Assembly: GCF_010731115.1 (NCBI RefSeq)
Contig: NZ_AP022616.1
Coordinates: 2,666,001-2,730,000 of the forward strand
Direction: 5' to 3'
DNA: 64,000 nt
Origin: Mycolicibacterium phocaicum
GTDB lineage: Bacteria; Actinomycetota; Actinomycetes; Mycobacteriales; Mycobacteriaceae
The position numbers were made by a program, and so were the translations under genes. Shown piece after piece: positions 1 to 64,000 of this stretch. The notes under the pieces are model-generated. The model made no database searches and was not told the origin of the DNA. It saw only the letters and a list, made by a program, of their open reading frames with translations. Every line of letters begins with the position of its first letter. The stretch's first letter is position 1.

Positions 1-561
1 GACGTCGTCGCCGGGCAACCGGTCACCCCAGAGCTGGCTGCCGGGCACCACATCGGTGGCGCCGTTGTCGGCGGTGAAATCGTCGATGGCCCAGATGGTC
101 GCCGCGCCCAACGCGGCGCGGGGCCGCGGCAGCGGGTAGAAGCCGTCGTCGGTGTGCAGCATCTGCGCCTGTTCCCCCGGCAGGATGTTGATCACCTGGA
201 GCATCGACAGCAGATAGTTGGGCAGGAACATCCGGTCCAGCAGTGCGAGCACGCGCGGGTGGTCGGCGATGACGTCGCACGCCGCGGTCTTGTTGAGCAC
301 GCTGTAGATGCGCTGCGTCGACCGTCCCTCAAAACCGTTGCGGCCGTGTCGATCCAGCATCGGCGTCACGGCGGCGCGGATCTCGTCCAGCTGGGTCGCA
401 CTGAGCAGATCGGGCAGGATCACGTAGCCGTCGCGCGTCATCGTGGCGAGATCGGCATCGACGATCGCGGGGTCGACGGTCGCGCCGCTGCTTTCGGTCC
501 GGCGATAGGTGCCGGCCAGGTCGCCGCTCAAGTCCGCCAGCGATGACACTTCAGTGCTCAT
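1..561 (-). CDS. PhyH-family (phytanoyl-CoA dioxygenase-like) oxygenase, 3' end cut by window edge
   Basis: Read from an ATG at 561 (reverse strand), the frame stays open for 187 codons to the window edge, so the C-terminus is missing. Residues 136-138 are His-Thr-Asp, the usual HxD half of the 2-oxoglutarate/Fe(II) facial triad. They are followed by an NGATDVVPGSQ stretch typical of PhyH proteins. The distal His and the 2-oxoglutarate-binding Arg would lie outside the window. The family hydroxylates acyl or small-molecule substrates; the substrate here cannot be inferred. The gene is divergent from the TetR gene at 610, with a palindrome between them, so it is the obvious target of that repressor. 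Confidence 0.8.
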   Translation of the reverse strand, partial: MSTEVSSLADLSGDLAGTYRRTESSGATVDPAIVDADLATMTRDGYVILPDLLSATQLDEIRAAVTPMLDRHGRNGFEGRSTQRIYSVLNKTAACDVIADHPRVLALLDRMFLPNYLLSMLQVINILPGEQAQMLHTDDGFYPLPRPRAALGAATIWAIDDFTADNGATDVVPGSQLWGDRLPGDDV

Positions 562-580
562 TGCTCCACTCCCGCCGAAA

Positions 581-600
581 CATAACCGAGTTCTGTTATG
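581..600. promoter_or_regulatory. Perfect inverted repeat CATAAC-N8-GTTATG, probable TetR operator
   Basis: The 20-bp dyad lies between the divergent PhyH and TetR genes. Its right arm contains the first possible ATG (598) of the TetR frame, which favours the downstream ATG at 610 as the real start. Placement and symmetry are what an autoregulating TetR repressor would need; binding itself is inferred. Confidence 0.6.
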
Positions 601-609
601 TTTTGGACT

Positions 610-1188
610 ATGGCACGTGCCCCGATCGGACGTCAACAACTTCTGACCGCCGCGCGCGACGAACTGGTGCGCGGCAACGGCGTGCTCGAACTGAGCGCAC
701 TGACCCGCCGGGCGCAGCTCAGCACCGGCGCCCTCTATCACCACTTCGGTTCCAAAAGTGGGCTTCTCGCAGCGGTTTACGACGACTTCTATCACGGGCT
801 GCGCCATGCCATCGCCGACGTGCACCTACCCGTCGACGCCGACTGTGGAGTCCGGGAGCGCGAGCGCACCCGCCGTTTCGTCGTCTACCACTTCGACGAT
901 GAGCTGGCGCCGATCCTGCTCGGCCGCGCGACGCTGGACCCCGAACTCGCCGAACTCGAGGCCGTCCATCTCCAGACGATGAGCGAGGCCGCAGCCGACA
1001 ACATCCGCCACGGGCAAGAGTCCGGTGAATTGCCCGACGACATCGACGCCGACAGCGCCGGGGCGTTCGTCATCGGCGGACTGCGGCACAGCATCGCCCA
1101 ACAGCTCCGGGCCACACCGCGTGCCGATCCCGATCTTGCCGCCGAACGGCTCTGGCATCTGGTCGCCGCGGCACTCGGCATTTCGTGA
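610..1188 (+). CDS. TetR/AcrR-family transcriptional regulator
   Basis: About 192 aa. The N-terminal ~55 residues form a TetR helix-turn-helix whose recognition part is STGALYHHFGSKSGLL; a helical ligand-binding domain follows. An ATG at 598 is in frame but lies inside the palindromic operator, so the start at 610 is preferred. It is transcribed away from the PhyH oxygenase and probably represses it and itself. The ligand is unknown. Confidence 0.88.
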   Translation: MARAPIGRQQLLTAARDELVRGNGVLELSALTRRAQLSTGALYHHFGSKSGLLAAVYDDFYHGLRHAIADVHLPVDADCGVRERERTRRFVVYHFDDELAPILLGRATLDPELAELEAVHLQTMSEAAADNIRHGQESGELPDDIDADSAGAFVIGGLRHSIAQQLRATPRADPDLAAERLWHLVAAALGIS

Positions 1189-1193
1189 CGGGA

Positions 1194-1940
1194 TCAGACG
1201 GTGCCGCGCGCCGCCCACGCCGTGGCCGTCACGGTGAACGGTCCGTCGCCAAGACGTTCGCGCGCAACGGTTTTCAGCATGCCACGCCTCTCGTCATCGA
1301 GGCGCTGGACGTAGTCCCCGGCCGGTCCGACACCGAACGTGTACGGCTCCCACCACTCCTCGAAGCTCGGGTGCAGCACGTCGATGGCGATGGCATCCTC
1401 TGTCACGTTGCGTAGCCCGGCGGCGTCGAAGATCTCGGTGAGGTGGCCTCTGTGCGCGCCAGATAGCAACGCCTCGTCCTGTGCGTCGGGGTCGATCACG
1501 TGGACGGCGTCCCAGAACGGTGCCAGCGCACCCGTCGGGCCGTCCCACGCGCACGCCGCGACGACGCCCCCGGGCCGGGTCATCCGCGCCATCTGCCCGA
1601 TGCCGGCGACGGGATCGGTCATGAAATGCACCACCAGTTGGGCGAGCGCGGCGTCGAAAGTCGCAGTGTCGTAAGGCAGTTCCTCAGCGGTCCCGAGGCG
1701 GGCGTCGAGCCCGGGGAACCGCGCCTGGATCGCATCGACGAACGGCGGCGACGGATCGATGGCCGCAACCTCGGCGCCCGTCGCCAGCAGCCGCGCTGTC
1801 AGCGCGCCGGGTCCGCTGCCGACGTCGAGCACCTTCGCTCCGGCCGTGATCCCGGCGAAGGCGGCGAAGACGTCCGCGAGCGGCTCGGCGTATCGGCCCA
1901 TGTAGCGGCCGTACGCGTCCGGCGAGACGACGAAGCTCAC
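1194..1940 (-). CDS. Class I SAM-dependent methyltransferase
   Basis: A 248-aa protein read from a GTG at 1940. Motif I is VLDVGSGPGALTARLL at about residues 37-52, followed by an acidic post-I region (AAIDPS) and LAQLVVHFM in the motif IV position. This is the Methyltransf_11/25 Rossmann type used on small molecules. The gene lies 28 bp downstream of the VOC-fold gene on the same strand, so the two probably share a transcript. The substrate cannot be predicted. Confidence 0.85.
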   Translation of the reverse strand: MSFVVSPDAYGRYMGRYAEPLADVFAAFAGITAGAKVLDVGSGPGALTARLLATGAEVAAIDPSPPFVDAIQARFPGLDARLGTAEELPYDTATFDAALAQLVVHFMTDPVAGIGQMARMTRPGGVVAACAWDGPTGALAPFWDAVHVIDPDAQDEALLSGAHRGHLTEIFDAAGLRNVTEDAIAIDVLHPSFEEWWEPYTFGVGPAGDYVQRLDDERRGMLKTVARERLGDGPFTVTATAWAARGTV

Positions 1941-1968
1941 CAGCAGATGCTATGCCGCATATCAGCTA

Positions 1969-2397
1969 CTACGCCCCGAATTTGGCCTTGGCATCGTCTC
2001 TCACCGGCGTGAAGAGGTTGACGAGGTTGCCGTCGGGATCGCGGAACAACAGCGACCGGTTACCCCACGGCATCGTGGTGGGCTCGGTGACGACCTCGTC
2101 CAACCGGCTTCGCAGCCGTTCGTACTCCGCGTCGACGTCATCCACGATGAACTCGATGATGGTGCTCCGGTTGGCCGCCGGCTCGGCGGAACCCGCCCCG
2201 AACAAGGGCACGGTCTTGTCGCTGCCGATCGCCAAAGTGCCCACCGGCGTGGGGATCTCCGCGAACAGTTCATTGGCCCAGACCGCCTCGGCCCCGGTCA
2301 CCAATTCATAGAAGCCGACCAGGCTCGGGACGTCGGCGGTGATGATGCGGGTGGAAACAAGCTTCATGCTGCGCACGATATCGGCGACCACCGACAT
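1969..2397 (-). CDS. VOC-superfamily (glyoxalase/bleomycin-resistance-like) protein
   Basis: Up to 142 aa. Two candidate starts exist: ATG 2397 and ATG 2367 (protein MKLVSTRIITADVPSLVGFY). The second matches where VOC domains normally begin and is my preference. A single VOC module is seen: an N-terminal strand, GFYELVTG, EFIVDDVDAEYERL, and a C-terminal FRDPDGNLVNLF with the usual DPDGN turn. Such proteins bind metals or sequester or isomerise small molecules; the specific role is unknown. The IS110 element begins shortly upstream, so the native promoter may be displaced. Confidence 0.8.
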   Translation of the reverse strand: MSVVADIVRSMKLVSTRIITADVPSLVGFYELVTGAEAVWANELFAEIPTPVGTLAIGSDKTVPLFGAGSAEPAANRSTIIEFIVDDVDAEYERLRSRLDEVVTEPTTMPWGNRSLLFRDPDGNLVNLFTPVRDDAKAKFGA

Positions 2398-2663
2398 TGA
2401 TTGTGTTCAACCCGTTCGGGCGAGGATGACCTTGCTCGTTCGCCGCTGGTGATGACCCTCCCACCGACTGACGCCCTGCTGGGTTGTCTTCGACTTGATC
2501 TGTCTCACCAGCGACGCGCGAGCAAGCGTTGCCCCGAGAGCCCAGCGGGGCGGACATGACCTAATCAGGAGCCTGGCCGTTCCTCATCAATGTCTTGTCT
2601 GCCCGCCCCGCAGGGTTGTCACCCACCCGCACGGTTCATTACTACGGAGAGGACACCACCATC
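2398..2663 (+). other. Non-coding 5' segment of the first IS110-family element (possible bridge-RNA region)
   Basis: No credible gene lies in these 266 bases. They sit between the VOC gene and the transposase start and contain GC-rich dyads such as CCCCGAGAGCCCAGCGGGGC near 2531-2550. IS110-type elements are known to carry a non-coding left end that is transcribed into a target-specifying bridge RNA. By position this segment would hold it. The exact insertion end cannot be set from the sequence, because IS110 elements lack ordinary terminal inverted repeats. Confidence 0.4.
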
Positions 2664-3900
2664 GTGACATCCCCACGCCGAGTCGTCATCGGCGCCGACA
2701 CCCATCTGGACACCATCCACGTCGCCGCCATCACCGACACCGGCCAACCGCTCGGCGACGCCGAATTCCGCACCAACCCCACCGGCTACTGGGCCGCGAT
2801 CTGCTGGGCCCGCAGCTTTGGTGACATCGTGACCGCAGGAGTCGAGGGCACCAGCAGCTACGGCGCCGGACTCACACAAGCATTGCAGGCCAACGCTATT
2901 CACGTCGTTGAAGTCAACCGACCCGACCGGGCAGCCAGGCGCAGGCAAGGAAAATCCGACCCGCTCGATGCCTACAGTGCCGCCCGCGCCGCGCTGGCCA
3001 GCAACAGCCCAGCCGTCCCCAAAGACCCCACACCAATGCACTCAAAGCCCTGCTGACCGCCCGTCGCGGCGCCGTCAAAGCCCGCACCGCAGCCATCCAG
3101 CAGATCAAGGACCTCCTCGTCACCGCTCCCGCCGAGATACGCGAGCGCTACCGCGGCTACACCACCACGCTGACGCTCGTGGCCGCGCTGTCCAGATGCC
3201 GACCCGCTACACACAACGATCCCGTCACGGTCTCAGTACTGACGGCCTGCAAAACACTGGCCCGCCGCGTCACCTTCCTGCAAGATCAGGCCGACGAAAT
3301 CACTGCTGAGCTCGACACCCTCACTGCTGCATTCAATCCTGCACTCCGGGCCGCCTACGGCGTCGGCCCGGACACCGCCGCTCAACTGATCATCACCGCC
3401 GGCACCAACCCCCAACGGCTCCGCAGCGAAGCCTCCTTTGCGATGCTCACCGGTGTCGCTCCCATCCCGGCCTCGTCCGGGAAAACCAGCCGCCACCGAC
3501 TCTCCCGCGGCGGCGACCGCGCCGCCAACAACGCCCTGTACCGCATCGCCCTGGTCCGCATGGCCCACGACCAACGCACCCGCGACTACGTCACCCGCCA
3601 GACCGCCGCCGGCCGGTCCAAAAAAGAGATCCTGCGGATGCTCAAACGCGCTATCGCCCGCGAGATGTTCAAACACCTCACCGCACCCAGCCCGATCGAC
3701 GACTACAGCGACCTCCGCCCGGCTCGTCGAGCCACAAACATCACTCTCACCGCCGTCGCCGACCACTTCGGCGTATGGCCCAACGACATCTCCCGCCTCG
3801 AACGCGGCCTCAAACGCGACGACACCCTCGCCGCTACCTACCGCCAATGGTTAAACACCCAGCTCAACCACGCCGCTTGACTATTAACAGAAATAGGAGC
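2450..3900 (+). mobile_element. IS110-family insertion sequence no. 1 (ends approximate)
   Basis: The element is inferred from the frameshifted DEDD transposase with non-coding flanks. It separates the VOC gene from a broken gene fragment and marks the left border of the accessory island that runs to ychF. No terminal repeats or target duplication can be seen, as expected for the family, so the ends are estimates only. Confidence 0.6.
2664..3880 (+). pseudogene. IS110-family transposase, frameshifted
   Basis: Part one runs from GTG 2664 to TGA 3056; part two is in another frame and ends at 3880. Joined with one extra base near 3020-3031, they give a normal IS110 transposase of about 405 aa. 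The N-terminal RuvC-like DEDD nuclease shows IGADTHLD, an EGTSSYG segment and KSDPLDAYSAA. The C-terminal Tnp2 part shows MLTGVAPIPASSGKT with the expected serine. The break lies beside the C run in GTCCCCAAAGACCCC. IS110 transposases normally need no frameshift, so this copy is either inactive or contains a sequencing indel. Confidence 0.85.
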
Positions 3901-3980
3901 ATCAAGCTCGCCTCGTCGAGCGCTTCCCGCGGTCGCCCGCCAAGCGCATGATTGATCCACAGAGGGAGGGGAGTGCCGCG

Positions 3981-4246
3981 GTGCCGAACCAATGGTCGGG
4001 AGTGACGATCGACTGTGTCGACCCGGTCCGGATGTCGACGTTCTGGGGACACCTTCTCGGCATCGAGCCCTCATACGAGCACGGCGACGACCCGGGCTGG
4101 GCGCCCTGGTGGTCTCCCACGACGTGCTGGTCCACTCGATGGGCCAGGGTTGGGGCTTCGCGTCGCCGCTCGACATCGCTCGCCGCGTCCGCGAGGGCAC
4201 CATGCCGCCGCCGCCAACCTGGATGCGCCGCCGTATCGGCGGTTAG
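3981..4246 (+). pseudogene. Broken gene remnant: VOC N-terminus running out of frame into an unidentified C-terminus
   Basis: From GTG 3981 the frame encodes about 40 residues of a VOC domain (VTIDCVDPVRMSTFWGHLLG, then DDPGW). Near 4098 the plausible coding frame switches by one register to a segment containing VVSHDVLVHSMGQGWGF and ending MRRRIGG at 4246. I do not recognise the second half. It may be the tail of another gene joined by deletion, or a decayed VOC gene. The remaining 160 bases to the next start are AT-richer and contain no gene. Confidence 0.5.
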
Positions 4247-4407
4247 AAAACCTGTTCGGCCGCTCACCGTCCCGGCGGTCGCCAGCCCGGCTCGCCGATG
4301 CGCGTTTTCACATTGCAGATATAGCAGCTACGCGCGAAACGTGTGCAATACTAAAGTCGCGTCCAGTTCGATCCACGCTCCCGGACGCGGATACAGGAGA
4401 CGCCTTC

Positions 4408-5103
4408 ATGGTTCCGAGTTCCCCCACCAATGCTCTCGGCCCGCACGCGAAAACAGTCCGTGACGCGCTGGTCGAGGTCATACGGTCTCGACATAATCGC
4501 TTCGCAGACGCTCATCAAGTCGCGGGCACTCGATACTCGATGGCCTTCGGAAGTCAGTGGCGTGACCTGCTGGACGACACCAATGATGCGCTGACGGGGC
4601 GCGGCTTCCAGTCGCAGAAGCTCACTCCGGCTGGCTACAAGATCCCGGTGGTCAACGATTGCCTGGTGTACGTGTGGCGGGTCCCCGGCTCTGCGGATGC
4701 GGTCAGCTTCTTCGCTTCGAGTCCGACGCGGAAGAATGGCTTCTCCGCTTCTCCCCCGCCGCCGATGTTGTTCGATCCCGTCCTGGTGGACGAGGGCCGG
4801 GCTGACGACGACGATCCTCCGGGCGGCGAACTCGGTCACACGTTGCGGGCAGCAGGCGACAAGATGCCGGTGGTGCTGGTGATGGTTGAATCGTCGCCGT
4901 GGCAGTTGCAGTCGATAAGTTGGGGCGTCGCCGTTCTGGACGAAGCCACCGGCAAGGTCGAAGTTCGTGGGCTCGAGTCGATCTGGGAGCCCACCTCGGA
5001 CACCGATCGCGATACGTCGAGTGCGGACTCGTTCGACAGCGGCACGCCCGAGGGTCCCTCGGTCGAGCCGCGGCCGCAGGAGCGCCCGAGCACGGATGAC
5101 TGA
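4408..5103 (+). CDS. Orphan 231-aa protein, first gene of an ImmA/restriction island
   Basis: The ATG at 4408 is preceded at 7 bases by CAGGAGA; longer upstream readings of the frame run through the gene remnant and are rejected. No family is recognised. The protein is soluble, with no signal or membrane segment. It has a helical N-terminus (about 1-65), a mixed core with VVNDCLVYVWRVPGSADAVS, a loop of four prolines near residue 113, a beta-rich segment, and an acidic Ser/Thr/Glu/Pro-rich tail. The stop overlaps the next gene's start by 8 bases, so it is translationally coupled to the ImmA-type protein. It could be that protease's substrate or partner, or an independent effector. Confidence 0.75.
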   Translation: MVPSSPTNALGPHAKTVRDALVEVIRSRHNRFADAHQVAGTRYSMAFGSQWRDLLDDTNDALTGRGFQSQKLTPAGYKIPVVNDCLVYVWRVPGSADAVSFFASSPTRKNGFSASPPPPMLFDPVLVDEGRADDDDPPGGELGHTLRAAGDKMPVVLVMVESSPWQLQSISWGVAVLDEATGKVEVRGLESIWEPTSDTDRDTSSADSFDSGTPEGPSVEPRPQERPSTDD

Positions 5104-6217
5104 TGATCCGCCAAGCTTGTTCGACTGGCCCGAGGCCGGTCAAACGCATGGTCGATTCGACCCAGCGCGGCTGACCCAGGCCCGTGTGCGCCTTGCGATA
5201 AGCAAGACGGACCTCGCCGCAGAAGTGGGCGTTTCGCCTGCCGCGATCGGCCAGTACGAGGCGGGCGTTAACTCGCCGCGTCCTGACGTTATCGATCGAA
5301 TGGCGAAGGCCTTGAGGGTGCGACCGGGGTTCTTCGGGGTGGGCCGCCCTCTCGCCCGTATGGATACCGTCCATGCGCATTTTCGGAGCTTGAGATCCGC
5401 TCGCGCGAGCGACCGTCAACGAGCAGTCGCGACGGCAACACTGATGTGGGAACTGACCTTCGCGCTTGAGAGGTACGTCAAGCTGCCGGTACCGAACCTA
5501 CCGCAAATTGAGCCTGGCACCGCGCCTGCGGACGCCGCTGCGATGCTGCGCAGGCACTGGAACCTCCCCGATGGGCCGGTGAAGCACTTGGTAGCCACCG
5601 TGGAATCTCACGGCATCGTGGTAGCAGTGCGTCCGCTAGGCGAGATCGATGCGGTCGACGCCTTCTCGGTAGTGATCGTGGACCGTCCTATCATCATCAC
5701 AACGCCCCGGCGCAGCGAGAACGTCTTCGGACATCGATTTTCGATCGCTCACGAGGTCGGCCACTTGCTCCTTCACGGAGACTCCGGCGAGTCGAGCCAG
5801 GCGGTGGAGCGTGAGGCAGACGAGTTTGCTGCGGCATTTCTAACCCCTGCCGCGTCTATGGACGCGGTACTGCCCGAGAGGCTCGATCTACCGGCCCTGC
5901 ATCGACTGGGTCGAACGTGGGGTGTTTCGCCAAAGTCGTTGGTCCGTCGGATGGTGGAGCGGCATCGCACGACTGATTCGTCCGCACGGCGGGCCTACCA
6001 ACGATTGGCCATGACGTACGACCCGTCGGCGGACCCCACCAGCGCGTACCCCGGTGAGGTAGCAACGCTTCTGCGGAAGGGCGTCGAGCTGGCTGGTCAG
6101 CACGGCGCGGGCGTACCCGTTCTCGCGGATGTCCTCAAGATCAGCCCTGGGCAGCTGCGCGACCTCCTGGGAGAGGAAGATCAGCGCCCGGTTCTGCGCC
6201 TCGTCAAAGACGAGTGA
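5096..6217 (+). CDS. XRE-family HTH plus ImmA/IrrE-type metallopeptidase
   Basis: A 373-aa protein; the ATG at 5096 lies inside the end of the preceding gene. Residues ~24-80 form an XRE/Cro helix-turn-helix (LAAEVGVSPAAIGQYEAG). Residues ~160-260 form the DUF955/ImmA zinc peptidase with HEVGH at 219-223, and a downstream EREADEFAAAFLTP supplies the third ligand. Known relatives (ImmA of ICEBs1, IrrE) cleave or control repressors, and XRE-ImmA fusions often sit in mobile and defence islands. Here the protein probably regulates or acts with the orphan gene before it and the restriction enzyme 112 bp downstream. Confidence 0.88.
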   Translation: MTDDPPSLFDWPEAGQTHGRFDPARLTQARVRLAISKTDLAAEVGVSPAAIGQYEAGVNSPRPDVIDRMAKALRVRPGFFGVGRPLARMDTVHAHFRSLRSARASDRQRAVATATLMWELTFALERYVKLPVPNLPQIEPGTAPADAAAMLRRHWNLPDGPVKHLVATVESHGIVVAVRPLGEIDAVDAFSVVIVDRPIIITTPRRSENVFGHRFSIAHEVGHLLLHGDSGESSQAVEREADEFAAAFLTPAASMDAVLPERLDLPALHRLGRTWGVSPKSLVRRMVERHRTTDSSARRAYQRLAMTYDPSADPTSAYPGEVATLLRKGVELAGQHGAGVPVLADVLKISPGQLRDLLGEEDQRPVLRLVKDE

Positions 6218-6329
6218 CGCTCGGGAGCGGTCGCCGTGTCCCCTCGGGTGACGTCAGTGGACGGCTTTACAGTGCCTGTCATGGCCTCGACACCATCGAA
6301 AGCGTTCGCGCCGACTCAGGGGCCGGGCC

Positions 6330-9155
6330 GTGCAGCCTGAGACGCTCCAGCAGGATCTCGCCGAGTTCATCGCGTACCGGCATAACCTCCTCAAGGGTGA
6401 CGAGAAGGGCGAGGCTCAGGTCTTCCTCGACCGACTGTTCAAAGCGTTCGGAAACGGCGGCGTCCGAGAGGCCGGGGCAACCCTGGAGGCACGCGTTCGG
6501 AAGGCCGAGACCAAGGGCACCTCATTCGCCGATCTGCTCTGGGAGTCGCGCTGCATCATCGAGATGAAGAAGGCCGGGACCGACCTCTCGAAGCACTTCC
6601 GACAGGCCTTCCAGTATTGGATCCAGGTGGTGCCCCACCGCCCGAACTACGTGGTGCTCTGCAACTTTGACGAGTTCTGGGTCTACGATTTCGACCTCCA
6701 ACTCGACGCTCCAATGGACGTACTGAAGCTCGATGATCTGGTCAACCGGAGAGAAGTGCTCGCGTTCCTCTTGCCGGAGCCCGAGACACCGCTATTCGGC
6801 AACGACCTCGTTCAGGTCACGCGCGAGGCGGCGGCGCAAGTGTCCAGCGTGTTTCGCTCGATGAAGGATCGCGGGGTCCCTCGGCTGGATGCTCAGCACT
6901 TCGTTCTCCAGTCGGTCGTGGCGATGTTCGCCGAAGACATCGGCCTGCTGCCCGAGAAGTTCTTCACCCGCGTTGTCGAAGAGGCCAAATCTGGCCGCGA
7001 CGCCTACGACTTGCTCGGCTCACTGTTCCGAGAGATGAACACGCCCGGTCGGACGAAGGGTGGCCAGTTCGTCGGGACGCCTTACTTCAACGGCGGCATC
7101 TTCGAGAACATCACGCCGATTGAGATGAACCGAGACGAGCTAAATGCCATTCGGTGGGCGTGCACAACGAACTGGGCTGCCGTCCGCCCCGAGATCTTCG
7201 GCACTCTGTTCGAGACCTCGATGGACAAGGACGAACGTCACGCCTACGGCGCTCATTTCACGTCTCAGGCCGACATCGCCCGAGTGGTGATCCCCTGCAT
7301 CGTGGACCCCTGGATGGAGCGAATCGAAGCCGCCAAGACGATCGGCGACCTGGAGCAGATTCAGCTAGCAATGGCCAGCTACCGAGTGCTCGATCCGGCG
7401 TGCGGGTCGGGCAACTTCTTGTACGTGGCCTATCGGGAGATGCGCCGCCTTGAGGTCGAGGTCAAGAATCGCATCGCTGCTCGCCGCCGCACCAAGTCCG
7501 GCCAGGCGACGATCTCCTACGTGACGCCCGATCACTTCATGGGAATCGACACCAACGCCTTCGCCGTCGAGGTGGCAAAGGTGACCATGATGATGGCAAA
7601 GAAGCTGGCTGCCGACGAGCTGGAGGAGTACGTCGACGCACTCCCCCTGGACAACCTCGACGAGTCGATTCGCTGCCGCGACGCTCTCTTCTCGGAGTGG
7701 CCCAGCGCGGACGTGCTCATCGGCAACCCGCCCTATCTGGGTCGGCGGAAGATGGCAGCCGAACTCGGTGCCGATTACGTATCAGACCTTGACGGGAAGT
7801 ATCCGAACCCCGGCGTGAGTGACTTCGTCACCTACTGGTTTCCCCTGGCGCACAAGGCACTACCCCAGGGCGGCCGAGCGGGGTTTGTCGCTACGCAGGC
7901 GGTACGCGACGGCGACTCGCGGAAGGCGTCACTCGATTACGTCGTCAAGAACGATGGGGTGATCTTCGAAGCCGTCTCGGTCACCCCGTGGTCGGGTGAC
8001 GCCGTGGTTCACGTGTCCATCGTCAACTGGGTGAAGGGCGCGAACCACGCACCCGCGAAGAAGGTCCTTTGGCTGAACAATGGGCAACTCCGACTCGAAG
8101 TCGAAGACATCGCCGCCAGCCTGAGGCCGGTCACCGACGTCGGGACTGCCGCCTCGCTGCCCCAAAACAAGGCCCCGAAGCGGATCTTCCAAGGCCAGAC
8201 GACGGGAAAAATCGATGCCTTCCGTTTGACCGGAGGCGAGGCCGCCGACCTTGGCAAGACAGACCCCGGTTCGGCGGCGTTCATTCACCCAGTCCTCGGT
8301 GGGAAGGTGCTGCTCCACTCCCTCGGACCCCAGAACTTCATCATCGACCTCCCCCACGACGACGCGCTGGACGTCAAGGTCGCTGCTCCAGGTGCCCTGG
8401 CGAGGCTGCGCAAGCTGGTGCTGCCAGACCGGGAAGCGGCTGCCGAGAAGGAGGCCACCGCGAATGCCGCGATCCTCAAACGCAATTCGAAAGCACAGGT
8501 GCGTTGGCACAACAAGAACTTCCTGAACAAGTGGTGGCAGCATTCGTATCGGCGCGACGACATGATCGAGGCGTTCGCTCCGTTGCAGCGCTACATCGCG
8601 ACGTCTCGGGTGGCGGCAGAGCAGCGGGTCTCCGTCTTCCAATTCGTGGACACGTCGATCCGACCCGACGATTCGATGACCGTCATTGCCTTCGATGACG
8701 ACTACACCCTCGGCGTCGTGTCGTCGGCGCTTCATAGAGCGTGGTTCGAGGAGCGGTGCTCCAAATTGAAGTCCGACCTTCGCTACACGTCGACCACGGT
8801 ATGGGATTCGTTTCCGTGGCCGACCTCACCAGGAGAGGCCGTGGCTGAGGTCGCGCAAGCGATGGCCGCCATCATCGACTACCGCGAAGCGAAGCTCGCC
8901 AAGGGCATCACGCTGGGAGAGCAGTACGACGCGCTGCGTACCCCTGGGAAGTCGGAACTGCGGGCGCTACACGACGTTCTCGATGCCGCCGTTGTCCGCG
9001 CGTACGGGTTCAATCCAGAGGAAGACCTGCTGGCGCAACTGCTGGCCCTGAACCTGGCCGCCGCGTCTGATCCCGAGGCCGCCATCGCACCGGGTGGCGG
9101 CGGGCGGCCCGAGGCCTACACCACCACCTACCGACTCACGGCAGCCGCGCCGTGA
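6330..9155 (+). CDS. MmeI-like single-chain restriction endonuclease/adenine-N6 methyltransferase (Type IIG/IIL-like)
   Basis: 941 aa from GTG 6330. Domains in order: an N-terminal PD-(D/E)XK nuclease with D68-X9-E78-X-K80, the same spacing as the MmeI catalytic motif; a helical connector (~150-340); a gamma-class N6-adenine methyltransferase with DPACGSGNF at 355-363 and NPPY at 466-469; then a target-recognition region (~600-850) and a helical C-terminus. Such enzymes cut a fixed distance from an asymmetric site and protect by hemimethylation, so no separate methylase is needed. The TRD sequence does not reveal the specificity. It is the last gene of the island block and almost touches ychF tail to tail. 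Confidence 0.9.
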   Translation: MQPETLQQDLAEFIAYRHNLLKGDEKGEAQVFLDRLFKAFGNGGVREAGATLEARVRKAETKGTSFADLLWESRCIIEMKKAGTDLSKHFRQAFQYWIQVVPHRPNYVVLCNFDEFWVYDFDLQLDAPMDVLKLDDLVNRREVLAFLLPEPETPLFGNDLVQVTREAAAQVSSVFRSMKDRGVPRLDAQHFVLQSVVAMFAEDIGLLPEKFFTRVVEEAKSGRDAYDLLGSLFREMNTPGRTKGGQFVGTPYFNGGIFENITPIEMNRDELNAIRWACTTNWAAVRPEIFGTLFETSMDKDERHAYGAHFTSQADIARVVIPCIVDPWMERIEAAKTIGDLEQIQLAMASYRVLDPACGSGNFLYVAYREMRRLEVEVKNRIAARRRTKSGQATISYVTPDHFMGIDTNAFAVEVAKVTMMMAKKLAADELEEYVDALPLDNLDESIRCRDALFSEWPSADVLIGNPPYLGRRKMAAELGADYVSDLDGKYPNPGVSDFVTYWFPLAHKALPQGGRAGFVATQAVRDGDSRKASLDYVVKNDGVIFEAVSVTPWSGDAVVHVSIVNWVKGANHAPAKKVLWLNNGQLRLEVEDIAASLRPVTDVGTAASLPQNKAPKRIFQGQTTGKIDAFRLTGGEAADLGKTDPGSAAFIHPVLGGKVLLHSLGPQNFIIDLPHDDALDVKVAAPGALARLRKLVLPDREAAAEKEATANAAILKRNSKAQVRWHNKNFLNKWWQHSYRRDDMIEAFAPLQRYIATSRVAAEQRVSVFQFVDTSIRPDDSMTVIAFDDDYTLGVVSSALHRAWFEERCSKLKSDLRYTSTTVWDSFPWPTSPGEAVAEVAQAMAAIIDYREAKLAKGITLGEQYDALRTPGKSELRALHDVLDAAVVRAYGFNPEEDLLAQLLALNLAAASDPEAAIAPGGGGRPEAYTTTYRLTAAAP

Positions 9156-9167
9156 AGGACCGACCGG

Positions 9168-10259
9168 TCACGACTTTGACTTAGATGGTTGTCCGTGGCG
9201 AAATTCGACCACGTCACCGTCGACCATGACGTAGTCCTTGCCTTCCATCCGGACCTTGCCGGCGGCTTTGGCGGCCGCCATGGAGCCGGCTTCGACCAGG
9301 TCGTCGAAGGCGACGATCTCGGCCTTGATGAAGCCCTTCTCGAAGTCCGTGTGAATAACCCCCGCTGCGCGAGGTGCGGTGTCGCCCTGGTGGATGGTCC
9401 ACGCCCGCGATTCCTTGGGTCCCGCGGTCAGGTAGGTCTGCAGCTTCAGCGTCCGGAAACCGGCGCGCGCCAACGCATCCAGGCCGCGCTCGGTCTGGCC
9501 GATGGACTCCAGCAGCTCGGCGGCGGACTCGTCGTCGAGCTCCAGCAACTCGGCCTCGATCTTGGCGTCCAGGAACACGGCCTCGGCCGGGGCGACCATC
9601 GCGGTCAGCTCGGCCTTGCGGGCCTCGTCGGTCAGCACCGACTCGTCGGCGTTGAAGACGTACAGGAACGGCTTGACCGTCATCAGGTTGAGCTCACGCA
9701 GGGCAGACCAGTCCTTGCCGGTGGAGAACAGGGTCTTGCCCTCGTCGAACACCGCCTGGGCCGCCGCCACGGCCTCGACGATCGGCTTGCGGTCCTTGTT
9801 GGTCCGGGCTTCCTTCTCGAGCCGCGGCAGCGCCTTCTCGAGCGTCTGCATGTCGGCGAGGATCAGCTCGGTCTCGATGACCTCGATGTCGGACTTGGGG
9901 TCGACGCGGCCGTCGACGTGGACGACGTCGTCGTCGGCGAAGGCGCGCACCACCTGACAGATGGCGTCGGCCTCGCGGATGTTGGCCAGGAACTTGTTGC
10001 CGAGGCCCGCGCCCTCGGACGCGCCCTTGACGATGCCGGCGATGTCCACGAACGTTACGGGCGCCGGGACGGTCTTCTCGGAACCGAAGATCTCGGCGAG
10101 CTTGTCGAGCCGCGGGTCGGGCAGCGGGACGACACCCTCGTTGGGTTCGATCGTTGCGAACGGATAATTAGCCGCGAGCACGTCATTACGTGTCAACGCG
10201 TTGAACAACGTCGACTTCCCGACGTTCGGCAGACCGACGATTCCCAGGTTCAGACCCAC
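9168..10259 (-). CDS. ychF: Redox-regulated ATPase YchF (Obg-like GTPase superfamily)
   Basis: 363 aa from GTG 10259. The G1 motif [12 protein letters not shown] comes near the N-terminus, then [12 protein letters not shown] (G3). A helical insert and a C-terminal TGS domain ([13 protein letters not shown] onward) follow. YchF hydrolyses ATP in preference to GTP and binds ribosomes. It marks the start of the stretch collinear with M. tuberculosis Rv1112-Rv1076. It is convergent with the restriction enzyme, with only 12 bp between stops, so the island ends exactly at this conserved gene. Confidence 0.95.
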
Positions 10260-10330
10260 GAGTTCGTTAGTTTAGGAGACGCCACACCGTCCCAACGCCC
10301 ACCTGCAGGCACAGTGGCCCAGATTGCCGG

Positions 10331-10342
10331 TACGGTCTAGGA
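10331..10342 (+). promoter_or_regulatory. Leaderless promoter: -10 TACGGT six bases before GTG 10343
   Basis: TACGGT (10331-10336) fits the mycobacterial TANNNT -10. The expected transcription start falls on the G of the GTG at 10343. The AGGAG directly abutting the codon is too close to act as a ribosome site, which supports leaderless translation. Confidence 0.5.
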
Positions 10343-11461
10343 GTGTCAGCAGAGCATCATGGGCCCGAAGCCGCCCTCGATCGCCGCTCGGCGCTGCCCA
10401 GCATCCCGGGAATCCCCTGGTGGGGAGCCATTGTGCTGGCCGTCACAGCCACCGCGATCGGCTTCGCCTACGACGCCGGCACCGGTGACAAAGAACTCAG
10501 CGCTTTCTTCACTTTCTGCTACGTGGCCGGCTGTGTACTCGCTGTGCTCGGCGTGCGGCGGTCCGGGATTTTCACCGCGGTCATCCAGCCCCCGCTGATC
10601 CTTTTCGTCGCCGTGCCGGGCGCGTATTTCATGTTCCACAGCGACAAGATCGCCGGCATCAAGGACCTGTTGATCAATTGCGGTTATCCGCTGATCGAGC
10701 GTTTCCCGACGATGTTCTTCACCGCGGCGACGGTTCTGATCCTCGGTTTGATCCGCTGGTTCGTCCTGCCGCAGTTCCTGACCTACGAGGAAGACGACAC
10801 GGAAGAGGCCGTCGCCGAGCCCAAGCCGCGCCGCAGCCGCCGTCAGGCCGACGACGAAGACGTCGCGCCCGCCGGTCTCGCCGCGACGCTGTCGGCCAAG
10901 CTCACCAAGCTGACGACAGGCCAGACGCCCCGCAGCTCCCGTACCCGTGCCACCTCGTCGCGTCGTTCGGCGGCGGAGTCGCCGCGCCGCAGCGCTGCCG
11001 ACCCGCAGCGCGCACCGCGTCCGTCCCGCGCCCGGGCACAGGCCGGCGACACCGAGCTGATCGAACCGGTGCCCGGCCAGATGCGCCGGCCGCGGCCCGC
11101 ACGTCCCCGCCCGGCCGCCACCGACTCGTACGCGGTGCCCGACGAGCCGCGGCGCCGTCCCCGTCCGGCCGGCGAGCCGCGCCGCGCCCCGCAGGAGCGC
11201 TACGACTACCGGGAGCCACGCGAGCGGGACCGCTATGAACGACCGCAGCGCCCGTCCGCGGCCGAGCCGCGGCGGCGTCGCTACGCCGACGATCCGTACG
11301 AGCCCGGCGACCGCTACCAGTCGCCGGCCCGCCCGTCGCGCAACGCACCACCCAGCGGCGCCCACCACCCCGTCTCCCGGGTGCGGTACCGCGGTGCCGA
11401 CGACGATGCGGCAGCCGAGCCGCGCGAACGCCGGCCGCGTCAGCCCCACAACTGGGACTGA
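10343..11461 (+). CDS. DUF6542-type membrane protein with long Arg/Pro-rich tail (Rv1111c-like)
   Basis: 372 aa. Residues ~25-150 contain about four hydrophobic segments (WWGAIVLAVTATAIGFAY; FTFCYVAGCVLAVLGV; FTAVIQPPLILFVAVPG; MFFTAATVLILGLI). The remaining ~210 residues are a disordered, strongly basic tail with repeated RRP/PRR/ERD patterns that gives a very GC-rich stretch. The role is unknown; the topology suggests an envelope protein with a cytoplasmic tail. It lies between ychF and ispH, as Rv1111c does. Confidence 0.8.
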   Translation: MSAEHHGPEAALDRRSALPSIPGIPWWGAIVLAVTATAIGFAYDAGTGDKELSAFFTFCYVAGCVLAVLGVRRSGIFTAVIQPPLILFVAVPGAYFMFHSDKIAGIKDLLINCGYPLIERFPTMFFTAATVLILGLIRWFVLPQFLTYEEDDTEEAVAEPKPRRSRRQADDEDVAPAGLAATLSAKLTKLTTGQTPRSSRTRATSSRRSAAESPRRSAADPQRAPRPSRARAQAGDTELIEPVPGQMRRPRPARPRPAATDSYAVPDEPRRRPRPAGEPRRAPQERYDYREPRERDRYERPQRPSAAEPRRRRYADDPYEPGDRYQSPARPSRNAPPSGAHHPVSRVRYRGADDDAAAEPRERRPRQPHNWD

Positions 11462-11485
11462 CCGACCGCGTCTGCGTTCGAAGAA

Positions 11486-12496
11486 CTAGTGCCGGGCGGG
11501 ACGAATCTCGCGCGGCAGCGCGAACACCAGCGTCTCGTTGGCAGTGGTGACCGGCTGGACGGTGTCGTAGCCGAATTCCGCGAGGCGCTCGAGCACGCCG
11601 CGCACCAGGATTTCCGGTACCGACGCGCCTGAGGTGACGCCGACGGTCGTGACACCCTCGAGCCAGCCCGGGTCGATGTCCTCGGCGTAGTCGACGAGCT
11701 TCGCGGCGTTGGAGCCGGCGTTCAGGGCCACCTCGACCAGACGAACCGAGTTGGACGAGTTCCGTGAGCCGACGACGATCACGAGTTCGCACTCGGGAGC
11801 CATCGCCTTGACCGCGACCTGGCGGTTCTGGGTGGCGTAGCAGATGTCGTCGCTGGGCGGGTCCTGCAGCGTCGGGAACTTCTCCCGCAGCCGTCGGACG
11901 GTCTCCATGGTCTCGTCGACGCTCAGCGTGGTCTGGGACAGCCAGATGACCTTGTTCGGGTCGCGGACGGTCACCTTGTCGACGGCGTCCGGGTTGTCGA
12001 CGACCTGCACGTGCTCGGGCGCCTCGCCGGCGGTGCCGACGACCTCTTCGTGGCCCTCATGGCCGACCAGGAGGATGTCGTAGTCGTCGCGGGCGAAGCG
12101 CTTGGCCTCGTTGTGCACCTTGGTGACCAGCGGGCAGGTGGCGTCGATGGTCCGCAGATTGCGGGCGGCGGCCTCCTCGTGCACCGTCGGCGCGACGCCG
12201 TGGGCGGAGAACACCACGATGGCACCCTCGGGCACCTCTTCGGTCTGTTCGACGAACACCGCACCGGCCTTGGCCAGCGTGTCCACCACGTAGCGGTTGT
12301 GCACGATCTCGTGGCGCACGTACACGGGAGCGCCGTGCTTCTCCAGCGCGCGCTCCACGGTCTCGACGGCGCGGTCCACGCCGGCGCAGTAGCCACGCGG
12401 CTCGGCGAGCAGCACGCGCTTGCCGGTTTTGCTCATAGCTTCTCCGGCGACCGAAACGGTGGCGCCGGGAATGCCCATATTGATGGTCGGTGGCAT
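11486..12496 (-). CDS. ispH: 4-hydroxy-3-methylbut-2-enyl diphosphate reductase
   Basis: 336 aa. It catalyses the last step of the MEP pathway, reducing HMBPP to IPP and DMAPP with a 4Fe-4S cluster. The three cluster cysteines are visible in [24 protein letters not shown] and [11 protein letters not shown], and the substrate motifs [17 protein letters not shown] and VGSRNSSNS are present. The start at ATG 12496 adds ~20 residues over the nearest internal ATG. It is supported by a leaderless -10 (TACCCT) six bases upstream. It is convergent with the DUF6542 gene. Confidence 0.95.
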
Positions 12497-12502
12497 AGCA
12501 CA

Positions 12503-12508
12503 AGGGTA
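12503..12508 (-). promoter_or_regulatory. Leaderless -10 element for ispH
   Basis: On the minus strand TACCCT is followed by six bases and then the ATG at 12496, the spacing typical of mycobacterial leaderless mRNAs. It is part of a compact divergent promoter with the element at 12537. Confidence 0.5.
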
Positions 12509-12536
12509 CTGATCACCGCAGGGCCACAGCCAGCCG

Positions 12537-12542
12537 TACTCT
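12537..12542 (+). promoter_or_regulatory. Leaderless -10 element for the gene at 12550
   Basis: TACTCT matches TANNNT and lies seven bases before ATG 12550, so transcription would start at or next to the start codon. Confidence 0.5.
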
Positions 12543-12549
12543 GGCAGGC

Positions 12550-13134
12550 ATGTCTACTGCGCCCTACGGAGTCCGGCTGCTGGTCGGCGCGGCGGCGACC
12601 GCGCTCGAGGAGACCATTCGGCTCCCCCACACCATCCTGACCTACCCGATGACGCTGGCCAGTCAGCTCGCCCAGCTGGTCATGAAAATGCAGCAGGACC
12701 TGGCCGAACTGGTCAACAAGGGCGACGAGACCCTGGAGCAGTGGTTCCCGCCCAAGGACGAGCAGCCGGAATGGGCCACATTCGACGAAGATCTGCTCGA
12801 GCCGGGTGCTGACGATCCCGCCGGCCCGGCCACCGAGCAGCCCGACGGCGCCCGCCTGACGGAAGGCCGGTTCGCGCTGTACAGCACGGGGGCCGCCGAG
12901 ACCCCGAAGCCGGCGACGAACGGTGCGGCCGCCAACGGCGCGAGCGTCGCGACCCCCGCGATCGTCGAGGCCCTGGACTACGCCGAGCTGACCCTGGCCC
13001 AGCTGCGCGCCCGGCTCCCCCAGCTCAAGGTGGACGACCTCGAGGCGCTGCTGACCTACGAGAACAACACGAAGTCCCGCGCGCCGTTCCAGACGCTGCT
13101 GGCCAACAGGATCACCCGCGCGACCGCGAAGTGA
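12550..13134 (+). CDS. Conserved mycobacterial lipid-droplet/membrane-associated-like protein (Rv1109c-like)
   Basis: 194 aa of unknown function. Residues 1-70 are amphipathic and helical ([37 protein letters not shown]). A Pro/Ala/Glu-rich linker follows. A C-terminal ~55-residue helical module ([16 protein letters not shown], then [17 protein letters not shown]) resembles a small SAP/Rho-N-like helix pair. It is four bases upstream of xseA and is probably co-transcribed with exonuclease VII. The name describes its look only; no activity is known. Confidence 0.75.
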
Positions 13135-13138
13135 TGCG

Positions 13139-14371
13139 GTGACAGCTGCCGAGATCCCGAACTCGGCCGAGAATCCCTGGCCGGTCCGGGCGGTGTCCAC
13201 CCGGGTGGCCAAGTACATCGACCGGCTCGGCACCATCTGGATCGAAGGTCAGCTCACCGAGCTCAAGCTGCGTCAGTCGACGGCGTGGATGGTGCTGCGC
13301 GACCCGGCCGCGGACATGTCGCTGTCGGTCAGCTGCCCGCGTGCCCTGGTCGACGACGCGCCGGTCGCCCTGTCAGAGGGCACCCAGGTGATCATGCTGG
13401 GCAAGCCGCAGTTCTATACCCGCAACGGCTCATTCTCGTTGCGTATCAGCCAGATTCGCGCCGTCGGTATCGGTGAGCTGCTTGCCCGCATCGACCGGCT
13501 GCGCCGCCTGCTGGATGCCGAAGGCCTGTTCGACCCCCGACTCAAGCGCCCGATTCCGTTCCTGCCCAACACCATTGGCCTCATCACCGGCCGCGCCTCG
13601 GCGGCTGAGCATGACGTCGTCACCGTCGCCCAAAGTCGTTGGCCCGCCGTCCACTTCGATATCCGCAATACAGCGGTGCAGGGCGCCAATGCGGTACCAC
13701 AGATCGTCGAGGCCCTGCGCGCGCTGGACGCCGCGCCGCACGTCGACGTCATCGTGATCGCGCGCGGCGGCGGCAGCGTCGAGGACCTGCTGCCGTTTTC
13801 CGACGAGACGCTGTGCCGCGAGATCGCGGCCTGCACCACGCCGGTGGTGAGCGCCGTCGGGCACGAACCGGACAACCCGCTGTGCGACCTGGTCGCCGAC
13901 CTGCGGGCGGCCACGCCGACCGACGCGGCCAAACGCGTCGTCCCCGACGCCGCCGCCGAGCAGGCGCTGGTGACCGACCTGCGGCGGCGCAGCGCGCAGG
14001 CCCTGCGCAACTGGGTGCACCGCGAGGAGCGCTTCATCGGTCAGCTGCGCGGCCGCCCGGTGCTGGCGCAGCCGCTGCAGGCGCTGGACGCCCACGCCGC
14101 GGAGATCACCCGGGCGGTGACGGCCGCGCGCCGCGACATCCGGCGGCTCATCGCCACCGAGACCGACCATGTCGGGCACCTGTCGGCCAGGCTGGCCACG
14201 CTCGGGCCGGCTGCGACCCTGGCCCGCGGGTATGCCGTGGTGCAGAACCTGTCAGCCGGCGGTGCGGTCCTGCGGTCGGCGCAGGATGCCCCGGCGGGAA
14301 CCAGACTCCGAATCCGGGTGGCCGACGGCGCCGTCACGACCGTGAGCGAAGGAATATATGACGAACATTAG
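13139..14371 (+). CDS. xseA: Exodeoxyribonuclease VII large subunit
   Basis: 410 aa from GTG 13139. The N-terminal OB-fold ([16 protein letters not shown]) binds single-stranded DNA. The catalytic domain contains [19 protein letters not shown] and [20 protein letters not shown], both family signatures, followed by a coiled-coil region and a C-terminal beta segment (ARGYAVVQN). It forms the ssDNA exonuclease complex with several XseB subunits. The stop overlaps the xseB start by 14 bases, so the two are translationally coupled. Confidence 0.95.
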
Positions 14372-14570
14372 TCAGCTCGGCTACGAAGCTGCCCGCGACG
14401 AACTGATCGAGGTCGTCCGCAAACTGGAAGCGGGCGGGCTCGACCTCGACACCTCGCTCCAGCTCTGGGAAAGGGGCGAACAACTGGCAAAACGTTGCGA
14501 AGAGCACCTGGCCGGCGCCCGCAAGAAAGTCGAGGACGCGCTCGCCTCCGGCGCCGAAGACGAAAATTGA
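14358..14570 (+). CDS. xseB: Exodeoxyribonuclease VII small subunit
   Basis: 70 aa. The helical hairpin family signature is clear ([18 protein letters not shown], then [19 protein letters not shown]). The small subunit coats the coiled coil of XseA. Its start lies inside the end of xseA, which fixes the stoichiometric coupling usual for this pair. Confidence 0.95.
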
Positions 14571-14603
14571 TCAGTGCGGTAATTTCTCCCGCACTCTGTT
14601 AAC

Positions 14604-14617
14604 TGGAACACGTTTCA
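14604..14617. promoter_or_regulatory. KstR operator upstream of the 3beta-HSD
   Basis: TGGAACACGTTTCA matches the published KstR consensus TNNAACNNGTTNNA at every fixed position and is embedded in a longer dyad (AACTG...CAGTT, 14601-14620). A -10 (TATGCT, 14620-14625) overlaps its right edge, so KstR would block initiation. KstR is the TetR repressor of cholesterol catabolism, released by a steroid-derived CoA ligand. Confidence 0.8.
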
Positions 14618-14633
14618 GTTATGCTCCTGCACC

Positions 14634-15710
14634 ATGCGTGATGCTTCCCTGACCACAGACCTCGGCCGTGTGTTGGTAACCGGCGGGTCTGGCTTCGTCG
14701 GCGCCAACCTGGTGACCGAACTGCTCGGCCGTGGCCACCACGTCCGGTCGTTCGACCGGGCGCCGTCGCCGCTGCCGGCCAACCCGAACCTGGAGACGCT
14801 GGTCGGCGACATCACCAACGTTGACGACGTCGACGCCGCAGTCCAGGGCATCGACACGATCATCCACACCGCGGCGATCATCGACCTGATGGGCGGCGCA
14901 TCCGTCACCGACGAATACCGCAACCGCAGCTTCGGCGTGAATGTCGGCGGCACCGAGAACCTGGTGAAGCTGGGCCGGGCCGCGGGCGTCAAGCGCTTCG
15001 TCTACACCGCGTCGAACAGCGTGGTCATGGGTGGGCAGGACATCCAGAACGGCGACGAGACCATGCCGTACACCGCCCGCTTCAACGACCTGTACACCGA
15101 GACCAAGGTCGCCGCCGAGAAGTTCGTGCTGTCGCAGAACGGCGTCGACGGCATGCTCACCTGTTCCATCCGGCCCAGCGGTATCTGGGGCCGCGGCGAC
15201 CAGACCATGTTCCGCAAGGTGTTCGAGAACATCCTCGCCGGCCACGTCAAGGTGCTGGTGGGCAACAAGAACATCAAGCTGGACAATTCCTACGTGCACA
15301 ACCTGATCCACGGTTTCATCCTGGCGGGCGAGCACCTGGTGCCCGGCGGTACCGCACCCGGGCAGGCCTACTTCATCAACGACGGCGAACCGCTCAACAT
15401 GTTCGAGTTCGCCCGGCCCGTCATCGTCGCGTGCGGCCGCAAGCTGCCCACCTTCTACGTCTCCGGCAAGCTCGTGCACCGCGTGATGATGGCGTGGCAG
15501 TGGCTGCATTTCCGGTTCGCCCTGTCCGAGCCGCTGATCGAGCCGCTGGCGGTGGAGCGCCTCTACCTGAACAACTACTTCTCGATCGCCAAGGCCAAGC
15601 GCGACCTCGGCTACGAGCCGCTGTTCAACACCGAACAGGCCATGAAGGAATGCATGCCGTACTACGTCGACCTCTTCCACCAGATGGAAGCGGCCGAAGC
15701 CACGAAGTAG
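14634..15710 (+). CDS. hsd: 3beta-hydroxysteroid dehydrogenase/isomerase (extended SDR)
   Basis: 358 aa, orthologous in position to Rv1106c. The NAD-binding motif TGGSGFVGANLV is near residue 16, and the catalytic Tyr-X3-Lys pair is in YTETKVAAEK. The C-terminal half (FHFRFALSEPL, YLNNYFSIAKAKRDLGY) is typical of 3beta-HSD/3-ketosterol members. The enzyme oxidises cholesterol to cholest-4-en-3-one, the entry step of sterol degradation. The KstR operator directly upstream supports the steroid role. It is separated from xseB by 63 bp and has its own promoter. Confidence 0.93.
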   Translation: MRDASLTTDLGRVLVTGGSGFVGANLVTELLGRGHHVRSFDRAPSPLPANPNLETLVGDITNVDDVDAAVQGIDTIIHTAAIIDLMGGASVTDEYRNRSFGVNVGGTENLVKLGRAAGVKRFVYTASNSVVMGGQDIQNGDETMPYTARFNDLYTETKVAAEKFVLSQNGVDGMLTCSIRPSGIWGRGDQTMFRKVFENILAGHVKVLVGNKNIKLDNSYVHNLIHGFILAGEHLVPGGTAPGQAYFINDGEPLNMFEFARPVIVACGRKLPTFYVSGKLVHRVMMAWQWLHFRFALSEPLIEPLAVERLYLNNYFSIAKAKRDLGYEPLFNTEQAMKECMPYYVDLFHQMEAAEATK

Positions 15711-15761
15711 CTTTCTCCCGCGGGCAGGGGGTCACCACCCACTCGCGAGCTGGGGGTACCT

Positions 15762-15780
15762 CCCGCTTGCGCGGGTTTCT
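15762..15780 (+). terminator. Short intrinsic-type terminator after the 3beta-HSD
   Basis: A CCCGC-TTGC-GCGGG hairpin is directly followed by TTTCT, 50 bp after the stop. The stem is short but GC-only. It lies between convergent genes. Confidence 0.5.
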
Positions 15781-15792
15781 CGGCCCCGGTAG

Positions 15793-16068
15793 TCAGCGGT
15801 ACAGGTGCACCGGGTGCTGTGTTGATTTCTCGATGTTCGCCGACGCGGCCATGAGCAGATCGGTGCCGAGCGCGATGAGCGCGCGGGCGGCCGCGATCTC
15901 CTCGCCGACGAGCGGCGCACTCGGGTCTTTGGGATTGCGGTAGGCATCCCCCGTCGTCGTGAGGGTGTCGTCCCGCAGCCGGGCGTGTGCGGAGGCGTGG
16001 GTGTGGACATCGTCCTCGAAGAACTCGATCTCGACGTGCCACTTGTTGGTCAGATCCTTGTCGTACAT
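15793..16068 (-). CDS. DUF1876 protein (Rv1738/Rv2632c family)
   Basis: 91 aa from ATG 16068, preceded by GGGAAGG at 8 bases; longer in-frame readings have no ribosome site. The single domain shows KWHVEIEFFEDD, AHARLRDD, PSAPLVGEEIAAARALIALG and a terminal HPVHL. This is the DUF1876 fold, whose member Rv1738 is strongly induced in hypoxia and has a structure resembling ribosome hibernation factors. It may be a dormancy or stress protein; no DosR site was found by eye. It is divergent from the sulfatase gene. Confidence 0.85.
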   Translation of the reverse strand: MYDKDLTNKWHVEIEFFEDDVHTHASAHARLRDDTLTTTGDAYRNPKDPSAPLVGEEIAAARALIALGTDLLMAASANIEKSTQHPVHLYR

Positions 16069-16219
16069 GTCGATCACCTTCCCTAAGTAAGCGTGCTCCT
16101 CCCGCCGCCCGTTGACCAGTACCGATTTCACGCACCTGCCGAAGCCCCGCCGGAATCGGTGACGCACCCGTAAAGTCGAACGGGCACAGCAATTTCCGTT
16201 TCGATCGAGGAGCTCTGTC

Positions 16220-17770
16220 ATGCCCGACGGCAAACCCAACATCCTGGTGATCTGGGGCGACGACATCGGCATCAGCAACCTGAGTTGTTACAGCGACGGG
16301 CTGATGGGCTACCGCACCCCGAACATCGACCGCATCGCCGCCGAAGGCATGCGCTTCACCGACTCCTACGGCGAGCAAAGCTGCACCGCGGGACGGGCGG
16401 CCTTCATCAGCGGTCAGAGCGTGTACCGCACCGGCATGAGCAAAGTCGGCGTGCCGGGCGTCGACATCGGTTGGGCCGCAGAGGATCCGACCATCGCCGA
16501 ACTGCTCAAGCCCATGGGCTACGCCACCGGCCAGTTCGGCAAAAACCACTTCGGCGACCTGAACAAGTACCTACCGACCGTGCACGGGTTCGACGAGTTC
16601 TACGGCAACCTCTACCACCTGAACGCCGAAGAAGAGCCCGAGAACTTCGACTACCCGCACAAGGACCAGTTCCCCCTGCTGTACGAGAAGGCATTGCCGC
16701 GCGGGGTGATGAACTGCAAGGCCACCACCGAGGTCTCGACCGAACCTGACGACCCGAAGTTCGGTCCGGTCGGCAAGCAGACCATCGAGGACACCGGCCC
16801 GCTGACCGCCAAGCGGATGGAGACCATCGACGACGACATCGCCGACCGCACCGTCGACTACATCAAGCGTCAGCACGAGGCGGGCAACCCGTTCTTCGTG
16901 TGGTGCAACTTCACCCACATGCACCTGTACACGCACGTGAAGCCGGAGAGCCGCGGACAAGCCGGGTTGTGGCAGTCCGAGTACCACGACGTGATGATCG
17001 ACCACGACAAGAACGTCGGCACAGTGCTGGACGTCCTGGACGAATTGGGCATCGCCGACGACACCATCGTCATCTACTCCACCGACAACGGCCCGCACCG
17101 CAACACCTGGCCCGACGGTGGCACCACCCCGTTCCGCAGCGAGAAGAACACCAACTGGGAGGGCGCCTTCCGGGTGCCCGAAATGATCCGCTGGCCCGGA
17201 AAGATCAAGGCGGGCAGCGTCTCCAACGACATCATCCAGCACCACGACTGGCTGCCGACGCTGCTGGCCGCCGCCGGCGACCCCGATATCGCCGAGAAGC
17301 TCAAGAAGGGCCACAAGGCGGGGGCTGATGGAAACACGGACTACAAAGTTCATATCGACGGGTTCAACCTCCTGCCGTACCTGACGGGCGAGGTCGAGCA
17401 CAGCCCGCGGCGCGGCTTCTTCTACTTCAACGACGACGCCGAGCTGGTCGCGATGCGTTTCGAAAACTGGAAGATCGTCTTCGCCGAACAGCGCTGCCAG
17501 GGCACCCTGCGGATTTGGGCCGAGCCGTTCACACCGTTGCGGGTGCCCAAGCTCTTCAACCTGCGCACCGACCCGTACGAGTACGCCGACATCACATCCA
17601 ACACGTACTACGAGTGGTTCCTGCGGCGCGACTTCTTCGCCTTCTACGCGACGGCGATGGCCGCGGCGTTCCTCGACACCTTCAAGGAGTTCCCGCCCCG
17701 GCACCCACCGGCCAGCTTCAGCATCGATCAGATCGTCGAGAAGCTCCACGAGTTCCTGGCGGCGGATTAG
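16220..17770 (+). CDS. Type I formylglycine-dependent sulfatase (arylsulfatase)
   Basis: 516 aa; ATG 16220 has GAGGAG at 8 bases. Two Asp (GDD, 14-15) begin the metal site. The activation signature is C55-T-A-G-R59, where Cys is oxidised to formylglycine, and TDNGPHRNTWPDGG carries the second metal-ligand group. No signal peptide is seen, so it looks cytoplasmic unless exported in another way. It hydrolyses sulfate esters; the substrate is unknown. The formylglycine-generating enzyme lies two genes downstream, so modification is locally supplied. The stop is directly followed by the HAD gene's start. Confidence 0.93.
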   Translation: MPDGKPNILVIWGDDIGISNLSCYSDGLMGYRTPNIDRIAAEGMRFTDSYGEQSCTAGRAAFISGQSVYRTGMSKVGVPGVDIGWAAEDPTIAELLKPMGYATGQFGKNHFGDLNKYLPTVHGFDEFYGNLYHLNAEEEPENFDYPHKDQFPLLYEKALPRGVMNCKATTEVSTEPDDPKFGPVGKQTIEDTGPLTAKRMETIDDDIADRTVDYIKRQHEAGNPFFVWCNFTHMHLYTHVKPESRGQAGLWQSEYHDVMIDHDKNVGTVLDVLDELGIADDTIVIYSTDNGPHRNTWPDGGTTPFRSEKNTNWEGAFRVPEMIRWPGKIKAGSVSNDIIQHHDWLPTLLAAAGDPDIAEKLKKGHKAGADGNTDYKVHIDGFNLLPYLTGEVEHSPRRGFFYFNDDAELVAMRFENWKIVFAEQRCQGTLRIWAEPFTPLRVPKLFNLRTDPYEYADITSNTYYEWFLRRDFFAFYATAMAAAFLDTFKEFPPRHPPASFSIDQIVEKLHEFLAAD

Positions 17771-18664
17771 GTGTTGGAGTCCTGGAACAACGGCCCGACG
17801 AAGTCGGCGATCGTCGACTTCGTCGGGCGCGTCACCACCGACGGGCCGGATTTCGTTGCGCCGCAAGACCGGATCGCGGTCTTCGACAACGACGGCACGC
17901 TGTGGTGCGAGAAGCCGGCCTATATCCAGCTGGATTTCCTGGTGCGTCGACTGGCCGAGCAGGCTGCCGCCGACCCGGCGCTGGCGGACCGGCAGCCGTA
18001 TGCGGCGGCCGCCGCCGGTGACCTCACCTGGTTCGGCGACGCCGTCACCAAGCACTATCAGGGCGATGACAGTGATCTGAAAGTGCTTGCCGGGGGCGTT
18101 CTTTCGGCGCACTCCGGGATCACCGTCGAGGAGCATGCCGCGCGGGTGGCGGCATTCTTCGCCGCGGCCCGGCACCCCACGCTGGACCGTCCGTATACCG
18201 CGTGCGGGTATGTGCCGATGACCGAGTTGCTGCGTTACCTGGAGTCGCACGGTTTCACCTGCTACATCGTCTCCGGCGGCGGGCGGGACTTCATGCGGCC
18301 CGTCACCGAAGCCATGTACGGCATCCCGCCCGAACGCGTGGTGGGCAGCTCAGTGGGTGTCACGTTCGCCGATGGCGATCTGGTGACGACGGCGCAGCCG
18401 GAGTTCCTCAACGACGGGCCGGTCAAGCCCGTGCGGATCTGGGGACGGACTGGGCGGCGGCCGATCTTCGCGGCGGGCAACTCCAACGGTGACATCGAAA
18501 TGCTGCAGTACACCAAGGGTTTTCAGCTATTGGTGTTGCATGACGACGCCGACCGCGAGTTCGCCTATGAAGCCGGCGCCGAGAAGGCACTGACTCTGGC
18601 AGAGACCGAAGGCTGGACCGTCGCCAGCATGCAGTCCGACTGGGCCGAGGTGTTTCCTCGTTGA
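17771..18664 (+). CDS. HAD-superfamily phosphatase (SerB-like)
   Basis: 297 aa from GTG 17771, with no gap after the sulfatase, so the two are coupled. Motif I is FDNDGT (nucleophile D39, acid D41). SGGGRDFM gives the motif II Ser region, and GNSNGDIEML is motif IV. The insertion at residues ~45-160 forms a helical cap as in phosphoserine phosphatase-like enzymes. The adjacency suggests it dephosphorylates a product or relative of the sulfatase substrate, but this is only inference. Confidence 0.85.
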   Translation: MLESWNNGPTKSAIVDFVGRVTTDGPDFVAPQDRIAVFDNDGTLWCEKPAYIQLDFLVRRLAEQAAADPALADRQPYAAAAAGDLTWFGDAVTKHYQGDDSDLKVLAGGVLSAHSGITVEEHAARVAAFFAAARHPTLDRPYTACGYVPMTELLRYLESHGFTCYIVSGGGRDFMRPVTEAMYGIPPERVVGSSVGVTFADGDLVTTAQPEFLNDGPVKPVRIWGRTGRRPIFAAGNSNGDIEMLQYTKGFQLLVLHDDADREFAYEAGAEKALTLAETEGWTVASMQSDWAEVFPR

Positions 18665-18680
18665 TCCCGCACCCACTGGC

Positions 18681-18813
18681 GTTGACCCTGCGGCAACGGC
18701 GTAAAAGTGCGAGAGCGACGCACCCTGAGCGCAGAGTCAACCAGGGGCCGGAGTTGACTCTGCGCCCACGGCGCAAAGTTGCGAGTGGCCCACACCCTCA
18801 GCGCAGGGTGAAC
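18681..18813. repeat. Two tandem 61-bp dyad repeat units (family A, locus 1)
   Basis: Units are 18681-18741 and 18753-18813, both 61 bp with an 11-bp spacer (72-bp period). Each begins GTTGAC(C/T)CTGCG and ends CGCAG(A/G)GT(C/G)AAC, so each unit is itself a dyad; the interior shares CGGCG.AAA.(G/T)TGCGAG. The same paired arrangement recurs at 31158-31290. The second unit ends two bases before the FGE start codon. Confidence 0.85.
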
Positions 18814-18815
18814 GC

Positions 18816-19691
18816 GTGAGTCTGGTCTGGATCCCCGGGCAGACGGCAGTGCTGGGTTCCGACGAGCACTACCCCGAGGAGGCGCCCGCTCGCGAGGTCA
18901 CCGTCGTCGGCTTCTGGATCCAGCCCCATCAGGTGACCAACGCGGACTTCGCGGCATTCGTCGAAGCCACCGGCTACGTCACCGTCGCCGAACGGCCGCT
19001 CAACGCCGCCGACTATCCGGGCGCTCCGGCGGAGAACCTGCAACCCGGCTCCATGGTGTTCCGCCGCACCCCGGGCCCCGTCGACCTGCGTCACCTCAGC
19101 CAGTGGTGGACGTGGACGCCGGGCGCGTGCTGGAACCATCCACGCGGCCCCAAGTCGTCGCTGCGGAACCGCGAGAAGCACCCCGTCGTGCACGTGGCGT
19201 TCGAGGACGCCGCCGCGTACGCCGACTGGGCCGGGTTGGCCCTGCCCACCGAGGCGCAGTGGGAGGTCGCGGCCCGCGGAGGCCTGGACCGCGCCATCTA
19301 CACCTGGGGCGACGAAGCCGAGCAGCCCGGGCAACAGCTGGCCAACTTCTGGCACGGCGAATTCCCGTACCTGCCCGACACCGGCTACGGACAGACCACG
19401 CCGGTGGGCAGCTTTCCGCCGAACGACTACGGCCTGTTCGACATGGCCGGCAACGTCTGGGAGTGGACCACCGACTACTACGGCGCGACCCGGGACAGCC
19501 AACCCTGTTGCGCCGCAGACAGTTACGACCCTGACCAACCGGGGACGCCGGTAGCCCGCCGGGTGATCAAGGGCGGGTCGTTCCTCTGCGCCGACAGTTA
19601 CTGCCTGCGCTACCGACCGGCGGCCCGTCGTCCCCAAGCGGTCGATACGGGGATGAGCCACATCGGCTTCCGATGTGTGCGGAACGGGTGA
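18816..19691 (+). CDS. Formylglycine-generating enzyme (sulfatase-modifying factor)
   Basis: 291 aa from GTG 18816. It oxidises the sulfatase active-site cysteine to formylglycine with a copper-dependent thiol pair. C258 and C263 in GGSFLCADSYCLRYRPAAR match the human FGE C336/C341 spacing. Other family motifs are LPTEAQWEVAARGG, YGLFDMAGNVWEWT and a terminal SHIGFRC. It lies 151 bp after the HAD gene, separated by the repeat pair. With the sulfatase it forms a self-sufficient cassette. Confidence 0.95.
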   Translation: MSLVWIPGQTAVLGSDEHYPEEAPAREVTVVGFWIQPHQVTNADFAAFVEATGYVTVAERPLNAADYPGAPAENLQPGSMVFRRTPGPVDLRHLSQWWTWTPGACWNHPRGPKSSLRNREKHPVVHVAFEDAAAYADWAGLALPTEAQWEVAARGGLDRAIYTWGDEAEQPGQQLANFWHGEFPYLPDTGYGQTTPVGSFPPNDYGLFDMAGNVWEWTTDYYGATRDSQPCCAADSYDPDQPGTPVARRVIKGGSFLCADSYCLRYRPAARRPQAVDTGMSHIGFRCVRNG

Positions 19692-19701
19692 GGTAGCCGA
19701 A

Positions 19702-20274
19702 TCAAAGTGGATTGCGGCCGGCGAAGGCGATGACCCGCTGCGTCGGACTGGCGTCGCCACCCAATTCAACCCCCGGACCGAACAAGCCCTGAGGTTGTAG
19801 AGCGGGCACAAGTGCTGCACCTACGCCCTCTGCCAGCGCAGCCTCAGCGTCATCGAATTCGACCGTTCGTCCCACGGCGACCGCAAGATCCCAGCTGTGG
19901 ATGAGCGTCGAGTAGGTGATGATGCTGATCGCCTCGGCCGCCGGCATCGATCCGAGCACCGTGGTGACCGGATGCTGCCAGTCACCGATGGTGGCCCAAG
20001 CACGTTGGGAACGGCCGATCGACTGCTCAGCAACCGCCAACGGGTCCGACCCCAAAATATCAGCGCCACTGAACAATTCCGCTTCCGTCGGCCCGCTGCC
20101 GCCATCGACGGCGGCCGCAAAAGCATCGATCGAGGAGATGGTGTGGCTCAGCAGCGACCGCACCGCCCATCCCGCGCACGGACTCGACAGGTCGAGGTCC
20201 GACGCCGTCAACGTCGACACGAGACCGACCAGTCGGGCATCGGCCCCCGAGAGCAATTCAACAGGTCCCATCAC
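19702..20274 (-). CDS. TIGR03086-type DinB-like protein (mycothiol-dependent maleylpyruvate isomerase N-terminal fold)
   Basis: 190 aa from ATG 20274. It has a four-helix DinB/MDMPI fold: LSSPCAGWAVRSLLSHTISSIDAF near residues 29-52, with the family His, and STLIHSWDLAVAVGR with the second metal-type His. Members are metal-dependent thiol transferases or of unknown activity, common in actinobacteria. It is divergent from the CGNR gene with a 90-bp shared promoter region, suggesting control by that regulator. Confidence 0.82.
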   Translation of the reverse strand: MMGPVELLSGADARLVGLVSTLTASDLDLSSPCAGWAVRSLLSHTISSIDAFAAAVDGGSGPTEAELFSGADILGSDPLAVAEQSIGRSQRAWATIGDWQHPVTTVLGSMPAAEAISIITYSTLIHSWDLAVAVGRTVEFDDAEAALAEGVGAALVPALQPQGLFGPGVELGGDASPTQRVIAFAGRNPL

Positions 20275-20302
20275 AACGCCGCCTAACGCTAGTAGCTGTC
20301 AT

Positions 20303-20359
20303 TTACCGTTATAGTTCTACGCGACAGCGGCTAACGTTGTCAACGGAGTGCTACCGTTA
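20303..20359. promoter_or_regulatory. Repeated YTACCGTTA motifs in the CGNR/DinB divergent promoter
   Basis: TTACCGTTA (20303-20311) and CTACCGTTA (20351-20359) are direct repeats 48 bp apart. Related CTAACG/CAACGG half-sites lie between. The right copy contains TACCGT (20352-20357), a TANNNT -10 seven bases before the CGNR gene's GTG, so a bound protein would block a leaderless promoter. Confidence 0.45.
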
Positions 20360-20364
20360 ATTCG

Positions 20365-20955
20365 GTGGCAGCCACATCGAGACTGGAGCGCGCGCAGCAC
20401 ACCGGATTTCCCGTGGCCGGCGAGCCATTGGCGGTGGATTTGGCCGACACGATCATCACGGTGACCACACCGGCCACCGACCTGCTCGCCGACGAGACCG
20501 CATGCCGCCTGTGGTGGGACCTCCAGCAAGATCGCCTGCCCGACGCTGCGTTGCCACCACCGATGGGCCCCACCGTCGAATTGCGCCAGGCCATCCGCGA
20601 GATCCTCGACGCACAAATTGCCGGCACGCCACCCAATGACAGCTCCGTGAGCTATGTGAATCGCGTTGCTGCCGATGTCCCACGGACCAGGAAGTTGGTG
20701 CGCGTCCCCACCGGCTGGGCATCGGACATCGAATATCACGCGCCCACCGATCAGCCATATCAGCTTGCTGTCGCCTTCGTCGCTGACAGCCTCATCGACT
20801 TTCTGGTCGGGCCAACGTCAGAGCGGCTGCGCCGTTGTGAGAACCCTTCTTGCAGTATGCTTTTCGTCGCGCAGGACGCGCGCCGAAAATTCTGCACCCA
20901 GAACATCTGCGCCAATCGCACGCGAGCGGCACGGCATTACCACCGTCACCACTGA
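20365..20955 (+). CDS. CGNR zinc-finger / ABATE-domain transcriptional regulator
   Basis: 196 aa from GTG 20365. The N-terminal ~120 residues are a stress-sensing (ABATE/DUF1470) domain (GEPLAVDLADTI). The C-terminal ~45 residues are the zinc finger with RRCENPSCSMLFV, KFCTQNICANRTRAARHY and a terminal HRHH. The name-giving CGNR is CANR here, a conservative variant. Family members bind DNA near their own genes. Divergent from the DinB-like gene. Confidence 0.85.
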   Translation: MAATSRLERAQHTGFPVAGEPLAVDLADTIITVTTPATDLLADETACRLWWDLQQDRLPDAALPPPMGPTVELRQAIREILDAQIAGTPPNDSSVSYVNRVAADVPRTRKLVRVPTGWASDIEYHAPTDQPYQLAVAFVADSLIDFLVGPTSERLRRCENPSCSMLFVAQDARRKFCTQNICANRTRAARHYHRHH

Positions 20956-21050
20956 CGGCGAGCACATCATCCTGCGGCCAGGTCGCCCGCCAGTATCAGA
21001 TCACCGAGCTTTCCATGACCTCCAATTGGATCAGCAGGGCAGCCTGATCA

Positions 21051-21608
21051 TCACCGATCGACTGCGAGCGCTCGCACCGCGGCAACAATATCGTCGACCG
21101 ATGGAATGTCGGCTGCCGTGACGGCGTGGTGGGCGTAGGCAATGCGCCCGTCACGGCCGACGACGAACGTGCCGCGTCCCTGCAGAACGTCCGACGTGGG
21201 TTTGCCCGCGCGACTGCCCGCGCGCAACACACGAATCAGTCGCATCGGCGAGAACATCGCGTACCGGCCCGCCGAGAATCGCGCCACTTCGGTGGCGCGC
21301 TCGAGTTCCTGCCGCGGGTCACTGACGCAGTCGACGGTCAGGCCGCGCTCGACACAAGACGTACACACGGTGTCGATGTCATCGCGATAGACGATGACCA
21401 CGCGCGCACCCGCAGCAGCAAGGTGGTCGCTGACGCGTTCGAGATCGCGGGCCGCCTGCTGGCAGAACGGACACCACAACCGGTGAAAGGCCACCACAAC
21501 AGGTCCAGCCGCGATCAACTGCGCGATGCTCACATCCCCACCGGGGTACGCCACCGCGACGTCGACGGGAAACCTGTCCCCCACATCGAGAACCACTGGC
21601 ACCTCCAC
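21051..21608 (-). CDS. Peroxiredoxin-like protein (AhpC/TSA, CPFC type)
   Basis: 185 aa from GTG 21608. The thioredoxin-fold core shows VVVAFHRLWCPFCQQAARDL, giving a CxxC at about residues 46-49 instead of the single Cys of classical AhpC, followed by VIVYRDDID and GTFVVGRDGRIAY. This subgroup reduces peroxides or disulfides, probably with mycothiol or thioredoxin. Transcribed away from the TetR gene across a shared palindrome. Confidence 0.85.
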   Translation of the reverse strand: MEVPVVLDVGDRFPVDVAVAYPGGDVSIAQLIAAGPVVVAFHRLWCPFCQQAARDLERVSDHLAAAGARVVIVYRDDIDTVCTSCVERGLTVDCVSDPRQELERATEVARFSAGRYAMFSPMRLIRVLRAGSRAGKPTSDVLQGRGTFVVGRDGRIAYAHHAVTAADIPSVDDIVAAVRALAVDR

Positions 21609-21649
21609 TCAGCCAGTTGAGGCCTTGCCCGGCAGCAACTTTCATATAA

Positions 21650-21667
21650 CTGTACTACAAAGTACAG
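21650..21667. promoter_or_regulatory. TetR operator CTGTACT-N4-AGTACAG
   Basis: A perfect 7-bp dyad with ACAA spacer lies in the 87-bp gap between the peroxiredoxin and TetR genes. It covers the -35 region of the leaderless TetR promoter (-10 TACATT 21684-21689). It also abuts a minus-strand TATATG -10 for the peroxiredoxin, so one bound dimer could repress both. Two close copies occur at 25647-25683. Confidence 0.65.
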
Positions 21668-21683
21668 AAATTGGACCAATTGA

Positions 21684-21689
21684 TACATT
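21684..21689 (+). promoter_or_regulatory. Leaderless -10 element of the TetR gene
   Basis: TACATT fits TANNNT and is six bases before GTG 21696. No ribosome site is present upstream of the codon. Confidence 0.5.
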
Positions 21690-21695
21690 GAACAG

Positions 21696-22322
21696 GTGAT
21701 CACCGAACCGACGACCGACCGCGGACGTGCGACCGTGGCCCGGATCCTCGAAGCGGCGTGCGTGTTGTTCGCCCGACAGGGCGTGCGGGCCACCACGCTC
21801 GACGAGATCGGTAACGCCGCCGGCGCGGGCCGTAGCCAGCTCTATCACTTCTTCGCCGACAAAGCCGACCTGGTATCCGACGTGGTGCGGTTTCAGGTCG
21901 ACAGGGTGCTGTCATCAGTCCAGCCCTCGTTCGGCGAGGTCAACACCGCAGCCGATCTGCGGGCCTGGTGCGCCGACGCGATCCGCGCCCACGCCGCGTC
22001 TGACGATCCCATCCGCTGCCCCATCGGCTCGCTGGTCTACGAACTGGACCGCTCCGACGACGGCCCGGCCCGGGCGACGCTCAAATCCGGGTTCGCCCGA
22101 TGGGAACAGGTCATAGCCGACGCCCTGCAGCGGGTCGCCGACAACGGCGGACTACTGCCGGGCACCGAGCCGGTGGTGCTTGCCGCCGCTTTCCTGGCGG
22201 CCTACCAGGGCGGCATGCTGATGGCGGACGTCAGTGGTGATGTTGCACCCTTGCGACACGCCCTGGATACGGCGTTGGCGGCCGCCGTGGGACTGCCAAC
22301 CAAGCGAGTGCGGTCTCGCTAG
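21696..22322 (+). CDS. TetR/AcrR-family regulator of the local redox genes
   Basis: 208 aa from GTG 21696. The HTH (GVRATTLDEIGNAAGAG, then SQLYHFFADKADLV) is N-terminal. The ligand domain (SDDPIRCPIGSLVYELDR) resembles the TetR_C subgroup that pairs with stress or quinone-responsive genes and includes a cysteine near residue 107. The shared operator suggests it controls itself, the peroxiredoxin, the second DUF417 gene and the SDR. Confidence 0.88.
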   Translation: MITEPTTDRGRATVARILEAACVLFARQGVRATTLDEIGNAAGAGRSQLYHFFADKADLVSDVVRFQVDRVLSSVQPSFGEVNTAADLRAWCADAIRAHAASDDPIRCPIGSLVYELDRSDDGPARATLKSGFARWEQVIADALQRVADNGGLLPGTEPVVLAAAFLAAYQGGMLMADVSGDVAPLRHALDTALAAAVGLPTKRVRSR

Positions 22323-22337
22323 TACTGCCCTGATCCC

Positions 22338-22577
22338 TCAGTGCCAGTTCCGAAACGCCTCGATCAGGCGGCTTCGAAAGCCGGGGTCAAGCTCATCGGC
22401 ACCGATCTTGCCGACGGTCGCGATGGTGCTGCGGAACTGTTGTAGGTAGTTCTCACAGCCGTCGCAGTCGAGCAGGTGCATGTCGAAGCGCGCCCGGTCC
22501 TCCAGATCGAGGGTTCCGTCGAGGTAAGACGTCACCAACTCGACGAGTTCGTTGCAGTCAATCGGATTGGTCGTCAT
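22338..22577 (-). CDS. Zinc-finger anti-sigma factor
   Basis: 79 aa. HLLDCDGC gives the H-x3-C-x2-C zinc anti-sigma motif, with an upstream Cys in PIDCNEL and a short helical tail that wraps the sigma factor. In homologues such as RsrA and RshA the zinc site senses disulfide stress. The start ATG overlaps the sigma gene's stop by 3 bases, the usual arrangement for co-translation with its target. Confidence 0.9.
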   Translation of the reverse strand: MTTNPIDCNELVELVTSYLDGTLDLEDRARFDMHLLDCDGCENYLQQFRSTIATVGKIGADELDPGFRSRLIEAFRNWH

Positions 22578-23224
22578 GCGGTATCCCCCAGATAGTCCTC
22601 GAGTATCTGCCGGACGGCGGCACGGCCCCGATGGAGCAGGACGCGCTGGTTGGCTGCGCTGATCTCGAGCAGCTCACAGACCTCGTCGGAGTCCAGCCCC
22701 AGCATGTCCCGCATTGTCACCACCACGCGTTGGCGTTCGGGCAGTTTGTCGAGTCCCCGCCGCGCGACGGTGATCAGTTCCTGACCCAAGACAGAACCCT
22801 CGGGGGTATCCGGGAATGGCGACGGAGCGGCGGCCGGCAGCCAGTGCCCGGGGTAGGGGTCGTCAGCGCCGCGAAAGCGCGCGGGGTCGACGGTTCCTCC
22901 GGTGAACGCCACCACCGCCAGATCGGCGTCCCGGCGTTCACGGACACCCCGATTCTTGGCGATATTGATCAGGATCGCGAAAAGCCAAGTGCGCAAGGAA
23001 GATCTGCCTTCGAACGAGCCGATCCCCTTGAGCAAGGCGATCCAGGTGTCCTGTACGACATCTTCGGCGATCTCGCGAGTGGATACGTAACCTTGCGCTA
23101 CCCGTAGCAACGCCGGAGTGTGGCGGTCCACCAGCTCGGCAAACGCGCTCTCGTCGCCGCGTTTCAAAGCGGCGACGAGGGCGTCTTCGTCACCTACGGT
23201 CCTGGTCATGATGACCGGGAGCAT
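22574..23224 (-). CDS. ECF-type RNA polymerase sigma factor
   Basis: Up to 216 aa; starts at ATG 23224 or ATG 23209 (MTRTVGDEDALV), the latter more typical. Region 2 is AFAELVDRHTPALLRVAQGY plus DVVQDTWIALLKG; region 4 is LPERQRVVVTMRDMLGLDSD and RVLLHRGRAAVRQ. Last but one of a four-gene operon: DUF417 protein, flavodoxin-like reductase, sigma, anti-sigma, with overlaps or gaps under 25 bp. It probably directs that operon under thiol or oxidant stress. Confidence 0.93.
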   Translation of the reverse strand: MLPVIMTRTVGDEDALVAALKRGDESAFAELVDRHTPALLRVAQGYVSTREIAEDVVQDTWIALLKGIGSFEGRSSLRTWLFAILINIAKNRGVRERRDADLAVVAFTGGTVDPARFRGADDPYPGHWLPAAAPSPFPDTPEGSVLGQELITVARRGLDKLPERQRVVVTMRDMLGLDSDEVCELLEISAANQRVLLHRGRAAVRQILEDYLGDTA

Positions 23225-23230
23225 AGTCGT

Positions 23231-23947
23231 TCAGCGATACTCCGGGTTGGTGAAGTCGTACCGGCAGCCGGCATCCCACCCGGACCGCACATTGCCGTAC
23301 GCGGGGATGCCGCCGCCGGCGCGCAACATCCGCGCCAGGTGCATCAAATTCCACGTCATGAACGTGGTGTTTCGGTTGGTGAAGTCGTTCTCCGGTCCGC
23401 CCGACCCCGGGTCGAGGTAGGACGGACCCGGGCCGGCCTCCCCGATCCAGCCGGCATCGGCCTGCGGCGGAATGGTGTATCCGATGTGCTGCAACGTATA
23501 GAGCACGTTCTGCGCACAATGCTTGACGCCGTCCTCGTTGCCGGTGATCAGGCAGCCTCCGACCCGGCCGTAGTACAGATACTGCCCGGCGTCATTGAGC
23601 AGATGCGAACCTCCGTAGAGCCGTTCGTGTACGCGCTTCATCACAGAACTGTTGTCGCCCAACCAAATCGGTCCGGCGAGCACCAAGATGTCGGCAGCCA
23701 GCACCTTGCCGAAGATCGCGGGCCAGTCATCAGTGGCCCACCCGTGCTGCCGCATGTCCGGCCACACGCCGGTGGCGATGTCGTGGTCGACGGCGCGCAC
23801 CACCTCGACCTCGACTCCGTTGGCCACCATGATGCGACTGCTGATGTCGATCAAACCTTCGGTATTGCTCACCTCAGGCGATCGCTTGAGGGTGCAGTTG
23901 ATGAACAGCGCGCGCAGGCCGCCAGAATCGAAGGACTGTTCAGGCAC
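23231..23947 (-). CDS. Flavodoxin-fold NAD(P)H-dependent oxidoreductase
   Basis: 238 aa from GTG 23947; a longer reading to 24013 lacks support. The FMN site is seen in FINCTLKRSPEVSNTEGL and the second phosphate/isoalloxazine loop in LVLAGPIWLGDNSS. The C-terminal ~90 residues (GPENDFTNRNTTFMTWNLM) are typical of the NADPH-dependent FMN reductase subgroup. The start overlaps the DUF417 stop by 8 bases. It probably reduces quinones or a similar electrophile in the sigma-controlled operon. Confidence 0.87.
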   Translation of the reverse strand: MPEQSFDSGGLRALFINCTLKRSPEVSNTEGLIDISSRIMVANGVEVEVVRAVDHDIATGVWPDMRQHGWATDDWPAIFGKVLAADILVLAGPIWLGDNSSVMKRVHERLYGGSHLLNDAGQYLYYGRVGGCLITGNEDGVKHCAQNVLYTLQHIGYTIPPQADAGWIGEAGPGPSYLDPGSGGPENDFTNRNTTFMTWNLMHLARMLRAGGGIPAYGNVRSGWDAGCRYDFTNPEYR

Positions 23948-24443
23948 GATCCGCCACCCGCCCCGCCTGCAGCGCGTCAGCCAATGTCCATGCGGAAATC
24001 CCGAGCAATGCAACGTCTTTGATCAGAAACTGGCCCGTCATCGACAGCGCAGGAAAGCCACCGGCAGCCACCTCGCCGATCCCCGGCGTAGTGAACAGAA
24101 AGCTGATCGTCGCGATGAACAACCCGACGGCGATCAGACTTCCGACCGCCGACACTCTCGGCCACCACGGCTTGACGGCAAGCAACACCGCAGTGCCGAC
24201 TTCGAGCACACCCAGCAGGGACGAGAATGTCGAGATGGAGAAGACGTCGTACATCCAACTCATGAATGGACTGTGCGCAACGAGCGGCTGAATACCTTGT
24301 GCCTCATACGAAGTGAACTTCAGCAGGCCGATCCAACCGATCACGACGACAAGGCCGTAGCGGGCAAGATGGCCGGCAATTCGACTCACCATGGCCTCTG
24401 ATGTCGCTGACAGTGTGTAGTCCCGAATCTTGGTCGCGGTCAT
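23940..24443 (-). CDS. DUF417 (YkgB/RclC-like) membrane protein
   Basis: 167 aa with four transmembrane segments. Signature YGLVVVIGWIGLLKFTSYEA and HSPFMSWMY match the YkgB/RclC group. E. coli RclC belongs to the reactive-chlorine resistance operon. First gene of the minus-strand operon; the divergent secreted-protein gene lies 178 bp away. GTAACG motifs face both ways in the gap (24520-24525 minus, 24545-24550 plus) and could be ECF -35 elements. Confidence 0.85.
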   Translation of the reverse strand: MTATKIRDYTLSATSEAMVSRIAGHLARYGLVVVIGWIGLLKFTSYEAQGIQPLVAHSPFMSWMYDVFSISTFSSLLGVLEVGTAVLLAVKPWWPRVSAVGSLIAVGLFIATISFLFTTPGIGEVAAGGFPALSMTGQFLIKDVALLGISAWTLADALQAGRVADRA

Positions 24444-24621
24444 TGGTTACCCCTTCAGCTCCCTCGCGGCGGGCTATCCGCCGACGATTACGAAACTGAG
24501 TGCGCTGCCACCACGTGAGCGTTACGCGACGGCAGAAATCGGCTGTAACGAAGGTGCGTCGCACCGACACTCAATCGGCGAAAGGGGCTGTCGCCCCACC
24601 ACGAAACGAGGAGTGCACATC

Positions 24622-24978
24622 ATGAGCAACGCCACCAACACCCTGAGCTTGAGAAAGATCACCCGCTGGGCCGTCGTCATCGGCGGCGCCGCGCTGACCC
24701 TCGCCGCCGCGCCGAATGCCGCGGCAAATTCCCAGATCCTGCCCACACCCGGTGACGGTCCGGCCAGTATCGCGGTTCAGCAGCTGCAAGCGGCGGGATA
24801 CGACGTGTCGATCAATTGGCTTGAGGGACATCCGAATGTTCCGCTGTCCGAGTGCAAGGTCGCCAGCATCTCCGGCTTGAAAGTCACGGTGACGGCGTCC
24901 GACGTCATGATGATGACGATGGAGCCCGGCGGTCTGAACACCGTCTACGTCGACATCGCCTGCCCTAACGCCAAATAG
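24622..24978 (+). CDS. Small secreted protein with a PASTA-like C-terminal fold
   Basis: 118 aa; ATG 24622 has GAGGAG at 9 bases. A Sec signal (basic NTLSLRKITRWA, hydrophobic VVIGGAALTLAAA, cleavage near AAA-NSQ) is followed by ~80 residues, including IAVQQLQAAGYDVSINWLEG and two cysteines (SECKVAS, DIACPNAK) that could pair outside the cell. The core resembles the mycobacterial PASTA-like small secreted family; the function is unknown. It lies inside the stress cluster and may belong to the same sigma regulon. Confidence 0.75.
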   Translation: MSNATNTLSLRKITRWAVVIGGAALTLAAAPNAAANSQILPTPGDGPASIAVQQLQAAGYDVSINWLEGHPNVPLSECKVASISGLKVTVTASDVMMMTMEPGGLNTVYVDIACPNAK

Positions 24979-24994
24979 GCGCTCGGCCGGTTCA

Positions 24995-25032
24995 CCGGCG
25001 CGCAGCAGGCCGCCTGTCCTGCTGCGCGCCGG
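24995..25032. terminator. Perfect 15-bp GC-rich hairpin between convergent genes
   Basis: Arms 24995-25009 and 25018-25032 (CCGGCGCGCAGCAGG and its complement) flank an 8-nt loop, 17 bases after the secreted-protein stop. No T run follows, as is common for mycobacterial terminators, and it could serve both converging transcripts. Confidence 0.6.
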
Positions 25033-25116
25033 CTGCCCATCGCGGCGCCGCAAACTCGATGTCTGACCGCATTCAGTCGGGCGCGGTGAATTAGGCTGCG
25101 TCGGAACAGATTACGA

Positions 25117-25563
25117 TCAAGAGCGTGGCCGGATCGGCGTGCCGTGGCCGAGCGCATCGCCCAAGGTCCAGATGGACACCCCGATGAGCACCAGATCCTT
25201 CAACAGGAACTGGCCGGGCAAGGCACCCAGGATCGGCACCGGACCGGCGTGCCCGGCGACGAGACCTGGAGTCGTGAACAGGAAGCTCAGCGTGCCGAGG
25301 AACAACACCACCGCCATCGCGCTGCCCACCGCCGACACTCGAGGCCACAGTGGGCGGACCGCGATGAGCGCCGCGGCGGCGATCTCGGCGGTGCCCAATG
25401 CCGCGGCGACGGCGTGGTGACTGAGTAGCTGATAGATCCACGACATCAGCGGACTGTGCTCGATCAGCACGTGAGCTTCCATCTTGACGAACTTGCCGAG
25501 GCCGATCCACGCCAATCCGACAACCAGCCCGTACCTGGCCACCGCCTGTCCGATGGTCGTCAT
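25117..25563 (-). CDS. DUF417 (YkgB/RclC-like) membrane protein, second paralogue
   Basis: 148 aa from ATG 25563; a TTG at 25596 would add 11 residues. Four transmembrane segments, with YGLVVGLAWIGLGKFVKMEA and HSPLMSWIYQLL closely following the paralogue at 23940-24443; RPLWPRVSAVGS is almost shared. A minus-strand -10 (TAGGTT, 25637-25642) lies just inside two TGTACN operators, so this copy is probably under the TetR regulator while its paralogue is in the sigma operon. Confidence 0.85.
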   Translation of the reverse strand: MTTIGQAVARYGLVVGLAWIGLGKFVKMEAHVLIEHSPLMSWIYQLLSHHAVAAALGTAEIAAAALIAVRPLWPRVSAVGSAMAVVLFLGTLSFLFTTPGLVAGHAGPVPILGALPGQFLLKDLVLIGVSIWTLGDALGHGTPIRPRS

Positions 25564-25646
25564 GCGGCGCGCCTGGACCGCCAGCTCAACAGTCAACGAA
25601 TCCGTCCCTCTGAAGCGATGAATGCCGCCCGCCGCGAACCTATCTA

Positions 25647-25683
25647 TGTACCGAACAGTACATCAACTGTACTTCGCAGTACA
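25647..25683. promoter_or_regulatory. Two TetR operators: TGTACC-N4-AGTACA and TGTACT-N4-AGTACA
   Basis: Sites at 25647-25662 and 25668-25683 are spaced 21 bp centre to centre (two helical turns), so two dimers could bind the same face. They match the site at the TetR gene itself. They cover the -35 region of the DUF417 promoter and lie upstream of the SDR promoter. Confidence 0.65.
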
Positions 25684-25726
25684 CAATCGACACAGAGCGA
25701 AGGCGGATTTCGCAGCACCACTCGAA

Positions 25727-25754
25727 TTTCAGGTGTATACAAATTTGTTAATCT
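25727..25754 (+). promoter_or_regulatory. SDR promoter with internal palindrome
   Basis: A -35-like TTTCAG (25727-25732), 16-bp spacer and -10 TAATCT (25749-25754) are present. The spacer holds the perfect 10-bp palindrome ACAAATTTGT (25739-25748) and TGTATACA, a possible site for another regulator. Confidence 0.4.
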
Positions 25755-25811
25755 GTTCACACCCGCGGCGCCGCAGCCTGCCGAGCCGTCGATCACGCCA
25801 GGGAGAAACCA

Positions 25812-26576
25812 GTGACCACACAGCGCAACGCCCTCATCGTCGGTGGCGCATCCGGTATCGGCTGGGCCACTGCCCGGGGCCTGGCTGCGCAGGGCTACCG
25901 CGTCACCATTGCCGACCGGAAAGCCGAACTCGCCGAGGCCCGCGCCGCCGAACTCGGTACACCGCACACGGCGGTCACGGTCGAGGTGACCGACGAGGCG
26001 TCCGTCGCCGCCGCCTTCGAGCAGGCCGGCGAGCTCGACGCCGTCGTCAGCTGCGCCGGATTCTCGACCTTCGGGCTCATCGTGGACACGCCGGTCGAAG
26101 ATTTCCGTGCCGTCGTCGACTGCTGCCTGACCGGTTCCTTCATCGTGACCAAGTACGCCGGACGGCAGCTCCGCGAAGGCGGGTCACTGGTGTGCATCTC
26201 GTCGCTCAACGGGCGCCAGCCGGCCATCGGTATGAGCGCCTACAGCGCCGCCAAGGCGGGCCTGTCGATGCTCACCGAGGTGGCCGCATTAGAGTTGGGC
26301 CCTAAGGGAATTCGCGTCAACGCCGTCGCCCCGGGCTTCGTGCACACGCCGCTGACCGAAGGTGCGGCGATGGTTCCCGGCGTCGTCGACGAGTACGTGG
26401 AGAACACCGCGCTGGGCCGCGCCGGTACGCCCGAGGACATCGCGAACGCCGTGCTGTTCCTGTGCTCGGAGCAGTCGTCATGGATGACGGGCGAGGTGCT
26501 CGACCTCAACGGCGGCGCCCACCTGAAGCGCTACCCCGACATCATGAGCCACATCCTCAAGCTCGCGTCGGGATAA
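25812..26576 (+). CDS. Short-chain dehydrogenase/reductase
   Basis: 254 aa from GTG 25812, with GGGAGA at 6 bases. Cofactor loop GGASGIGWA; ADRK after beta 2, which suggests NAD(H)/NADP ambiguity; catalytic SS-X-NG...Y-SAAKAG with Ser near 143 and Tyr near 157; PGFVHTPLT after it. A classical SDR of unknown substrate. Operator content places it with the TetR/peroxiredoxin group, perhaps a carbonyl detoxification enzyme. Confidence 0.9.
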   Translation: MTTQRNALIVGGASGIGWATARGLAAQGYRVTIADRKAELAEARAAELGTPHTAVTVEVTDEASVAAAFEQAGELDAVVSCAGFSTFGLIVDTPVEDFRAVVDCCLTGSFIVTKYAGRQLREGGSLVCISSLNGRQPAIGMSAYSAAKAGLSMLTEVAALELGPKGIRVNAVAPGFVHTPLTEGAAMVPGVVDEYVENTALGRAGTPEDIANAVLFLCSEQSSWMTGEVLDLNGGAHLKRYPDIMSHILKLASG

Positions 26577-26608
26577 CAACCGGCGGCAGATCCGTCAGAA
26601 TCACCGTC

Positions 26609-27832
26609 ATGGACACCGACTTCACGGTCACCCAGAAGCGGGCGCTCGCCGTCGCGACGATCCTGGCGGTCGGATTCGGCGCGTACTTCCTGCGCGGGCA
26701 GTTCATGCTGGTCGTAGTGGCCGGAGTGGTGGCCTATCTGTTCACCCCGTTGTTCCGCCGACTGTCGGCACGGCTGAGCACCGGCCTGTCGGCCACACTG
26801 ACCCTGCTGGCGGCGCTGCTCGTGGTGGTCGTGCCGATCAGCGGGGCCGTCGCCATCGGCGTCGTCCAGATCACCACCATGATCCGCAACGTGTCGGACT
26901 GGGTCAGCCGCAACGACATGGGCGCGCTGGGCACCCGGGCGCTGCAGGCCGCCAACGACCTGCTGGCGCAAATTCCGTACCTGCACCACGTCACGCTGAC
27001 GCCCGAGTCGGTGCAGAAATGGATCGTCAGCTTCGCGCAGCGCGCCGGCGAGTGGGGCCTGAACGTGCTGCAGACCGCGGCGGGCGGGCTGTTCGGCGCG
27101 TTGGCCGGTGCCGTGATCTTCATCTACGTGTTCATCTCGATGCTGGTCAACGGCGATGAACTGATCCTGCTGATCCGTCGGCTCAACCCCCTCGGCGAGG
27201 ACGTCACCGACCTGTACCTGGCCAAGATGGGCGCGATGGTGCGCGGCACGGTCCTCGGCCAGTTCGTCATCGCCCTGGCCCAAGGTGTTTCGGGCGCGAT
27301 CTCGATCTACATCGCGGGCTTCCACGACGGATTCTTCATCTTCGCGATCCTGCTGAGCGCGCTGTCGGTGATCCCGCTGGGCGGTGGCATCGTCAGCATC
27401 CCGTTCGGCATCGGCCTGGCGCTGTTCGGCAACGTCGGCGGCGGCCTGTTCGTGATCCTGTTCCACGTCCTCGTGGTCACGAACATCGACAATGTGCTGC
27501 GGCCCATCCTGGTGCCCAAGGCGGCCCGGCTGGATTCGGCACTGATGCTGCTCTCGGTGTTCTCCGGGATCGCGATGTTCGGTTTCCTGGGCCTGGTGAT
27601 CGGCCCCGTGCTGATGATCGTCGTGGTCACCACGATCAGCGTGTATCTCGCTGTCTACAAAGGTGTTCCGTTGAGCGAGCCGGAATCCGACGCACCCCAC
27701 GCCCCGGGCCGTCTCGGACGGCTCATCGCCGCGATCCGGGCCCGTCGCACGCCGCCGGCTAAGGCAGCGGCTGCGCCTTCTGCGTCGCCTCAGCCAGAGT
27801 CCGATAGTCCGCCGGATTCGCCGAACCACTGA
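26609..27832 (+). CDS. AI-2E family permease-like membrane protein (Rv1101c-like)
   Basis: 407 aa; ATG 26609 is chosen because earlier in-frame starts lie inside the SDR. Seven to eight transmembrane segments; the family core LIRRLNPLGEDVTDLYLAKM and the long C-terminal NIDNVLRPILVPKAARLDSALMLLS region split by quotable LRPILVPKA and GLVIGPVLM are present. A Pro/Ala-rich tail follows. The family includes TqsA and sodium/proton antiporters; the substrate is not predictable. Its 3' end overlaps the opposing gene by 74 bp. Confidence 0.88.
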   Translation: MDTDFTVTQKRALAVATILAVGFGAYFLRGQFMLVVVAGVVAYLFTPLFRRLSARLSTGLSATLTLLAALLVVVVPISGAVAIGVVQITTMIRNVSDWVSRNDMGALGTRALQAANDLLAQIPYLHHVTLTPESVQKWIVSFAQRAGEWGLNVLQTAAGGLFGALAGAVIFIYVFISMLVNGDELILLIRRLNPLGEDVTDLYLAKMGAMVRGTVLGQFVIALAQGVSGAISIYIAGFHDGFFIFAILLSALSVIPLGGGIVSIPFGIGLALFGNVGGGLFVILFHVLVVTNIDNVLRPILVPKAARLDSALMLLSVFSGIAMFGFLGLVIGPVLMIVVVTTISVYLAVYKGVPLSEPESDAPHAPGRLGRLIAAIRARRTPPAKAAAAPSASPQPESDSPPDSPNH

Positions 27833-28457
27833 CCGCGACCTGCGCCGGGCCCGTCGGCCCGTCGAGCTTCGCGGTCCAGATCGGTTCGGTGCCCTGCTGG
27901 TCTTCGCCGGCACCTTCGTACACCACCCAGTGCACGCCGCCGATGTCCTGCGCACCGGTCGGGTACATGCCGGTGTGGATCGAGGACACCAGCTTCTCCT
28001 CGTCGGCGTTGCTCTGGACGAGCGCCACGAACATGCCGGCAGCGGTCAGATAGCCGACCTTGGACGTCAGCGCGCGCGTCGGCTGCTTGGTGACGGGATC
28101 GGTGCGGCCGGCTTCGATGGCACCGCGCGACCCCGAATTGGCGTGCCAACCCGACGGCAGCTGCGGCACCCGGATCGGGATGCGGAGCGCCGCGGCATCG
28201 GCTTTGAGCGCGGCCGGGGCGTCGTACTGCGGTGCCGGCCCCTTGCCCGGGCCCTGCGGCGCGAACGAGCACATCCCGAGCATCCCGGCCAGCGCGATAC
28301 ACGCCACCACCAGCGGGGCGATGGACCAGAACATGTCCCGGCCGTCCTGCAGCAGCCGGTCCTTCGCCGGGCGCGGCACCGGCACCGACTGGCCCTCGGC
28401 GACCGCCTCGGGTGCGGACAGCGGCTGACCCTCGGGTTCCGGGGATGATGACGTCAC
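27759..28457 (-). CDS. DUF4245 single-pass membrane protein (Rv1100-like)
   Basis: 232 aa from GTG 28457. A cytoplasmic Pro/Glu-rich ~40 residues precede one transmembrane helix (APLVVACIALAGMLGMCSF) and an exported DUF4245 domain with PQLPSGWHANSGSRG, VGYLTAAGMFVALVQSN and GVHWVVYEG. The function is unknown. The coding end overlaps the AI-2E gene tail to tail by 74 bp. It is divergent from glpX across 54 bp. Confidence 0.85.
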   Translation of the reverse strand: MTSSSPEPEGQPLSAPEAVAEGQSVPVPRPAKDRLLQDGRDMFWSIAPLVVACIALAGMLGMCSFAPQGPGKGPAPQYDAPAALKADAAALRIPIRVPQLPSGWHANSGSRGAIEAGRTDPVTKQPTRALTSKVGYLTAAGMFVALVQSNADEEKLVSSIHTGMYPTGAQDIGGVHWVVYEGAGEDQQGTEPIWTAKLDGPTGPAQVAVSGSANPADYRTLAEATQKAQPLP

Positions 28458-28511
28458 GGTGCTCAGTATCCCAGCTCCCCGGGGCGCACCGGCTAATGGG
28501 ACAATCTGCGC

Positions 28512-29540
28512 ATGACGCCTTCGCGCCGGGAAGCCCCAGACCGCAACCTCGCTCTCGAACTGGTCCGCGTGACCGAAGCCGGCGCCATGGCCGCCGGCCG
28601 TTGGGTCGGCCGCGGTGATAAGGAAGGCGGTGACGGCGCGGCCGTCGACGCCATGCGTGAGCTGGTCAATTCGGTCTCGATGCGCGGTGTCGTGGTCATC
28701 GGTGAGGGCGAGAAGGACCACGCGCCGATGCTCTACAACGGCGAAGAGGTCGGCAACGGCGACGGTCCCGACTGCGACTTCGCCGTCGACCCCGTCGACG
28801 GCACCACCCTGATGAGCAAGGGCATGCCCAACGCCATCTCGGTGCTGGCGGTCTCCGAGCGCGGCACCATGTTCGACCCGTCGGCCGTCTTCTACATGAA
28901 CAAGATCGCCGTCGGCCCCGACGCCGCCGACGTCATCGACATCACCGCGCCCATCGGCGAGAACATCCGCCGCGTCGCCAAGCGCCTCAACGAGTCCGTC
29001 GCCGACGTCACGGTGTGCATCCTGGACCGGCCCCGGCACGCCCAGCTGATCAGCGAGGTCCGCGAGGCCGGCGCCCGCATCCGGCTGATCTCCGACGGCG
29101 ACGTCGCCGGCGCCATCTCGGCCTGCCGCCCCGAGTCGGGCACCGACATCCTGGCCGGCATCGGCGGCACGCCGGAGGGCATCATCGCCGCGGCCGCCAT
29201 CCGCTGCATGGGCGGCGCGATCCAGGCCGTCCTGGCCCCCACCGACGACGATGAGCGCCAGCGCGCCCTCGACCGCGGCTACGACCTCGAGCGCGTGCTG
29301 ACCACCGAAGACCTGGTCGCCGGCGACAACGTCTTCTTCTGCGCCACCGGCGTCACCGACGGCGACCTGCTCAACGGTGTGCGTTACTTCGCCGGCGGTT
29401 GCACCACCCAGTCGATCGTCATGCGCTCGAAGTCTGGCACCGTCCGGATGATCGAGGCCTACCACCGGCTGTCCAAGCTCAACGAGTACTCCGCGGTGGA
29501 CTTCACCGGAGACCTCTCCGCCGCACACCCCCTGCCGTAG
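28512..29540 (+). CDS. glpX: Class II fructose-1,6-bisphosphatase
   Basis: 342 aa. It hydrolyses fructose-1,6-bisphosphate in gluconeogenesis. Family motifs are [56 protein letters not shown] and [12 protein letters not shown]. Mycobacteria use this class as the main FBPase. Followed after 29 bp by fumarase, so both gluconeogenic steps are likely on one transcript. Confidence 0.96.
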
Positions 29541-29569
29541 TTTCCGTTCACCTCAACCAAAGGGAGCAC

Positions 29570-30982
29570 ATGTCCGACAACGTTGTCGAAGCCGAGTACC
29601 GGATCGAGCACGACACCATGGGCGAAGTCCGGGTGCCGATCAACGCCCTGTGGCGCGCGCAGACGCAGCGGGCCGTGGAGAACTTCCCGATCTCGTTCCG
29701 CGGCCTCGAGCGCACCCAGATCCGCGCACTGGGTCTGCTCAAAGGCGCCTGCGCACAGGTCAACAAGGACCTGGGCCTGCTGGACCCCGAGAAGGCCGAC
29801 GCGATCATCGCCGCCGCCGGTGAGATCGCCGACGGTCTGCACGACGACCAATTCCCCATCGACGTGTTCCAGACCGGCTCGGGCACCAGCTCGAACATGA
29901 ACGCCAACGAGGTCATCGCCTCCATCGCGGCCCGCAACGGCGTCGAGGTCCACCCCAACGACCACGTCAACATGTCGCAGAGCTCCAACGACACCTTCCC
30001 CACCGCCACGCACATCGCGGCGACGGAAGCCGCTGTGCGCCACCTGATCCCGGCGCTCGAGGTGCTGCACGAGTCGCTGGCCAACAAGGCCCGCGCGTGG
30101 CGCACCGTCGTCAAGTCCGGCCGTACCCACCTCATGGACGCCGTGCCCGTCACCCTGGGCCAGGAGTTCGGTGGTTACGCCCGTCAGATCGAGGCCGGCA
30201 TCGAGCGCGTCAAGGCGACGCTGCCCCGTCTGGGTGAGCTGGCCATCGGCGGCACCGCCGTCGGCACCGGCCTGAACGCCCCCGACGGCTTCGGCGCCAA
30301 GGTCGTCGAGGTGCTGGTGAACCAGACCGGCATCGCCGAACTGCGCACCGCCGCAGACTCTTTCGAGGCCCAGGCCGCCCGCGACGGACTCGTCGAGGCG
30401 TCCGGCGCGCTGAAGACCATCGCGGTGTCGCTCACCAAGATCGCCAACGACGTGCGCTGGATGGGCTCGGGCCCGCTGACCGGCCTCGGCGAAATCCAGC
30501 TGCCGGACCTGCAGCCGGGCAGCTCGATCATGCCGGGCAAGGTGAATCCTGTTCTGCCCGAAGCGGTTACCCAGGTCGCCGCGCAGGTCATCGGCAACGA
30601 CGCGGCCGTCACCGTCGGCGGCCTATCGGGCGCCTTCGAGCTGAACGTCTACATCCCGATGATGGCCCGCAATGTGCTCGAGTCCTTCACGCTGCTGTCC
30701 AACGTGTCGCGGCTGTTCGCGTCCAAGTGCATCGACGGCCTCGTCGCCAACGAGGACCACCTGCGCACGCTGGCGGAGTCGTCGCCGTCGATCGTGACGC
30801 CGCTGAACTCGGCCATCGGCTACGAAGAGGCCGCCAAGGTCGCCAAGGAAGCCCTCAAGGAGAAGAAGACCATCCGGCAGACGGTCATCGACCGCGGCCT
30901 GATCGGCGAGAACCTCTCCCTGGCCGAGCTGGACAAGCGTCTCGACGTGCTGGCCATGGCGAAGGTCAAGGACGGCGAGTAG
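29570..30982 (+). CDS. fumC: Class II fumarate hydratase
   Basis: 470 aa; ATG 29570 has AAGGGAG at 6 bases; the longer frame runs into glpX. It interconverts fumarate and malate. The signature [12 protein letters not shown] holds the mobile-loop serine; the first conserved regions [14 protein letters not shown] and [15 protein letters not shown] are intact. Called fum in M. tuberculosis (Rv1098c). Confidence 0.96.
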
Positions 30983-31000
30983 TTTTCTGCGCTGAGCCGC

Positions 31001-31040
31001 GAAGCCCCCAGAATCCCTGGATTCTGGGGGCTTCGTGTTT
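31001..31040 (+). terminator. Strong intrinsic terminator after fumC
   Basis: A perfect 16-bp stem (GAAGCCCCCAGAATCC, 31001-31016, with its complement 31019-31034), a 2-base loop, then GTGTTT. It lies 19 bases after the stop. Confidence 0.85.
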
Positions 31041-31157
31041 CGCCGGAATTCACGTCCAGGGTGCGTACAGATCGTCAGATCCGCGGGCGGGAGGCGCTGG
31101 CGGCACAGTCGCGAGGCTCCGCCCGCTGGGCACTCGACAAGCAAATGCCCTGTGCCC

Positions 31158-31290
31158 GTTGACTTTGCGGTTATGCAGACAAAGTTCGAGTAGCGCGGAT
31201 CCTGAGCGCACGATCAACGCGAGGCCGACATTGATTCCGCGGCTACGGCGCAAAATCCCGAGTGGACATGACCGTGAGCGCAGGATCAAT
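31158..31290. repeat. Two tandem 61-bp dyad repeat units (family A, locus 2)
   Basis: Units 31158-31218 and 31230-31290 repeat the architecture of 18681-18813 exactly: 61-bp units, 11-bp spacer, ends (G/A)TTGA-Y-YYYGCG and CGCAN(G)ATCAA(C/T). Interiors share AAA.TTCGAG or AAATCCCGAG and CCTGAGCGCA/CCGTGAGCGCA. Together with the terminator this fills the 434-base gap between fumC and the next gene; nothing else is seen there. Confidence 0.8.
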
Positions 31291-31416
31291 GGGACAGATT
31301 AGCCCGCTCGGCAGCCGCCAGCTCACATCGCAGGTGAAGCGAATGTGAACAGCTCCTTACTGGACAGATACTGCCGGGAAACGGGATTCGACCCGTGCGT
31401 TTGCAATTGTGTTGCA

Positions 31417-31776
31417 ATGACGGCCGAGCTCACCGATTCGCACCGAGGTGCCCGGCTGGATGCCGTCCCGTGCATGACGCACGGCCGCTTCTACATGCCG
31501 CACACGCACACCGGCGAGCGGCTGCCCAAACCCCAGGCCGAGGTCCTCAAACTCGTGACGACAGCACCGGGTCAACGGAATGCCGATGTCCTGCAGGCCA
31601 AGTTGTTCATCGAACTGCTCGAGGACGAACTGGCCGAGTTGCACCTGCAACTGGCGGTGACGGAGCGCCGGGCGGCCAAGCAGGGCGCCGACAAGCATCT
31701 CGAGGTACTACGCGGGCGCATCGCCGATCTCCTGGCGATGGTCGACGCGATCGTCGACCGCTTCCCCACCGCGTAG
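31417..31776 (+). CDS. Hypothetical protein, C-terminal coiled coil
   Basis: 119 aa from ATG 31417; a start at 31345 would add a Cys-rich 24 residues that look unlike protein. No family recognised. Residues ~20-40 have CMTHGRFYMPHTHTGERLP with a Cys and three His that could bind a metal. From ~55 the chain is one long amphipathic helix (LFIELLEDELAELHLQL, then LEVLRGRIADLLAMVDAI), a likely coiled coil. It lies between the repeat pair and an unassigned stretch. Confidence 0.5.
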   Translation: MTAELTDSHRGARLDAVPCMTHGRFYMPHTHTGERLPKPQAEVLKLVTTAPGQRNADVLQAKLFIELLEDELAELHLQLAVTERRAAKQGADKHLEVLRGRIADLLAMVDAIVDRFPTA

Positions 31777-32064
31777 CTCCGCCGCGAGTCAGCTCGTCAG
31801 ATCGTGGCTCAGCAGATGCGTTGGCGCCCGAGTCGGGCGGAAAAAGTCCGTGAGTTCAATCGCGATGACCAACCACCGGTGGTGATTGAACCCAGGGACG
31901 TCCAGCGGCCGGAAAAGGTACCTGACTTCAGTCAGGGCAGCCACGCCCCACCACGATTGAAGCCACGTACATCTGATGCTCGAGGCACCCACGTATATGT
32001 CGCGGCCACTCAAAACGTTTCGGGTTGTCGATGCGAGCGCGTACCTGAAACCGCCCCGGCGTGA
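31777..32064. other. Unassigned intergenic stretch
   Basis: 288 bases with no gene I can support; short frames on both strands have no homology or ribosome site. It contains a dyad TTCAATC...GATTGAA around 31855-31888 enclosing ACCACCGGTGGT, and a nearby ACGATTGAAGCCAC echo, which may be a decayed repeat or regulatory RNA. Confidence 0.35.
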
Positions 32065-32934
32065 CTACTGACCGTTGTTCGAGCCGCCGGAATTGGCACC
32101 CGGGATGTCGGTGATCGGGATGTTCGGCATCGGCGGCGGCGACGGGGTGTTGGGCAGCGTCGGAATCTCGGCCGGCGGGATGTCGGTCAGATCGTTGACC
32201 GGCGGGCCGTTCTCCCGGCTGCCGTAGCTGGTGCCCGGCTCGCGATGGCCGATCATGTGGCTGACCGTCACCAGGTGATAGCCGTTGGCCTTGAGCACCG
32301 GGATGAACTGCTGCACCAGGTCGACCGTCGACGAGTAGGTGTCGTGGAACAGGACCACCGAATTCGGCTTGATCTGCGTCATCAGCATGTAGCGGGTGGC
32401 CGCGGTGTTGGAGTCGTTGGCCCAGTCGAACGGGATGACGTCCCAGTTGATGTCGGCCAGGCCCTGCTTCTTGGCCTCGGCGAGCACCTGGTCATTGATT
32501 AGGCCGCCGGCGGTGCGCACCAGCTTCGGCCGCTGCCCGGTGGCCTTCTCGATGGCGTCGCCGGCCTTGCTGAACTGGCCCGCGATGAACTCCGGCGGGA
32601 TGGTCGTCATGTTGGGGTGTTCCCAGGTGTGCTGACCGAGCTCCATGCCGGCCTCGACGACGCGCTTGGCGCCGTCGGGGTTGGCGGCGACCTTGTTGCC
32701 GATCTCGAAGAACGTCGCCTTGGCGTCGTTGTCCTGCAGGATTTTCAGCAGCCGGTCGGTGTACGGGCTGGGACCGTCGTCGAACGTGAGCGCGACGCAC
32801 TTGTACTTGCTGCAGTCGACTTCGTCGGCCTTGGCGACATTGCCGGTCTGACACCCGACCACGACGATCGTCACACCGGCACACACGCCGAGGACGGTTC
32901 GCCAGTAGGGCCAGGCCTTGCTCTCGCGTCGCAC
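32065..32934 (-). CDS. Polysaccharide (peptidoglycan) deacetylase, NodB family, Rv1096-like
   Basis: 289 aa. A short basic N-terminus and one hydrophobic segment end in VVVGCQ, a possible lipobox, so it is exported and perhaps lipid-anchored. The NodB domain has TFDDGPSPYTDRLL (catalytic Asp and first metal Asp) and GQHTWEHPNMTTIP (the two metal His). INWDVIPFDWAN and NSVVLFHDTYSS are motifs 4 and 5. The Pro/Asn-rich tail is disordered. It removes acetyl groups from cell-wall GlcNAc/MurNAc. Confidence 0.92.
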   Translation of the reverse strand: MRRESKAWPYWRTVLGVCAGVTIVVVGCQTGNVAKADEVDCSKYKCVALTFDDGPSPYTDRLLKILQDNDAKATFFEIGNKVAANPDGAKRVVEAGMELGQHTWEHPNMTTIPPEFIAGQFSKAGDAIEKATGQRPKLVRTAGGLINDQVLAEAKKQGLADINWDVIPFDWANDSNTAATRYMLMTQIKPNSVVLFHDTYSSTVDLVQQFIPVLKANGYHLVTVSHMIGHREPGTSYGSRENGPPVNDLTDIPPAEIPTLPNTPSPPPMPNIPITDIPGANSGGSNNGQ

Positions 32935-32952
32935 CCAATCACCTTACCGACG

Positions 32953-33009
32953 CCGCGATTTGTGCACGAAAACCCGCGTTCAGCGCGGAAAATCGTGCAC
33001 AAATCGCGG
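32953..33009. repeat. GTGCAC hairpin repeat (family B, copy 1)
   Basis: Arms CCGCGATTTGTGCACGA (32953-32969) and its complement (32993-33009) enclose AAAACCCGCG...CGCGGAAAA. It differs from copies 2 and 3 by AAAC for TTTT in the left arm. It lies between phoH2 and the deacetylase, both on the minus strand, and could terminate or attenuate. Confidence 0.8.
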
Positions 33010-33020
33010 TCCGGCTCAGG

Positions 33021-34334
33021 TCACGGCAGGGTGCCGGGGCTGATCTCCTCGAGCATCTCGGTGACCAGCGCGGCAATCGGCGAGCGTTCGCTGCGCATCA
33101 GGGTGATGTGCGCGAACAGCGGGTGGCCCTTGAGCTTCTCGATCACCGCCGCGACGCCGTCATGCCGGCCGACGCGCAGGTTGTCGCGCTGGGCGACGTC
33201 GTGCGTGAGGACCACCCGAGAGCCCGAGCCCAGCCGGGACAGCACGGTCAGGAGCACGTTGCGCTCCAGTGACTGGGCCTCGTCGACGATGACGAACGAG
33301 TCGTGCAGCGAGCGGCCGCGAATGTGGGTCAGCGGCAACACTTCCAGCATTCCGCGGGACAGCACTTCTTCCAGCACGGCCGGGCTGGCCAGGCCTTCCA
33401 GGGTGTCGAAGACGGCCTGCGCCCACGGGCCCATCTTCTCGCTCTCGCTGCCCGGCAGGTAGCCGAGGTCTTGTCCGCCAACGGCATACAGCGGCCGGAA
33501 CACCACGACCTTGCGCTGGGTGCGGCGCTCGAGCACCGCCTCGAGCCCGGCGCACAGCGCCAGCGCCGACTTACCGGTACCGGCCTTGCCGCCGAGGGAG
33601 ACGATGCCGACGGATTCGTCGAGCAGCAGATCGAGGGCGACGCGTTGTTCGGCTGACCTTCCCCGGAGGCCGAACACTTCGCGATCACCACGAACTACCT
33701 GCACGCGCTTCTCGGCGTTGACCCGCCCGAGCGCGTGCGATGTGCCACCGAGCAGCCGGATGCCGGTGTGGCACGGCAGATCCCGCGCTTCCAGCAGGTC
33801 GACCTCGCCGTCGGCGAACAGTGTGTCGATGTCTTCCGGGGCGGCGTCCATCTCGGTCATGCCGGTCCAGCCCGACGTGACGACATCCTGCGCGTGGTAC
33901 TCGTCGGCAGTCAGGCCCACCGCGCCGGCCTTGACGCGTAGCGGAATGTCCTTGCTGACCAAGGTGACTCGCTTGCCCTCGGCGGCGAGGTTTGCGGCGC
34001 ACGCGAGGATCCGGTGGTCGTTGGTGTCGGTGCGGAAGCCCGAGGGCAGCACCGACTGGTCGACGTGGTTCAGCTCAACCTGCAGCGAACCACCTTGCGT
34101 CCCAACAGGAATCGGCTGATCCAGTCGACCGTGTTCCAATCGCAAGTCATCGAACATGCGCAGGGCCTGCCGGGCGAACCAGCCCAGTTCGTGATGGTGG
34201 CGTTTACCCTCCAGCTCGCTGATGACCACCAGGGGGACAACCACTTCGTGCTCAGCGAAGCGCGTGCATGCCCAGGGATCGGACAGCAACACGGAGGTAT
34301 CGAGCACGTAGGTACGGACCTGCGAATCAGACAC
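33021..34334 (-). CDS. phoH2: PhoH2: PIN-domain RNase fused to PhoH ATPase/helicase
   Basis: 437 aa from GTG 34334, which overlaps the stop of the small upstream ORF by 8 bases. Residues 1-130 are a PIN nuclease ([23 protein letters not shown], and acidic residues). Residues ~230-437 are the PhoH P-loop ATPase with [15 protein letters not shown] (Walker A) and [11 protein letters not shown] (Walker B). Mycobacterial PhoH2 proteins are reported to unwind and cleave RNA and to act as toxins controlled by a short co-transcribed partner. Confidence 0.95.
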
Positions 34335-34458
34335 GTGGCGCTCCTCGGCCCGTGCGGCCCCACACGAGTACTTCGGTGGACGCAGCGGTACCTGGACCGG
34401 GGCCGGTCCCAATCTCTAATCGGGTACCGCCCGGATAGCAGAGCAATTCGCTAGCCAT
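34327..34458 (-). CDS. phoAT: PhoAT-like small antitoxin ORF overlapping phoH2
   Basis: 43 codons from ATG 34458 to TGA 34327. The protein begins [11 protein letters not shown] and ends RGAPRV. The 8-base overlap with the phoH2 GTG gives tight coupling. Published work on mycobacterial PhoH2 describes a short upstream overlapping ORF (PhoAT) that neutralises toxicity; identity here rests on size, position and overlap, not on sequence comparison. Confidence 0.65.
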
Positions 34459-34524
34459 CACCGGCGACGCTACCCCCGGCAACGGCCGCGCGCTCACTGG
34501 CGCGCCGTGACTCTTTTGTGACGT

Positions 34525-35346
34525 CTAGATGAACTGAGCGAGCGACGGTTCGTCGCTCAGCCCCCACGCCTTGATGCGGTCGGAGATGACGGTGCGCAGC
34601 GCCGTGGCGTCGAAGATGCCGGCGTCAGCAACGACCTGGACCTTGTCCTGGTAGGCGTCGATGTCCGCACCGATGACCTCGAGGCCGGCGGCCCGGGCCG
34701 CGATGGCGGCGATGGTCTCGTCGCGGTGCGTCTCCAGCAGGTGCGTGACGAGGTTGGCAAAGAACTCCTCGTGACGTTCTTCGTCGCGGGCGATGCGGCC
34801 GGCCATGGCGGCAAGCACGGGTTCCTCGATCTGGGCCTGCAGGTTGCGGGTGAAGACGGCGTGCGCACGCTCGAAGAACGCCATGAAGACCAGCGTCTCG
34901 ATCTGGCTGTACTTGTCGGCGCGGTAGCCCTTCATGACGTGCTCGACGCGCACGTCCTCGTTGGCGGTCGGGTCGATCTGACGGGTGACGACCAGGTAGT
35001 TGCGCAGCGCGATGGCGTGCAGGTGCTCTTCGGCGGTCCAGCGACCCAGCCAGCGGCCCCACTTGTCCTCGAGGATGAAGTGCTCGACCAGTTCGCGGTG
35101 GTAGCCCGCGAGGTTGTCCTTGGTGATGAGCAGGATTTCCAGCGCATCGGTGACCGGCTTGGGCAGCGTGACGCTGGAGGCATCCCAGTCGGTGCCGCCG
35201 AGGAAGGCGAAGTTTTCACCCTGCTCGAACGGCACGTAGTCGTGGGCGTACCAGGCTTCCTCAGTCGCGAGGTGCCGGGACAGCTCGGTGTCCACCACGG
35301 GCTCGAGCTCGAGGGTCAGTGCGTTGGCAACCGGTTTCTCAGCCAT
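34525..35346 (-). CDS. desA2: Acyl-[ACP] desaturase DesA2
   Basis: 273 aa. Ferritin-like di-iron protein; ligands are visible in WTAEEHLHAIALRNYL (EExxH) and RDEERHEEFFANL (EExxH). It is the shorter DesA2 type, with fewer conserved surface residues than plant desaturases. Involved in mycolate or fatty-acyl chain modification in mycobacteria. The order phoH2-desA2-glyA matches Rv1095-Rv1093 with insertion of two extra genes. Confidence 0.93.
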   Translation of the reverse strand: MAEKPVANALTLELEPVVDTELSRHLATEEAWYAHDYVPFEQGENFAFLGGTDWDASSVTLPKPVTDALEILLITKDNLAGYHRELVEHFILEDKWGRWLGRWTAEEHLHAIALRNYLVVTRQIDPTANEDVRVEHVMKGYRADKYSQIETLVFMAFFERAHAVFTRNLQAQIEEPVLAAMAGRIARDEERHEEFFANLVTHLLETHRDETIAAIAARAAGLEVIGADIDAYQDKVQVVADAGIFDATALRTVISDRIKAWGLSDEPSLAQFI

Positions 35347-35439
35347 GAAAGTAACTGTAACCCGAGTTCACATGTTTTTGAAATCAACACCGCACAAACG
35401 GGGACCGGTGTCGCCCGGTCCCCGTTCGCCCGCAGACGG

Positions 35440-37904
35440 CTACTTCGTTGTGCCCGAACCTGCGCCTGCGGTCTTTCCGCCGCCACCAGCAGAAGCCGAA
35501 TTCTTACCTTCAGTGTGCTGCTTGCTTTGTGCGGGTTTGGAGTCCTCCGGGCCACTCGTGTGCGTGGCGCCAGAAGTGCTGGAACCCTTGGCAACCTTGG
35601 ACGGCTTTCCATTGGCAGGTTTCGATCGCTTCCCGTACTTGGGCTGCTTGACGTGCTGCGTGCCGTCGGTCTGCTGGTTCTTACCATTGGTGGCCGCCGG
35701 CTTGGCCGACCCCTCGGCCGCCGGGGTGTCAGACGGTTTCGCAGGGCTGCTCGCCGGAGTGCCCGCCGGGTCTGCAGCTGTCGGTGCTGCCGGGCTAGCG
35801 GGCTGTGCCGTCGGTGTTGTGTCTGCCTCATGTGTGGTCTTCGCTGTCGGAGTCACGTCCGCGCCGAATGTTGCTGCGGTCGGCGCCGGCGTCCCGGTCG
35901 GTGTTTGTGACGTGGGGTTGGCCGCGGGGATCGCGCCGCGCAGCCCACCGACCAGCATGTGCCCTGTGGTGCGGCCGAGGTCTCCGAGCTCCTTGACGAC
36001 CGTCTTGATGTTGCCCATCGTCAACGGCGAGTAGCTGTCGGCGCGGTTCAGCGCCACCGACAGGTCGTCACGCGCGTTCAGGAAGCCTGCAGTGACGCTG
36101 GTGCTCGGGTCGGTCAAGGTCTGGTTGATGATTGTGCCCAAACCTTGGATGCCATTGCCCAGCGCCGCGACCACGGCGGTGATGTTCCCGGAAGCGAGGC
36201 CGGCTCGGATTTGGGTGAGGGTCTGGTTGATGAGTAGGTCGCACCGCAGAGCGGACAGGACCATGGGATTCACGATGTCCTGGACCGCCAACGGAATGTT
36301 CTGCACGACAGCGGACAAGCTGCCGACGGGGTTGGCGAAGATGCCGCGGGCGAGGTCGACGTAGTCCGGGTTGAGGGCAGATTGCGTGATCCGGTCCAGG
36401 ACGGACGGGACGTTGCTCTGGCTACCGAATATCTCGTTGAACTTGTCGGTGCCGACCGCTGCCCTGATCTGATCGAGCTCCAAATTCGCCGTCGCCCAGC
36501 CAGTGGGCACGTTGTTCTGGTTGTGCACGTAATTGAATTCGAACATCCGCCGTTTGAGGCCGGCCGCGTACTGCTGCGGGGTGACGGTCGGGGTATCGGC
36601 CGGCAAGTGCAGACGGACATCAGAGATCGGGACTACTTGGGCCGTCACCGCATCATTGTCGAGCGTGCCGTTGACGTCCTGGAACCGGAGCGTGACGGAG
36701 CCGTTGACGACGCCTCCGTTGTCCAGCCAGTTCGCGACGCCGGGGTTCGTGGCGCTGACGACGTAATAGGTGTAACCGTCGTCTGCCTGAAAAATGTTGC
36801 TGCCGTTGAGGCTGCTCTGCGCGGTCGCATACGGCAGATCCAGCTGCCAGATATTGGTCAGCTGGGCAGCCACGTAGCCGGCCGAAACGGTGGGCACCTT
36901 GACCACGAGTGCCTGGTCTGGCTGCAGGTTGAAGTGTCCGATGCTGGTCAATTGCCCCGGCAGAATCGGGCCGCCGACCGCCGAAGTCGTCGGCTTGATC
37001 ACGGTGAAGGTGTTTTCCGGTACTGCGGCCCAGACCGCCTGAATTCCCTTATTCGTGACGCTGGAATTGAACCCGGAGACATTGTCCGCGACGCCGGCCA
37101 ACACCGCCGCCACCTGGCTTTCTGACAGCACCGGCAGCTTGAACTGCGACGATGAACTCTGCTGCTTGATGAGGATCGTGTCGTGCGGAATGCCCCAGTC
37201 GGTGGTGGTATCGCGCATGAGGATCGTCTGGGCGCCGGTGCTGTTCACCCAGTTGCCCGGTTGCTGGTCCGGACTGATCACCACGGTGTACGTGCCGTCC
37301 GCATTCGGTGTGAATTGCGTCAGGTCATAGCTGACACCGGTCGAGATGAACTTCCCGTCCATGATGTTCCCCGACATCGGAACGAAGGTCACCACCTTGG
37401 TGCCAGGGCGAGGGGTGATGGTCACCGTGTACGACTCGCCCCGCACGGCCAGCAGCGTGTACTTGTTGTCCGCCGTCAGGTCGTTCGAGAACGGCAGAGG
37501 CTCGGCAGACGGCGCGTTCCAGGGGCGGTGAGAAATTCACCGTTGCGGTCGTAGCCGTTGATCCGGTTCTGTTCATTGAGCGCACCGAAGAGCACGCCCA
37601 TCGCCAGGGCCTGGCTGTATTGCGGCAACGAACTCACGTCGGACGGTTTGATGAACGGATAGTTGCTGTTGGTGGCGATGATCTGCTGCTGTTGGGCGAG
37701 GATCTGATCTGTCACGGCCTGGTAGCTGTCCGCGGCGAACGCCTGCGGGGCGGTGAGCGCTGCGACCATGGCGCCGGCGACAGCGGTCGTGGCGATGCCC
37801 CGCCGCCTGGCCCGGGACCGGCGCCGTGCCGCCCGGTTGGCGGCCGCTACCGGCTGATCGTCCCCTGCCGTATTCGACCGCCAGGTATGGCCCAACTCAG
37901 ACAT
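35440..37904 (-). pseudogene. Large secreted protein of unknown function, split by a frameshift near 37522
   Basis: Part one is ATG 37904 to a stop at 37476; part two is read in another frame down to 35440. One extra G in the run 37522-37525 would join them as GEFLTAPWNAPSAEPLPF, giving ~821 aa. A twin-Arg-like basic region (RRRSRARRR) and hydrophobic ATTAVAGAMVAALTAP form an export signal cut near AFA-ADS. The core has beta-rich domains (NADGTYTVVISPDQQPGNW looks like DUF1214), and the last ~170 residues are Thr/Pro/Ala/Lys-rich. Either a real lesion or a homopolymer error. No known function. Confidence 0.8.
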
Positions 37905-38063
37905 TCTTCGCCCCTTCGTGATGGGTCTGCCCGGGTGGCTGACTCAGCGTGAACGCCCGGGGTGTGATGTGGTGAACAGCTCGACGAAATTGTCGTCCCC
38001 GTCACAATATGAGCGATCGCTGTGCTGACCAATGGGTGCTCAGACCAGGGTTTCCGCGCTCAC

Positions 38064-38080
38064 ATGTGCAAAATGCACAT
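38064..38080. promoter_or_regulatory. Palindrome ATGTGCA-AAA-TGCACAT
   Basis: A perfect 7-bp dyad lies 160 bp upstream of the secreted-protein gene and 16 bp past the PucR stop. It could be a binding site for the neighbouring PucR regulator or a terminator stem; no further support. Confidence 0.35.
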
Positions 38081-38095
38081 CATCCTGGCGTGAGC

Positions 38096-39304
38096 TCAGG
38101 AAGCCGGCGAAAGCACCCGCGCGCCGTACCACCGGCAAATCTCCAGAGCCAGCGCGACCGTCAGGGTGTCGGCGTCCAGGCGCAGGCCGTATAGGTCGAC
38201 GGCCTGCTGCACCCTCAGGTACACGGTGTTGCGGTGGAACATCGTGCGCTTCGCGGTCTCGGTGTAGCTGCAGTTGGCGGCCAGGAAGGCCCGGATGGTC
38301 TCGCGTAGCTGCTCGCACCGCGCATCGTCGTCCGCGAGCGAGCCGAGGACGGCAGCGACGAACGCCGCGAGGTCGGCCGGCTCGTCGGCCAGCAACGCGA
38401 CCGACGCGACATCGTCGAAGAGCACGACCTGCGGTGCATGGGGTGCGAACCGGGCCAGTTCCTTGACCCGCGCCGCCGTGCGCGCTGCTGAGCGGAAACC
38501 CTCCAGCCCATTGCCTCGGCGACCGACCGCGGCACGTAATCCATTGATGCACAATCGCTTTGCAAGCTCTTCGTGATCCACGCGGGCGGCGATGGGCAGG
38601 CGCAACCAGATGCGCTGTTGCGACTCCCCGCCGGCGACGAGGACGTCGTCGACGCCAGGCAGTACCTGGCGCAGGACCGTCACCACTTTGGGCAACGCGT
38701 CTGCCGCGGTTGTGTCGTCCGCCCATGCCTCGACCGCGAGATGACTGCCCGACAGCCGGTAGCCGAGCGCCGATTCCGCTTGTGCCACATCAGGTTCGGG
38801 ATCGTTGAGCAAGCGGGCGATCCACTGCCGCCGGATCGCCTCGTCGGTGCGGACGCGCTGCGTCAGCCGGTCCTCGTACAGTGCGGTGATCTGCTCGGCG
38901 ACCCGACCGTTGTGGGATCCGCTGAGATTCACCACCTCGATCATCGCCGCGGCCACCCCGGGCGCCGTGGCCGGCATCTCCGCCAGACATGCGCTCAGCA
39001 TCAATCCGTGCCCGATGCGGTAGGCCTTCAGGACCGCGGACAGCGGAACACCGTCGGTCACCGCCCGCTCGACGTTGGCGATGGCGCGGCTCGACGGCGA
39101 AATGCTCTGCGGGTCAATCCCGTTCGCCAGAACGTCCAGGAAGAGATCCAGGCTCTCGGTGGCGTTGACGGCGACGATCTCGTGGAAAGACGGGTCACTG
39201 AGCTCGGGTACGGCGGCCAGGATCTCGGCGATCACACCGGCGATGAAGGCGTCCTTGTCCCGGGCGAAGTACTCGATGATCGCGGCCAGCGCCTCACTGC
39301 CCAT
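38096..39304 (-). CDS. PucR/CdaR-family transcriptional regulator
   Basis: 402 aa. A helical N-terminal sensor (RsbR_N-like, residues ~1-150), a GGDEF-like middle part, and a C-terminal HTH_30 (CSYTETAKRTMFHRNTVYLR, then VQQAVDLYGL) form the usual PucR layout. Such proteins activate catabolic or envelope genes. It precedes the large secreted protein on the same strand with 191 bp between and may control it. The effector is unknown. Confidence 0.88.
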   Translation of the reverse strand: MGSEALAAIIEYFARDKDAFIAGVIAEILAAVPELSDPSFHEIVAVNATESLDLFLDVLANGIDPQSISPSSRAIANVERAVTDGVPLSAVLKAYRIGHGLMLSACLAEMPATAPGVAAAMIEVVNLSGSHNGRVAEQITALYEDRLTQRVRTDEAIRRQWIARLLNDPEPDVAQAESALGYRLSGSHLAVEAWADDTTAADALPKVVTVLRQVLPGVDDVLVAGGESQQRIWLRLPIAARVDHEELAKRLCINGLRAAVGRRGNGLEGFRSAARTAARVKELARFAPHAPQVVLFDDVASVALLADEPADLAAFVAAVLGSLADDDARCEQLRETIRAFLAANCSYTETAKRTMFHRNTVYLRVQQAVDLYGLRLDADTLTVALALEICRWYGARVLSPAS

Positions 39305-39334
39305 CTGCCACCTCCTCGGCCGCAGCTCACGCTA

Positions 39335-39361
39335 CCGAGGTGTGCACCGCGCACACCTCGG
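39335..39361 (-). terminator. 11-bp perfect hairpin after glyA
   Basis: CCGAGGTGTGC (39335-39345), 5-base loop, and complement 39351-39361, 17 bases after the glyA stop and before the PucR start. No T tract follows; it is likely a mycobacterial-style terminator. Confidence 0.6.
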
Positions 39362-39377
39362 TTTCAGCGCGCCAGAA

Positions 39378-40850
39378 TCAGAGCGTCAGGCCCGGGTACA
39401 GCGGGTTGGCGTCCAGCATCTCGGCCGAAGCCGCGCGGACGCGGTCGGCGGTGCCGTCGGCCAGCGTGTACTTCGCCTTCGACGGGCCGTTCGGGCCGGC
39501 GTCGGCGGAAGCGTTCTTGAGCACGTCGACCACCAGCTCGGAGACCTTGTCGAACTCGTCGGCGCCGAAGCCGCGCGTGGTGAGCGCCGGGGTGCCGAAG
39601 CGGATGCCGCTGGTGTACCAGGCGCCGTTCGGGTCGTTCGGGATGGCGTTGCGGTTGGTGACGACGCCGGCGTCCAGCAGCGCCGACTCGGCCTGCCGGC
39701 CGGTCAGACCGAACGACTGCACGTCCAGCAGCACCAGGTGGTTGTCGGTGCCACCGGTGACCAGCGTCGCGCCACGCTTGAGGAAGCCCTCGGCCAGCGC
39801 CTTGGCGTTGTCGGCGACGTTCTGCGCGTAGCTGCGGAACTCGGGCTGCCGCGCCTCGGCGAGCGCGACGGCCTTGGCGGCCATCACGTGCGACAGCGGG
39901 CCGCCGAGCACCATCGGACAACCCTTGTCGACGGCCGGGGCGTATTCCTCGGTCGCCAGGACCAGACCACCGCGCGGGCCGCGCAGCGACTTGTGCGTCG
40001 TGGTGGTGGTGACGTGGGCGTGCGGCACCGGGTCGTCGTCGCCGGTGAACACCTTGCCGGCCACCAGGCCCGCGAAGTGCGCCATGTCGACCATCAGGGT
40101 GGCGCCGACCTCGTCGGCGATCTCGCGCATCTTGGCGAAGTTCACCCGGCGCGGGTACGCCGAGTAGCCGGCGACCAGCACCAGCGGCTTGAACTCGCGG
40201 GCCGCGGCGGCGACGGCGTCGTAGTCGATGAGGCCCGTCTGCGCGTCGGTGCCGTAGCTGCGCTGGTGGAACATCTTGCCCGAGATGTTGGGCCGGAAGC
40301 CGTGCGTGAGGTGGCCGCCGGTGTCCAGCGACATACCCAGCAGGCGCTGGTTGCCCAGCTTGTTGCGCAGCTTCTCCCAGTCCGCCTCGGACAGGTCGTT
40401 GACGTGCTTGGCGCCCAGTTCAGCCAGGCCCGGAGCCTCGATGCGGGTGGCCAGGATGGCCCAGAAGGCGACCAGGTTGGCGTCGATGCCCGAGTGCGGC
40501 TGCGCGTAGGCGTACGGGGCGCCGAACAGCTCGCGGGCGTGCTCGGCGGCCAGGGCCTCGACGGTGTCGACGTTCTGGCACGCGGCGTAGAACCGGTGCC
40601 CGACGGTGCCCTCGGCGTACTTGTCGGAGAACCAGGTGCCCATGGTCAGCAGCACGGCCGGCGACGCGTAGTTCTCGCTGGCGATCAGCTTCAGCGAACT
40701 GCGTTGATCCTCAAGCTCTTTGCGGGTGGCCGCGGCGACCCGGGGCTCGACCTGCTCGATGACCCGCAGCGCCGCCTGGTAGGCCTCGCTGGCGGTGGCG
40801 GCGTACTCGGCACCCAGGCCGGCGTTGGACACGGAAGCGTCAGAGGTCAT
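39378..40850 (-). CDS. glyA: Serine hydroxymethyltransferase, long actinobacterial form
   Basis: 490 aa. It converts serine and tetrahydrofolate to glycine and methylene-THF. The PLP lysine is in [17 protein letters not shown]; other motifs are [52 protein letters not shown] and [11 protein letters not shown]. About 45 residues ([20 protein letters not shown] onward) are inserted before GMSLDTGGH compared with the ~425-aa GlyA I recall for Rv1093, so it is a different subgroup at the same locus. Confidence 0.92.
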
Positions 40851-40899
40851 GCCCCCAGACTAATCCGCTGGTCGCATCGCTCCCGCCCCAGGGTGATGC

Positions 40900-41358
40900 C
40901 TAGCCGGGGTGCGGAAACGGCGGCTGGGCGGGCGCGAGGCCACGGCTGAGCTTGGAGAACAGCACACACCACGCGACGGGCCCGGCGATGACGCAGGCCG
41001 ACCACAGCGCCAGGCTCACGGTTTCCGACCAGGACGGCTCGCCGAGCAGTTTCATCAGGATCGACGACGTGGTGCCGCTGTCGCCGCCGTCGGCGCAGAA
41101 CACGCCGAAGCCGAACATCGCCGACCACACGGTCACCTGCGCGCGGGTCTGGGCAGGCGTCAGCTCCCGCCCGGGCAGCTGCCGGATCATCCTGGTCGTC
41201 ATCGTCAGACAGATCAGCAGCGCCGGCGAGACGAGGACGACGAACACCGTCATCCAGCCCAGCGGCGCGAACACGCCCCGCCCGATCGCCATCCATACCA
41301 CCAACAAGACGTTGAGCGGCATGGCCTTTCCGGCGCTGTCGCGCCGCAGGGTCGCCAC
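40900..41358 (-). CDS. Small integral membrane protein, unknown
   Basis: Up to 152 aa from GTG 41358, or 140 aa from ATG 41322 (MPLNVLLVVWMAIGRG). Four hydrophobic segments, with WMTVFVVLVSPALLICLTM and VWSAMFGFGVFCADGGD. The tail is Pro-rich. It starts six bases after the DUF885 stop, so the two are co-transcribed. No family recognised. Confidence 0.7.
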   Translation of the reverse strand: MATLRRDSAGKAMPLNVLLVVWMAIGRGVFAPLGWMTVFVVLVSPALLICLTMTTRMIRQLPGRELTPAQTRAQVTVWSAMFGFGVFCADGGDSGTTSSILMKLLGEPSWSETVSLALWSACVIAGPVAWCVLFSKLSRGLAPAQPPFPHPG

Positions 41359-41364
41359 CGGCGG

Positions 41365-42597
41365 CTAACTCCGCAGTGACGACGGGATCAGCGGCTCGTC
41401 GAGCAGGCGGCCGAACCGCGTGGTGAGGCTGACGTCGGCGGGCCGGGCGTCGAGCCAGCCCCGCAGCAGCCGGTACCCCTCGACGTAGGTCGACGTGTAC
41501 GCACGCCACAGCGGCGACGACAGGAACCGCATGGACTGCCGGGCCCGCTCCGGGCTGGTCAGCAGCCAGCGCTGCAGGAAGGCGACGACGTCGTCGGTGT
41601 CGCGGTGTTCGTCGTGCAGCATCAGTGCGGCGTCCTGGCGGACGTCGGCCAGCGCGGCGCTCGCCGTCGAGATCGCTTCGGCGCGTTCGCCGTCGAAGCG
41701 CAGGCCCAAGTCGGCGTAAATTTCCGAGGCCCACGCCCCCCAATCCGGACCGATGGCGGCGTACAGCGCCAGGTCCGCCAGCCCCTCGGCCATCAGGCAC
41801 TGCGGCGTGTTGACCAGGAAGATCGTCTGCTCGGCCTGGCCGCCCAACTCGACGAGGCCGGCTTCTTTGCGGCAGTGCTCGGTGTGGTGGCCCGGGTACG
41901 ACTCGTGCGCCACCAGCCGCGGCAGGTTCGACATCTGCTGCTTGAGGTCGGCGTTGACCGCGACCGTGGACCGGTAGTTGCCCTCGTAGTAGTTGAAGCC
42001 CGACCACGGCTTGTCGGTGACGATCTCGTAGTTGATGGTCTCGGCGTCCGGCAGCGGGAAGTCGGCGCGGACCCGGTCGCGCAGCGCGGACGAGAACGCG
42101 TGGATGCACTCCTCGAGGCGCTCGGGCGGAATCTCCTCACCGGAGCGGTGGGCCTGCATGCGCTCGACCAGCGGGCCGCTGCCGCCGAGCGCCTCGTCGA
42201 GCAGGCGATGCGCCTCGCGGTACTTGTCCTCGTCACCCTTGGTGATGTCGACATCGAAGTAGTCGCGGACCTCGTCGACGAAGCCGACGTCCTCCCCCGC
42301 GAACTTGCGCCCCGCGCAGTCCAGGGCCCGCAGATGTGCCTTCAGGTAATCCGCACGCTGCGCGTCCAACCCGGAGCCGTCGACCTCGCCGTGCAACCGG
42401 CGGGCCTGCCGGGCCAGCGTCGCGGGGTCCGGCGCGGGTTCGTCGGCGACCTGCTTGCGCAGTGCCGGCTCGCCCGTGAACGAGTCGACGTAGCCCTCCT
42501 CGATGCGGTCGAACCGCAGACCCAGCAGCAGGTATTCACGGATCAAGGCATCGGCGGCGGTGTCGGGAACCGGCATCGAGGTATGCCCAGTGCTCAT
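41365..42597 (-). CDS. DUF885 protein, putative metallopeptidase-like
   Basis: 410 aa. The DUF885 core has HESYPGHHTEHC, where H-E-x3-H-H resembles a zinc peptidase site, and MAEGLADLALY after it with a further Glu. A long helical region precedes and follows. No signal peptide. Activity on peptides is often suggested for this family but weakly documented. Confidence 0.85.
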   Translation of the reverse strand: MSTGHTSMPVPDTAADALIREYLLLGLRFDRIEEGYVDSFTGEPALRKQVADEPAPDPATLARQARRLHGEVDGSGLDAQRADYLKAHLRALDCAGRKFAGEDVGFVDEVRDYFDVDITKGDEDKYREAHRLLDEALGGSGPLVERMQAHRSGEEIPPERLEECIHAFSSALRDRVRADFPLPDAETINYEIVTDKPWSGFNYYEGNYRSTVAVNADLKQQMSNLPRLVAHESYPGHHTEHCRKEAGLVELGGQAEQTIFLVNTPQCLMAEGLADLALYAAIGPDWGAWASEIYADLGLRFDGERAEAISTASAALADVRQDAALMLHDEHRDTDDVVAFLQRWLLTSPERARQSMRFLSSPLWRAYTSTYVEGYRLLRGWLDARPADVSLTTRFGRLLDEPLIPSSLRS

Positions 42598-42660
42598 ACC
42601 CGCCCACGTTAGCCGGTACCCCCGCGTTCATCGCCCGGCAATGACTGCAAGACTGGGCAC

Positions 42661-43599
42661 ATGCCGCGGCCGAGCGAGCCGAGTCCCTACGTCGAGTTCG
42701 ACAGGCGCCAATGGCGCGCGCTGCGTATGGCGACTCCCCTCAAACTCACAGCTCATGAGCTGCTGGGCCTGCGCGGTATGGGCGAGCAACTCGACCTGCT
42801 TGAAGTCGAAGAGGTCTACCTGCCCCTGGCCCGTCTGATCCACCTGCAGGTCGCCGCCCGGCAGCGCCTCTTCGCCGCGACCGCCGAGTTCCTCGGCGAA
42901 CCGCAGCAGAACCCCGACCGTCCGGTGCCGTTCATCATCGGCGTGGCCGGCAGCGTCGCCGTCGGCAAGTCGACCACCGCGCGCGTGCTGCAGGCGCTGC
43001 TCGCCCGGTTCGGCCACCACCCGCGCGTCGACCTCGTCACCACCGACGGCTTCCTGTACCCGAACGCCGAGCTGATGCGGCGAAAGATCATGCACCGCAA
43101 GGGCTTTCCCGAGAGCTACGACCGCCGCGCGCTGATGCGGTTCGTCACCGCGGTCAAGTCGGGCGCCGACCAGGCGTCGGCCCCGGTGTACTCGCACCTG
43201 ATCTACGACATCGTGCCCGGCGAGAAGGTCGTCGTCCGGCACCCCGACATCCTGATCATCGAGGGCCTCAACGTCCTACAGACCGGGCCGGCGCTGATGA
43301 TCTCGGACCTGTTCGACTTCTCGGTGTACGTCGACGCCCGCATCGAGGACATCGAGCAGTGGTACGTGTCGCGGTTCCTCGCGATGCGGGCGGGCGCCTT
43401 CGCCAACCCGCAGTCGCACTTCCACCACTACTCGACGCTGACCGACGAGCAGGCCATCTTCGCCGCCCGCGACATCTGGCAGTCCATCAACCTGCCCAAC
43501 CTGATCCACAACATCCTGCCGACCCGGCCCCGCGCCACGCTCGTGCTGCGCAAAGACGCCGACCACGCCATCAACCGGCTGCGCCTCCGCAAGCTCTAG
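42661..43599 (+). CDS. coaA: Type I pantothenate kinase
   Basis: 312 aa. It phosphorylates pantothenate, the first step of CoA synthesis. The Walker A is [28 protein letters not shown] and [12 protein letters not shown] are the family substrate motifs; [15 protein letters not shown] is characteristic. Divergent from the DUF885 gene, as Rv1092c is from its neighbours. Confidence 0.96.
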
Positions 43600-43604
43600 A
43601 CAGC

Positions 43605-43663
43605 GATTTGTGCACGATTTGTGCACGATTTTCCGCGGTAGGCGCGGAAAATCGTGCACAAAT
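43605..43663. repeat. GTGCAC hairpin repeat (family B, copy 2) with a duplicated arm tip
   Basis: 21-nt arms 43617-43637 and 43643-43663 (ATTTGTGCACGATTTTCCGC G and complement) with loop GTAGG. An extra GATTTGTGCAC precedes the left arm (43605-43615), a tandem slip. It lies between convergent genes and probably terminates coaA. Confidence 0.85.
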
Positions 43664-43673
43664 CCCGGGGTGA

Positions 43674-44075
43674 TCAGGCGCGGCGGACGCCCTGGTACTG
43701 CAACTCCGCCATCGCGAGCGTGTAGACGGCGCTGACGATCATCATGGCCACGCCCGTCGTCGTCAGTGGCCAGACATCGTCGACCACGGCCAGCACCGCG
43801 GCGATGGTGAAGACGACGTTGGCGATCGCCACCGCGATACCGGGACGACGCACCGCCGCCATGGTCGAGAGCCCGTAGACGCCGACGCCGTAGACGACGA
43901 GGACCGTGGCCAGCACGTATACGGCCGGCTGCGGGATGCCGGACTCCGATGCGATCGCGCCGGCCGCGGCCGCCAGGATGACGCCGCCGGTGCCGCTGAT
44001 GAGCGCGTCGGCCCGCAGGGCCAGCCGCAGCAGGCGGTCGGAGCGGACGCGGGCGGGTGCGGTGATGGTGGTCAT
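43674..44075 (-). CDS. Small four-helix membrane protein, paralogue 1
   Basis: 133 aa; ATG 44075 with AGGAAA at 6 bases. Four transmembrane segments. It aligns by eye along its whole length with the protein at 45771-46190 (SDRLLRLALRADALISG vs SDSLLRFGLRVDGTLCS; ending LQYQGVRRA vs LQYLGVRRLA). The IS110 element sits between the two copies. Function unknown. Confidence 0.78.
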   Translation of the reverse strand: MTTITAPARVRSDRLLRLALRADALISGTGGVILAAAAGAIASESGIPQPAVYVLATVLVVYGVGVYGLSTMAAVRRPGIAVAIANVVFTIAAVLAVVDDVWPLTTTGVAMMIVSAVYTLAMAELQYQGVRRA

Positions 44076-44099
44076 GGAGTTTCCTAATCGTTTAGTAGG

Positions 44100-44436
44100 G
44101 ATGGATTACCGGTCCTGATGACCGGGGTTTGTTCCTGACGGGGTCTGTTGCCAGGTGATGCCTGATGTGTCCCGTCGTTCGACGACTTACGAAAGAACGG
44201 CGCGCCTGGCAGCAGACCCTGTTCGGTGGTGGTGGGATTCCGTTGCCCGAGCCTGCCGCAGGGTTGACTTCCCGATGATGGTTCCCGAGCTTTGAGCTCT
44301 TCGATAGAACGAAGTCCTGCGGTGCGCTGGAGTCACGGACGGCTAGTGAGATGACGGACCTTTGAGTCCCACGATTAGGGCGCCGCGTGAGTCCACCGGT
44401 AACGGCACGACCACAGATCGAAGGAGTGAGACAACA
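44100..44436 (+). other. Non-coding left segment of the second IS110-family element (possible bridge-RNA region)
   Basis: No plausible gene lies in these ~337 bases between the membrane gene and the transposase start. The position matches the left end from which IS110-family bridge RNAs are transcribed. Dyads such as ACCGGTCCTGATGACCGGGG near 44109-44128 support structure. Junctions are not defined. Confidence 0.4.
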
Positions 44437-45665
44437 TTGGGTTTGTATTGCGGAATCGATTGGGCCACAGCCCATCACGATGTCGCGGTGATCAACGATG
44501 AGGGCAAGGTGGTGGCCCGCGGCCGGGTCAACAACGACGCCGCCGGGTTCACCGCCCTGCTGGCCCTGCTGGCCGAGGTCGGTGACAGCGCTGAGCATCC
44601 GATCCCGGTCGGTATCGAAACCGACCGCGGCCTGTTCGTGGCAGCGCTGCGGGAAACCGGCCGGGTGATCTACCCGATCAACCCGCTGGCCGCGTCCCGC
44701 TACCGGGCCCGGTACTCGGTGTCGGGCGCCAAATCCGATGCCACCGACGCGGTGCTGCTGGCCAACATCATCCGCACCGATCCCACCGCGCATCGCGCGT
44801 TGCCGGCCGATACCGAACTGGCCCAAGCGATCCGGGTCCTGGCCCGCGCCCAGCAGGACGCGGTGTGGGCCCGCGGGCAGGTCGGCAACCAGATCCGTGA
44901 TCTGCTCAAAGAGTTCTACCCCGCCGCGCTGGTGGCGTTCGACGGCCTCGACGGCGGGCTGGCCCGCCCCGATGCCCGGGCCATCCTGACCGCGGCGCCG
45001 ACCCCGGCCCAGGCCGCCAAGCTGACCCCCGCCAGGTTGCGCCGGCTGCTGATCAAAGCTGGCCGCCAGCGCTACCTCGACCGCGACGTGACACGCCTGC
45101 GTGAGGTGTTCGGCGACACCTACCTGCACCAGCCGGCGGTGGTGGAAAACGCGATGGGCATTCACCTGACGGCGCTGCTGGGCCAGTTCGACGCGGCCTG
45201 CGCCGCGACCGATGCGTTGACCGAGGCGGCGACCGCCCATTTTGATCAGCACCCGGACGCCGCGATCATCACCAGCTTCCCGGGCTGGGGATGCTCGCCG
45301 GTGCCCGGGTGCTCGCCGAGATCGGTGATGACCGCACCCGGTTCCCCGACGCCCGCGGCTTGAAAGCGTTCGCCGGATCGGCGCCGATCACACGAGCCAG
45401 CGGCAAGAAAACCGTTGTCCTGCACCGTCATATCAAAAACCGGCGACTCAACGCCGTCGGGCCGATCTGGGCCCTGGCCTCGCTGCGCGCCTCCCCAGGA
45501 GCCCGCCGGCACTTCGACGCCCGCCGCGCCGCCGGAGACTGGAACCACCAAGCCCAACGGCACCTGTTCAACAAATTCCTCGGCCAACTGCATCACTGCC
45601 TGCACACCGGCCAGCTCTACAACGAACATCAAGCGTTTCCACCTCCACTCCCGGCCGCGGCTTGA
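44437..45665 (+). pseudogene. IS110-family transposase, frameshifted
   Basis: Part one runs from TTG 44437 (AAGGAG 10 bases before; an ATG at 44362 is possible) to 45363; part two in another frame ends at 45665. One extra C near 45282-45287 would restore FPGLGMLAGARVLAEIGDD and give ~409 aa. DEDD residues appear in CGIDWATAHHDVAV, GIETDRGLFVAAL and KSDATDAVLLANI; the C-terminal serine motif is AFAGSAPITRASGKK. It is a different IS110 member from the copy at 2664. Confidence 0.85.
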
Positions 45666-45770
45666 CTTTTAACTTCGTGAGATGTCTTTCGTTGGAGGGG
45701 TGGTGAAGGCCGGCGCGGGGACGTCAACTGCAACCTCTTTCAGCGACGCCCCCGCCCGGCGGGAAGGGAG

Positions 45771-46190
45771 TCACGCCAGACGGCGTACTCCGAGGTATTG
45801 CAGCCAGGCGCAGCCCAGGCCCACAGCCATGACCGCGAGCACCAGGACGTTGCCCGCCGCGGTCAGCGGCAGCACTCCGGAGGCCAGGACGCCCAGCACC
45901 GCGACGGTGGCGATCAGGTTGCCGATCAGCACGCCGGTCCCGACGCGCCGAATCCTGGGCACGGCGGCCATGACGTACAGGGCAAACCCCCAGACGACCA
46001 GTACCGCGCCGATGACCCATTCGGATGTCGCCGACAGCCCCGACAACCGGGACAGCGGATCAGCGGTGAACGCCATCAGCAGGCCGGTGAGCGAGCACAG
46101 CGTGCCGTCGACGCGGAGGCCGAAACGGAGCAGGGAATCGGAGCTGTCGGACAGTGGTCGGGTGTGGAGCCCGGGGTTGATTGCGGTCAT
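45771..46190 (-). CDS. Small four-helix membrane protein, paralogue 2
   Basis: 139 aa from ATG 46190. Four hydrophobic segments (EWVIGAVLVVWGFALYVMA, GVLIGNLIATVAVLGVLA and others). Paralogue of 43674-44075, so the pair arose by tandem duplication before the IS110 insertion. Function unknown. Confidence 0.78.
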   Translation of the reverse strand: MTAINPGLHTRPLSDSSDSLLRFGLRVDGTLCSLTGLLMAFTADPLSRLSGLSATSEWVIGAVLVVWGFALYVMAAVPRIRRVGTGVLIGNLIATVAVLGVLASGVLPLTAAGNVLVLAVMAVGLGCAWLQYLGVRRLA

Positions 46191-46321
46191 GGCGGTCGCT
46201 CCTTGCGGTGCCGGTTGGGGGGGACACCCATGACACTGCTCGAACCGGGCTGCCCGGTCTGCACCAAAAGCTGCCGATTACTGCCAGGCACTGCCAACCG
46301 CAGGTCAGCGACCATTGCGGC

Positions 46322-47686
46322 CTACGTCAGCGTGGAGACCGGGGTACCGCGCAGGTCGGCGGCGATCACCCGGGCCGCCGCGTTCTGCCAGTTGTGCAGC
46401 GACCGCTGCGGCACCTCGGTGACGAACCATTGCCACGCCTGCCGGGCCACCGGGTCGAGTCCGGCCGCCGTGGCGTTCTGCGCGTAGGCCCGCACCCCGA
46501 CGACGTACGGGAAGTACAGCGAGTTGTAGTGGCGCCACTGCTCGGTGGTGCCGAAGTCGCCGCCGTCGCGGGGTTTGAGCGCCGCGATCCGATCGGCCAG
46601 CAAATCCTTGAGTTCGTTGGCGCGCTCCAGCGGCTGGTCGGGTGCGCCGCGGCGGGCGAGTCTGTCATCGATGACGGGCAGCGTCGTCAACGGCGAGGCG
46701 ACGAGCTTGGAGAGGTCGGCGTAATGGCCGAGCGCGCGCCGGGTCAGGCGGACGAACGTCTCGTCATCGATGTGGTCGAGCGGGTTGGTGGCGCGCAGCG
46801 GCAGTGCCGCCTCGGTGCGACGCAGCGCGGCGCGGTCGGCCCGCAGGTCCGGTTCGCGGGCGAAGGCCAGCCGGTCCAGCAGCCCCGACAGCGGGTCGGC
46901 CAGGACGTTGATGGCGATGGCCACCGCGAGGCTGGTGAACAACAACACCATCAGCGCCAGATGCTCGCCGGTGACCGCCAGGCCGATCAGCACCTGGCCG
47001 CCGAACAGCACCGACACCGCCATGCTGCCGACCAGTGAGCGGCGCATCCCCGCGCGCAGGGCCTGCCCTTCGTCGAAGGCGTCCCACCACGCCACCGCGA
47101 TGCCCAGCAGCAGCACGTCGAAGGCCGCGGACGCCAGTACCAGCCAGCTGGGCAACAAGCCCAGCGGAATGAGCAGGATCGCGTTGCCGAGCCCGAAGAA
47201 CAACGTCGCCGCCACGACCGGCGGGACGATCTTGCGCGACGACGCACCACGGCGCAGCCGTCGTACCGCCAGCACGAGCGCGCCGAACGCCGACAGCGCG
47301 ATGGCCCCGACCATGACCCAGTGCCCGAGCCGCAGCGGCGGGTGCACACCCCCGGAAATCCCGGCCCCGACCAGCGCGATGGCCGCCACCGTCGCCACCG
47401 CCACGAAACCCCACCGGCTCCGCGCCGAGTCGACGGGCCGGGACAGCTCGAGCAGCACGGTGAGCCAGGCGATGCCGGGCAGCACCGCCAGATACGCCTC
47501 GATGTGACTGAGCGGGCCGGTCGGTGCGTCGCCGGCCAGCCGGATCGCGTCGACTGCGACCACCACGGCGAAGCTGCACAACCCGAACGCCGTCCACGCC
47601 AGCATGGGCTTGCGGGGATCACGCGCGAGCAGGTACAGCCCCAGCCACCAGCTCAGGGCGAAGACCACTGCCGACAGCGCAGCCAT
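46322..47686 (-). CDS. Polytopic membrane protein with soluble C-terminal half, unknown
   Basis: 454 aa. The first ~270 residues hold eight or nine transmembrane segments, arranged like the 7TM sensor parts of histidine kinases. The remaining ~180 are soluble and helical (LTRRALGHYADLSKLVASPL, HYNSLYFPYVVGVRAYAQ), without kinase or GGDEF motifs. A sensor-like or envelope role is possible. It lies just before the prenyl synthase on the same strand; no homologue is recognised by sight. Confidence 0.75.
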   Translation of the reverse strand: MAALSAVVFALSWWLGLYLLARDPRKPMLAWTAFGLCSFAVVVAVDAIRLAGDAPTGPLSHIEAYLAVLPGIAWLTVLLELSRPVDSARSRWGFVAVATVAAIALVGAGISGGVHPPLRLGHWVMVGAIALSAFGALVLAVRRLRRGASSRKIVPPVVAATLFFGLGNAILLIPLGLLPSWLVLASAAFDVLLLGIAVAWWDAFDEGQALRAGMRRSLVGSMAVSVLFGGQVLIGLAVTGEHLALMVLLFTSLAVAIAINVLADPLSGLLDRLAFAREPDLRADRAALRRTEAALPLRATNPLDHIDDETFVRLTRRALGHYADLSKLVASPLTTLPVIDDRLARRGAPDQPLERANELKDLLADRIAALKPRDGGDFGTTEQWRHYNSLYFPYVVGVRAYAQNATAAGLDPVARQAWQWFVTEVPQRSLHNWQNAAARVIAADLRGTPVSTLT

Positions 47687-47707
47687 GTCTTCAGTTTGGC
47701 ACGAACG

Positions 47708-48505
47708 CTATTTGCCGTAGCGGCGGTTGCGCAGCGTGTAGTCACGCAGCGCGCGCAGGAAGTCCACCCGCCGGAAGGCGGGCCAGTGTGCGTCGGTGAA
47801 CCACATCTCCGAATAGGCGCTCTGCCACAACAGGAATCCGCTGAGCCGCTGCTCACCCGACGTGCGGATGACGAGGTCGGGGTCGGGCTGGCCCGAGGTG
47901 TAGAGATTCTCGGAGATGCCGTCGACTGTCACGGCCTCGATGAGTTCCTCGGCTGTCGCACCGTTGGCGAGCTCCTTGCTCAGCAGGGTGCGCACGGCGT
48001 CGGCGATCTCCTGCCGGCCGCCGTAGCCGACGGCGACGTTGACGTGGAACGACCCGGCATCGGTGCGCGCGGCCGTCGACTCCACGGCGTCGCGCAGCCG
48101 CTTGGCCGGCTCCTCACCGAGCAGCTCCAGGTCGCCGACGGTCCGCACGGTCCAGTGCTTGTCGGGCGCGCAGATCTCTTCGACGACGTCGGTGATGATC
48201 TCGATCAGCGGCGCCAGCTCCTGCGGGTCGCGCTGCAGGTTCTCGGTGGAGAGCAGGTAGATCGTCGCCATCTCGATACCGGCCTGCTGGCACCAGCGCA
48301 GCACCTCGGCGATCTTGGCGGCCCCCATGAGGTAGCCGTAGCTGACGTCGTCGTGACCAGCCTCACGTGCCCAGCGCCGGTTCCCGTCGCACAACACCGC
48401 AATGTGGCGTGGCAGTTGCGCTTTCGAGTGCGCAAGCTCCTGACGCAGCCGCAGCTCGTAGAGCCGGTACGCCGGTTCCTTGAGACGCGGGGGAATGATG
48501 TCCAC
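47708..48505 (-). CDS. Short-chain Z-isoprenyl diphosphate synthase (Rv1086-like, E,Z-farnesyl diphosphate)
   Basis: 265 aa from GTG 48505. UppS-fold; catalytic Asp in [13 protein letters not shown], and the signature [20 protein letters not shown]. Position matches Rv1086, which makes Z,E-farnesyl diphosphate used for decaprenyl phosphate; the longer UppS is encoded elsewhere. A minus-strand -10 (TAGTCT) lies eight bases upstream of the start, close to leaderless. Confidence 0.92.
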
Positions 48506-48540
48506 GAGAAACCAGACTACTGTGGACCCCTGGGTATCCC

Positions 48541-49347
48541 ATGGCTGTTAGTGGAGGAACGTTGTCCGCTCCGAGCAATACAGGTCCGGCCGCCACCGAC
48601 CCGGCTAACGCACCGTCGAACATGACCAAGCCGTACCGCGCCGCCGCGGTGCTCCGGCAGGCGGATTCGCTGCCGGATGTGGTGGTCGAGAGCGTCGTCG
48701 AGTTCCTCGGCAAGCCGCGCGCCCGCGGCTGGATCCACGTGTACTCGGCAGTGGTCGCGTTCTTTGCCGGTGCCGCACTGGTTTCGGTGTCGTGGGCCAT
48801 GCAGGGCACGCGCGCCGGTTTGGCGACGTTGCTCTACACCTTCACCATCGTCGCGATGTTCACCGTCAGTGGCACCTATCACCGGGTGAACTGGAAGTCG
48901 GAGAAATCGCGCACCTGGATGAAGCGCATGGATCACTCGATGATCTTCATCTTCATCGCCGGCAGCTATACGCCGTTCGCGCTGCTCGCGGTGCGCACCG
49001 ACGGCTGGCTGTTGTTCTGGATCGTCTGGAGCGGGGCGCTGGCCGGCGTGGCCCTCAAGATGCTGTGGCCGACGGCGCCGCGCTGGCTCGGCGTGCCGCT
49101 GTACATCCTGTTGGGCTGGGTCGCGGCCTGGTTCATCGGGCCCATCCTGGAGGGCGCGGGCGTCACAGCGGTCGTGCTGTTGATCGTCGGCGGCGCGCTG
49201 TACTCGATCGGCGGCGTGCTCTACGCGCTCAAGTGGCCCAACCCGTGGCCACGGACGTTCGGGCACCACGAGTTCTTCCACGCCTGCACCGCGGTGGCGG
49301 CCATCTGCCACTACATCGCGATGTGGTTCGCCGTCTTTTCCGGGTGA
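48541..49347 (+). CDS. Haemolysin III / PAQR-family membrane protein
   Basis: 268 aa from ATG 48541, or 241 aa from ATG 48622 ([13 protein letters not shown]). Seven transmembrane segments; the family's [21 protein letters not shown] and [10 protein letters not shown] motifs carry the Ser, Asp-type and His residues of the PAQR zinc site. Matches Rv1085c. Role: lipid or stress-related hydrolase-like; direct haemolysis is not established. Divergent from the prenyl synthase. Confidence 0.9.
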
Positions 49348-49393
49348 TTTGTGCACGATTTTCCGCGCTCACCGCGGAAAATCGTGCACAAAT
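49347..49393. repeat. GTGCAC hairpin repeat (family B, copy 3)
   Basis: 21-nt arms 49347-49367 and 49373-49393 identical to copy 2, loop CTCAC. The left arm starts on the last base of the haemolysin III stop codon, and the right ends 3 bases before the next gene's stop, so it fills the whole convergent gap and probably terminates both. Confidence 0.85.
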
Positions 49394-49396
49394 CGC

Positions 49397-49759
49397 TCAG
49401 AGCTGGGTGACGTTCGCCGGGCCCCAGTACGCCTTCATGGACATGATCTTGGCGTCGGCGTCGAAGTTCATGGTGCTGATGATGTCGATGCGCATGGCGC
49501 TGTTGACGGTCAAGGTCCAGTAGAACGCGGCCTCGTGGCCGCAGACCCGCAGCGTGTGCAGTTCGTGGGAGTTCTTGGTGCCCGCGATGTTCGAGTAGAA
49601 GCCGTGGATCGTCTGGCGGCCGACGTGCACCTCACCGCCGACCGGGTCCTCGATGGCGGCATCGACGGCGTACAGCTCCGCGATCCCGTCGGCGTCGGCG
49701 ACGTCGACGAGGTCCAGATAGCGGTTGACGTTTTCGGTGATCTGCTCAGCGCTGGGCAT
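49397..49759 (-). CDS. Ketosteroid isomerase-like (SnoaL/NTF2-fold) protein
   Basis: 120 aa from ATG 49759. The line-up with bacterial delta5-3-ketosteroid isomerase is close: NRYLDLVDVADADGIAELY gives Tyr14, AAIEDPVGG gives Asp38, and the end DIISTMNFD / MKAYWGPANV matches the C-terminal strand. The oxyanion Asp (99/103) is replaced by Ser95. It could be a weakened isomerase or a binding protein; with the 3beta-HSD elsewhere in the window, a sterol link is tempting. Confidence 0.82.
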   Translation of the reverse strand: MPSAEQITENVNRYLDLVDVADADGIAELYAVDAAIEDPVGGEVHVGRQTIHGFYSNIAGTKNSHELHTLRVCGHEAAFYWTLTVNSAMRIDIISTMNFDADAKIMSMKAYWGPANVTQL

Positions 49760-49769
49760 GCGCCGCACG

Positions 49770-51749
<1,980 letters not shown>

Positions 51750-51759
51750 ACCTGGAGTG

Positions 51760-52050
51760 TTACCCAGCTTCTGGCTTTGTAGTGCCGTCGGGTCCGGCGT
51801 CGCTCGTCGGCGCCTCGTGCGGCACGCCGCCGACGGTGCCGTCGTCGACCGCCTGATCCGGCTCGGGATGCGCGGGGTCGAAGGATTCGGGCAGCTTGCG
51901 AAGGTGCCGGTTCATCGACCAGACCAGGGCCACCACGGCGATCAACAGGATCAGCGTGATCACCAGCCCGGCCGGGCTGGCCTTGCCGAAGTCGGGCCCC
52001 GTCTGGCGCGGACCTTCGGCCAGCAGGATGGTGAGCGGAACAGAAATCAC
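51760..52050 (-). CDS. Small single-pass membrane protein (Rv1083-like)
   Basis: 96 aa from GTG 52050, with GGGAG at 7 bases; longer readings extend into mca. One or two hydrophobic segments ([29 protein letters not shown]), then an acidic Pro/Glu/Asp/Gly-rich tail. The start overlaps the mca stop by 4 bases (GTGA), so it is coupled to it. Unknown function, always beside mca in mycobacteria as I recall. Confidence 0.8.
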
Positions 52051-52913
52051 AGCGATACTCCCGTGAACAGATCGGTCTCGGGCAACGTCACCGGAACCCT
52101 GGATCGGGCCAATTCGTACTCCTCGGTCGGCCACAGCCGCTGCTGCCATTCGATGGGCGCGCGGAAGAAGTCACCGTTCGGGTCGATCTGCGTGGCATGC
52201 GCCAGCAACGCGCGGTCCCGCTGCTCGAAGAAGTCGGCGCACTCGATGCGGGTCGTCACCCGGTTGGCGAAGGGATCGTGCTCGGGGTCCCAGTGCTGCA
52301 GCCACTTCTCGAACGGCCCGACCTCGCCGTGCTTGGCGAACTCGTCCTGCAGCAGCTGCATGCGCCGACGCAGGAAACCGTGGCCGTAGTACAGCTTCGA
52401 GATGCTCCAGGGCTCGCCCTCTTCGGGGAACTGCACATGGTCGGCGGCCGCTTCGTAGGCGGCCATCGACACCTGGTGAGTGCGGATGTGGTCGGGGTGC
52501 GGGTAGCCGCCGTTCTCGTCGTACGTGGTGATCACGTGCGGCCGGAACTCGCGGATCACCCGCACCAGCCGGCGGACGGGCTCTTCGATCGGCACCACCG
52601 CGAAGCAGCCGTCGGGCAGCGGCGGCAGCGGGTCACCCTCGGGCAGCCCGGAGTCGACGAACCCCAGCCAGTGGTGCTCGACGCCGAGGATTTCGGCGGC
52701 CCTGGCCATCTCGTCACGGCGGACCTCATGGATGCGGCCGTGCACCTCGGGCAGGTCCATCGCCGGATTCAGGATGTCGCCGCGCTCGCCGCCGGTCAGG
52801 GTCACGACCATGACCCGGACGCCGTTGGCCGCGTACTTGGCCATGGTGGCCGCACCCTTGCTCGACTCGTCGTCGGGGTGCGCGTGCACCGCCATCAACC
52901 GCAGTTCGCTCAC
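52047..52913 (-). CDS. mca: Mycothiol S-conjugate amidase
   Basis: 288 aa from GTG 52913 ([16 protein letters not shown]), which matches the known size of the enzyme; an upstream start would add 17 poor residues. It cleaves mycothiol conjugates of toxins into a mercapturic acid and GlcN-Ins. The zinc site is AHPDDES (His, Asp) and [13 protein letters not shown]. Marks an actinobacterium. Confidence 0.95.
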
Positions 52914-52980
52914 GTGTGCCTTACCTACTGTCTCTACTCGGTGGGACAACTCGCTGCAGTCCAACCATGTCGCTGGGTCC

Positions 52981-52986
52981 TATAGT
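52981..52986 (+). promoter_or_regulatory. -10 element TATAGT for the DUF4307 gene
   Basis: Near-consensus -10 with the ATG 48 bases downstream, in the 120-bp gap divergent from mca. Confidence 0.45.
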
Positions 52987-53033
52987 TCCAGTCCAAGCAT
53001 TCCGAACCGACCGATGGGGCACCCAAAGTAGCC

Positions 53034-53456
53034 ATGATCGAGCGTCCGACCGCCCGCTACGGGCGCCAGCGCATGTCCCGGCTGACCCGTCGCCGCATCG
53101 CGATCGGCCTCACGCTCCTCATCGTCGTCGCTGGTGTGGCGCTCGCGTTCGTCGGTTTCCAGCGCCTGGGGACGTCCCCCGTCAAGGGCGAGTTGAGCAC
53201 CTACAAACTCATCGACAACGAAACCGTTGCGGTGACCATCTCGGTCACGCGCGAGGACCCGTCCACGCCGGCGGTGTGCATCGTGCGGGCGAGGGCGCTC
53301 GACGGCAGCGAAACCGGGCGGCGCGAGATTCTCGTCGTGCCGGCAGAGGCCAAGACGGTCCAGGTGACGGCCGTCGTGAAGTCCACAAAACCGCCGGTCG
53401 TCGGCGACGTCTACGGCTGTGGCACCGACGTGCCGTCGTACCTCGTCGCGCCCTGA
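53034..53456 (+). CDS. DUF4307 single-pass membrane protein (Rv1081c-like)
   Basis: 140 aa. Basic N-terminus, one transmembrane helix (IAIGLTLLIVVAGVALAFVG), then an exported beta-rich domain (SVTREDPSTPAVCIVRARAL, VYGCGTDVPSYLV) with two cysteines. Function unknown. Divergent from mca. Confidence 0.85.
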   Translation: MIERPTARYGRQRMSRLTRRRIAIGLTLLIVVAGVALAFVGFQRLGTSPVKGELSTYKLIDNETVAVTISVTREDPSTPAVCIVRARALDGSETGRREILVVPAEAKTVQVTAVVKSTKPPVVGDVYGCGTDVPSYLVAP

Positions 53457-53720
53457 ACACCGGCCGGGTGACCAACCGTCCGGCGAACTCCGAACTGCGA
53501 AATCATGACCGTTTGGAGACGCCCAAGTGGTACGCTTGCTCAGTACACGGTTCCGACTGGGGCCGTGTATTGCTGCATTAGCGGGCACCTGCTGGCACCT
53601 TCTGGGGGGACCTGGACCTGCCGTCGCGATCGCAGCACCGCCGGCCCCAAGCAACGGGGCAACCCCGGACACACCGCCCGGGCATACACGCACGCTTACA
53701 ACGACAGGAGAGCAGCAGAC
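53457..53720 (+). other. greA leader / intergenic region
   Basis: 264 bases with no gene I accept. The segment has several GC-rich inverted stretches (CAGTACACGG...CCGTGTATTG at 53540-53570; GGGCACCTGCTGGCACC) that could form a structured 5' leader. A TACGCT -10-like hexamer occurs near 53532. Confidence 0.35.
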
Positions 53721-54215
53721 ATGACCGATACCCAGGTCACCTGGCTCACCGAAGAAGCATTCGAGCGCCTGAAGGCCGAGCTCGATCAGCTGATCGCCAA
53801 CCGCCCGGTCATCGCTGCCGAGATCAACGACCGCCGCGAAGAGGGCGACCTCCGCGAGAACGGCGGCTACCACGCGGCCCGCGAAGAGCAGGGCCAGCAG
53901 GAAGCCCGCATCCGTCAGCTGCAGGAACTGCTCAACAACGCCAAGGTCGGCGAGGCACCGAAGAAGTCCGGTGTGGCGCTGCCCGGCTCGGTCGTGACCG
54001 TCTACTACGACGACGACCAGAACGACACCGAGACGTTCCTCATCGCCACCCGCCAGGAAGGCGTCACCGACGGCAAGCTCGAGGTGTACTCCCCCAACTC
54101 GCCGCTCGGCCACGCGCTGATCGACGCCAAGGTCGGCGAGGAGCGCAGCTACACGGTGCCCAGCGGCGCCACCGTCAAGGTCACGCTGGTCAAGGCCGAG
54201 CCCTATCACGCCTAG
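53721..54215 (+). CDS. greA: Transcription elongation factor GreA
   Basis: 164 aa; ATG 53721 with AGGAGAG at 8 bases. N-terminal coiled coil with tip acids ([20 protein letters not shown]) and C-terminal FKBP-like domain. It restarts backtracked RNA polymerase by stimulating transcript cleavage. Confidence 0.96.
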
Positions 54216-54260
54216 CCCTGCGACGGCCGGCCCTACTTCGCCGGCCACCAGCTGACATTC

Positions 54261-54923
54261 ATGGCTCAGATCGCCGAAGACCTGTATCTGCTGCTCCTGG
54301 ACAATTCGTCCGCACAGCCGGGTCTGGATCAACCACGTCGGCACCGGGTGTTGTCCGGTGCCGTCCTGCTGGACCTGGCGCTGGCGTGCCGTATTCGGCC
54401 CGCCGCGCCAGGTGACGGCGCACCCGACGGCCACCTGGTGGCCCTGTCCGGCGACGGCACCGTCGACGCGGTGTCCGCGCCGGCACTGGACCTGCTTCGC
54501 CAGCGACCGCGGCGGCCCGCTGCCGTGATGTCGAAATTGCGCAAAGGCACCGAGGACAGTCTCATCGACCAGCTGCAGCACGCCGGGCAGCTGCGTCGGC
54601 AACCGTTGGGCGGCAACAGGTTCCGGCCGCACTACGCCCTGCCGTTGACGGACCGGGCCCGCGTCGGGCAGGCGCGCGCGGCGATGCTGTCGGCATTGTT
54701 CGACCGCCGACCGCCCGCGCCGGCGACGGCAGCCATCGTGACGCTGCTGCACACCGTCGACGGTCTGGGTTCGCTGATGAGCCTCAACGACCGCGGCTGG
54801 CGGTGGGTGCATGCCCGCGCCGGCGACATCGCCAGCGGCCACTGGGTCAACGAATACGAGACCGGCGTCGCCGAGGTGAACCTCGCGGTCACGGCCGCCG
54901 CGGTACGGGGCGCGCTGGTTTAA
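54261..54923 (+). CDS. GOLPH3/VPS74-like (GPP34) family protein
   Basis: 220 aa. The GPP34 fold shows MAQIAEDLYLLLLD, then RHRVLSGAVLLDLALACRI, a hairpin before LIDQLQHAGQLRRQ, and LTDRARVGQARAAMLSAL. In eukaryotes this fold binds PI4P at the Golgi; in actinobacteria its role is unclear and may concern membrane lipid binding. Convergent with metB, stops overlapping by 3 bases. Confidence 0.85.
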   Translation: MAQIAEDLYLLLLDNSSAQPGLDQPRRHRVLSGAVLLDLALACRIRPAAPGDGAPDGHLVALSGDGTVDAVSAPALDLLRQRPRRPAAVMSKLRKGTEDSLIDQLQHAGQLRRQPLGGNRFRPHYALPLTDRARVGQARAAMLSALFDRRPPAPATAAIVTLLHTVDGLGSLMSLNDRGWRWVHARAGDIASGHWVNEYETGVAEVNLAVTAAAVRGALV

Positions 54924-56092
54924 CCCAGCGCCTGCTCCAGGTCCCCGATCAGGTCGGCCACATCCTCGATGCCGACCGACAGCCGGACCAGGTCGTTCGG
55001 CACCTCCAACTGCGAGCCGGCGGTCGACGCGTGCGTCATGGCGCCCGGATGCTCGATCAGCGACTCCACGCCACCGAGCGACTCGGCGAGAATGAAAATC
55101 TCTGTGCGCGAGCATAATTCGCGGGCGGCCTGCTCGCCGCCGCGCAGCCGCACCGACACCATGCCGCCGAAACCGCTCATCTGCTTGGCCGCCACCTCGT
55201 AGCCCGGATGACTCGACAGACCCGGGTACAGCACCGTCGCGACGGCCTTGTGGTCGTTGAGGAATTCGGCCACCCGCAAGGCGTTTTCGCAGTGCCGCTG
55301 CATGCGCAGCGGCAGCGTCTTCAGACCGCGATAGGTCAGGTAGGCGTCGAACGGGCCCGGCACCGCACCGGCACCGTTCTGCAGGAACGCGAATTTCGCG
55401 TCGAGTTCTTCGTCGTTGGTCACCAGCGCGCCGCCGACGACGTCCGAGTGCCCGCCGATGTACTTGGTGGTCGAGTGCAACACGATGTCCGCCCCGAGGG
55501 CCAACGGCTGCTGCAGCGCCGGCGAGGCAAAGGTGTTGTCCACCAACACCTTCACGCCCGATGTGGCGCCGATCTGCACGATGGCCGCGATGTCGGCGAT
55601 GGACAACAGCGGGTTGGTCGGGGTCTCCACCCAGATCAGCCGGGTCTTCGAGGTGATCGCCGCGCGCACCTCGTCGAGGTTCGACAGCTGCGCCGGCGTG
55701 TGCGTGATACCCCACTGCGTGAAGACCTTGTCGATCAGGCGGAAGGTGCCGCCGTAGGCGTCGTCGGGGATGACGATGTGGTCGCCCGGACGCAGCACGG
55801 CGCGCAGCGCGCAGTCGGTGGCCGCCATGCCGGAGCTGAACGCCCGGCCGTAGTGCCCGCCCTCGACCGCGGCCAGCAGTGTCTCCAGCGCCGCCCGGGT
55901 CGGGTTGCCCGTGCGGGCGTACTCGAATCCGCCGCGCAGCCCGCCCACGCCGTCCTGCGCGAACGTCGAACTGGCGTAGATGGGGGTGTTGACGGCACCG
56001 GTCTGCGGGTCCGGCCGGAACCCGGCATGAATGGCCCGGGTCGACGGTCCGTAGGCGCGGTAGTGGTCTGCCTGGCTGCGCTGCTCACTCAC
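54920..56092 (-). CDS. metB: Cystathionine gamma-synthase
   Basis: 390 aa. A PLP Cys/Met-metabolism enzyme making cystathionine from O-acyl-homoserine and cysteine. The PLP lysine lies in STTKYIGGHSDVVGGALV; also SSGMAATDCALRAVLRPGDH and ESLGGVESLIEHPGAMTH. With cbs 5.3 kb downstream it covers both directions of transsulfuration. Confidence 0.93.
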   Translation of the reverse strand: MSEQRSQADHYRAYGPSTRAIHAGFRPDPQTGAVNTPIYASSTFAQDGVGGLRGGFEYARTGNPTRAALETLLAAVEGGHYGRAFSSGMAATDCALRAVLRPGDHIVIPDDAYGGTFRLIDKVFTQWGITHTPAQLSNLDEVRAAITSKTRLIWVETPTNPLLSIADIAAIVQIGATSGVKVLVDNTFASPALQQPLALGADIVLHSTTKYIGGHSDVVGGALVTNDEELDAKFAFLQNGAGAVPGPFDAYLTYRGLKTLPLRMQRHCENALRVAEFLNDHKAVATVLYPGLSSHPGYEVAAKQMSGFGGMVSVRLRGGEQAARELCSRTEIFILAESLGGVESLIEHPGAMTHASTAGSQLEVPNDLVRLSVGIEDVADLIGDLEQALG

Positions 56093-56102
56093 AGGCGCCA
56101 GC

Positions 56103-56558
56103 CTAGTCGCGGAGCTTGCGCCCTTGGGGGTCGGGAACGTTCCCCATCAGGATCATGATGCCGTCGATCAGCGGCCAGATGGCACCGATGCCGCAGGTCA
56201 CCAGCGAGACGACGAGCTGGAGCACGCCGATGGTCGTGTAGCCCAGATAAAATCGCCCGACGCCGAAGGTGCCCAACAGGATCTGCAGCAGGCCGGCCGT
56301 CACCTTGGACTTGTCCGACAACGGCAGCCCCGTCAGGGGATCACGGCCCCAGGGCGCGGACGGGTCGGCCACGTACTGCGGCGCGTAGCCGTAGCCCGGC
56401 GGCGGGTAACCCGGCTGCTGCGGGTACCCGGGCGGCGGGTAACCGGGCTGTTGGAAACCGGGCTGCTGGGAGTACCCCGGGTATTCGTGGCCGCTGAACG
56501 GCGGCTCGCCCGGCTGCTGCTGACCGGACCCGTCGGCGGGCTGGTAGGGATTCGTCAT
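56103..56558 (-). CDS. TM2-domain protein with Pro/Gln/Gly/Tyr-rich N-terminus
   Basis: 151 aa. Residues 1-75 are a disordered repeat of PGYPQQ/PGYPPP units. Residues 80-145 hold the TM2 domain (SKVTAGLLQILLGTFGVGRF, two helices, then GIGAIWPLIDGIMIL). Function unknown. One of five Pro-rich small membrane genes in this stretch. Confidence 0.85.
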   Translation of the reverse strand: MTNPYQPADGSGQQQPGEPPFSGHEYPGYSQQPGFQQPGYPPPGYPQQPGYPPPGYGYAPQYVADPSAPWGRDPLTGLPLSDKSKVTAGLLQILLGTFGVGRFYLGYTTIGVLQLVVSLVTCGIGAIWPLIDGIMILMGNVPDPQGRKLRD

Positions 56559-56572
56559 TGGTCAGGTCCCGT

Positions 56573-57094
56573 CTAGTAGGTGGTGGTGCCGCTGCTGCCC
56601 ACGATGAGCGCGATCAGGCCGAAATAGAAGATCGCGATCAGCGCGAAAAGCGCCAGCCCGATGTAGCCGACGATCAAACCCGCGAGAGCCATGCCCTCGC
56701 CCTCCTCGCCGCTCTGCTTGATCTGCGACTTGGCGAGGTGCCCGAAGATCACCCCGAGGATCGAGGTGGCCGCACACGTCGCCAAGCCCAGCAGTGAACA
56801 GACCAACGACGCGATGGCCAGGCCGTTCGTCTTCGGCACCGGCGCATAACCCATCGGCATCATGCCGGGCATCGGCGGCATACCCGGATATCCCTGGGCC
56901 ACAGGCGGATACGGCGCGACCGGCGGCGGGTAGCCCGGACCAGGGAAACCGGTGACCGGCGGCGGGGGGAACGGCTCGGGCGCCGGCATCGACGGGTACG
57001 GCTCCGTGCCGTAGGCCGGGAGCGGCGGCATACCGTAGGCCGGGGTCGAAGCCTCCGGCTCGCCCGCACCCTGGTTCTGTTCCTGCTCAGTCAT
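56573..57094 (-). CDS. DUF4190 membrane protein with Pro-rich N-terminus
   Basis: 173 aa from ATG 57094; longer readings overlap the acyl-CoA dehydrogenase. Residues 1-95 are Pro/Tyr/Gly-rich; then [20 protein letters not shown] and two more helices typical of DUF4190. 14 bp upstream of the TM2 gene on the same strand, so co-transcribed. Confidence 0.85.
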
Positions 57095-57178
57095 CGTCCA
57101 CCCCGTCTGTCCCTGAGCGACCAGCGTAGCCGGGGCCGCCTCTCGCTTTACGCCGAACTCCCGGTGTAGAACTGCACC

Positions 57179-58345
57179 ATGACAGCCTCGATCGACAATC
57201 TGCTCGGCACCGACGACCTGTTGAGCGCCGAGGACATCGAATTGCGCACCATGGTGCGCCAGTTCGGCGAGCAACGGCTGCGTCCCTACATCGCCGAGTG
57301 GTTCGAGAACGGTTCGGTTCCGGTACGCGAGATCGCCACCGAGGTGGGCAAGCTGGGCCTGCTCGGCATGCACCTCACCGGGTACGGCTGCAGCGGGTCG
57401 ACGGCGACGGCCTACGGGCTGGTGTGCCAGGAGCTGGAGGCCGTGGACAGCGGCATCCGGTCACTGGTGTCGGTGCAGGGCTCGCTGGCCATGTTCGCGA
57501 TCCATCACTGGGGCAGCGAGGAACAGCGCGAGCAGTGGCTGCCGGGCATGGCCGCGGGCGATCTGATCGGCTGCTTCGGTCTCACCGAACCGGACTTCGG
57601 CTCCAACCCCGGCGGCATGCGCACCACCGCCCGACGGGACGGCGACGACTGGGTCCTCAACGGCTCGAAGATGTGGATCACCAACGCCTCGGTCGCCGAT
57701 GTCGCGGTGGTGTGGGCGCGCGCCGAGGAAGGTGTGCTGGGATTCGCGGTACCCACGGACACACCGGGTTTCAGCGCCCGCGAGATGACGCGCAAGATGT
57801 CGCTGCGAGCCTCGGTCACCTCCGAATTCAGCCTCGACGACGTCCGGCTCCCCGAGTCCGCGCGGCTGCCCGGGGCGCGTGGTCTGTCCGGCCCGCTGAG
57901 CTGCCTGTCGGAGGCGCGGTTCGGCATCGTGTTCGGCGCGGTGGGCGCGGCGCGCGACTGCCTGCAGGCGACGCTGGACTACGTCGGCACGCGCACGGTT
58001 TTCGACAAGACGCTCGCGGAATACCAACTGACGCAGGCCAAGATCGCCGACATGGCCGTCGAACTCGGCAAGGCGCAGCTGCTCGCCCTGCAGCTCGGCC
58101 GGCTCAAGGACGCCGGGAAGATCCAGCCCGAGCAGGTGAGCGTCGGCAAGCTGAACAACGTCCGCGAGGCCATCAAGATCGCCCGTCAGTGCCGAACCCT
58201 GTTGGGCGCCAACGGCATCACCCTCGAGTACCCGGTGATCCGGCACGCCAACAACCTGGAGTCGGTGCTTACCTACGAGGGCACGTCCGAGGTGCACCAG
58301 CTGGTGATCGGGCAGGCGCTGACGGGGGTCAGTGCGTTCCGCTGA
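57179..58345 (+). CDS. Acyl-CoA dehydrogenase, glutaryl-CoA dehydrogenase-like
   Basis: 388 aa. FAD enzyme with [19 protein letters not shown] and [17 protein letters not shown]. Catalytic Glu367 in [11 protein letters not shown], and Arg94 in [16 protein letters not shown], the residue that binds the substrate's distal carboxylate in glutaryl-CoA dehydrogenase. So it probably oxidises glutaryl-CoA or a similar dicarboxyl-CoA. Its 3' end overlaps the RDD gene by 17 bp. Confidence 0.88.
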
Positions 58346-58826
58346 CAGGGGTGCGCGTGCGCGGCGGCGTCACGCAGACGGTCTCCATCACCATGTCGGC
58401 GAACGTCTGTCGCTTGGCGTCCCACAGCGGCCACAGATAGCCGACGATCGACAGGTCGGCCAGGTGTACCGCCTGCCGGAGCAGTGAGCGCCCGAAACCT
58501 ATTGGCGTCCCTGAGGTTTGACCGACGACCCGGACGCGCAGGGCGGTCTTGCCGAGGCTGGCGCCGGTGCGTCCCTGGCGGTAGCCGAAGTTCCAGACCA
58601 GATAACCGACCATGAGCGCCCAGGTGACAACCAGGCTGACGTAGCCCAGCGTCGAGTAGCCGTCGCCACATTGGGCGCCGCCGTCGAACGCGGAAGTATC
58701 GGTGTCGCACAGCCGGTCTCGCGTGAACCACACCAGTGCCGCACCGGCCGCGGTGAGTACCAGCAGGGGCAGCAGGTCGATGACCGTGGCAGCGGCTCGC
58801 CGCCACCACGGGGCGTACGCCATCAT
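58329..58826 (-). CDS. RDD-family membrane protein, copy 1
   Basis: 165 aa from ATG 58826. RDD domain: PWWRRAAATVIDLLPLLVLT with the Arg/Asp of the family, WNFGYRQGRTGASLGKTALR and LWPLWDAKRQTFADMVM. Similar to copy 2 and to the C-terminal part of the proline-rich antigen Pra. The start overlaps the stop of copy 2 by 3 bases. Confidence 0.88.
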   Translation of the reverse strand: MMAYAPWWRRAAATVIDLLPLLVLTAAGAALVWFTRDRLCDTDTSAFDGGAQCGDGYSTLGYVSLVVTWALMVGYLVWNFGYRQGRTGASLGKTALRVRVVGQTSGTPIGFGRSLLRQAVHLADLSIVGYLWPLWDAKRQTFADMVMETVCVTPPRTRTPVSGTH

Positions 58827-59308
58827 CGCGTCGACACGCAGACGGTCGACATGATCTTGTCGGCCAGGGTCTGCCGCTTGGCGTCCCACAACGGGAACAG
58901 GTAACCGGCGAACACCGGGACGGCGTCGGCGACGTGGGCCAGCTGCCGCACCACCGAGCGACCGAAACCGACGGGCTCCCCCGTCTTTTCGTCGATCACC
59001 TGGAAATGCAACACCCGCTTACCCAGGCTGGAGCCCGTGGTGCCCTGCAGATAGCCGTGATTCCACACCATGAACAACAGCGCGACGACGAGTCCGGCCA
59101 GCCAGATCAGCACACCGGCGACAGAGTTCCCGGTGGCGCAGTACGGGCCGATGCTGTAGTCCGCTTGGTCGGCAAGGCATTTCGTAACGCGCTGGGAGCG
59201 CTCGATCAGACCGCCGACGATGATGACGAACAGCGGCGGGACCCGGTCGATCAGGCTGGCCACCACGCGGGCCCACCAGGGTGTGTAGTTCAAGTCGTCC
59301 TGTCTCAT
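58823..59308 (-). CDS. RDD-family membrane protein, copy 2 (Pra-like without the Pro-rich part)
   Basis: 161 aa. YTPWWARVVASLIDRVPPLF, VWNHGYLQGTTGSSLGKRVL and FPLWDAKRQTLADKIMSTVC closely follow the RDD half of M. tuberculosis Pra (Rv1078) as I recall it, but the Pro-rich N-terminus is missing. The Pro-rich module is instead on the next upstream gene, so the ancestral protein seems rearranged here. Confidence 0.85.
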   Translation of the reverse strand: MRQDDLNYTPWWARVVASLIDRVPPLFVIIVGGLIERSQRVTKCLADQADYSIGPYCATGNSVAGVLIWLAGLVVALLFMVWNHGYLQGTTGSSLGKRVLHFQVIDEKTGEPVGFGRSVVRQLAHVADAVPVFAGYLFPLWDAKRQTLADKIMSTVCVSTR

Positions 59309-59371
59309 GGGGTGCTGCCGTCATGCCTGTTCGGGGGCCGCGACCGGCGTGCCCCCGAACAGGCCACGGCG

Positions 59372-60457
59372 TTACGGCGTCAGCGGGGCGACCTGACCAC
59401 CGCTGAGGCGACGGTAGGTGTACACCAGCATCAGCGAGGCGACCGGACCGGAGACCAGGACACCGACGCCACAGGCGAGGATGCCGGCCGCGGCGATCAA
59501 GCCGGCCACCAGCCAGACCAGGATCACCTGTCCGACATTGGCTTTCACGATCTCGATGCTGGCCTTCAGCGAATCGATCGGCGACAGGTTGCGATCAACC
59601 AGGATCGGGTGCGCGAATATCGCGAACAGCGCGACGATCAGACCGGGGATCACGCACAACACATACCCGATACCGACGAGCACACCGACGATGAGCGTCA
59701 GGACGATCATCGGCCCGATGTAGCGCGGCTTGAAGAACGACCCGATGGTGGTCGGTTGTCCGTCGGCGATGCCGAGCAGGCCGACGTACTGAGCCGACGA
59801 GATGGCCGCCGCGACCACCAGCAACACGAGGTAACCGAGCACCAGGATGGCGATGCTGGCCGGTCCCAGTGAGGTGACGTTGTACGAGTAGCTGAAGCCG
59901 GCGTCGTCTGCCGAGTAGCTCGAAACGGAAGTGTCAGCCAATCCCAGGGCACTGAACTGCACGATGCCGGCGATGACACCGACGATGAGGCCGTAGACCA
60001 ACACCGACACGATCAGCGGCGCCGGGTTCTTGGTGAACTTGTTCCACGCCCACGACAGCGCGTCGCCGACGCTGAACGGGGCGGCACCGCCCGGCGCACC
60101 GTACTGGTAGCCGGCCGGCGGGTATGCCCCTGGCGGCGGCGGCGCGAAGCCACCCTGCGGCGGCGGGGGCGGCGGGTAGGCACCACCCGGAGGCGGGGGC
60201 GGCGGGGCGTATCCACCCTGCCCCGGAGGAGGCGGGTAGCCGCCCTGCGGCGGGGGCGGGAATCCTCCGCCCGGAGGCGGCGGGTAGCCACCCTGCGGCG
60301 GGGGCGGGTAGCCACCCTGCGGTGCCTGCGGAATGTATTCCGTCGGAGCGCCTCCCGGAGGTGGCGGCGGGGGGAACCCACCCGGCGGTGGCTGCGGAAT
60401 GTACTCCGTCGGCTTATTGGCGTCCGGCGGAGTGCCGTCCGTCGGTTGGTCCGTCAT
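59372..60457 (-). CDS. Proline/glycine-rich multi-pass membrane protein
   Basis: 361 aa. Residues 1-125 are repeats of QGGYPPPP-type units, the most repetitive stretch of the window. From 130, DALSWAWNKFTKNPAPLIVS begins a domain with five or six transmembrane segments (glycerophosphodiesterase-membrane/DUF975-like), with PGLIVALFAIFAHPILVDRN. Envelope role likely; function unknown. Confidence 0.82.
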   Translation of the reverse strand: MTDQPTDGTPPDANKPTEYIPQPPPGGFPPPPPPGGAPTEYIPQAPQGGYPPPPQGGYPPPPGGGFPPPPQGGYPPPPGQGGYAPPPPPPGGAYPPPPPPQGGFAPPPPGAYPPAGYQYGAPGGAAPFSVGDALSWAWNKFTKNPAPLIVSVLVYGLIVGVIAGIVQFSALGLADTSVSSYSADDAGFSYSYNVTSLGPASIAILVLGYLVLLVVAAAISSAQYVGLLGIADGQPTTIGSFFKPRYIGPMIVLTLIVGVLVGIGYVLCVIPGLIVALFAIFAHPILVDRNLSPIDSLKASIEIVKANVGQVILVWLVAGLIAAAGILACGVGVLVSGPVASLMLVYTYRRLSGGQVAPLTP

Positions 60458-60508
60458 CTTTCGTCCCTCCGAGCGATGTGATGTGGCGTTTCTGATTACA
60501 AACGTGAA

Positions 60509-60937
60509 CTACACGTACAACGAAATGAACGGCGCTATCGGCACATTGCGAATAACAAACCAAATGCACATTACCGTCAAAACGGCCGGAGCGGCCCAGC
60601 CCCGATGCTGCCAACTGGTTATTCTTCGGCCCACGACGCGGCCGTACGTCCATGCGCCATAGGACCAGACGAGCAATACCAATGCGACCAGGCCAACCGC
60701 ATTGAAATGCAACGCAGCCGAAAAGTCGCCGTGCATCAGCGAATACAGCATTCGCATGCTGCCGCAGCCCGGGCAATCGATACCCAGCAGCGCCTTGGTG
60801 GGGCAGACCGGCATCGGGCCACCCGGCACCGTCGGATTGCTCAGCCAGATCGCGCAGCACACCACGCCGGCGCCGGCCGCAACACCGAGCGGCCCAAGGA
60901 GCGGACTAACCGCCTTGGGCCGCTGGAGGTGTTGCAT
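60509..60937 (-). CDS. DUF2752 membrane protein
   Basis: 142 aa. CPTKALLGIDCPGCGSMRML carries the DUF2752 CPGCG motif with three cysteines that may bind a metal; three transmembrane segments. Overall base composition and the following 51-bp gap are AT-richer than neighbours. Function unknown. Confidence 0.88.
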   Translation of the reverse strand: MQHLQRPKAVSPLLGPLGVAAGAGVVCCAIWLSNPTVPGGPMPVCPTKALLGIDCPGCGSMRMLYSLMHGDFSAALHFNAVGLVALVLLVWSYGAWTYGRVVGRRITSWQHRGWAAPAVLTVMCIWFVIRNVPIAPFISLYV

Positions 60938-60949
60938 TTGAGGTGCGAC

Positions 60950-61330
60950 CTATCCCGAATAGGACGACGTCGAGAAGGAGAACGCGCCGAGCACAACGAC
61001 GAAGATGATGTAGAGCACGGCCACGACAGCACCGGCGATGGCGCCCCACATGGCCCACTTCTTGGCATCATCGGCGGCGGCCTGTGCCAGGTCGGGCCGG
61101 CCCTGCGCCCACAGTCCGGATACCTGCGTCGCCTTGACGATCGACACGATGCCGAACGGCAGGCAGCAGAAGATGGTGACGAGGATGCCCCACACCAGGT
61201 TGTTGTCCGGCGGCCCGCCGGCGCCGGGATATCCACCGACCGGCTGGTAACCGCCGGGCGGGGGCGGCGGGAAATTGCCCGGGGGCGGCGGCGGGAAATT
61301 CCCGGGCGGCGGTGGCGGGTACTCGGTCAT
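60950..61330 (-). CDS. CD225/dispanin-family membrane protein
   Basis: 126 aa. Pro-rich N-terminus (three NFPPPPPG-type repeats), then NLVWGILVTIFCCLPFGIVS and ARPDLAQA-like linker, second helix. This is the CD225 hairpin known from IFITM proteins; bacterial members have unknown roles. 12 bp upstream of the DUF2752 gene, same strand. Confidence 0.88.
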   Translation of the reverse strand: MTEYPPPPPGNFPPPPPGNFPPPPPGGYQPVGGYPGAGGPPDNNLVWGILVTIFCCLPFGIVSIVKATQVSGLWAQGRPDLAQAAADDAKKWAMWGAIAGAVVAVLYIIFVVVLGAFSFSTSSYSG

Positions 61331-61415
61331 TGCGGCCTTTCCAAAGGTGAACAGCGAGAAGCGAGCGGTCTCGCCCTACCGGAGAAGATAAGTCAATCTC
61401 CCCTCAATTACGCGG

Positions 61416-62810
61416 CTATTTGCGCGAGCCGCCCTGCGTCAGGAACCCGAGCAGATCGTGCCGGGTCAGCACACCGACGGGCTTGCCGTCGTCGACGACC
61501 ATCACGGCGTCGACCTCGCGCAATTCCTTCGCCGCCGCGGACGCCAGCTCGCCGGCGCCGATCAGCGGCAGCGGCGGGCTCATGTGCTGCGCCACCGCGT
61601 CGGCCAGTTTCGCCCGGCCCTCGAAAACCGCTGAGAGCAGCTCACGTTCGGACACACTGCCCGCGACCTCACCGGCCATCACCGGCGGCTCGGCCCCGAC
61701 GACCGGCATCTGCGAGACGCCGTACTCGCGCAGGATGCTGATGGCGTCACGCACCGTCTCCGACGGGTGGGTGTGGACCAGATCCGGCAGCCCGCCGGAC
61801 TTGCCGCGCAGCACATCTCCGACGGTGTGCTCCTCCGGAGTGCCGTCCAACCGGCTGCGCAGGAAGCCGTACGACGACATCCACTCGTCGTTGAAAATCT
61901 TTGACAGATAACCTCTTCCGCCGTCCGGCAGCAGGACGACGACGACGGCGTCCGGGCCCTCGCGCTCGGCCACCTTGATCGCCGCGACCGCTGCCATGCC
62001 GCAGGAACCGCCGACCAGCAGGGCCTCTTCGCGCGCCAGGCGCCGGGTCATGTCGAACGAGTCGGCGTCGGAGACGGCGATGATCTCGTCGGGGATGCTC
62101 GGGTCGTAGGCCGATGGCCAGAAGTCCTCACCGACGCCCTCGACCAGGTATGGCCGACCGGTGCCGCCGGAGTACACCGAGCCTTCGGGGTCGACGCCGA
62201 CGATCTTCACCCGGCCGCCCGAGACCTCCTTGAGGTAGCGGCCGGTGCCGGTGATCGTGCCGCCGGTACCGACGCCCGCCACGAAATGCGTGATCTTGCC
62301 GTCGGTGTCGGCCCAGATCTCGGGGCCGGTGGTCTCGTAGTGGCTGGCCGGGCCATTCGGGTTCGAGTACTGGTCCGGCTTCCAGGCGCCGTCGATCTCG
62401 GTGACGAGCCGATTGGAGACGCTGTAGTAGCTGTCCGGGTGGTCGGGGGCCACGGCCGTCGGGCAGACGACGACGTCGGCGCCGTACGCGCGCAACACGT
62501 TCTGCTTGTCCTCGCTGACCTTGTCCGGGCAAACGAAGATGCACTTGTAGCCGCGCTGCTGCGCCACGATGGCGAGCCCGACGCCGGTGTTGCCGGACGT
62601 GGGCTCGACGATGGTCCCGCCCGGCTTGAGCAGTCCGGCCTCTTCGGCGGCGTCGATCATCTTGACCGCGATGCGGTCCTTGGCGCTGCCGCCGGGGTTG
62701 AGGTATTCGATCTTGGCGGCCACCACCCCCGACCCCGCTGGAACAACTGAGTTCAGTTGGACCAGAGGCGTATTGCCGATGAGCTCACTGACGTGCCGGG
62801 CGATGCGCAT
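61416..62810 (-). CDS. cbs: Cystathionine beta-synthase
   Basis: 464 aa. The PLP lysine is in NPGGSAKDRIAVKM; PTSGNTGVGLA and GVGTGGTITGTGRYL are the cofactor loops; two CBS domains follow from ~340 (VSQMPVVG, LTRHDLLGFL). It makes cystathionine from serine and homocysteine. Matches Rv1077. Confidence 0.95.
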   Translation of the reverse strand: MRIARHVSELIGNTPLVQLNSVVPAGSGVVAAKIEYLNPGGSAKDRIAVKMIDAAEEAGLLKPGGTIVEPTSGNTGVGLAIVAQQRGYKCIFVCPDKVSEDKQNVLRAYGADVVVCPTAVAPDHPDSYYSVSNRLVTEIDGAWKPDQYSNPNGPASHYETTGPEIWADTDGKITHFVAGVGTGGTITGTGRYLKEVSGGRVKIVGVDPEGSVYSGGTGRPYLVEGVGEDFWPSAYDPSIPDEIIAVSDADSFDMTRRLAREEALLVGGSCGMAAVAAIKVAEREGPDAVVVVLLPDGGRGYLSKIFNDEWMSSYGFLRSRLDGTPEEHTVGDVLRGKSGGLPDLVHTHPSETVRDAISILREYGVSQMPVVGAEPPVMAGEVAGSVSERELLSAVFEGRAKLADAVAQHMSPPLPLIGAGELASAAAKELREVDAVMVVDDGKPVGVLTRHDLLGFLTQGGSRK

Positions 62811-62852
62811 GGGTACATGTTGTCAGGCCGCACCCCGGTTGCGCATGCGGGA

Positions 62853-63905
62853 TTACCAGGTTGCCTCGCGGATGTACTCGCCGATCTGCTTCAGCGAGCG
62901 GTCCGCTTCCTTGACCAGCGGGGCAGCGAGTTGGAAGACGTGCATCTGGCCGGGCCAGACGTGTACCTCGACCGGCACGCCGCTCGCGGCCAGCATGTGC
63001 GCGGCCTTGCGGGCATCGTTGAGCAGCACCTCGGAACCGGACACGTGGATCAGGGTGCGCGGCAGGCCGGGCTCGATGTGGTCGAGCGGCTCGTACACCT
63101 CTTCGGGCTTCCCGTCGACGATGTGGCGTGATGCCGCGTGCTCGATGAGCTCGATCAGCGCGTCGAAGGCGTGCGCCGGGAACATCGCGTCGGACTTCAT
63201 GTTCGGGTGCTGGGCCCGGCTCTCGTTGTCGATCTCGAACAGCGGCGACATCGTCGTCACCGCCGCCGGCAGCTCGCCCTCCTCCTGCAGCTTCTCGGCC
63301 AGCGCGAGCGACAGGTAGCCGCCCGCCGAATCTCCGGCCAGCACGATCTGGTCCGGCTCGTAGCCCTTCAGGCGCAGCCACCGGTAGGCATCGTGGCAGT
63401 CCTCGAGGGCCTCGCCGATCGAGTGCTTCGGAATCATCCGATAGTCGACGACCAGGACAGGGGCGTCGGCGTACTTCGACAACGCGCCGACCACGCGGCC
63501 GTGGGTGTGCACACCACAGGTCAGGAACGCGCCGCCGTGCATGTAGAGGATGACGCTGCGGCGGCCGTCGGCGGGCAGCACGCCCTTGGCGCGGACCAGG
63601 TGCGCCGTACAGTTCGGCAAACCGATCGTGGCGCGGACCGTGCCCGGCTCAAGCCTCATGATCCGAGCGACGAAGTCCACCATTCCCCACGGCCAGGGGG
63701 CCTTGGGGGCGTAGCTGCCGATGGTCAGAGTTGACTTGATGGCGAGTGTCGCGGCTACCGACATCAGGCGCCCGGCGAGGCTGGGACCGTCCTCGACGAT
63801 CTCTACCGGTGCGCCGTCGCTGACCGGATAGCGGCGTGGTTTCCGCCCCTTAGCAGCACTTATAGCAACACTATGGGTTCTGACAACCCTGCTCGGTGCG
63901 GTCAT
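62853..63905 (-). CDS. lipU: Alpha/beta-hydrolase (HSL-family esterase, LipU-like)
   Basis: 350 aa from ATG 63905, with AGGAG 8 bases upstream; an upstream start at 63941 is unsupported. The oxyanion HGGAF in LYMHGGAFLTCG and nucleophile Ser in LAGDSAGGYLSLAL are the HSL motifs; Asp is expected near HVSGSEVLLNDA and His in PGQMHVF. Hydrolyses lipid or acyl esters; matches Rv1076. The 95 bases beyond it are an AT-rich promoter region reaching the window edge. Confidence 0.9.
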   Translation of the reverse strand: MTAPSRVVRTHSVAISAAKGRKPRRYPVSDGAPVEIVEDGPSLAGRLMSVAATLAIKSTLTIGSYAPKAPWPWGMVDFVARIMRLEPGTVRATIGLPNCTAHLVRAKGVLPADGRRSVILYMHGGAFLTCGVHTHGRVVGALSKYADAPVLVVDYRMIPKHSIGEALEDCHDAYRWLRLKGYEPDQIVLAGDSAGGYLSLALAEKLQEEGELPAAVTTMSPLFEIDNESRAQHPNMKSDAMFPAHAFDALIELIEHAASRHIVDGKPEEVYEPLDHIEPGLPRTLIHVSGSEVLLNDARKAAHMLAASGVPVEVHVWPGQMHVFQLAAPLVKEADRSLKQIGEYIREATW

Positions 63906-64000
63906 CGCCACCACTCCTACGCCTTTGTAGTTCCGGTGCACTTCGTTATTTACGTCACTTAATAGACAACCCGCGTAACTTAGCTTGCCACCGCTACATA

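Follow-up and report, generated by a model that had tools for sequence, protein, structure and literature searches.

A probable RosmerTA-type toxin-antitoxin module with an unlisted partner family beside an MmeI-like restriction enzyme in Mycolicibacterium phocaicum

Two overlapping genes of Mycolicibacterium phocaicum, one encoding a 231-aa protein (hereafter T231) and the other the XRE-ImmA protein RmrA, probably constitute an actinobacterial toxin-antitoxin module of RosmerTA type whose toxin family is absent from the libraries. In the mechanism that we propose, T231 would be the toxin, and RmrA would bind it and keep it silent, with the XRE domain of RmrA repressing the promoter of the pair; phage infection or DNA damage would free T231, and growth would stop. 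The MmeI-like enzyme gene that follows the pair is judged to be a separate restriction cassette that came to lie next to it.

Organisation of the locus

The window, i.e., the whole analysed stretch of 64,000 nucleotides, contains the following features:

2595-3056 and 3179-3880, upstream of T231: IS110-type transposase, split over two ORFs ('IS110' is a name given by sequence inspection, with no family scan)
4408-5103, + strand: T231 ORF (231 aa; ORF call), proposed RosmerTA toxin of an unlisted family
4768-4773, + strand: Leu121-Phe122 of T231, conserved, opening a poorly ordered loop (alignment and fold model; function putative)
5032-5043, + strand: F209-D210-x-G212, conserved, in the disordered C-terminal tail of T231 (alignment and model; proposed contact with RmrA)
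5096-5103, + strand: 8-base overlap ATGACTGA, with the RmrA start and the T231 stop (sequence)
5096-6217, + strand: RmrA ORF (373 aa), XRE helix-turn-helix and ImmA/IrrE (M78) metallopeptidase (PADLOC, Pfam)
6330-9155, + strand: MmeI-like Type IIG restriction enzyme-methyltransferase ORF (941 aa; PADLOC, Pfam, PDB, motifs)
9168-10259, - strand: ychF, the gene 3' of the MmeI-like enzyme

The ORF coordinates agree with an earlier note on this DNA, which described three same-strand genes, the first two overlapping by 8 bases and the third starting after a gap of 112 bases; the domains that it named in the second and third genes are also present. The stretch 3900-9250 showed no sigma-70-like promoter, which is weak evidence in mycobacteria. 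We also weighed a defence hot-spot next to ychF, and the only long alternative insert whose ORFs were read was that of locus L068. Judged by eye, with no family scan, this insert carries PAS/GGDEF-like sensor, methyltransferase-like and pentapeptide-repeat ORFs.

RmrA belongs to a named antitoxin family

The top PADLOC matches of the second protein were 14 RmrA profiles (best PDLC03955, E 1.5e-78). Pfam HTH_3 and Peptidase_M78 were identified, with HEVGH at residues 219-223, so that the protein combines the XRE helix-turn-helix and ImmA/IrrE protease of RosmerTA antitoxins. It also resembles the NCBIfam spr1629 (RipB) family NF052239 at E 1.9e-25, under the cut-off of that family. The tie of the XRE-ImmA gene to anti-phage systems, suggested in the earlier note, thus holds through the RmrA family as named in PADLOC. 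The same note suggested that the protease could gate an effector, a role at odds with the available text of PMC10440598, where RmrA is read as an antitoxin and not as a protease that switches on an effector.

T231 and RmrA as a strict pair

The RmrA gene is located directly 3' of T231 in all 30 genome loci encoding T231, with HExxH intact in each. Every one of the 29 unbroken pairs overlaps, by 8 bases in 24 and by 11 in five. In the reverse direction, starting from RmrA, a gene of the T231 superfamily was found upstream in each of the 15 class genomes that gave a close match, the window included. RmrA matches were found in 264 plasmid records, of which 40 were listed; 12 regions were examined, plus H67, reached through the S53 search described below, and 11 of the 12 show the pairing. 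The same order and overlap are far above chance, and the coupling of the two genes, as claimed earlier, is borne out in both directions; an adjacent or overlapping partner conserved as a pair is also what characterises RosmerTA.

The identity of T231 to that of the window is 43-63% in 28 of the 29 unbroken loci, vs 69-81% for RmrA across loci; the stronger conservation of RmrA counts against the toxin-antitoxin reading. At one locus (L036) T231 is broken and RmrA open, where an assembly error is possible, and among these 45 loci (30 and 15) T231 was never found without RmrA. This asymmetry, in which T231 may be lost with RmrA kept and T231 never stands alone, is as in toxin-antitoxin pairs, by analogy.

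T231 is a family without assignment

No match of T231 at E<=1 was found in Pfam, NCBIfam, PADLOC or PHROGs, or by sequence profile in PDB, and Foldseek gave none at E<=0.001 for the first fold model against PDB and BFVD or for the second against PDB. The description of this protein as unrecognised therefore stands with respect to family scans and Foldseek. Its relatives number 402 at E<=0.01, 120 of them listed. PADLOC 2.0.0, whose library includes the RmrT model PDLC03942, likewise gave no listed RmrT at E<=1 for 10 further partner proteins. We therefore file T231 as a RosmerTA variant and not as a listed RmrT, since it has no RmrT profile match and the toxins of this system are described as diverse.

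Both fold models weakly resemble PD-(D/E)XK nucleases, lacking a conserved active site. The second was built on an alignment mixing clades and is thus not wholly independent of the first. A nuclease function was set aside because acidic and Lys residues are not conserved across the wide family. The Foldseek rows of the first model (Eco15I N-domain, YTH domains, etc.) were partial or poor superpositions. Conserved residues lie in the C-terminal tail: F209 and G212 are invariant in 83 sequences and D210 is present in 99%, and in eight remote partners F is kept in seven, D in six and G in six. The pLDDT of this FDxG tail is below 50 in the T231 model; it is perhaps here that RmrA makes contact and holds T231 silent.

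Remote partners of RmrA were compared as profiles. The Kocuria/Rhodococcus type matched the close family at probability 99.6, and an intermediate group matched the close family at 99.5 and both the Streptomyces and L044 types at 99.7; the controls, reversed sequences and the L048-type partner, stayed at or below 0.3. Taken singly against the close family, partners scored 98.6 (L041), 90 (L043 and L045), 88 (L047) and 79 (L046), with no similarity for L042 (0.3) and L044 (0.4), and the Streptomyces clade alone reached 9. That the remote partners and T231 would form one superfamily rests on these comparisons, the weak ones joining solely via intermediates. A first grouping (A4) had assumed kinship, which was resolved via the intermediates and the reversed controls. 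Alignment A6 omits P0245, P0249 and P0250, rows of A5, as fragments.

A Leu-Phe loop and the sliding clamp

The loop that starts at Leu121-Phe122 offers a tentative target. By analogy with pneumococcal RipA, the published Rosmer toxin targeting the sliding clamp, whose suppressors map to the DnaN pocket (available text of PMC12795458), T231 might act on replication, the freed protein docking its Leu-Phe loop into that pocket; we regard this as a possibility somewhat short of even, and as a less confident step than the rest of the mechanism. The aligned loop reads QxxLF in 28 of 28 Streptomyces-type sequences (0.51 expected by shuffling) and in nine of 12 of the Kocuria/Rhodococcus type (0.08 expected), a pattern picked after the alignment was viewed. 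It is found in only two of 82 members of the close clade, to which the window belongs, and in none of six remote singletons. The strict clamp-motif form occurs in background ORFs at 0.0044 per 230 aa, and the DnaE of the same genome carries QFDLFG. In the window the loop reads PPMLF, lacking Gln; we propose that Leu121-Phe122 is a degenerate form of the clamp-binding motif. Actinobacterial NucS binds the clamp via [E/K][L/Y][T/R]LF, also lacking Gln (available text of PMC8228993), and the clamp is also bound by the antibiotic griselimycin (likewise, PMC10421592). The Leu-Phe could be structural instead. The strict pattern anywhere in the protein was present in 57 of 210 close-clade members; a second motif match in this clade (QxSIW and similar), placed for the most part on the final predicted strand, was left out of the clamp-motif counts. 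Binding of T231 to DnaN, if real, would make the sliding clamp a common target of two Rosmer toxins, RipA and T231.

Genes downstream of the pair

The gene behind RmrA varies between loci. PDC-S53 follows on the same strand, 5 bases after the pair, in five loci (four genomes); a 297-aa PDC-S60/DUF4062-like gene follows after 77-81 bases in four, with shorter relatives in three; DUF6119 after 21 bases in two and AbiD after 117 bases in one. PADLOC matches at 1e-9 were obtained for 11 or more of the 28 ORFs lying nearest downstream, vs 4 to 7 of 46 distal ones, the range reflecting four single-member rows that may or may not be one protein (Fisher p 0.0025 to 0.026). The comparison covers 28 loci, omitting L008 as near-identical and L013 for want of an ORF of 150-1500 aa within 3.5 kb. 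With one count per gene family, however, the ratio is 4 of 21 vs 4 to 7 of 46 (p 0.25 to 0.73), and the excess is not significant.

These neighbours bear on an unlikely alternative, in which the pair is a controller resembling CapH+CapP: RmrA would repress a promoter, damage or phage would lead to proteolysis and transcription of the downstream defence gene, and T231 would be a sensor or co-repressor; T231 may have a regulator role. Such controllers are published (CapH+CapP, CapK+CapS; available text of PMC13373217), the first likewise consisting of an HTH repressor and an ImmA-type protease adjoining immune genes, and RmrA also matches PADLOC capP (7.4e-14) and capH (1.7e-5). In Arthrobacter Hiyo8, S53 stands behind a different RmrA pair, and on pRLCBG43 it comes after an RmrA remnant. 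Yet the RmrA profiles score far higher than capP and capH, repressor and protease are here fused in one 373-aa protein and not encoded by separate genes, and RmrA is tied to T231. Moreover, a same-strand ORF within 200 bp of the pair is lacking in 11 of 30 loci, and in five of five other class genomes S53 has no RmrA within ~1.5 kb. Four of the seven S53 plasmid records were examined: one carries an RmrA remnant, one another RmrA pair and two no annotated RmrA.

A combined reading, in which T231 is an REase-like, catalytically dead clamp-binding toxin and the portable module both halts replication via the DnaN pocket and drives the expression of exchangeable defence genes behind it (PDC-S53, DUF4062-like, DUF6119, AbiD and, in this genome by chance, MmeI-like), seems to us decidedly unlikely. 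With defence-type genes following it in several lineages, the pair could serve as a marker for finding actinobacterial immune genes.

The MmeI-like enzyme

The third gene product matched PADLOC PDLC03599 (1086.6 bits) and PDB 5hr4 (MmeI; E 1.6e-69), with Pfam MmeI_N, MmeI_hel, MmeI_Mtase and MmeI_TRD above cut-off and the motifs E76-x-K78, DPACGSG (355) and NPPY (466). Domain order and motifs are those of Type IIG MmeI, from which it differs in that MmeI_C is under its cut-off.

The earlier note had proposed that the pair and this enzyme make up one anti-phage system. They are on the same strand, 112 bases apart, and the arrangement is retained in strain ST-F2 (L008), but this near-identical strain is the one further instance of the three-gene order and the only one of the 30 loci with the enzyme 3' of the pair. 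A 26% relative lies ~4.5 kb from the pair in L012. In G381 and G450, two further genomes of this genus, relatives of 91-92% identity have no T231 or RmrA in the 14.4 kb surrounding each, and DNA homology to these genomes starts at window positions 6333 and 6252, respectively, just before or at the start of the enzyme gene. One of these relatives adjoins GajA/GajB. The composite as a conserved system is thus largely refuted, and a joint system of any kind appears very improbable. Of the neighbours for which the earlier note proposed a check, an MmeI-like gene recurs directly behind the pair only in ST-F2; other defence-type genes do stand directly downstream in several lineages. Taken as a whole, its reading is partly supported: in the unrecognised family, the XRE-ImmA pairing, the link to an anti-phage family and the downstream defence genes, but not in the MmeI composite or the protease-activated effector.

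Distribution

T231 was detected in two of 296 genomes of the phylum (one being that of the window, the other marginal), in one of 198 genomes of the genus and on six plasmids. The distribution of T231-RmrA is patchy, plasmids included, and the pair is mobile. Maintenance or lysogeny-type regulation of mobile elements, without any part in anti-phage defence, would fit the plasmids, the match of RmrA to phrog_2439 (a phage transcriptional regulator family; 5e-66), its relatives in 23 phage records (25.5-33% identity) and the control of ICEs and prophages by XRE-ImmA proteins (available text of PMC2701414 and PMC10440598). We nonetheless hold this reading to be highly doubtful: no T231 relative was found in viral_contigs, and members of the RmrA family have been tested as anti-phage antitoxins (PMC10440598, same text).

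Comparison with known systems

RosmerTA was reportedly first described by Millman et al. in 2022. The likeness of our pair to RmrT-RmrA consists in the XRE HTH-ImmA/M78 fusion and the adjacent partner gene, with toxins that are diverse according to the available text of PMC10440598; the difference is the absence of any RmrT profile match for T231 in PADLOC 2.0.0. The Kita toxin is reported to be membrane-acting, whereas the T231 model, on inspection and with no membrane prediction, has no apparent membrane segment. We found no paper recognisable as describing the T231 partner family, which, being unnamed, offers no search term, and 'Rosmer' is absent from the main text, as far as available, of an Actinobacteria defence survey (PMC10482375). 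RosmerTA, with its diverse toxins, often lacking known relatives, would gain an actinobacteria-wide partner family with a proposed target.

In RipAB (Spr1630-Spr1629), the Rosmer system of Streptococcus pneumoniae, the antitoxin is an XRE-ImmA protein like RmrA, and the toxin reportedly acts on the DnaN pocket (PMC12795458, in part), the target proposed for T231; RipA is likened to T231 by description, not by sequence. NucS/EndoMS of actinobacteria has a nuclease-type fold and a Leu-Phe clamp motif (PMC8228993, in part), to which the weakly nuclease-like models and the proposed degenerate motif of T231 may correspond, a likeness that does not come from sequence comparison; T231 differs from it in having no conserved catalytic residues.

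Organisation and genomic site of the island

The three plus-strand genes described in an earlier note were confirmed as open reading frames at exactly these positions:

Open reading frames of the island (window positions)
4408-5103, +, 231-aa ORF, T231
5096-6217, +, 373-aa ORF, RmrA
6330-9155, +, 941-aa ORF, MmeI-like enzyme

As reported there, the first two overlap by exactly 8 bases and a 112-base gap follows. Their G+C content (0.63-0.64) is slightly below that of the window (0.667). A near-identical copy of the region occurs in Mycobacterium sp. ST-F2 (99.7% identity over 6,760 bases), with identity ending at window position 4093, ~315 bp ahead of T231. Among ten genus relatives opened at ychF, six (L063, L065, L066, L067, L068 and L070) carry a VOC-type gene, like that at window 1969-2397, beyond the end of ychF, at a distance of ~0.1 kb in L067 and ~7 kb in L068; the stretch examined in the other four showed no such gene. 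Transposase debris and island thus occupy a junction that differs between species. The transposase at window 2595-3880, named IS110-type in the earlier note, is split between ORFs in two frames (2595-3056 and 3179-3880), and a VOC-like fragment adjoining it was seen by eye near 3948-4150.

T231 and RmrA as a proposed toxin-antitoxin module

The 14 top-ranking PADLOC profiles for the second protein were all RmrA (best E 1.5e-78, residues 19-369), followed by capP (E 7.4e-14), and its zinc-site HExxH is intact in the window and in 30/30 loci. According to the passages of PMC10440598 on RosmerTA, RmrA is an antitoxin with a protease, paired with different toxins. The window's genome holds five M78 (ImmA/IrrE) matches, one of them this RmrA.

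No Pfam, NCBIfam, PADLOC or PHROG family matches T231. A search of 5.8 billion proteins gave 402 relatives at E<=0.01; among the 120 listed, every one with a named organism is actinobacterial, the nearest match listed being that of Mycolicibacterium chubuense NBB4 (94% identical). The gene is rare, present in 2/296 genomes of the phylum (one a marginal match), 1/198 of the genus and on six plasmids; none was found in viral contigs.

As to whether T231 homologues neighbour XRE-ImmA genes, a check proposed earlier, RmrA stands directly behind T231 in 30/30 genome loci, from 29 genomes (L025 and L031 belong to a single strain), the near-identical ST-F2 locus and the broken L036 included. Of the 29 unbroken pairs, 24 overlap by 8 bases and five by 11. 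At L036:8001-8339 (Paenarthrobacter) T231 is broken and RmrA open, possibly through an assembly error; this state is as expected if T231 were the costly half. The reverse search from RmrA retrieved 15/394 class genomes at E<=1e-70, the window's included, and all 15 have a T231-superfamily gene upstream, eight of them of Streptomyces type. On plasmids, where 12 regions were opened of the 40 RmrA matches listed (264 records), a T231-type gene precedes RmrA in 11. The exception, L048, has an RmrA 33% identical and an unrelated partner, and a thirteenth region, from Arthrobacter sp. Hiyo8 (RmrA 34%), has a partner resembling it. These two (L048:2171-4212 and L095:2075-4001) form a second RmrA subfamily with another unlisted partner family (264 and 265 aa), its members mutually 32% identical and with no detectable relation to T231.

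T231-RmrA is a predicted toxin-antitoxin module of RosmerTA type in defence-type surroundings, and its predicted toxins form an unlisted family spread across actinobacteria; we infer its mechanism (toxin, antitoxin, clamp) from motifs, gene structure and the families to which the proteins belong.

The MmeI-like enzyme

The third gene product is an MmeI-like Type IIG enzyme (PADLOC 1086.6 bits; PDB 5hr4, E 1.6e-69; motifs E76-x-K78, DPACGSG and NPPY). The composite system of pair and enzyme put forward in the earlier note was not borne out, the enzyme lying beside T231-RmrA in only one of 30 loci, that of the near-identical ST-F2; in L012 a 26%-identical enzyme lies ~4.5 kb from the pair. Eight of 198 genus genomes match the enzyme at E<=1e-50, the window's included. 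Two others are 91-92% identical; their DNA homology begins at window 6333 and 6252, about the start of the enzyme gene, and T231 and RmrA are absent from the 14.4 kb around each. In one of these two, the mycobacterial genome G450 (L060:4162-7358), GajA and GajB (Gabija) adjoin the MmeI-like relative. The enzyme behaves as an independent cassette.

Genes behind the pair

The helicase PDC-S53 follows RmrA by 5 bases in five loci of four genomes (L017, L025, L027, L028 and L031; 86-90% identical), where T231-RmrA-S53 is an apparent three-gene operon. A gene of 297 aa, PDC-S60-like and weakly DUF4062-like at its N-terminus, lies 77-81 bases behind RmrA in L009, L016, L021 and L026, with shorter relatives in L018, L022 and L030. 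Two Arthrobacter-type loci carry a DUF6119 gene 21 bases behind RmrA (L010, assigned by scan, and L015:9823-11478, a 96% identical copy), one locus has AbiD at 117 bases, and two Nocardia have a type I methylase-specificity fusion farther downstream. In L074, too, RmrA is followed directly by a gene.

Of the 28 nearest downstream ORFs (150 aa or longer), at least 11 match PADLOC at 1e-9, versus 4-7/46 distal ones (p 0.0025 to 0.026). When each family is counted once, the comparison becomes 4/21 versus 4-7/46 (p 0.25 to 0.73). PDC-S53 occurs without RmrA in the examined flank in 5/5 other class genomes. On Rhodococcus erythropolis pRLCBG43 (L094:3630-3995), a C-terminal RmrA remnant, ~79% identical to S53-linked RmrA, lies 5 bases upstream of PDC-S53, so that the module seems lost and the third gene kept. 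In Hiyo8 the RmrA pair with the unrelated partner stands directly ahead of PDC-S53. Linkage to defence thus recurs, with the third gene changing from case to case. The pair may control this third gene, by analogy with CapH+CapP and CapK+CapS, which control an adjacent gene in the sections of PMC13373217 dealing with them.

Remote partners and a possible clamp-binding motif

In profile comparisons, L041 matched the close T231 family directly (prob 98.6, E 1e-15), as did L043, L045, L046 and L047 (prob 79-90, E 1.5e-6 to 1.6e-5); L042 and L044 taken singly gave no match, and the Streptomyces clade alone reached prob 9 (E 0.0036). With an intermediate profile of eight partners, the remote partners join the close family: the intermediates link to the close family (prob 99.5, E 5e-23), to the Streptomyces type (prob 99.7, E 4e-27) and to the L044 type (prob 99.7, E 1e-26), and the close plus Kocuria/Rhodococcus types match the Streptomyces type (prob 96.3, E 1.4e-9). 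Controls with reversed sequences stayed at prob <=0.3, as did the L048-type partner.

Two conserved T231 motifs lie outside the confident core of the fold model. The disordered tail carries F209-D210-x-G212, which is conserved throughout the close family (F and G 83/83, D 99%) and largely in eight remote partners (F 7/8, D 6/8, G 6/8); this motif is proposed to contact RmrA. The second, Leu121-Phe122, aligns with Q-A-D-L-F or Q-x-T-L-F of two remote clades. Loop [LMI]-[FW] occurs in 82/82 close members versus 25.6 expected by shuffling. Full QxxLF occurs in 28/28 members of Streptomyces type (0.51 expected by shuffling), 9/12 of Kocuria/Rhodococcus type (0.08 expected), 2/82 close members and 0/6 remote singletons. 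For these counts, clade limits and pattern alike were set once the alignment had been seen, and the members of a clade are not independent of one another. In 638 background ORFs, a stricter pattern has a frequency of 0.0044 per 230 aa.

The sliding-clamp-binding consensus is QL(S/D)LF, with QADMF in E. coli DNA polymerase III alpha, in the part of PMC11139829 concerned. The QxxLF of the remote clades is a predicted motif of this kind, and in the window's genome the DnaE that scores better carries QFDLFG. The window's T231 has PPMLF, without Gln, whose absence normally weakens binding. Actinobacterial NucS binds DnaN via [E/K]-[L/Y]-[T/R]-L-F, as excerpted from PMC8228993. Taking motif counts, the missing Gln, NucS and the Rosmer toxin RipA together, clamp docking is a fair hypothesis for the T231 superfamily and a weaker one for the window's T231 itself. 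RipA is linked to the same DnaN pocket by suppressor mutations, in the relevant portion of PMC12795458, and it is this pocket that is proposed for the T231 superfamily.
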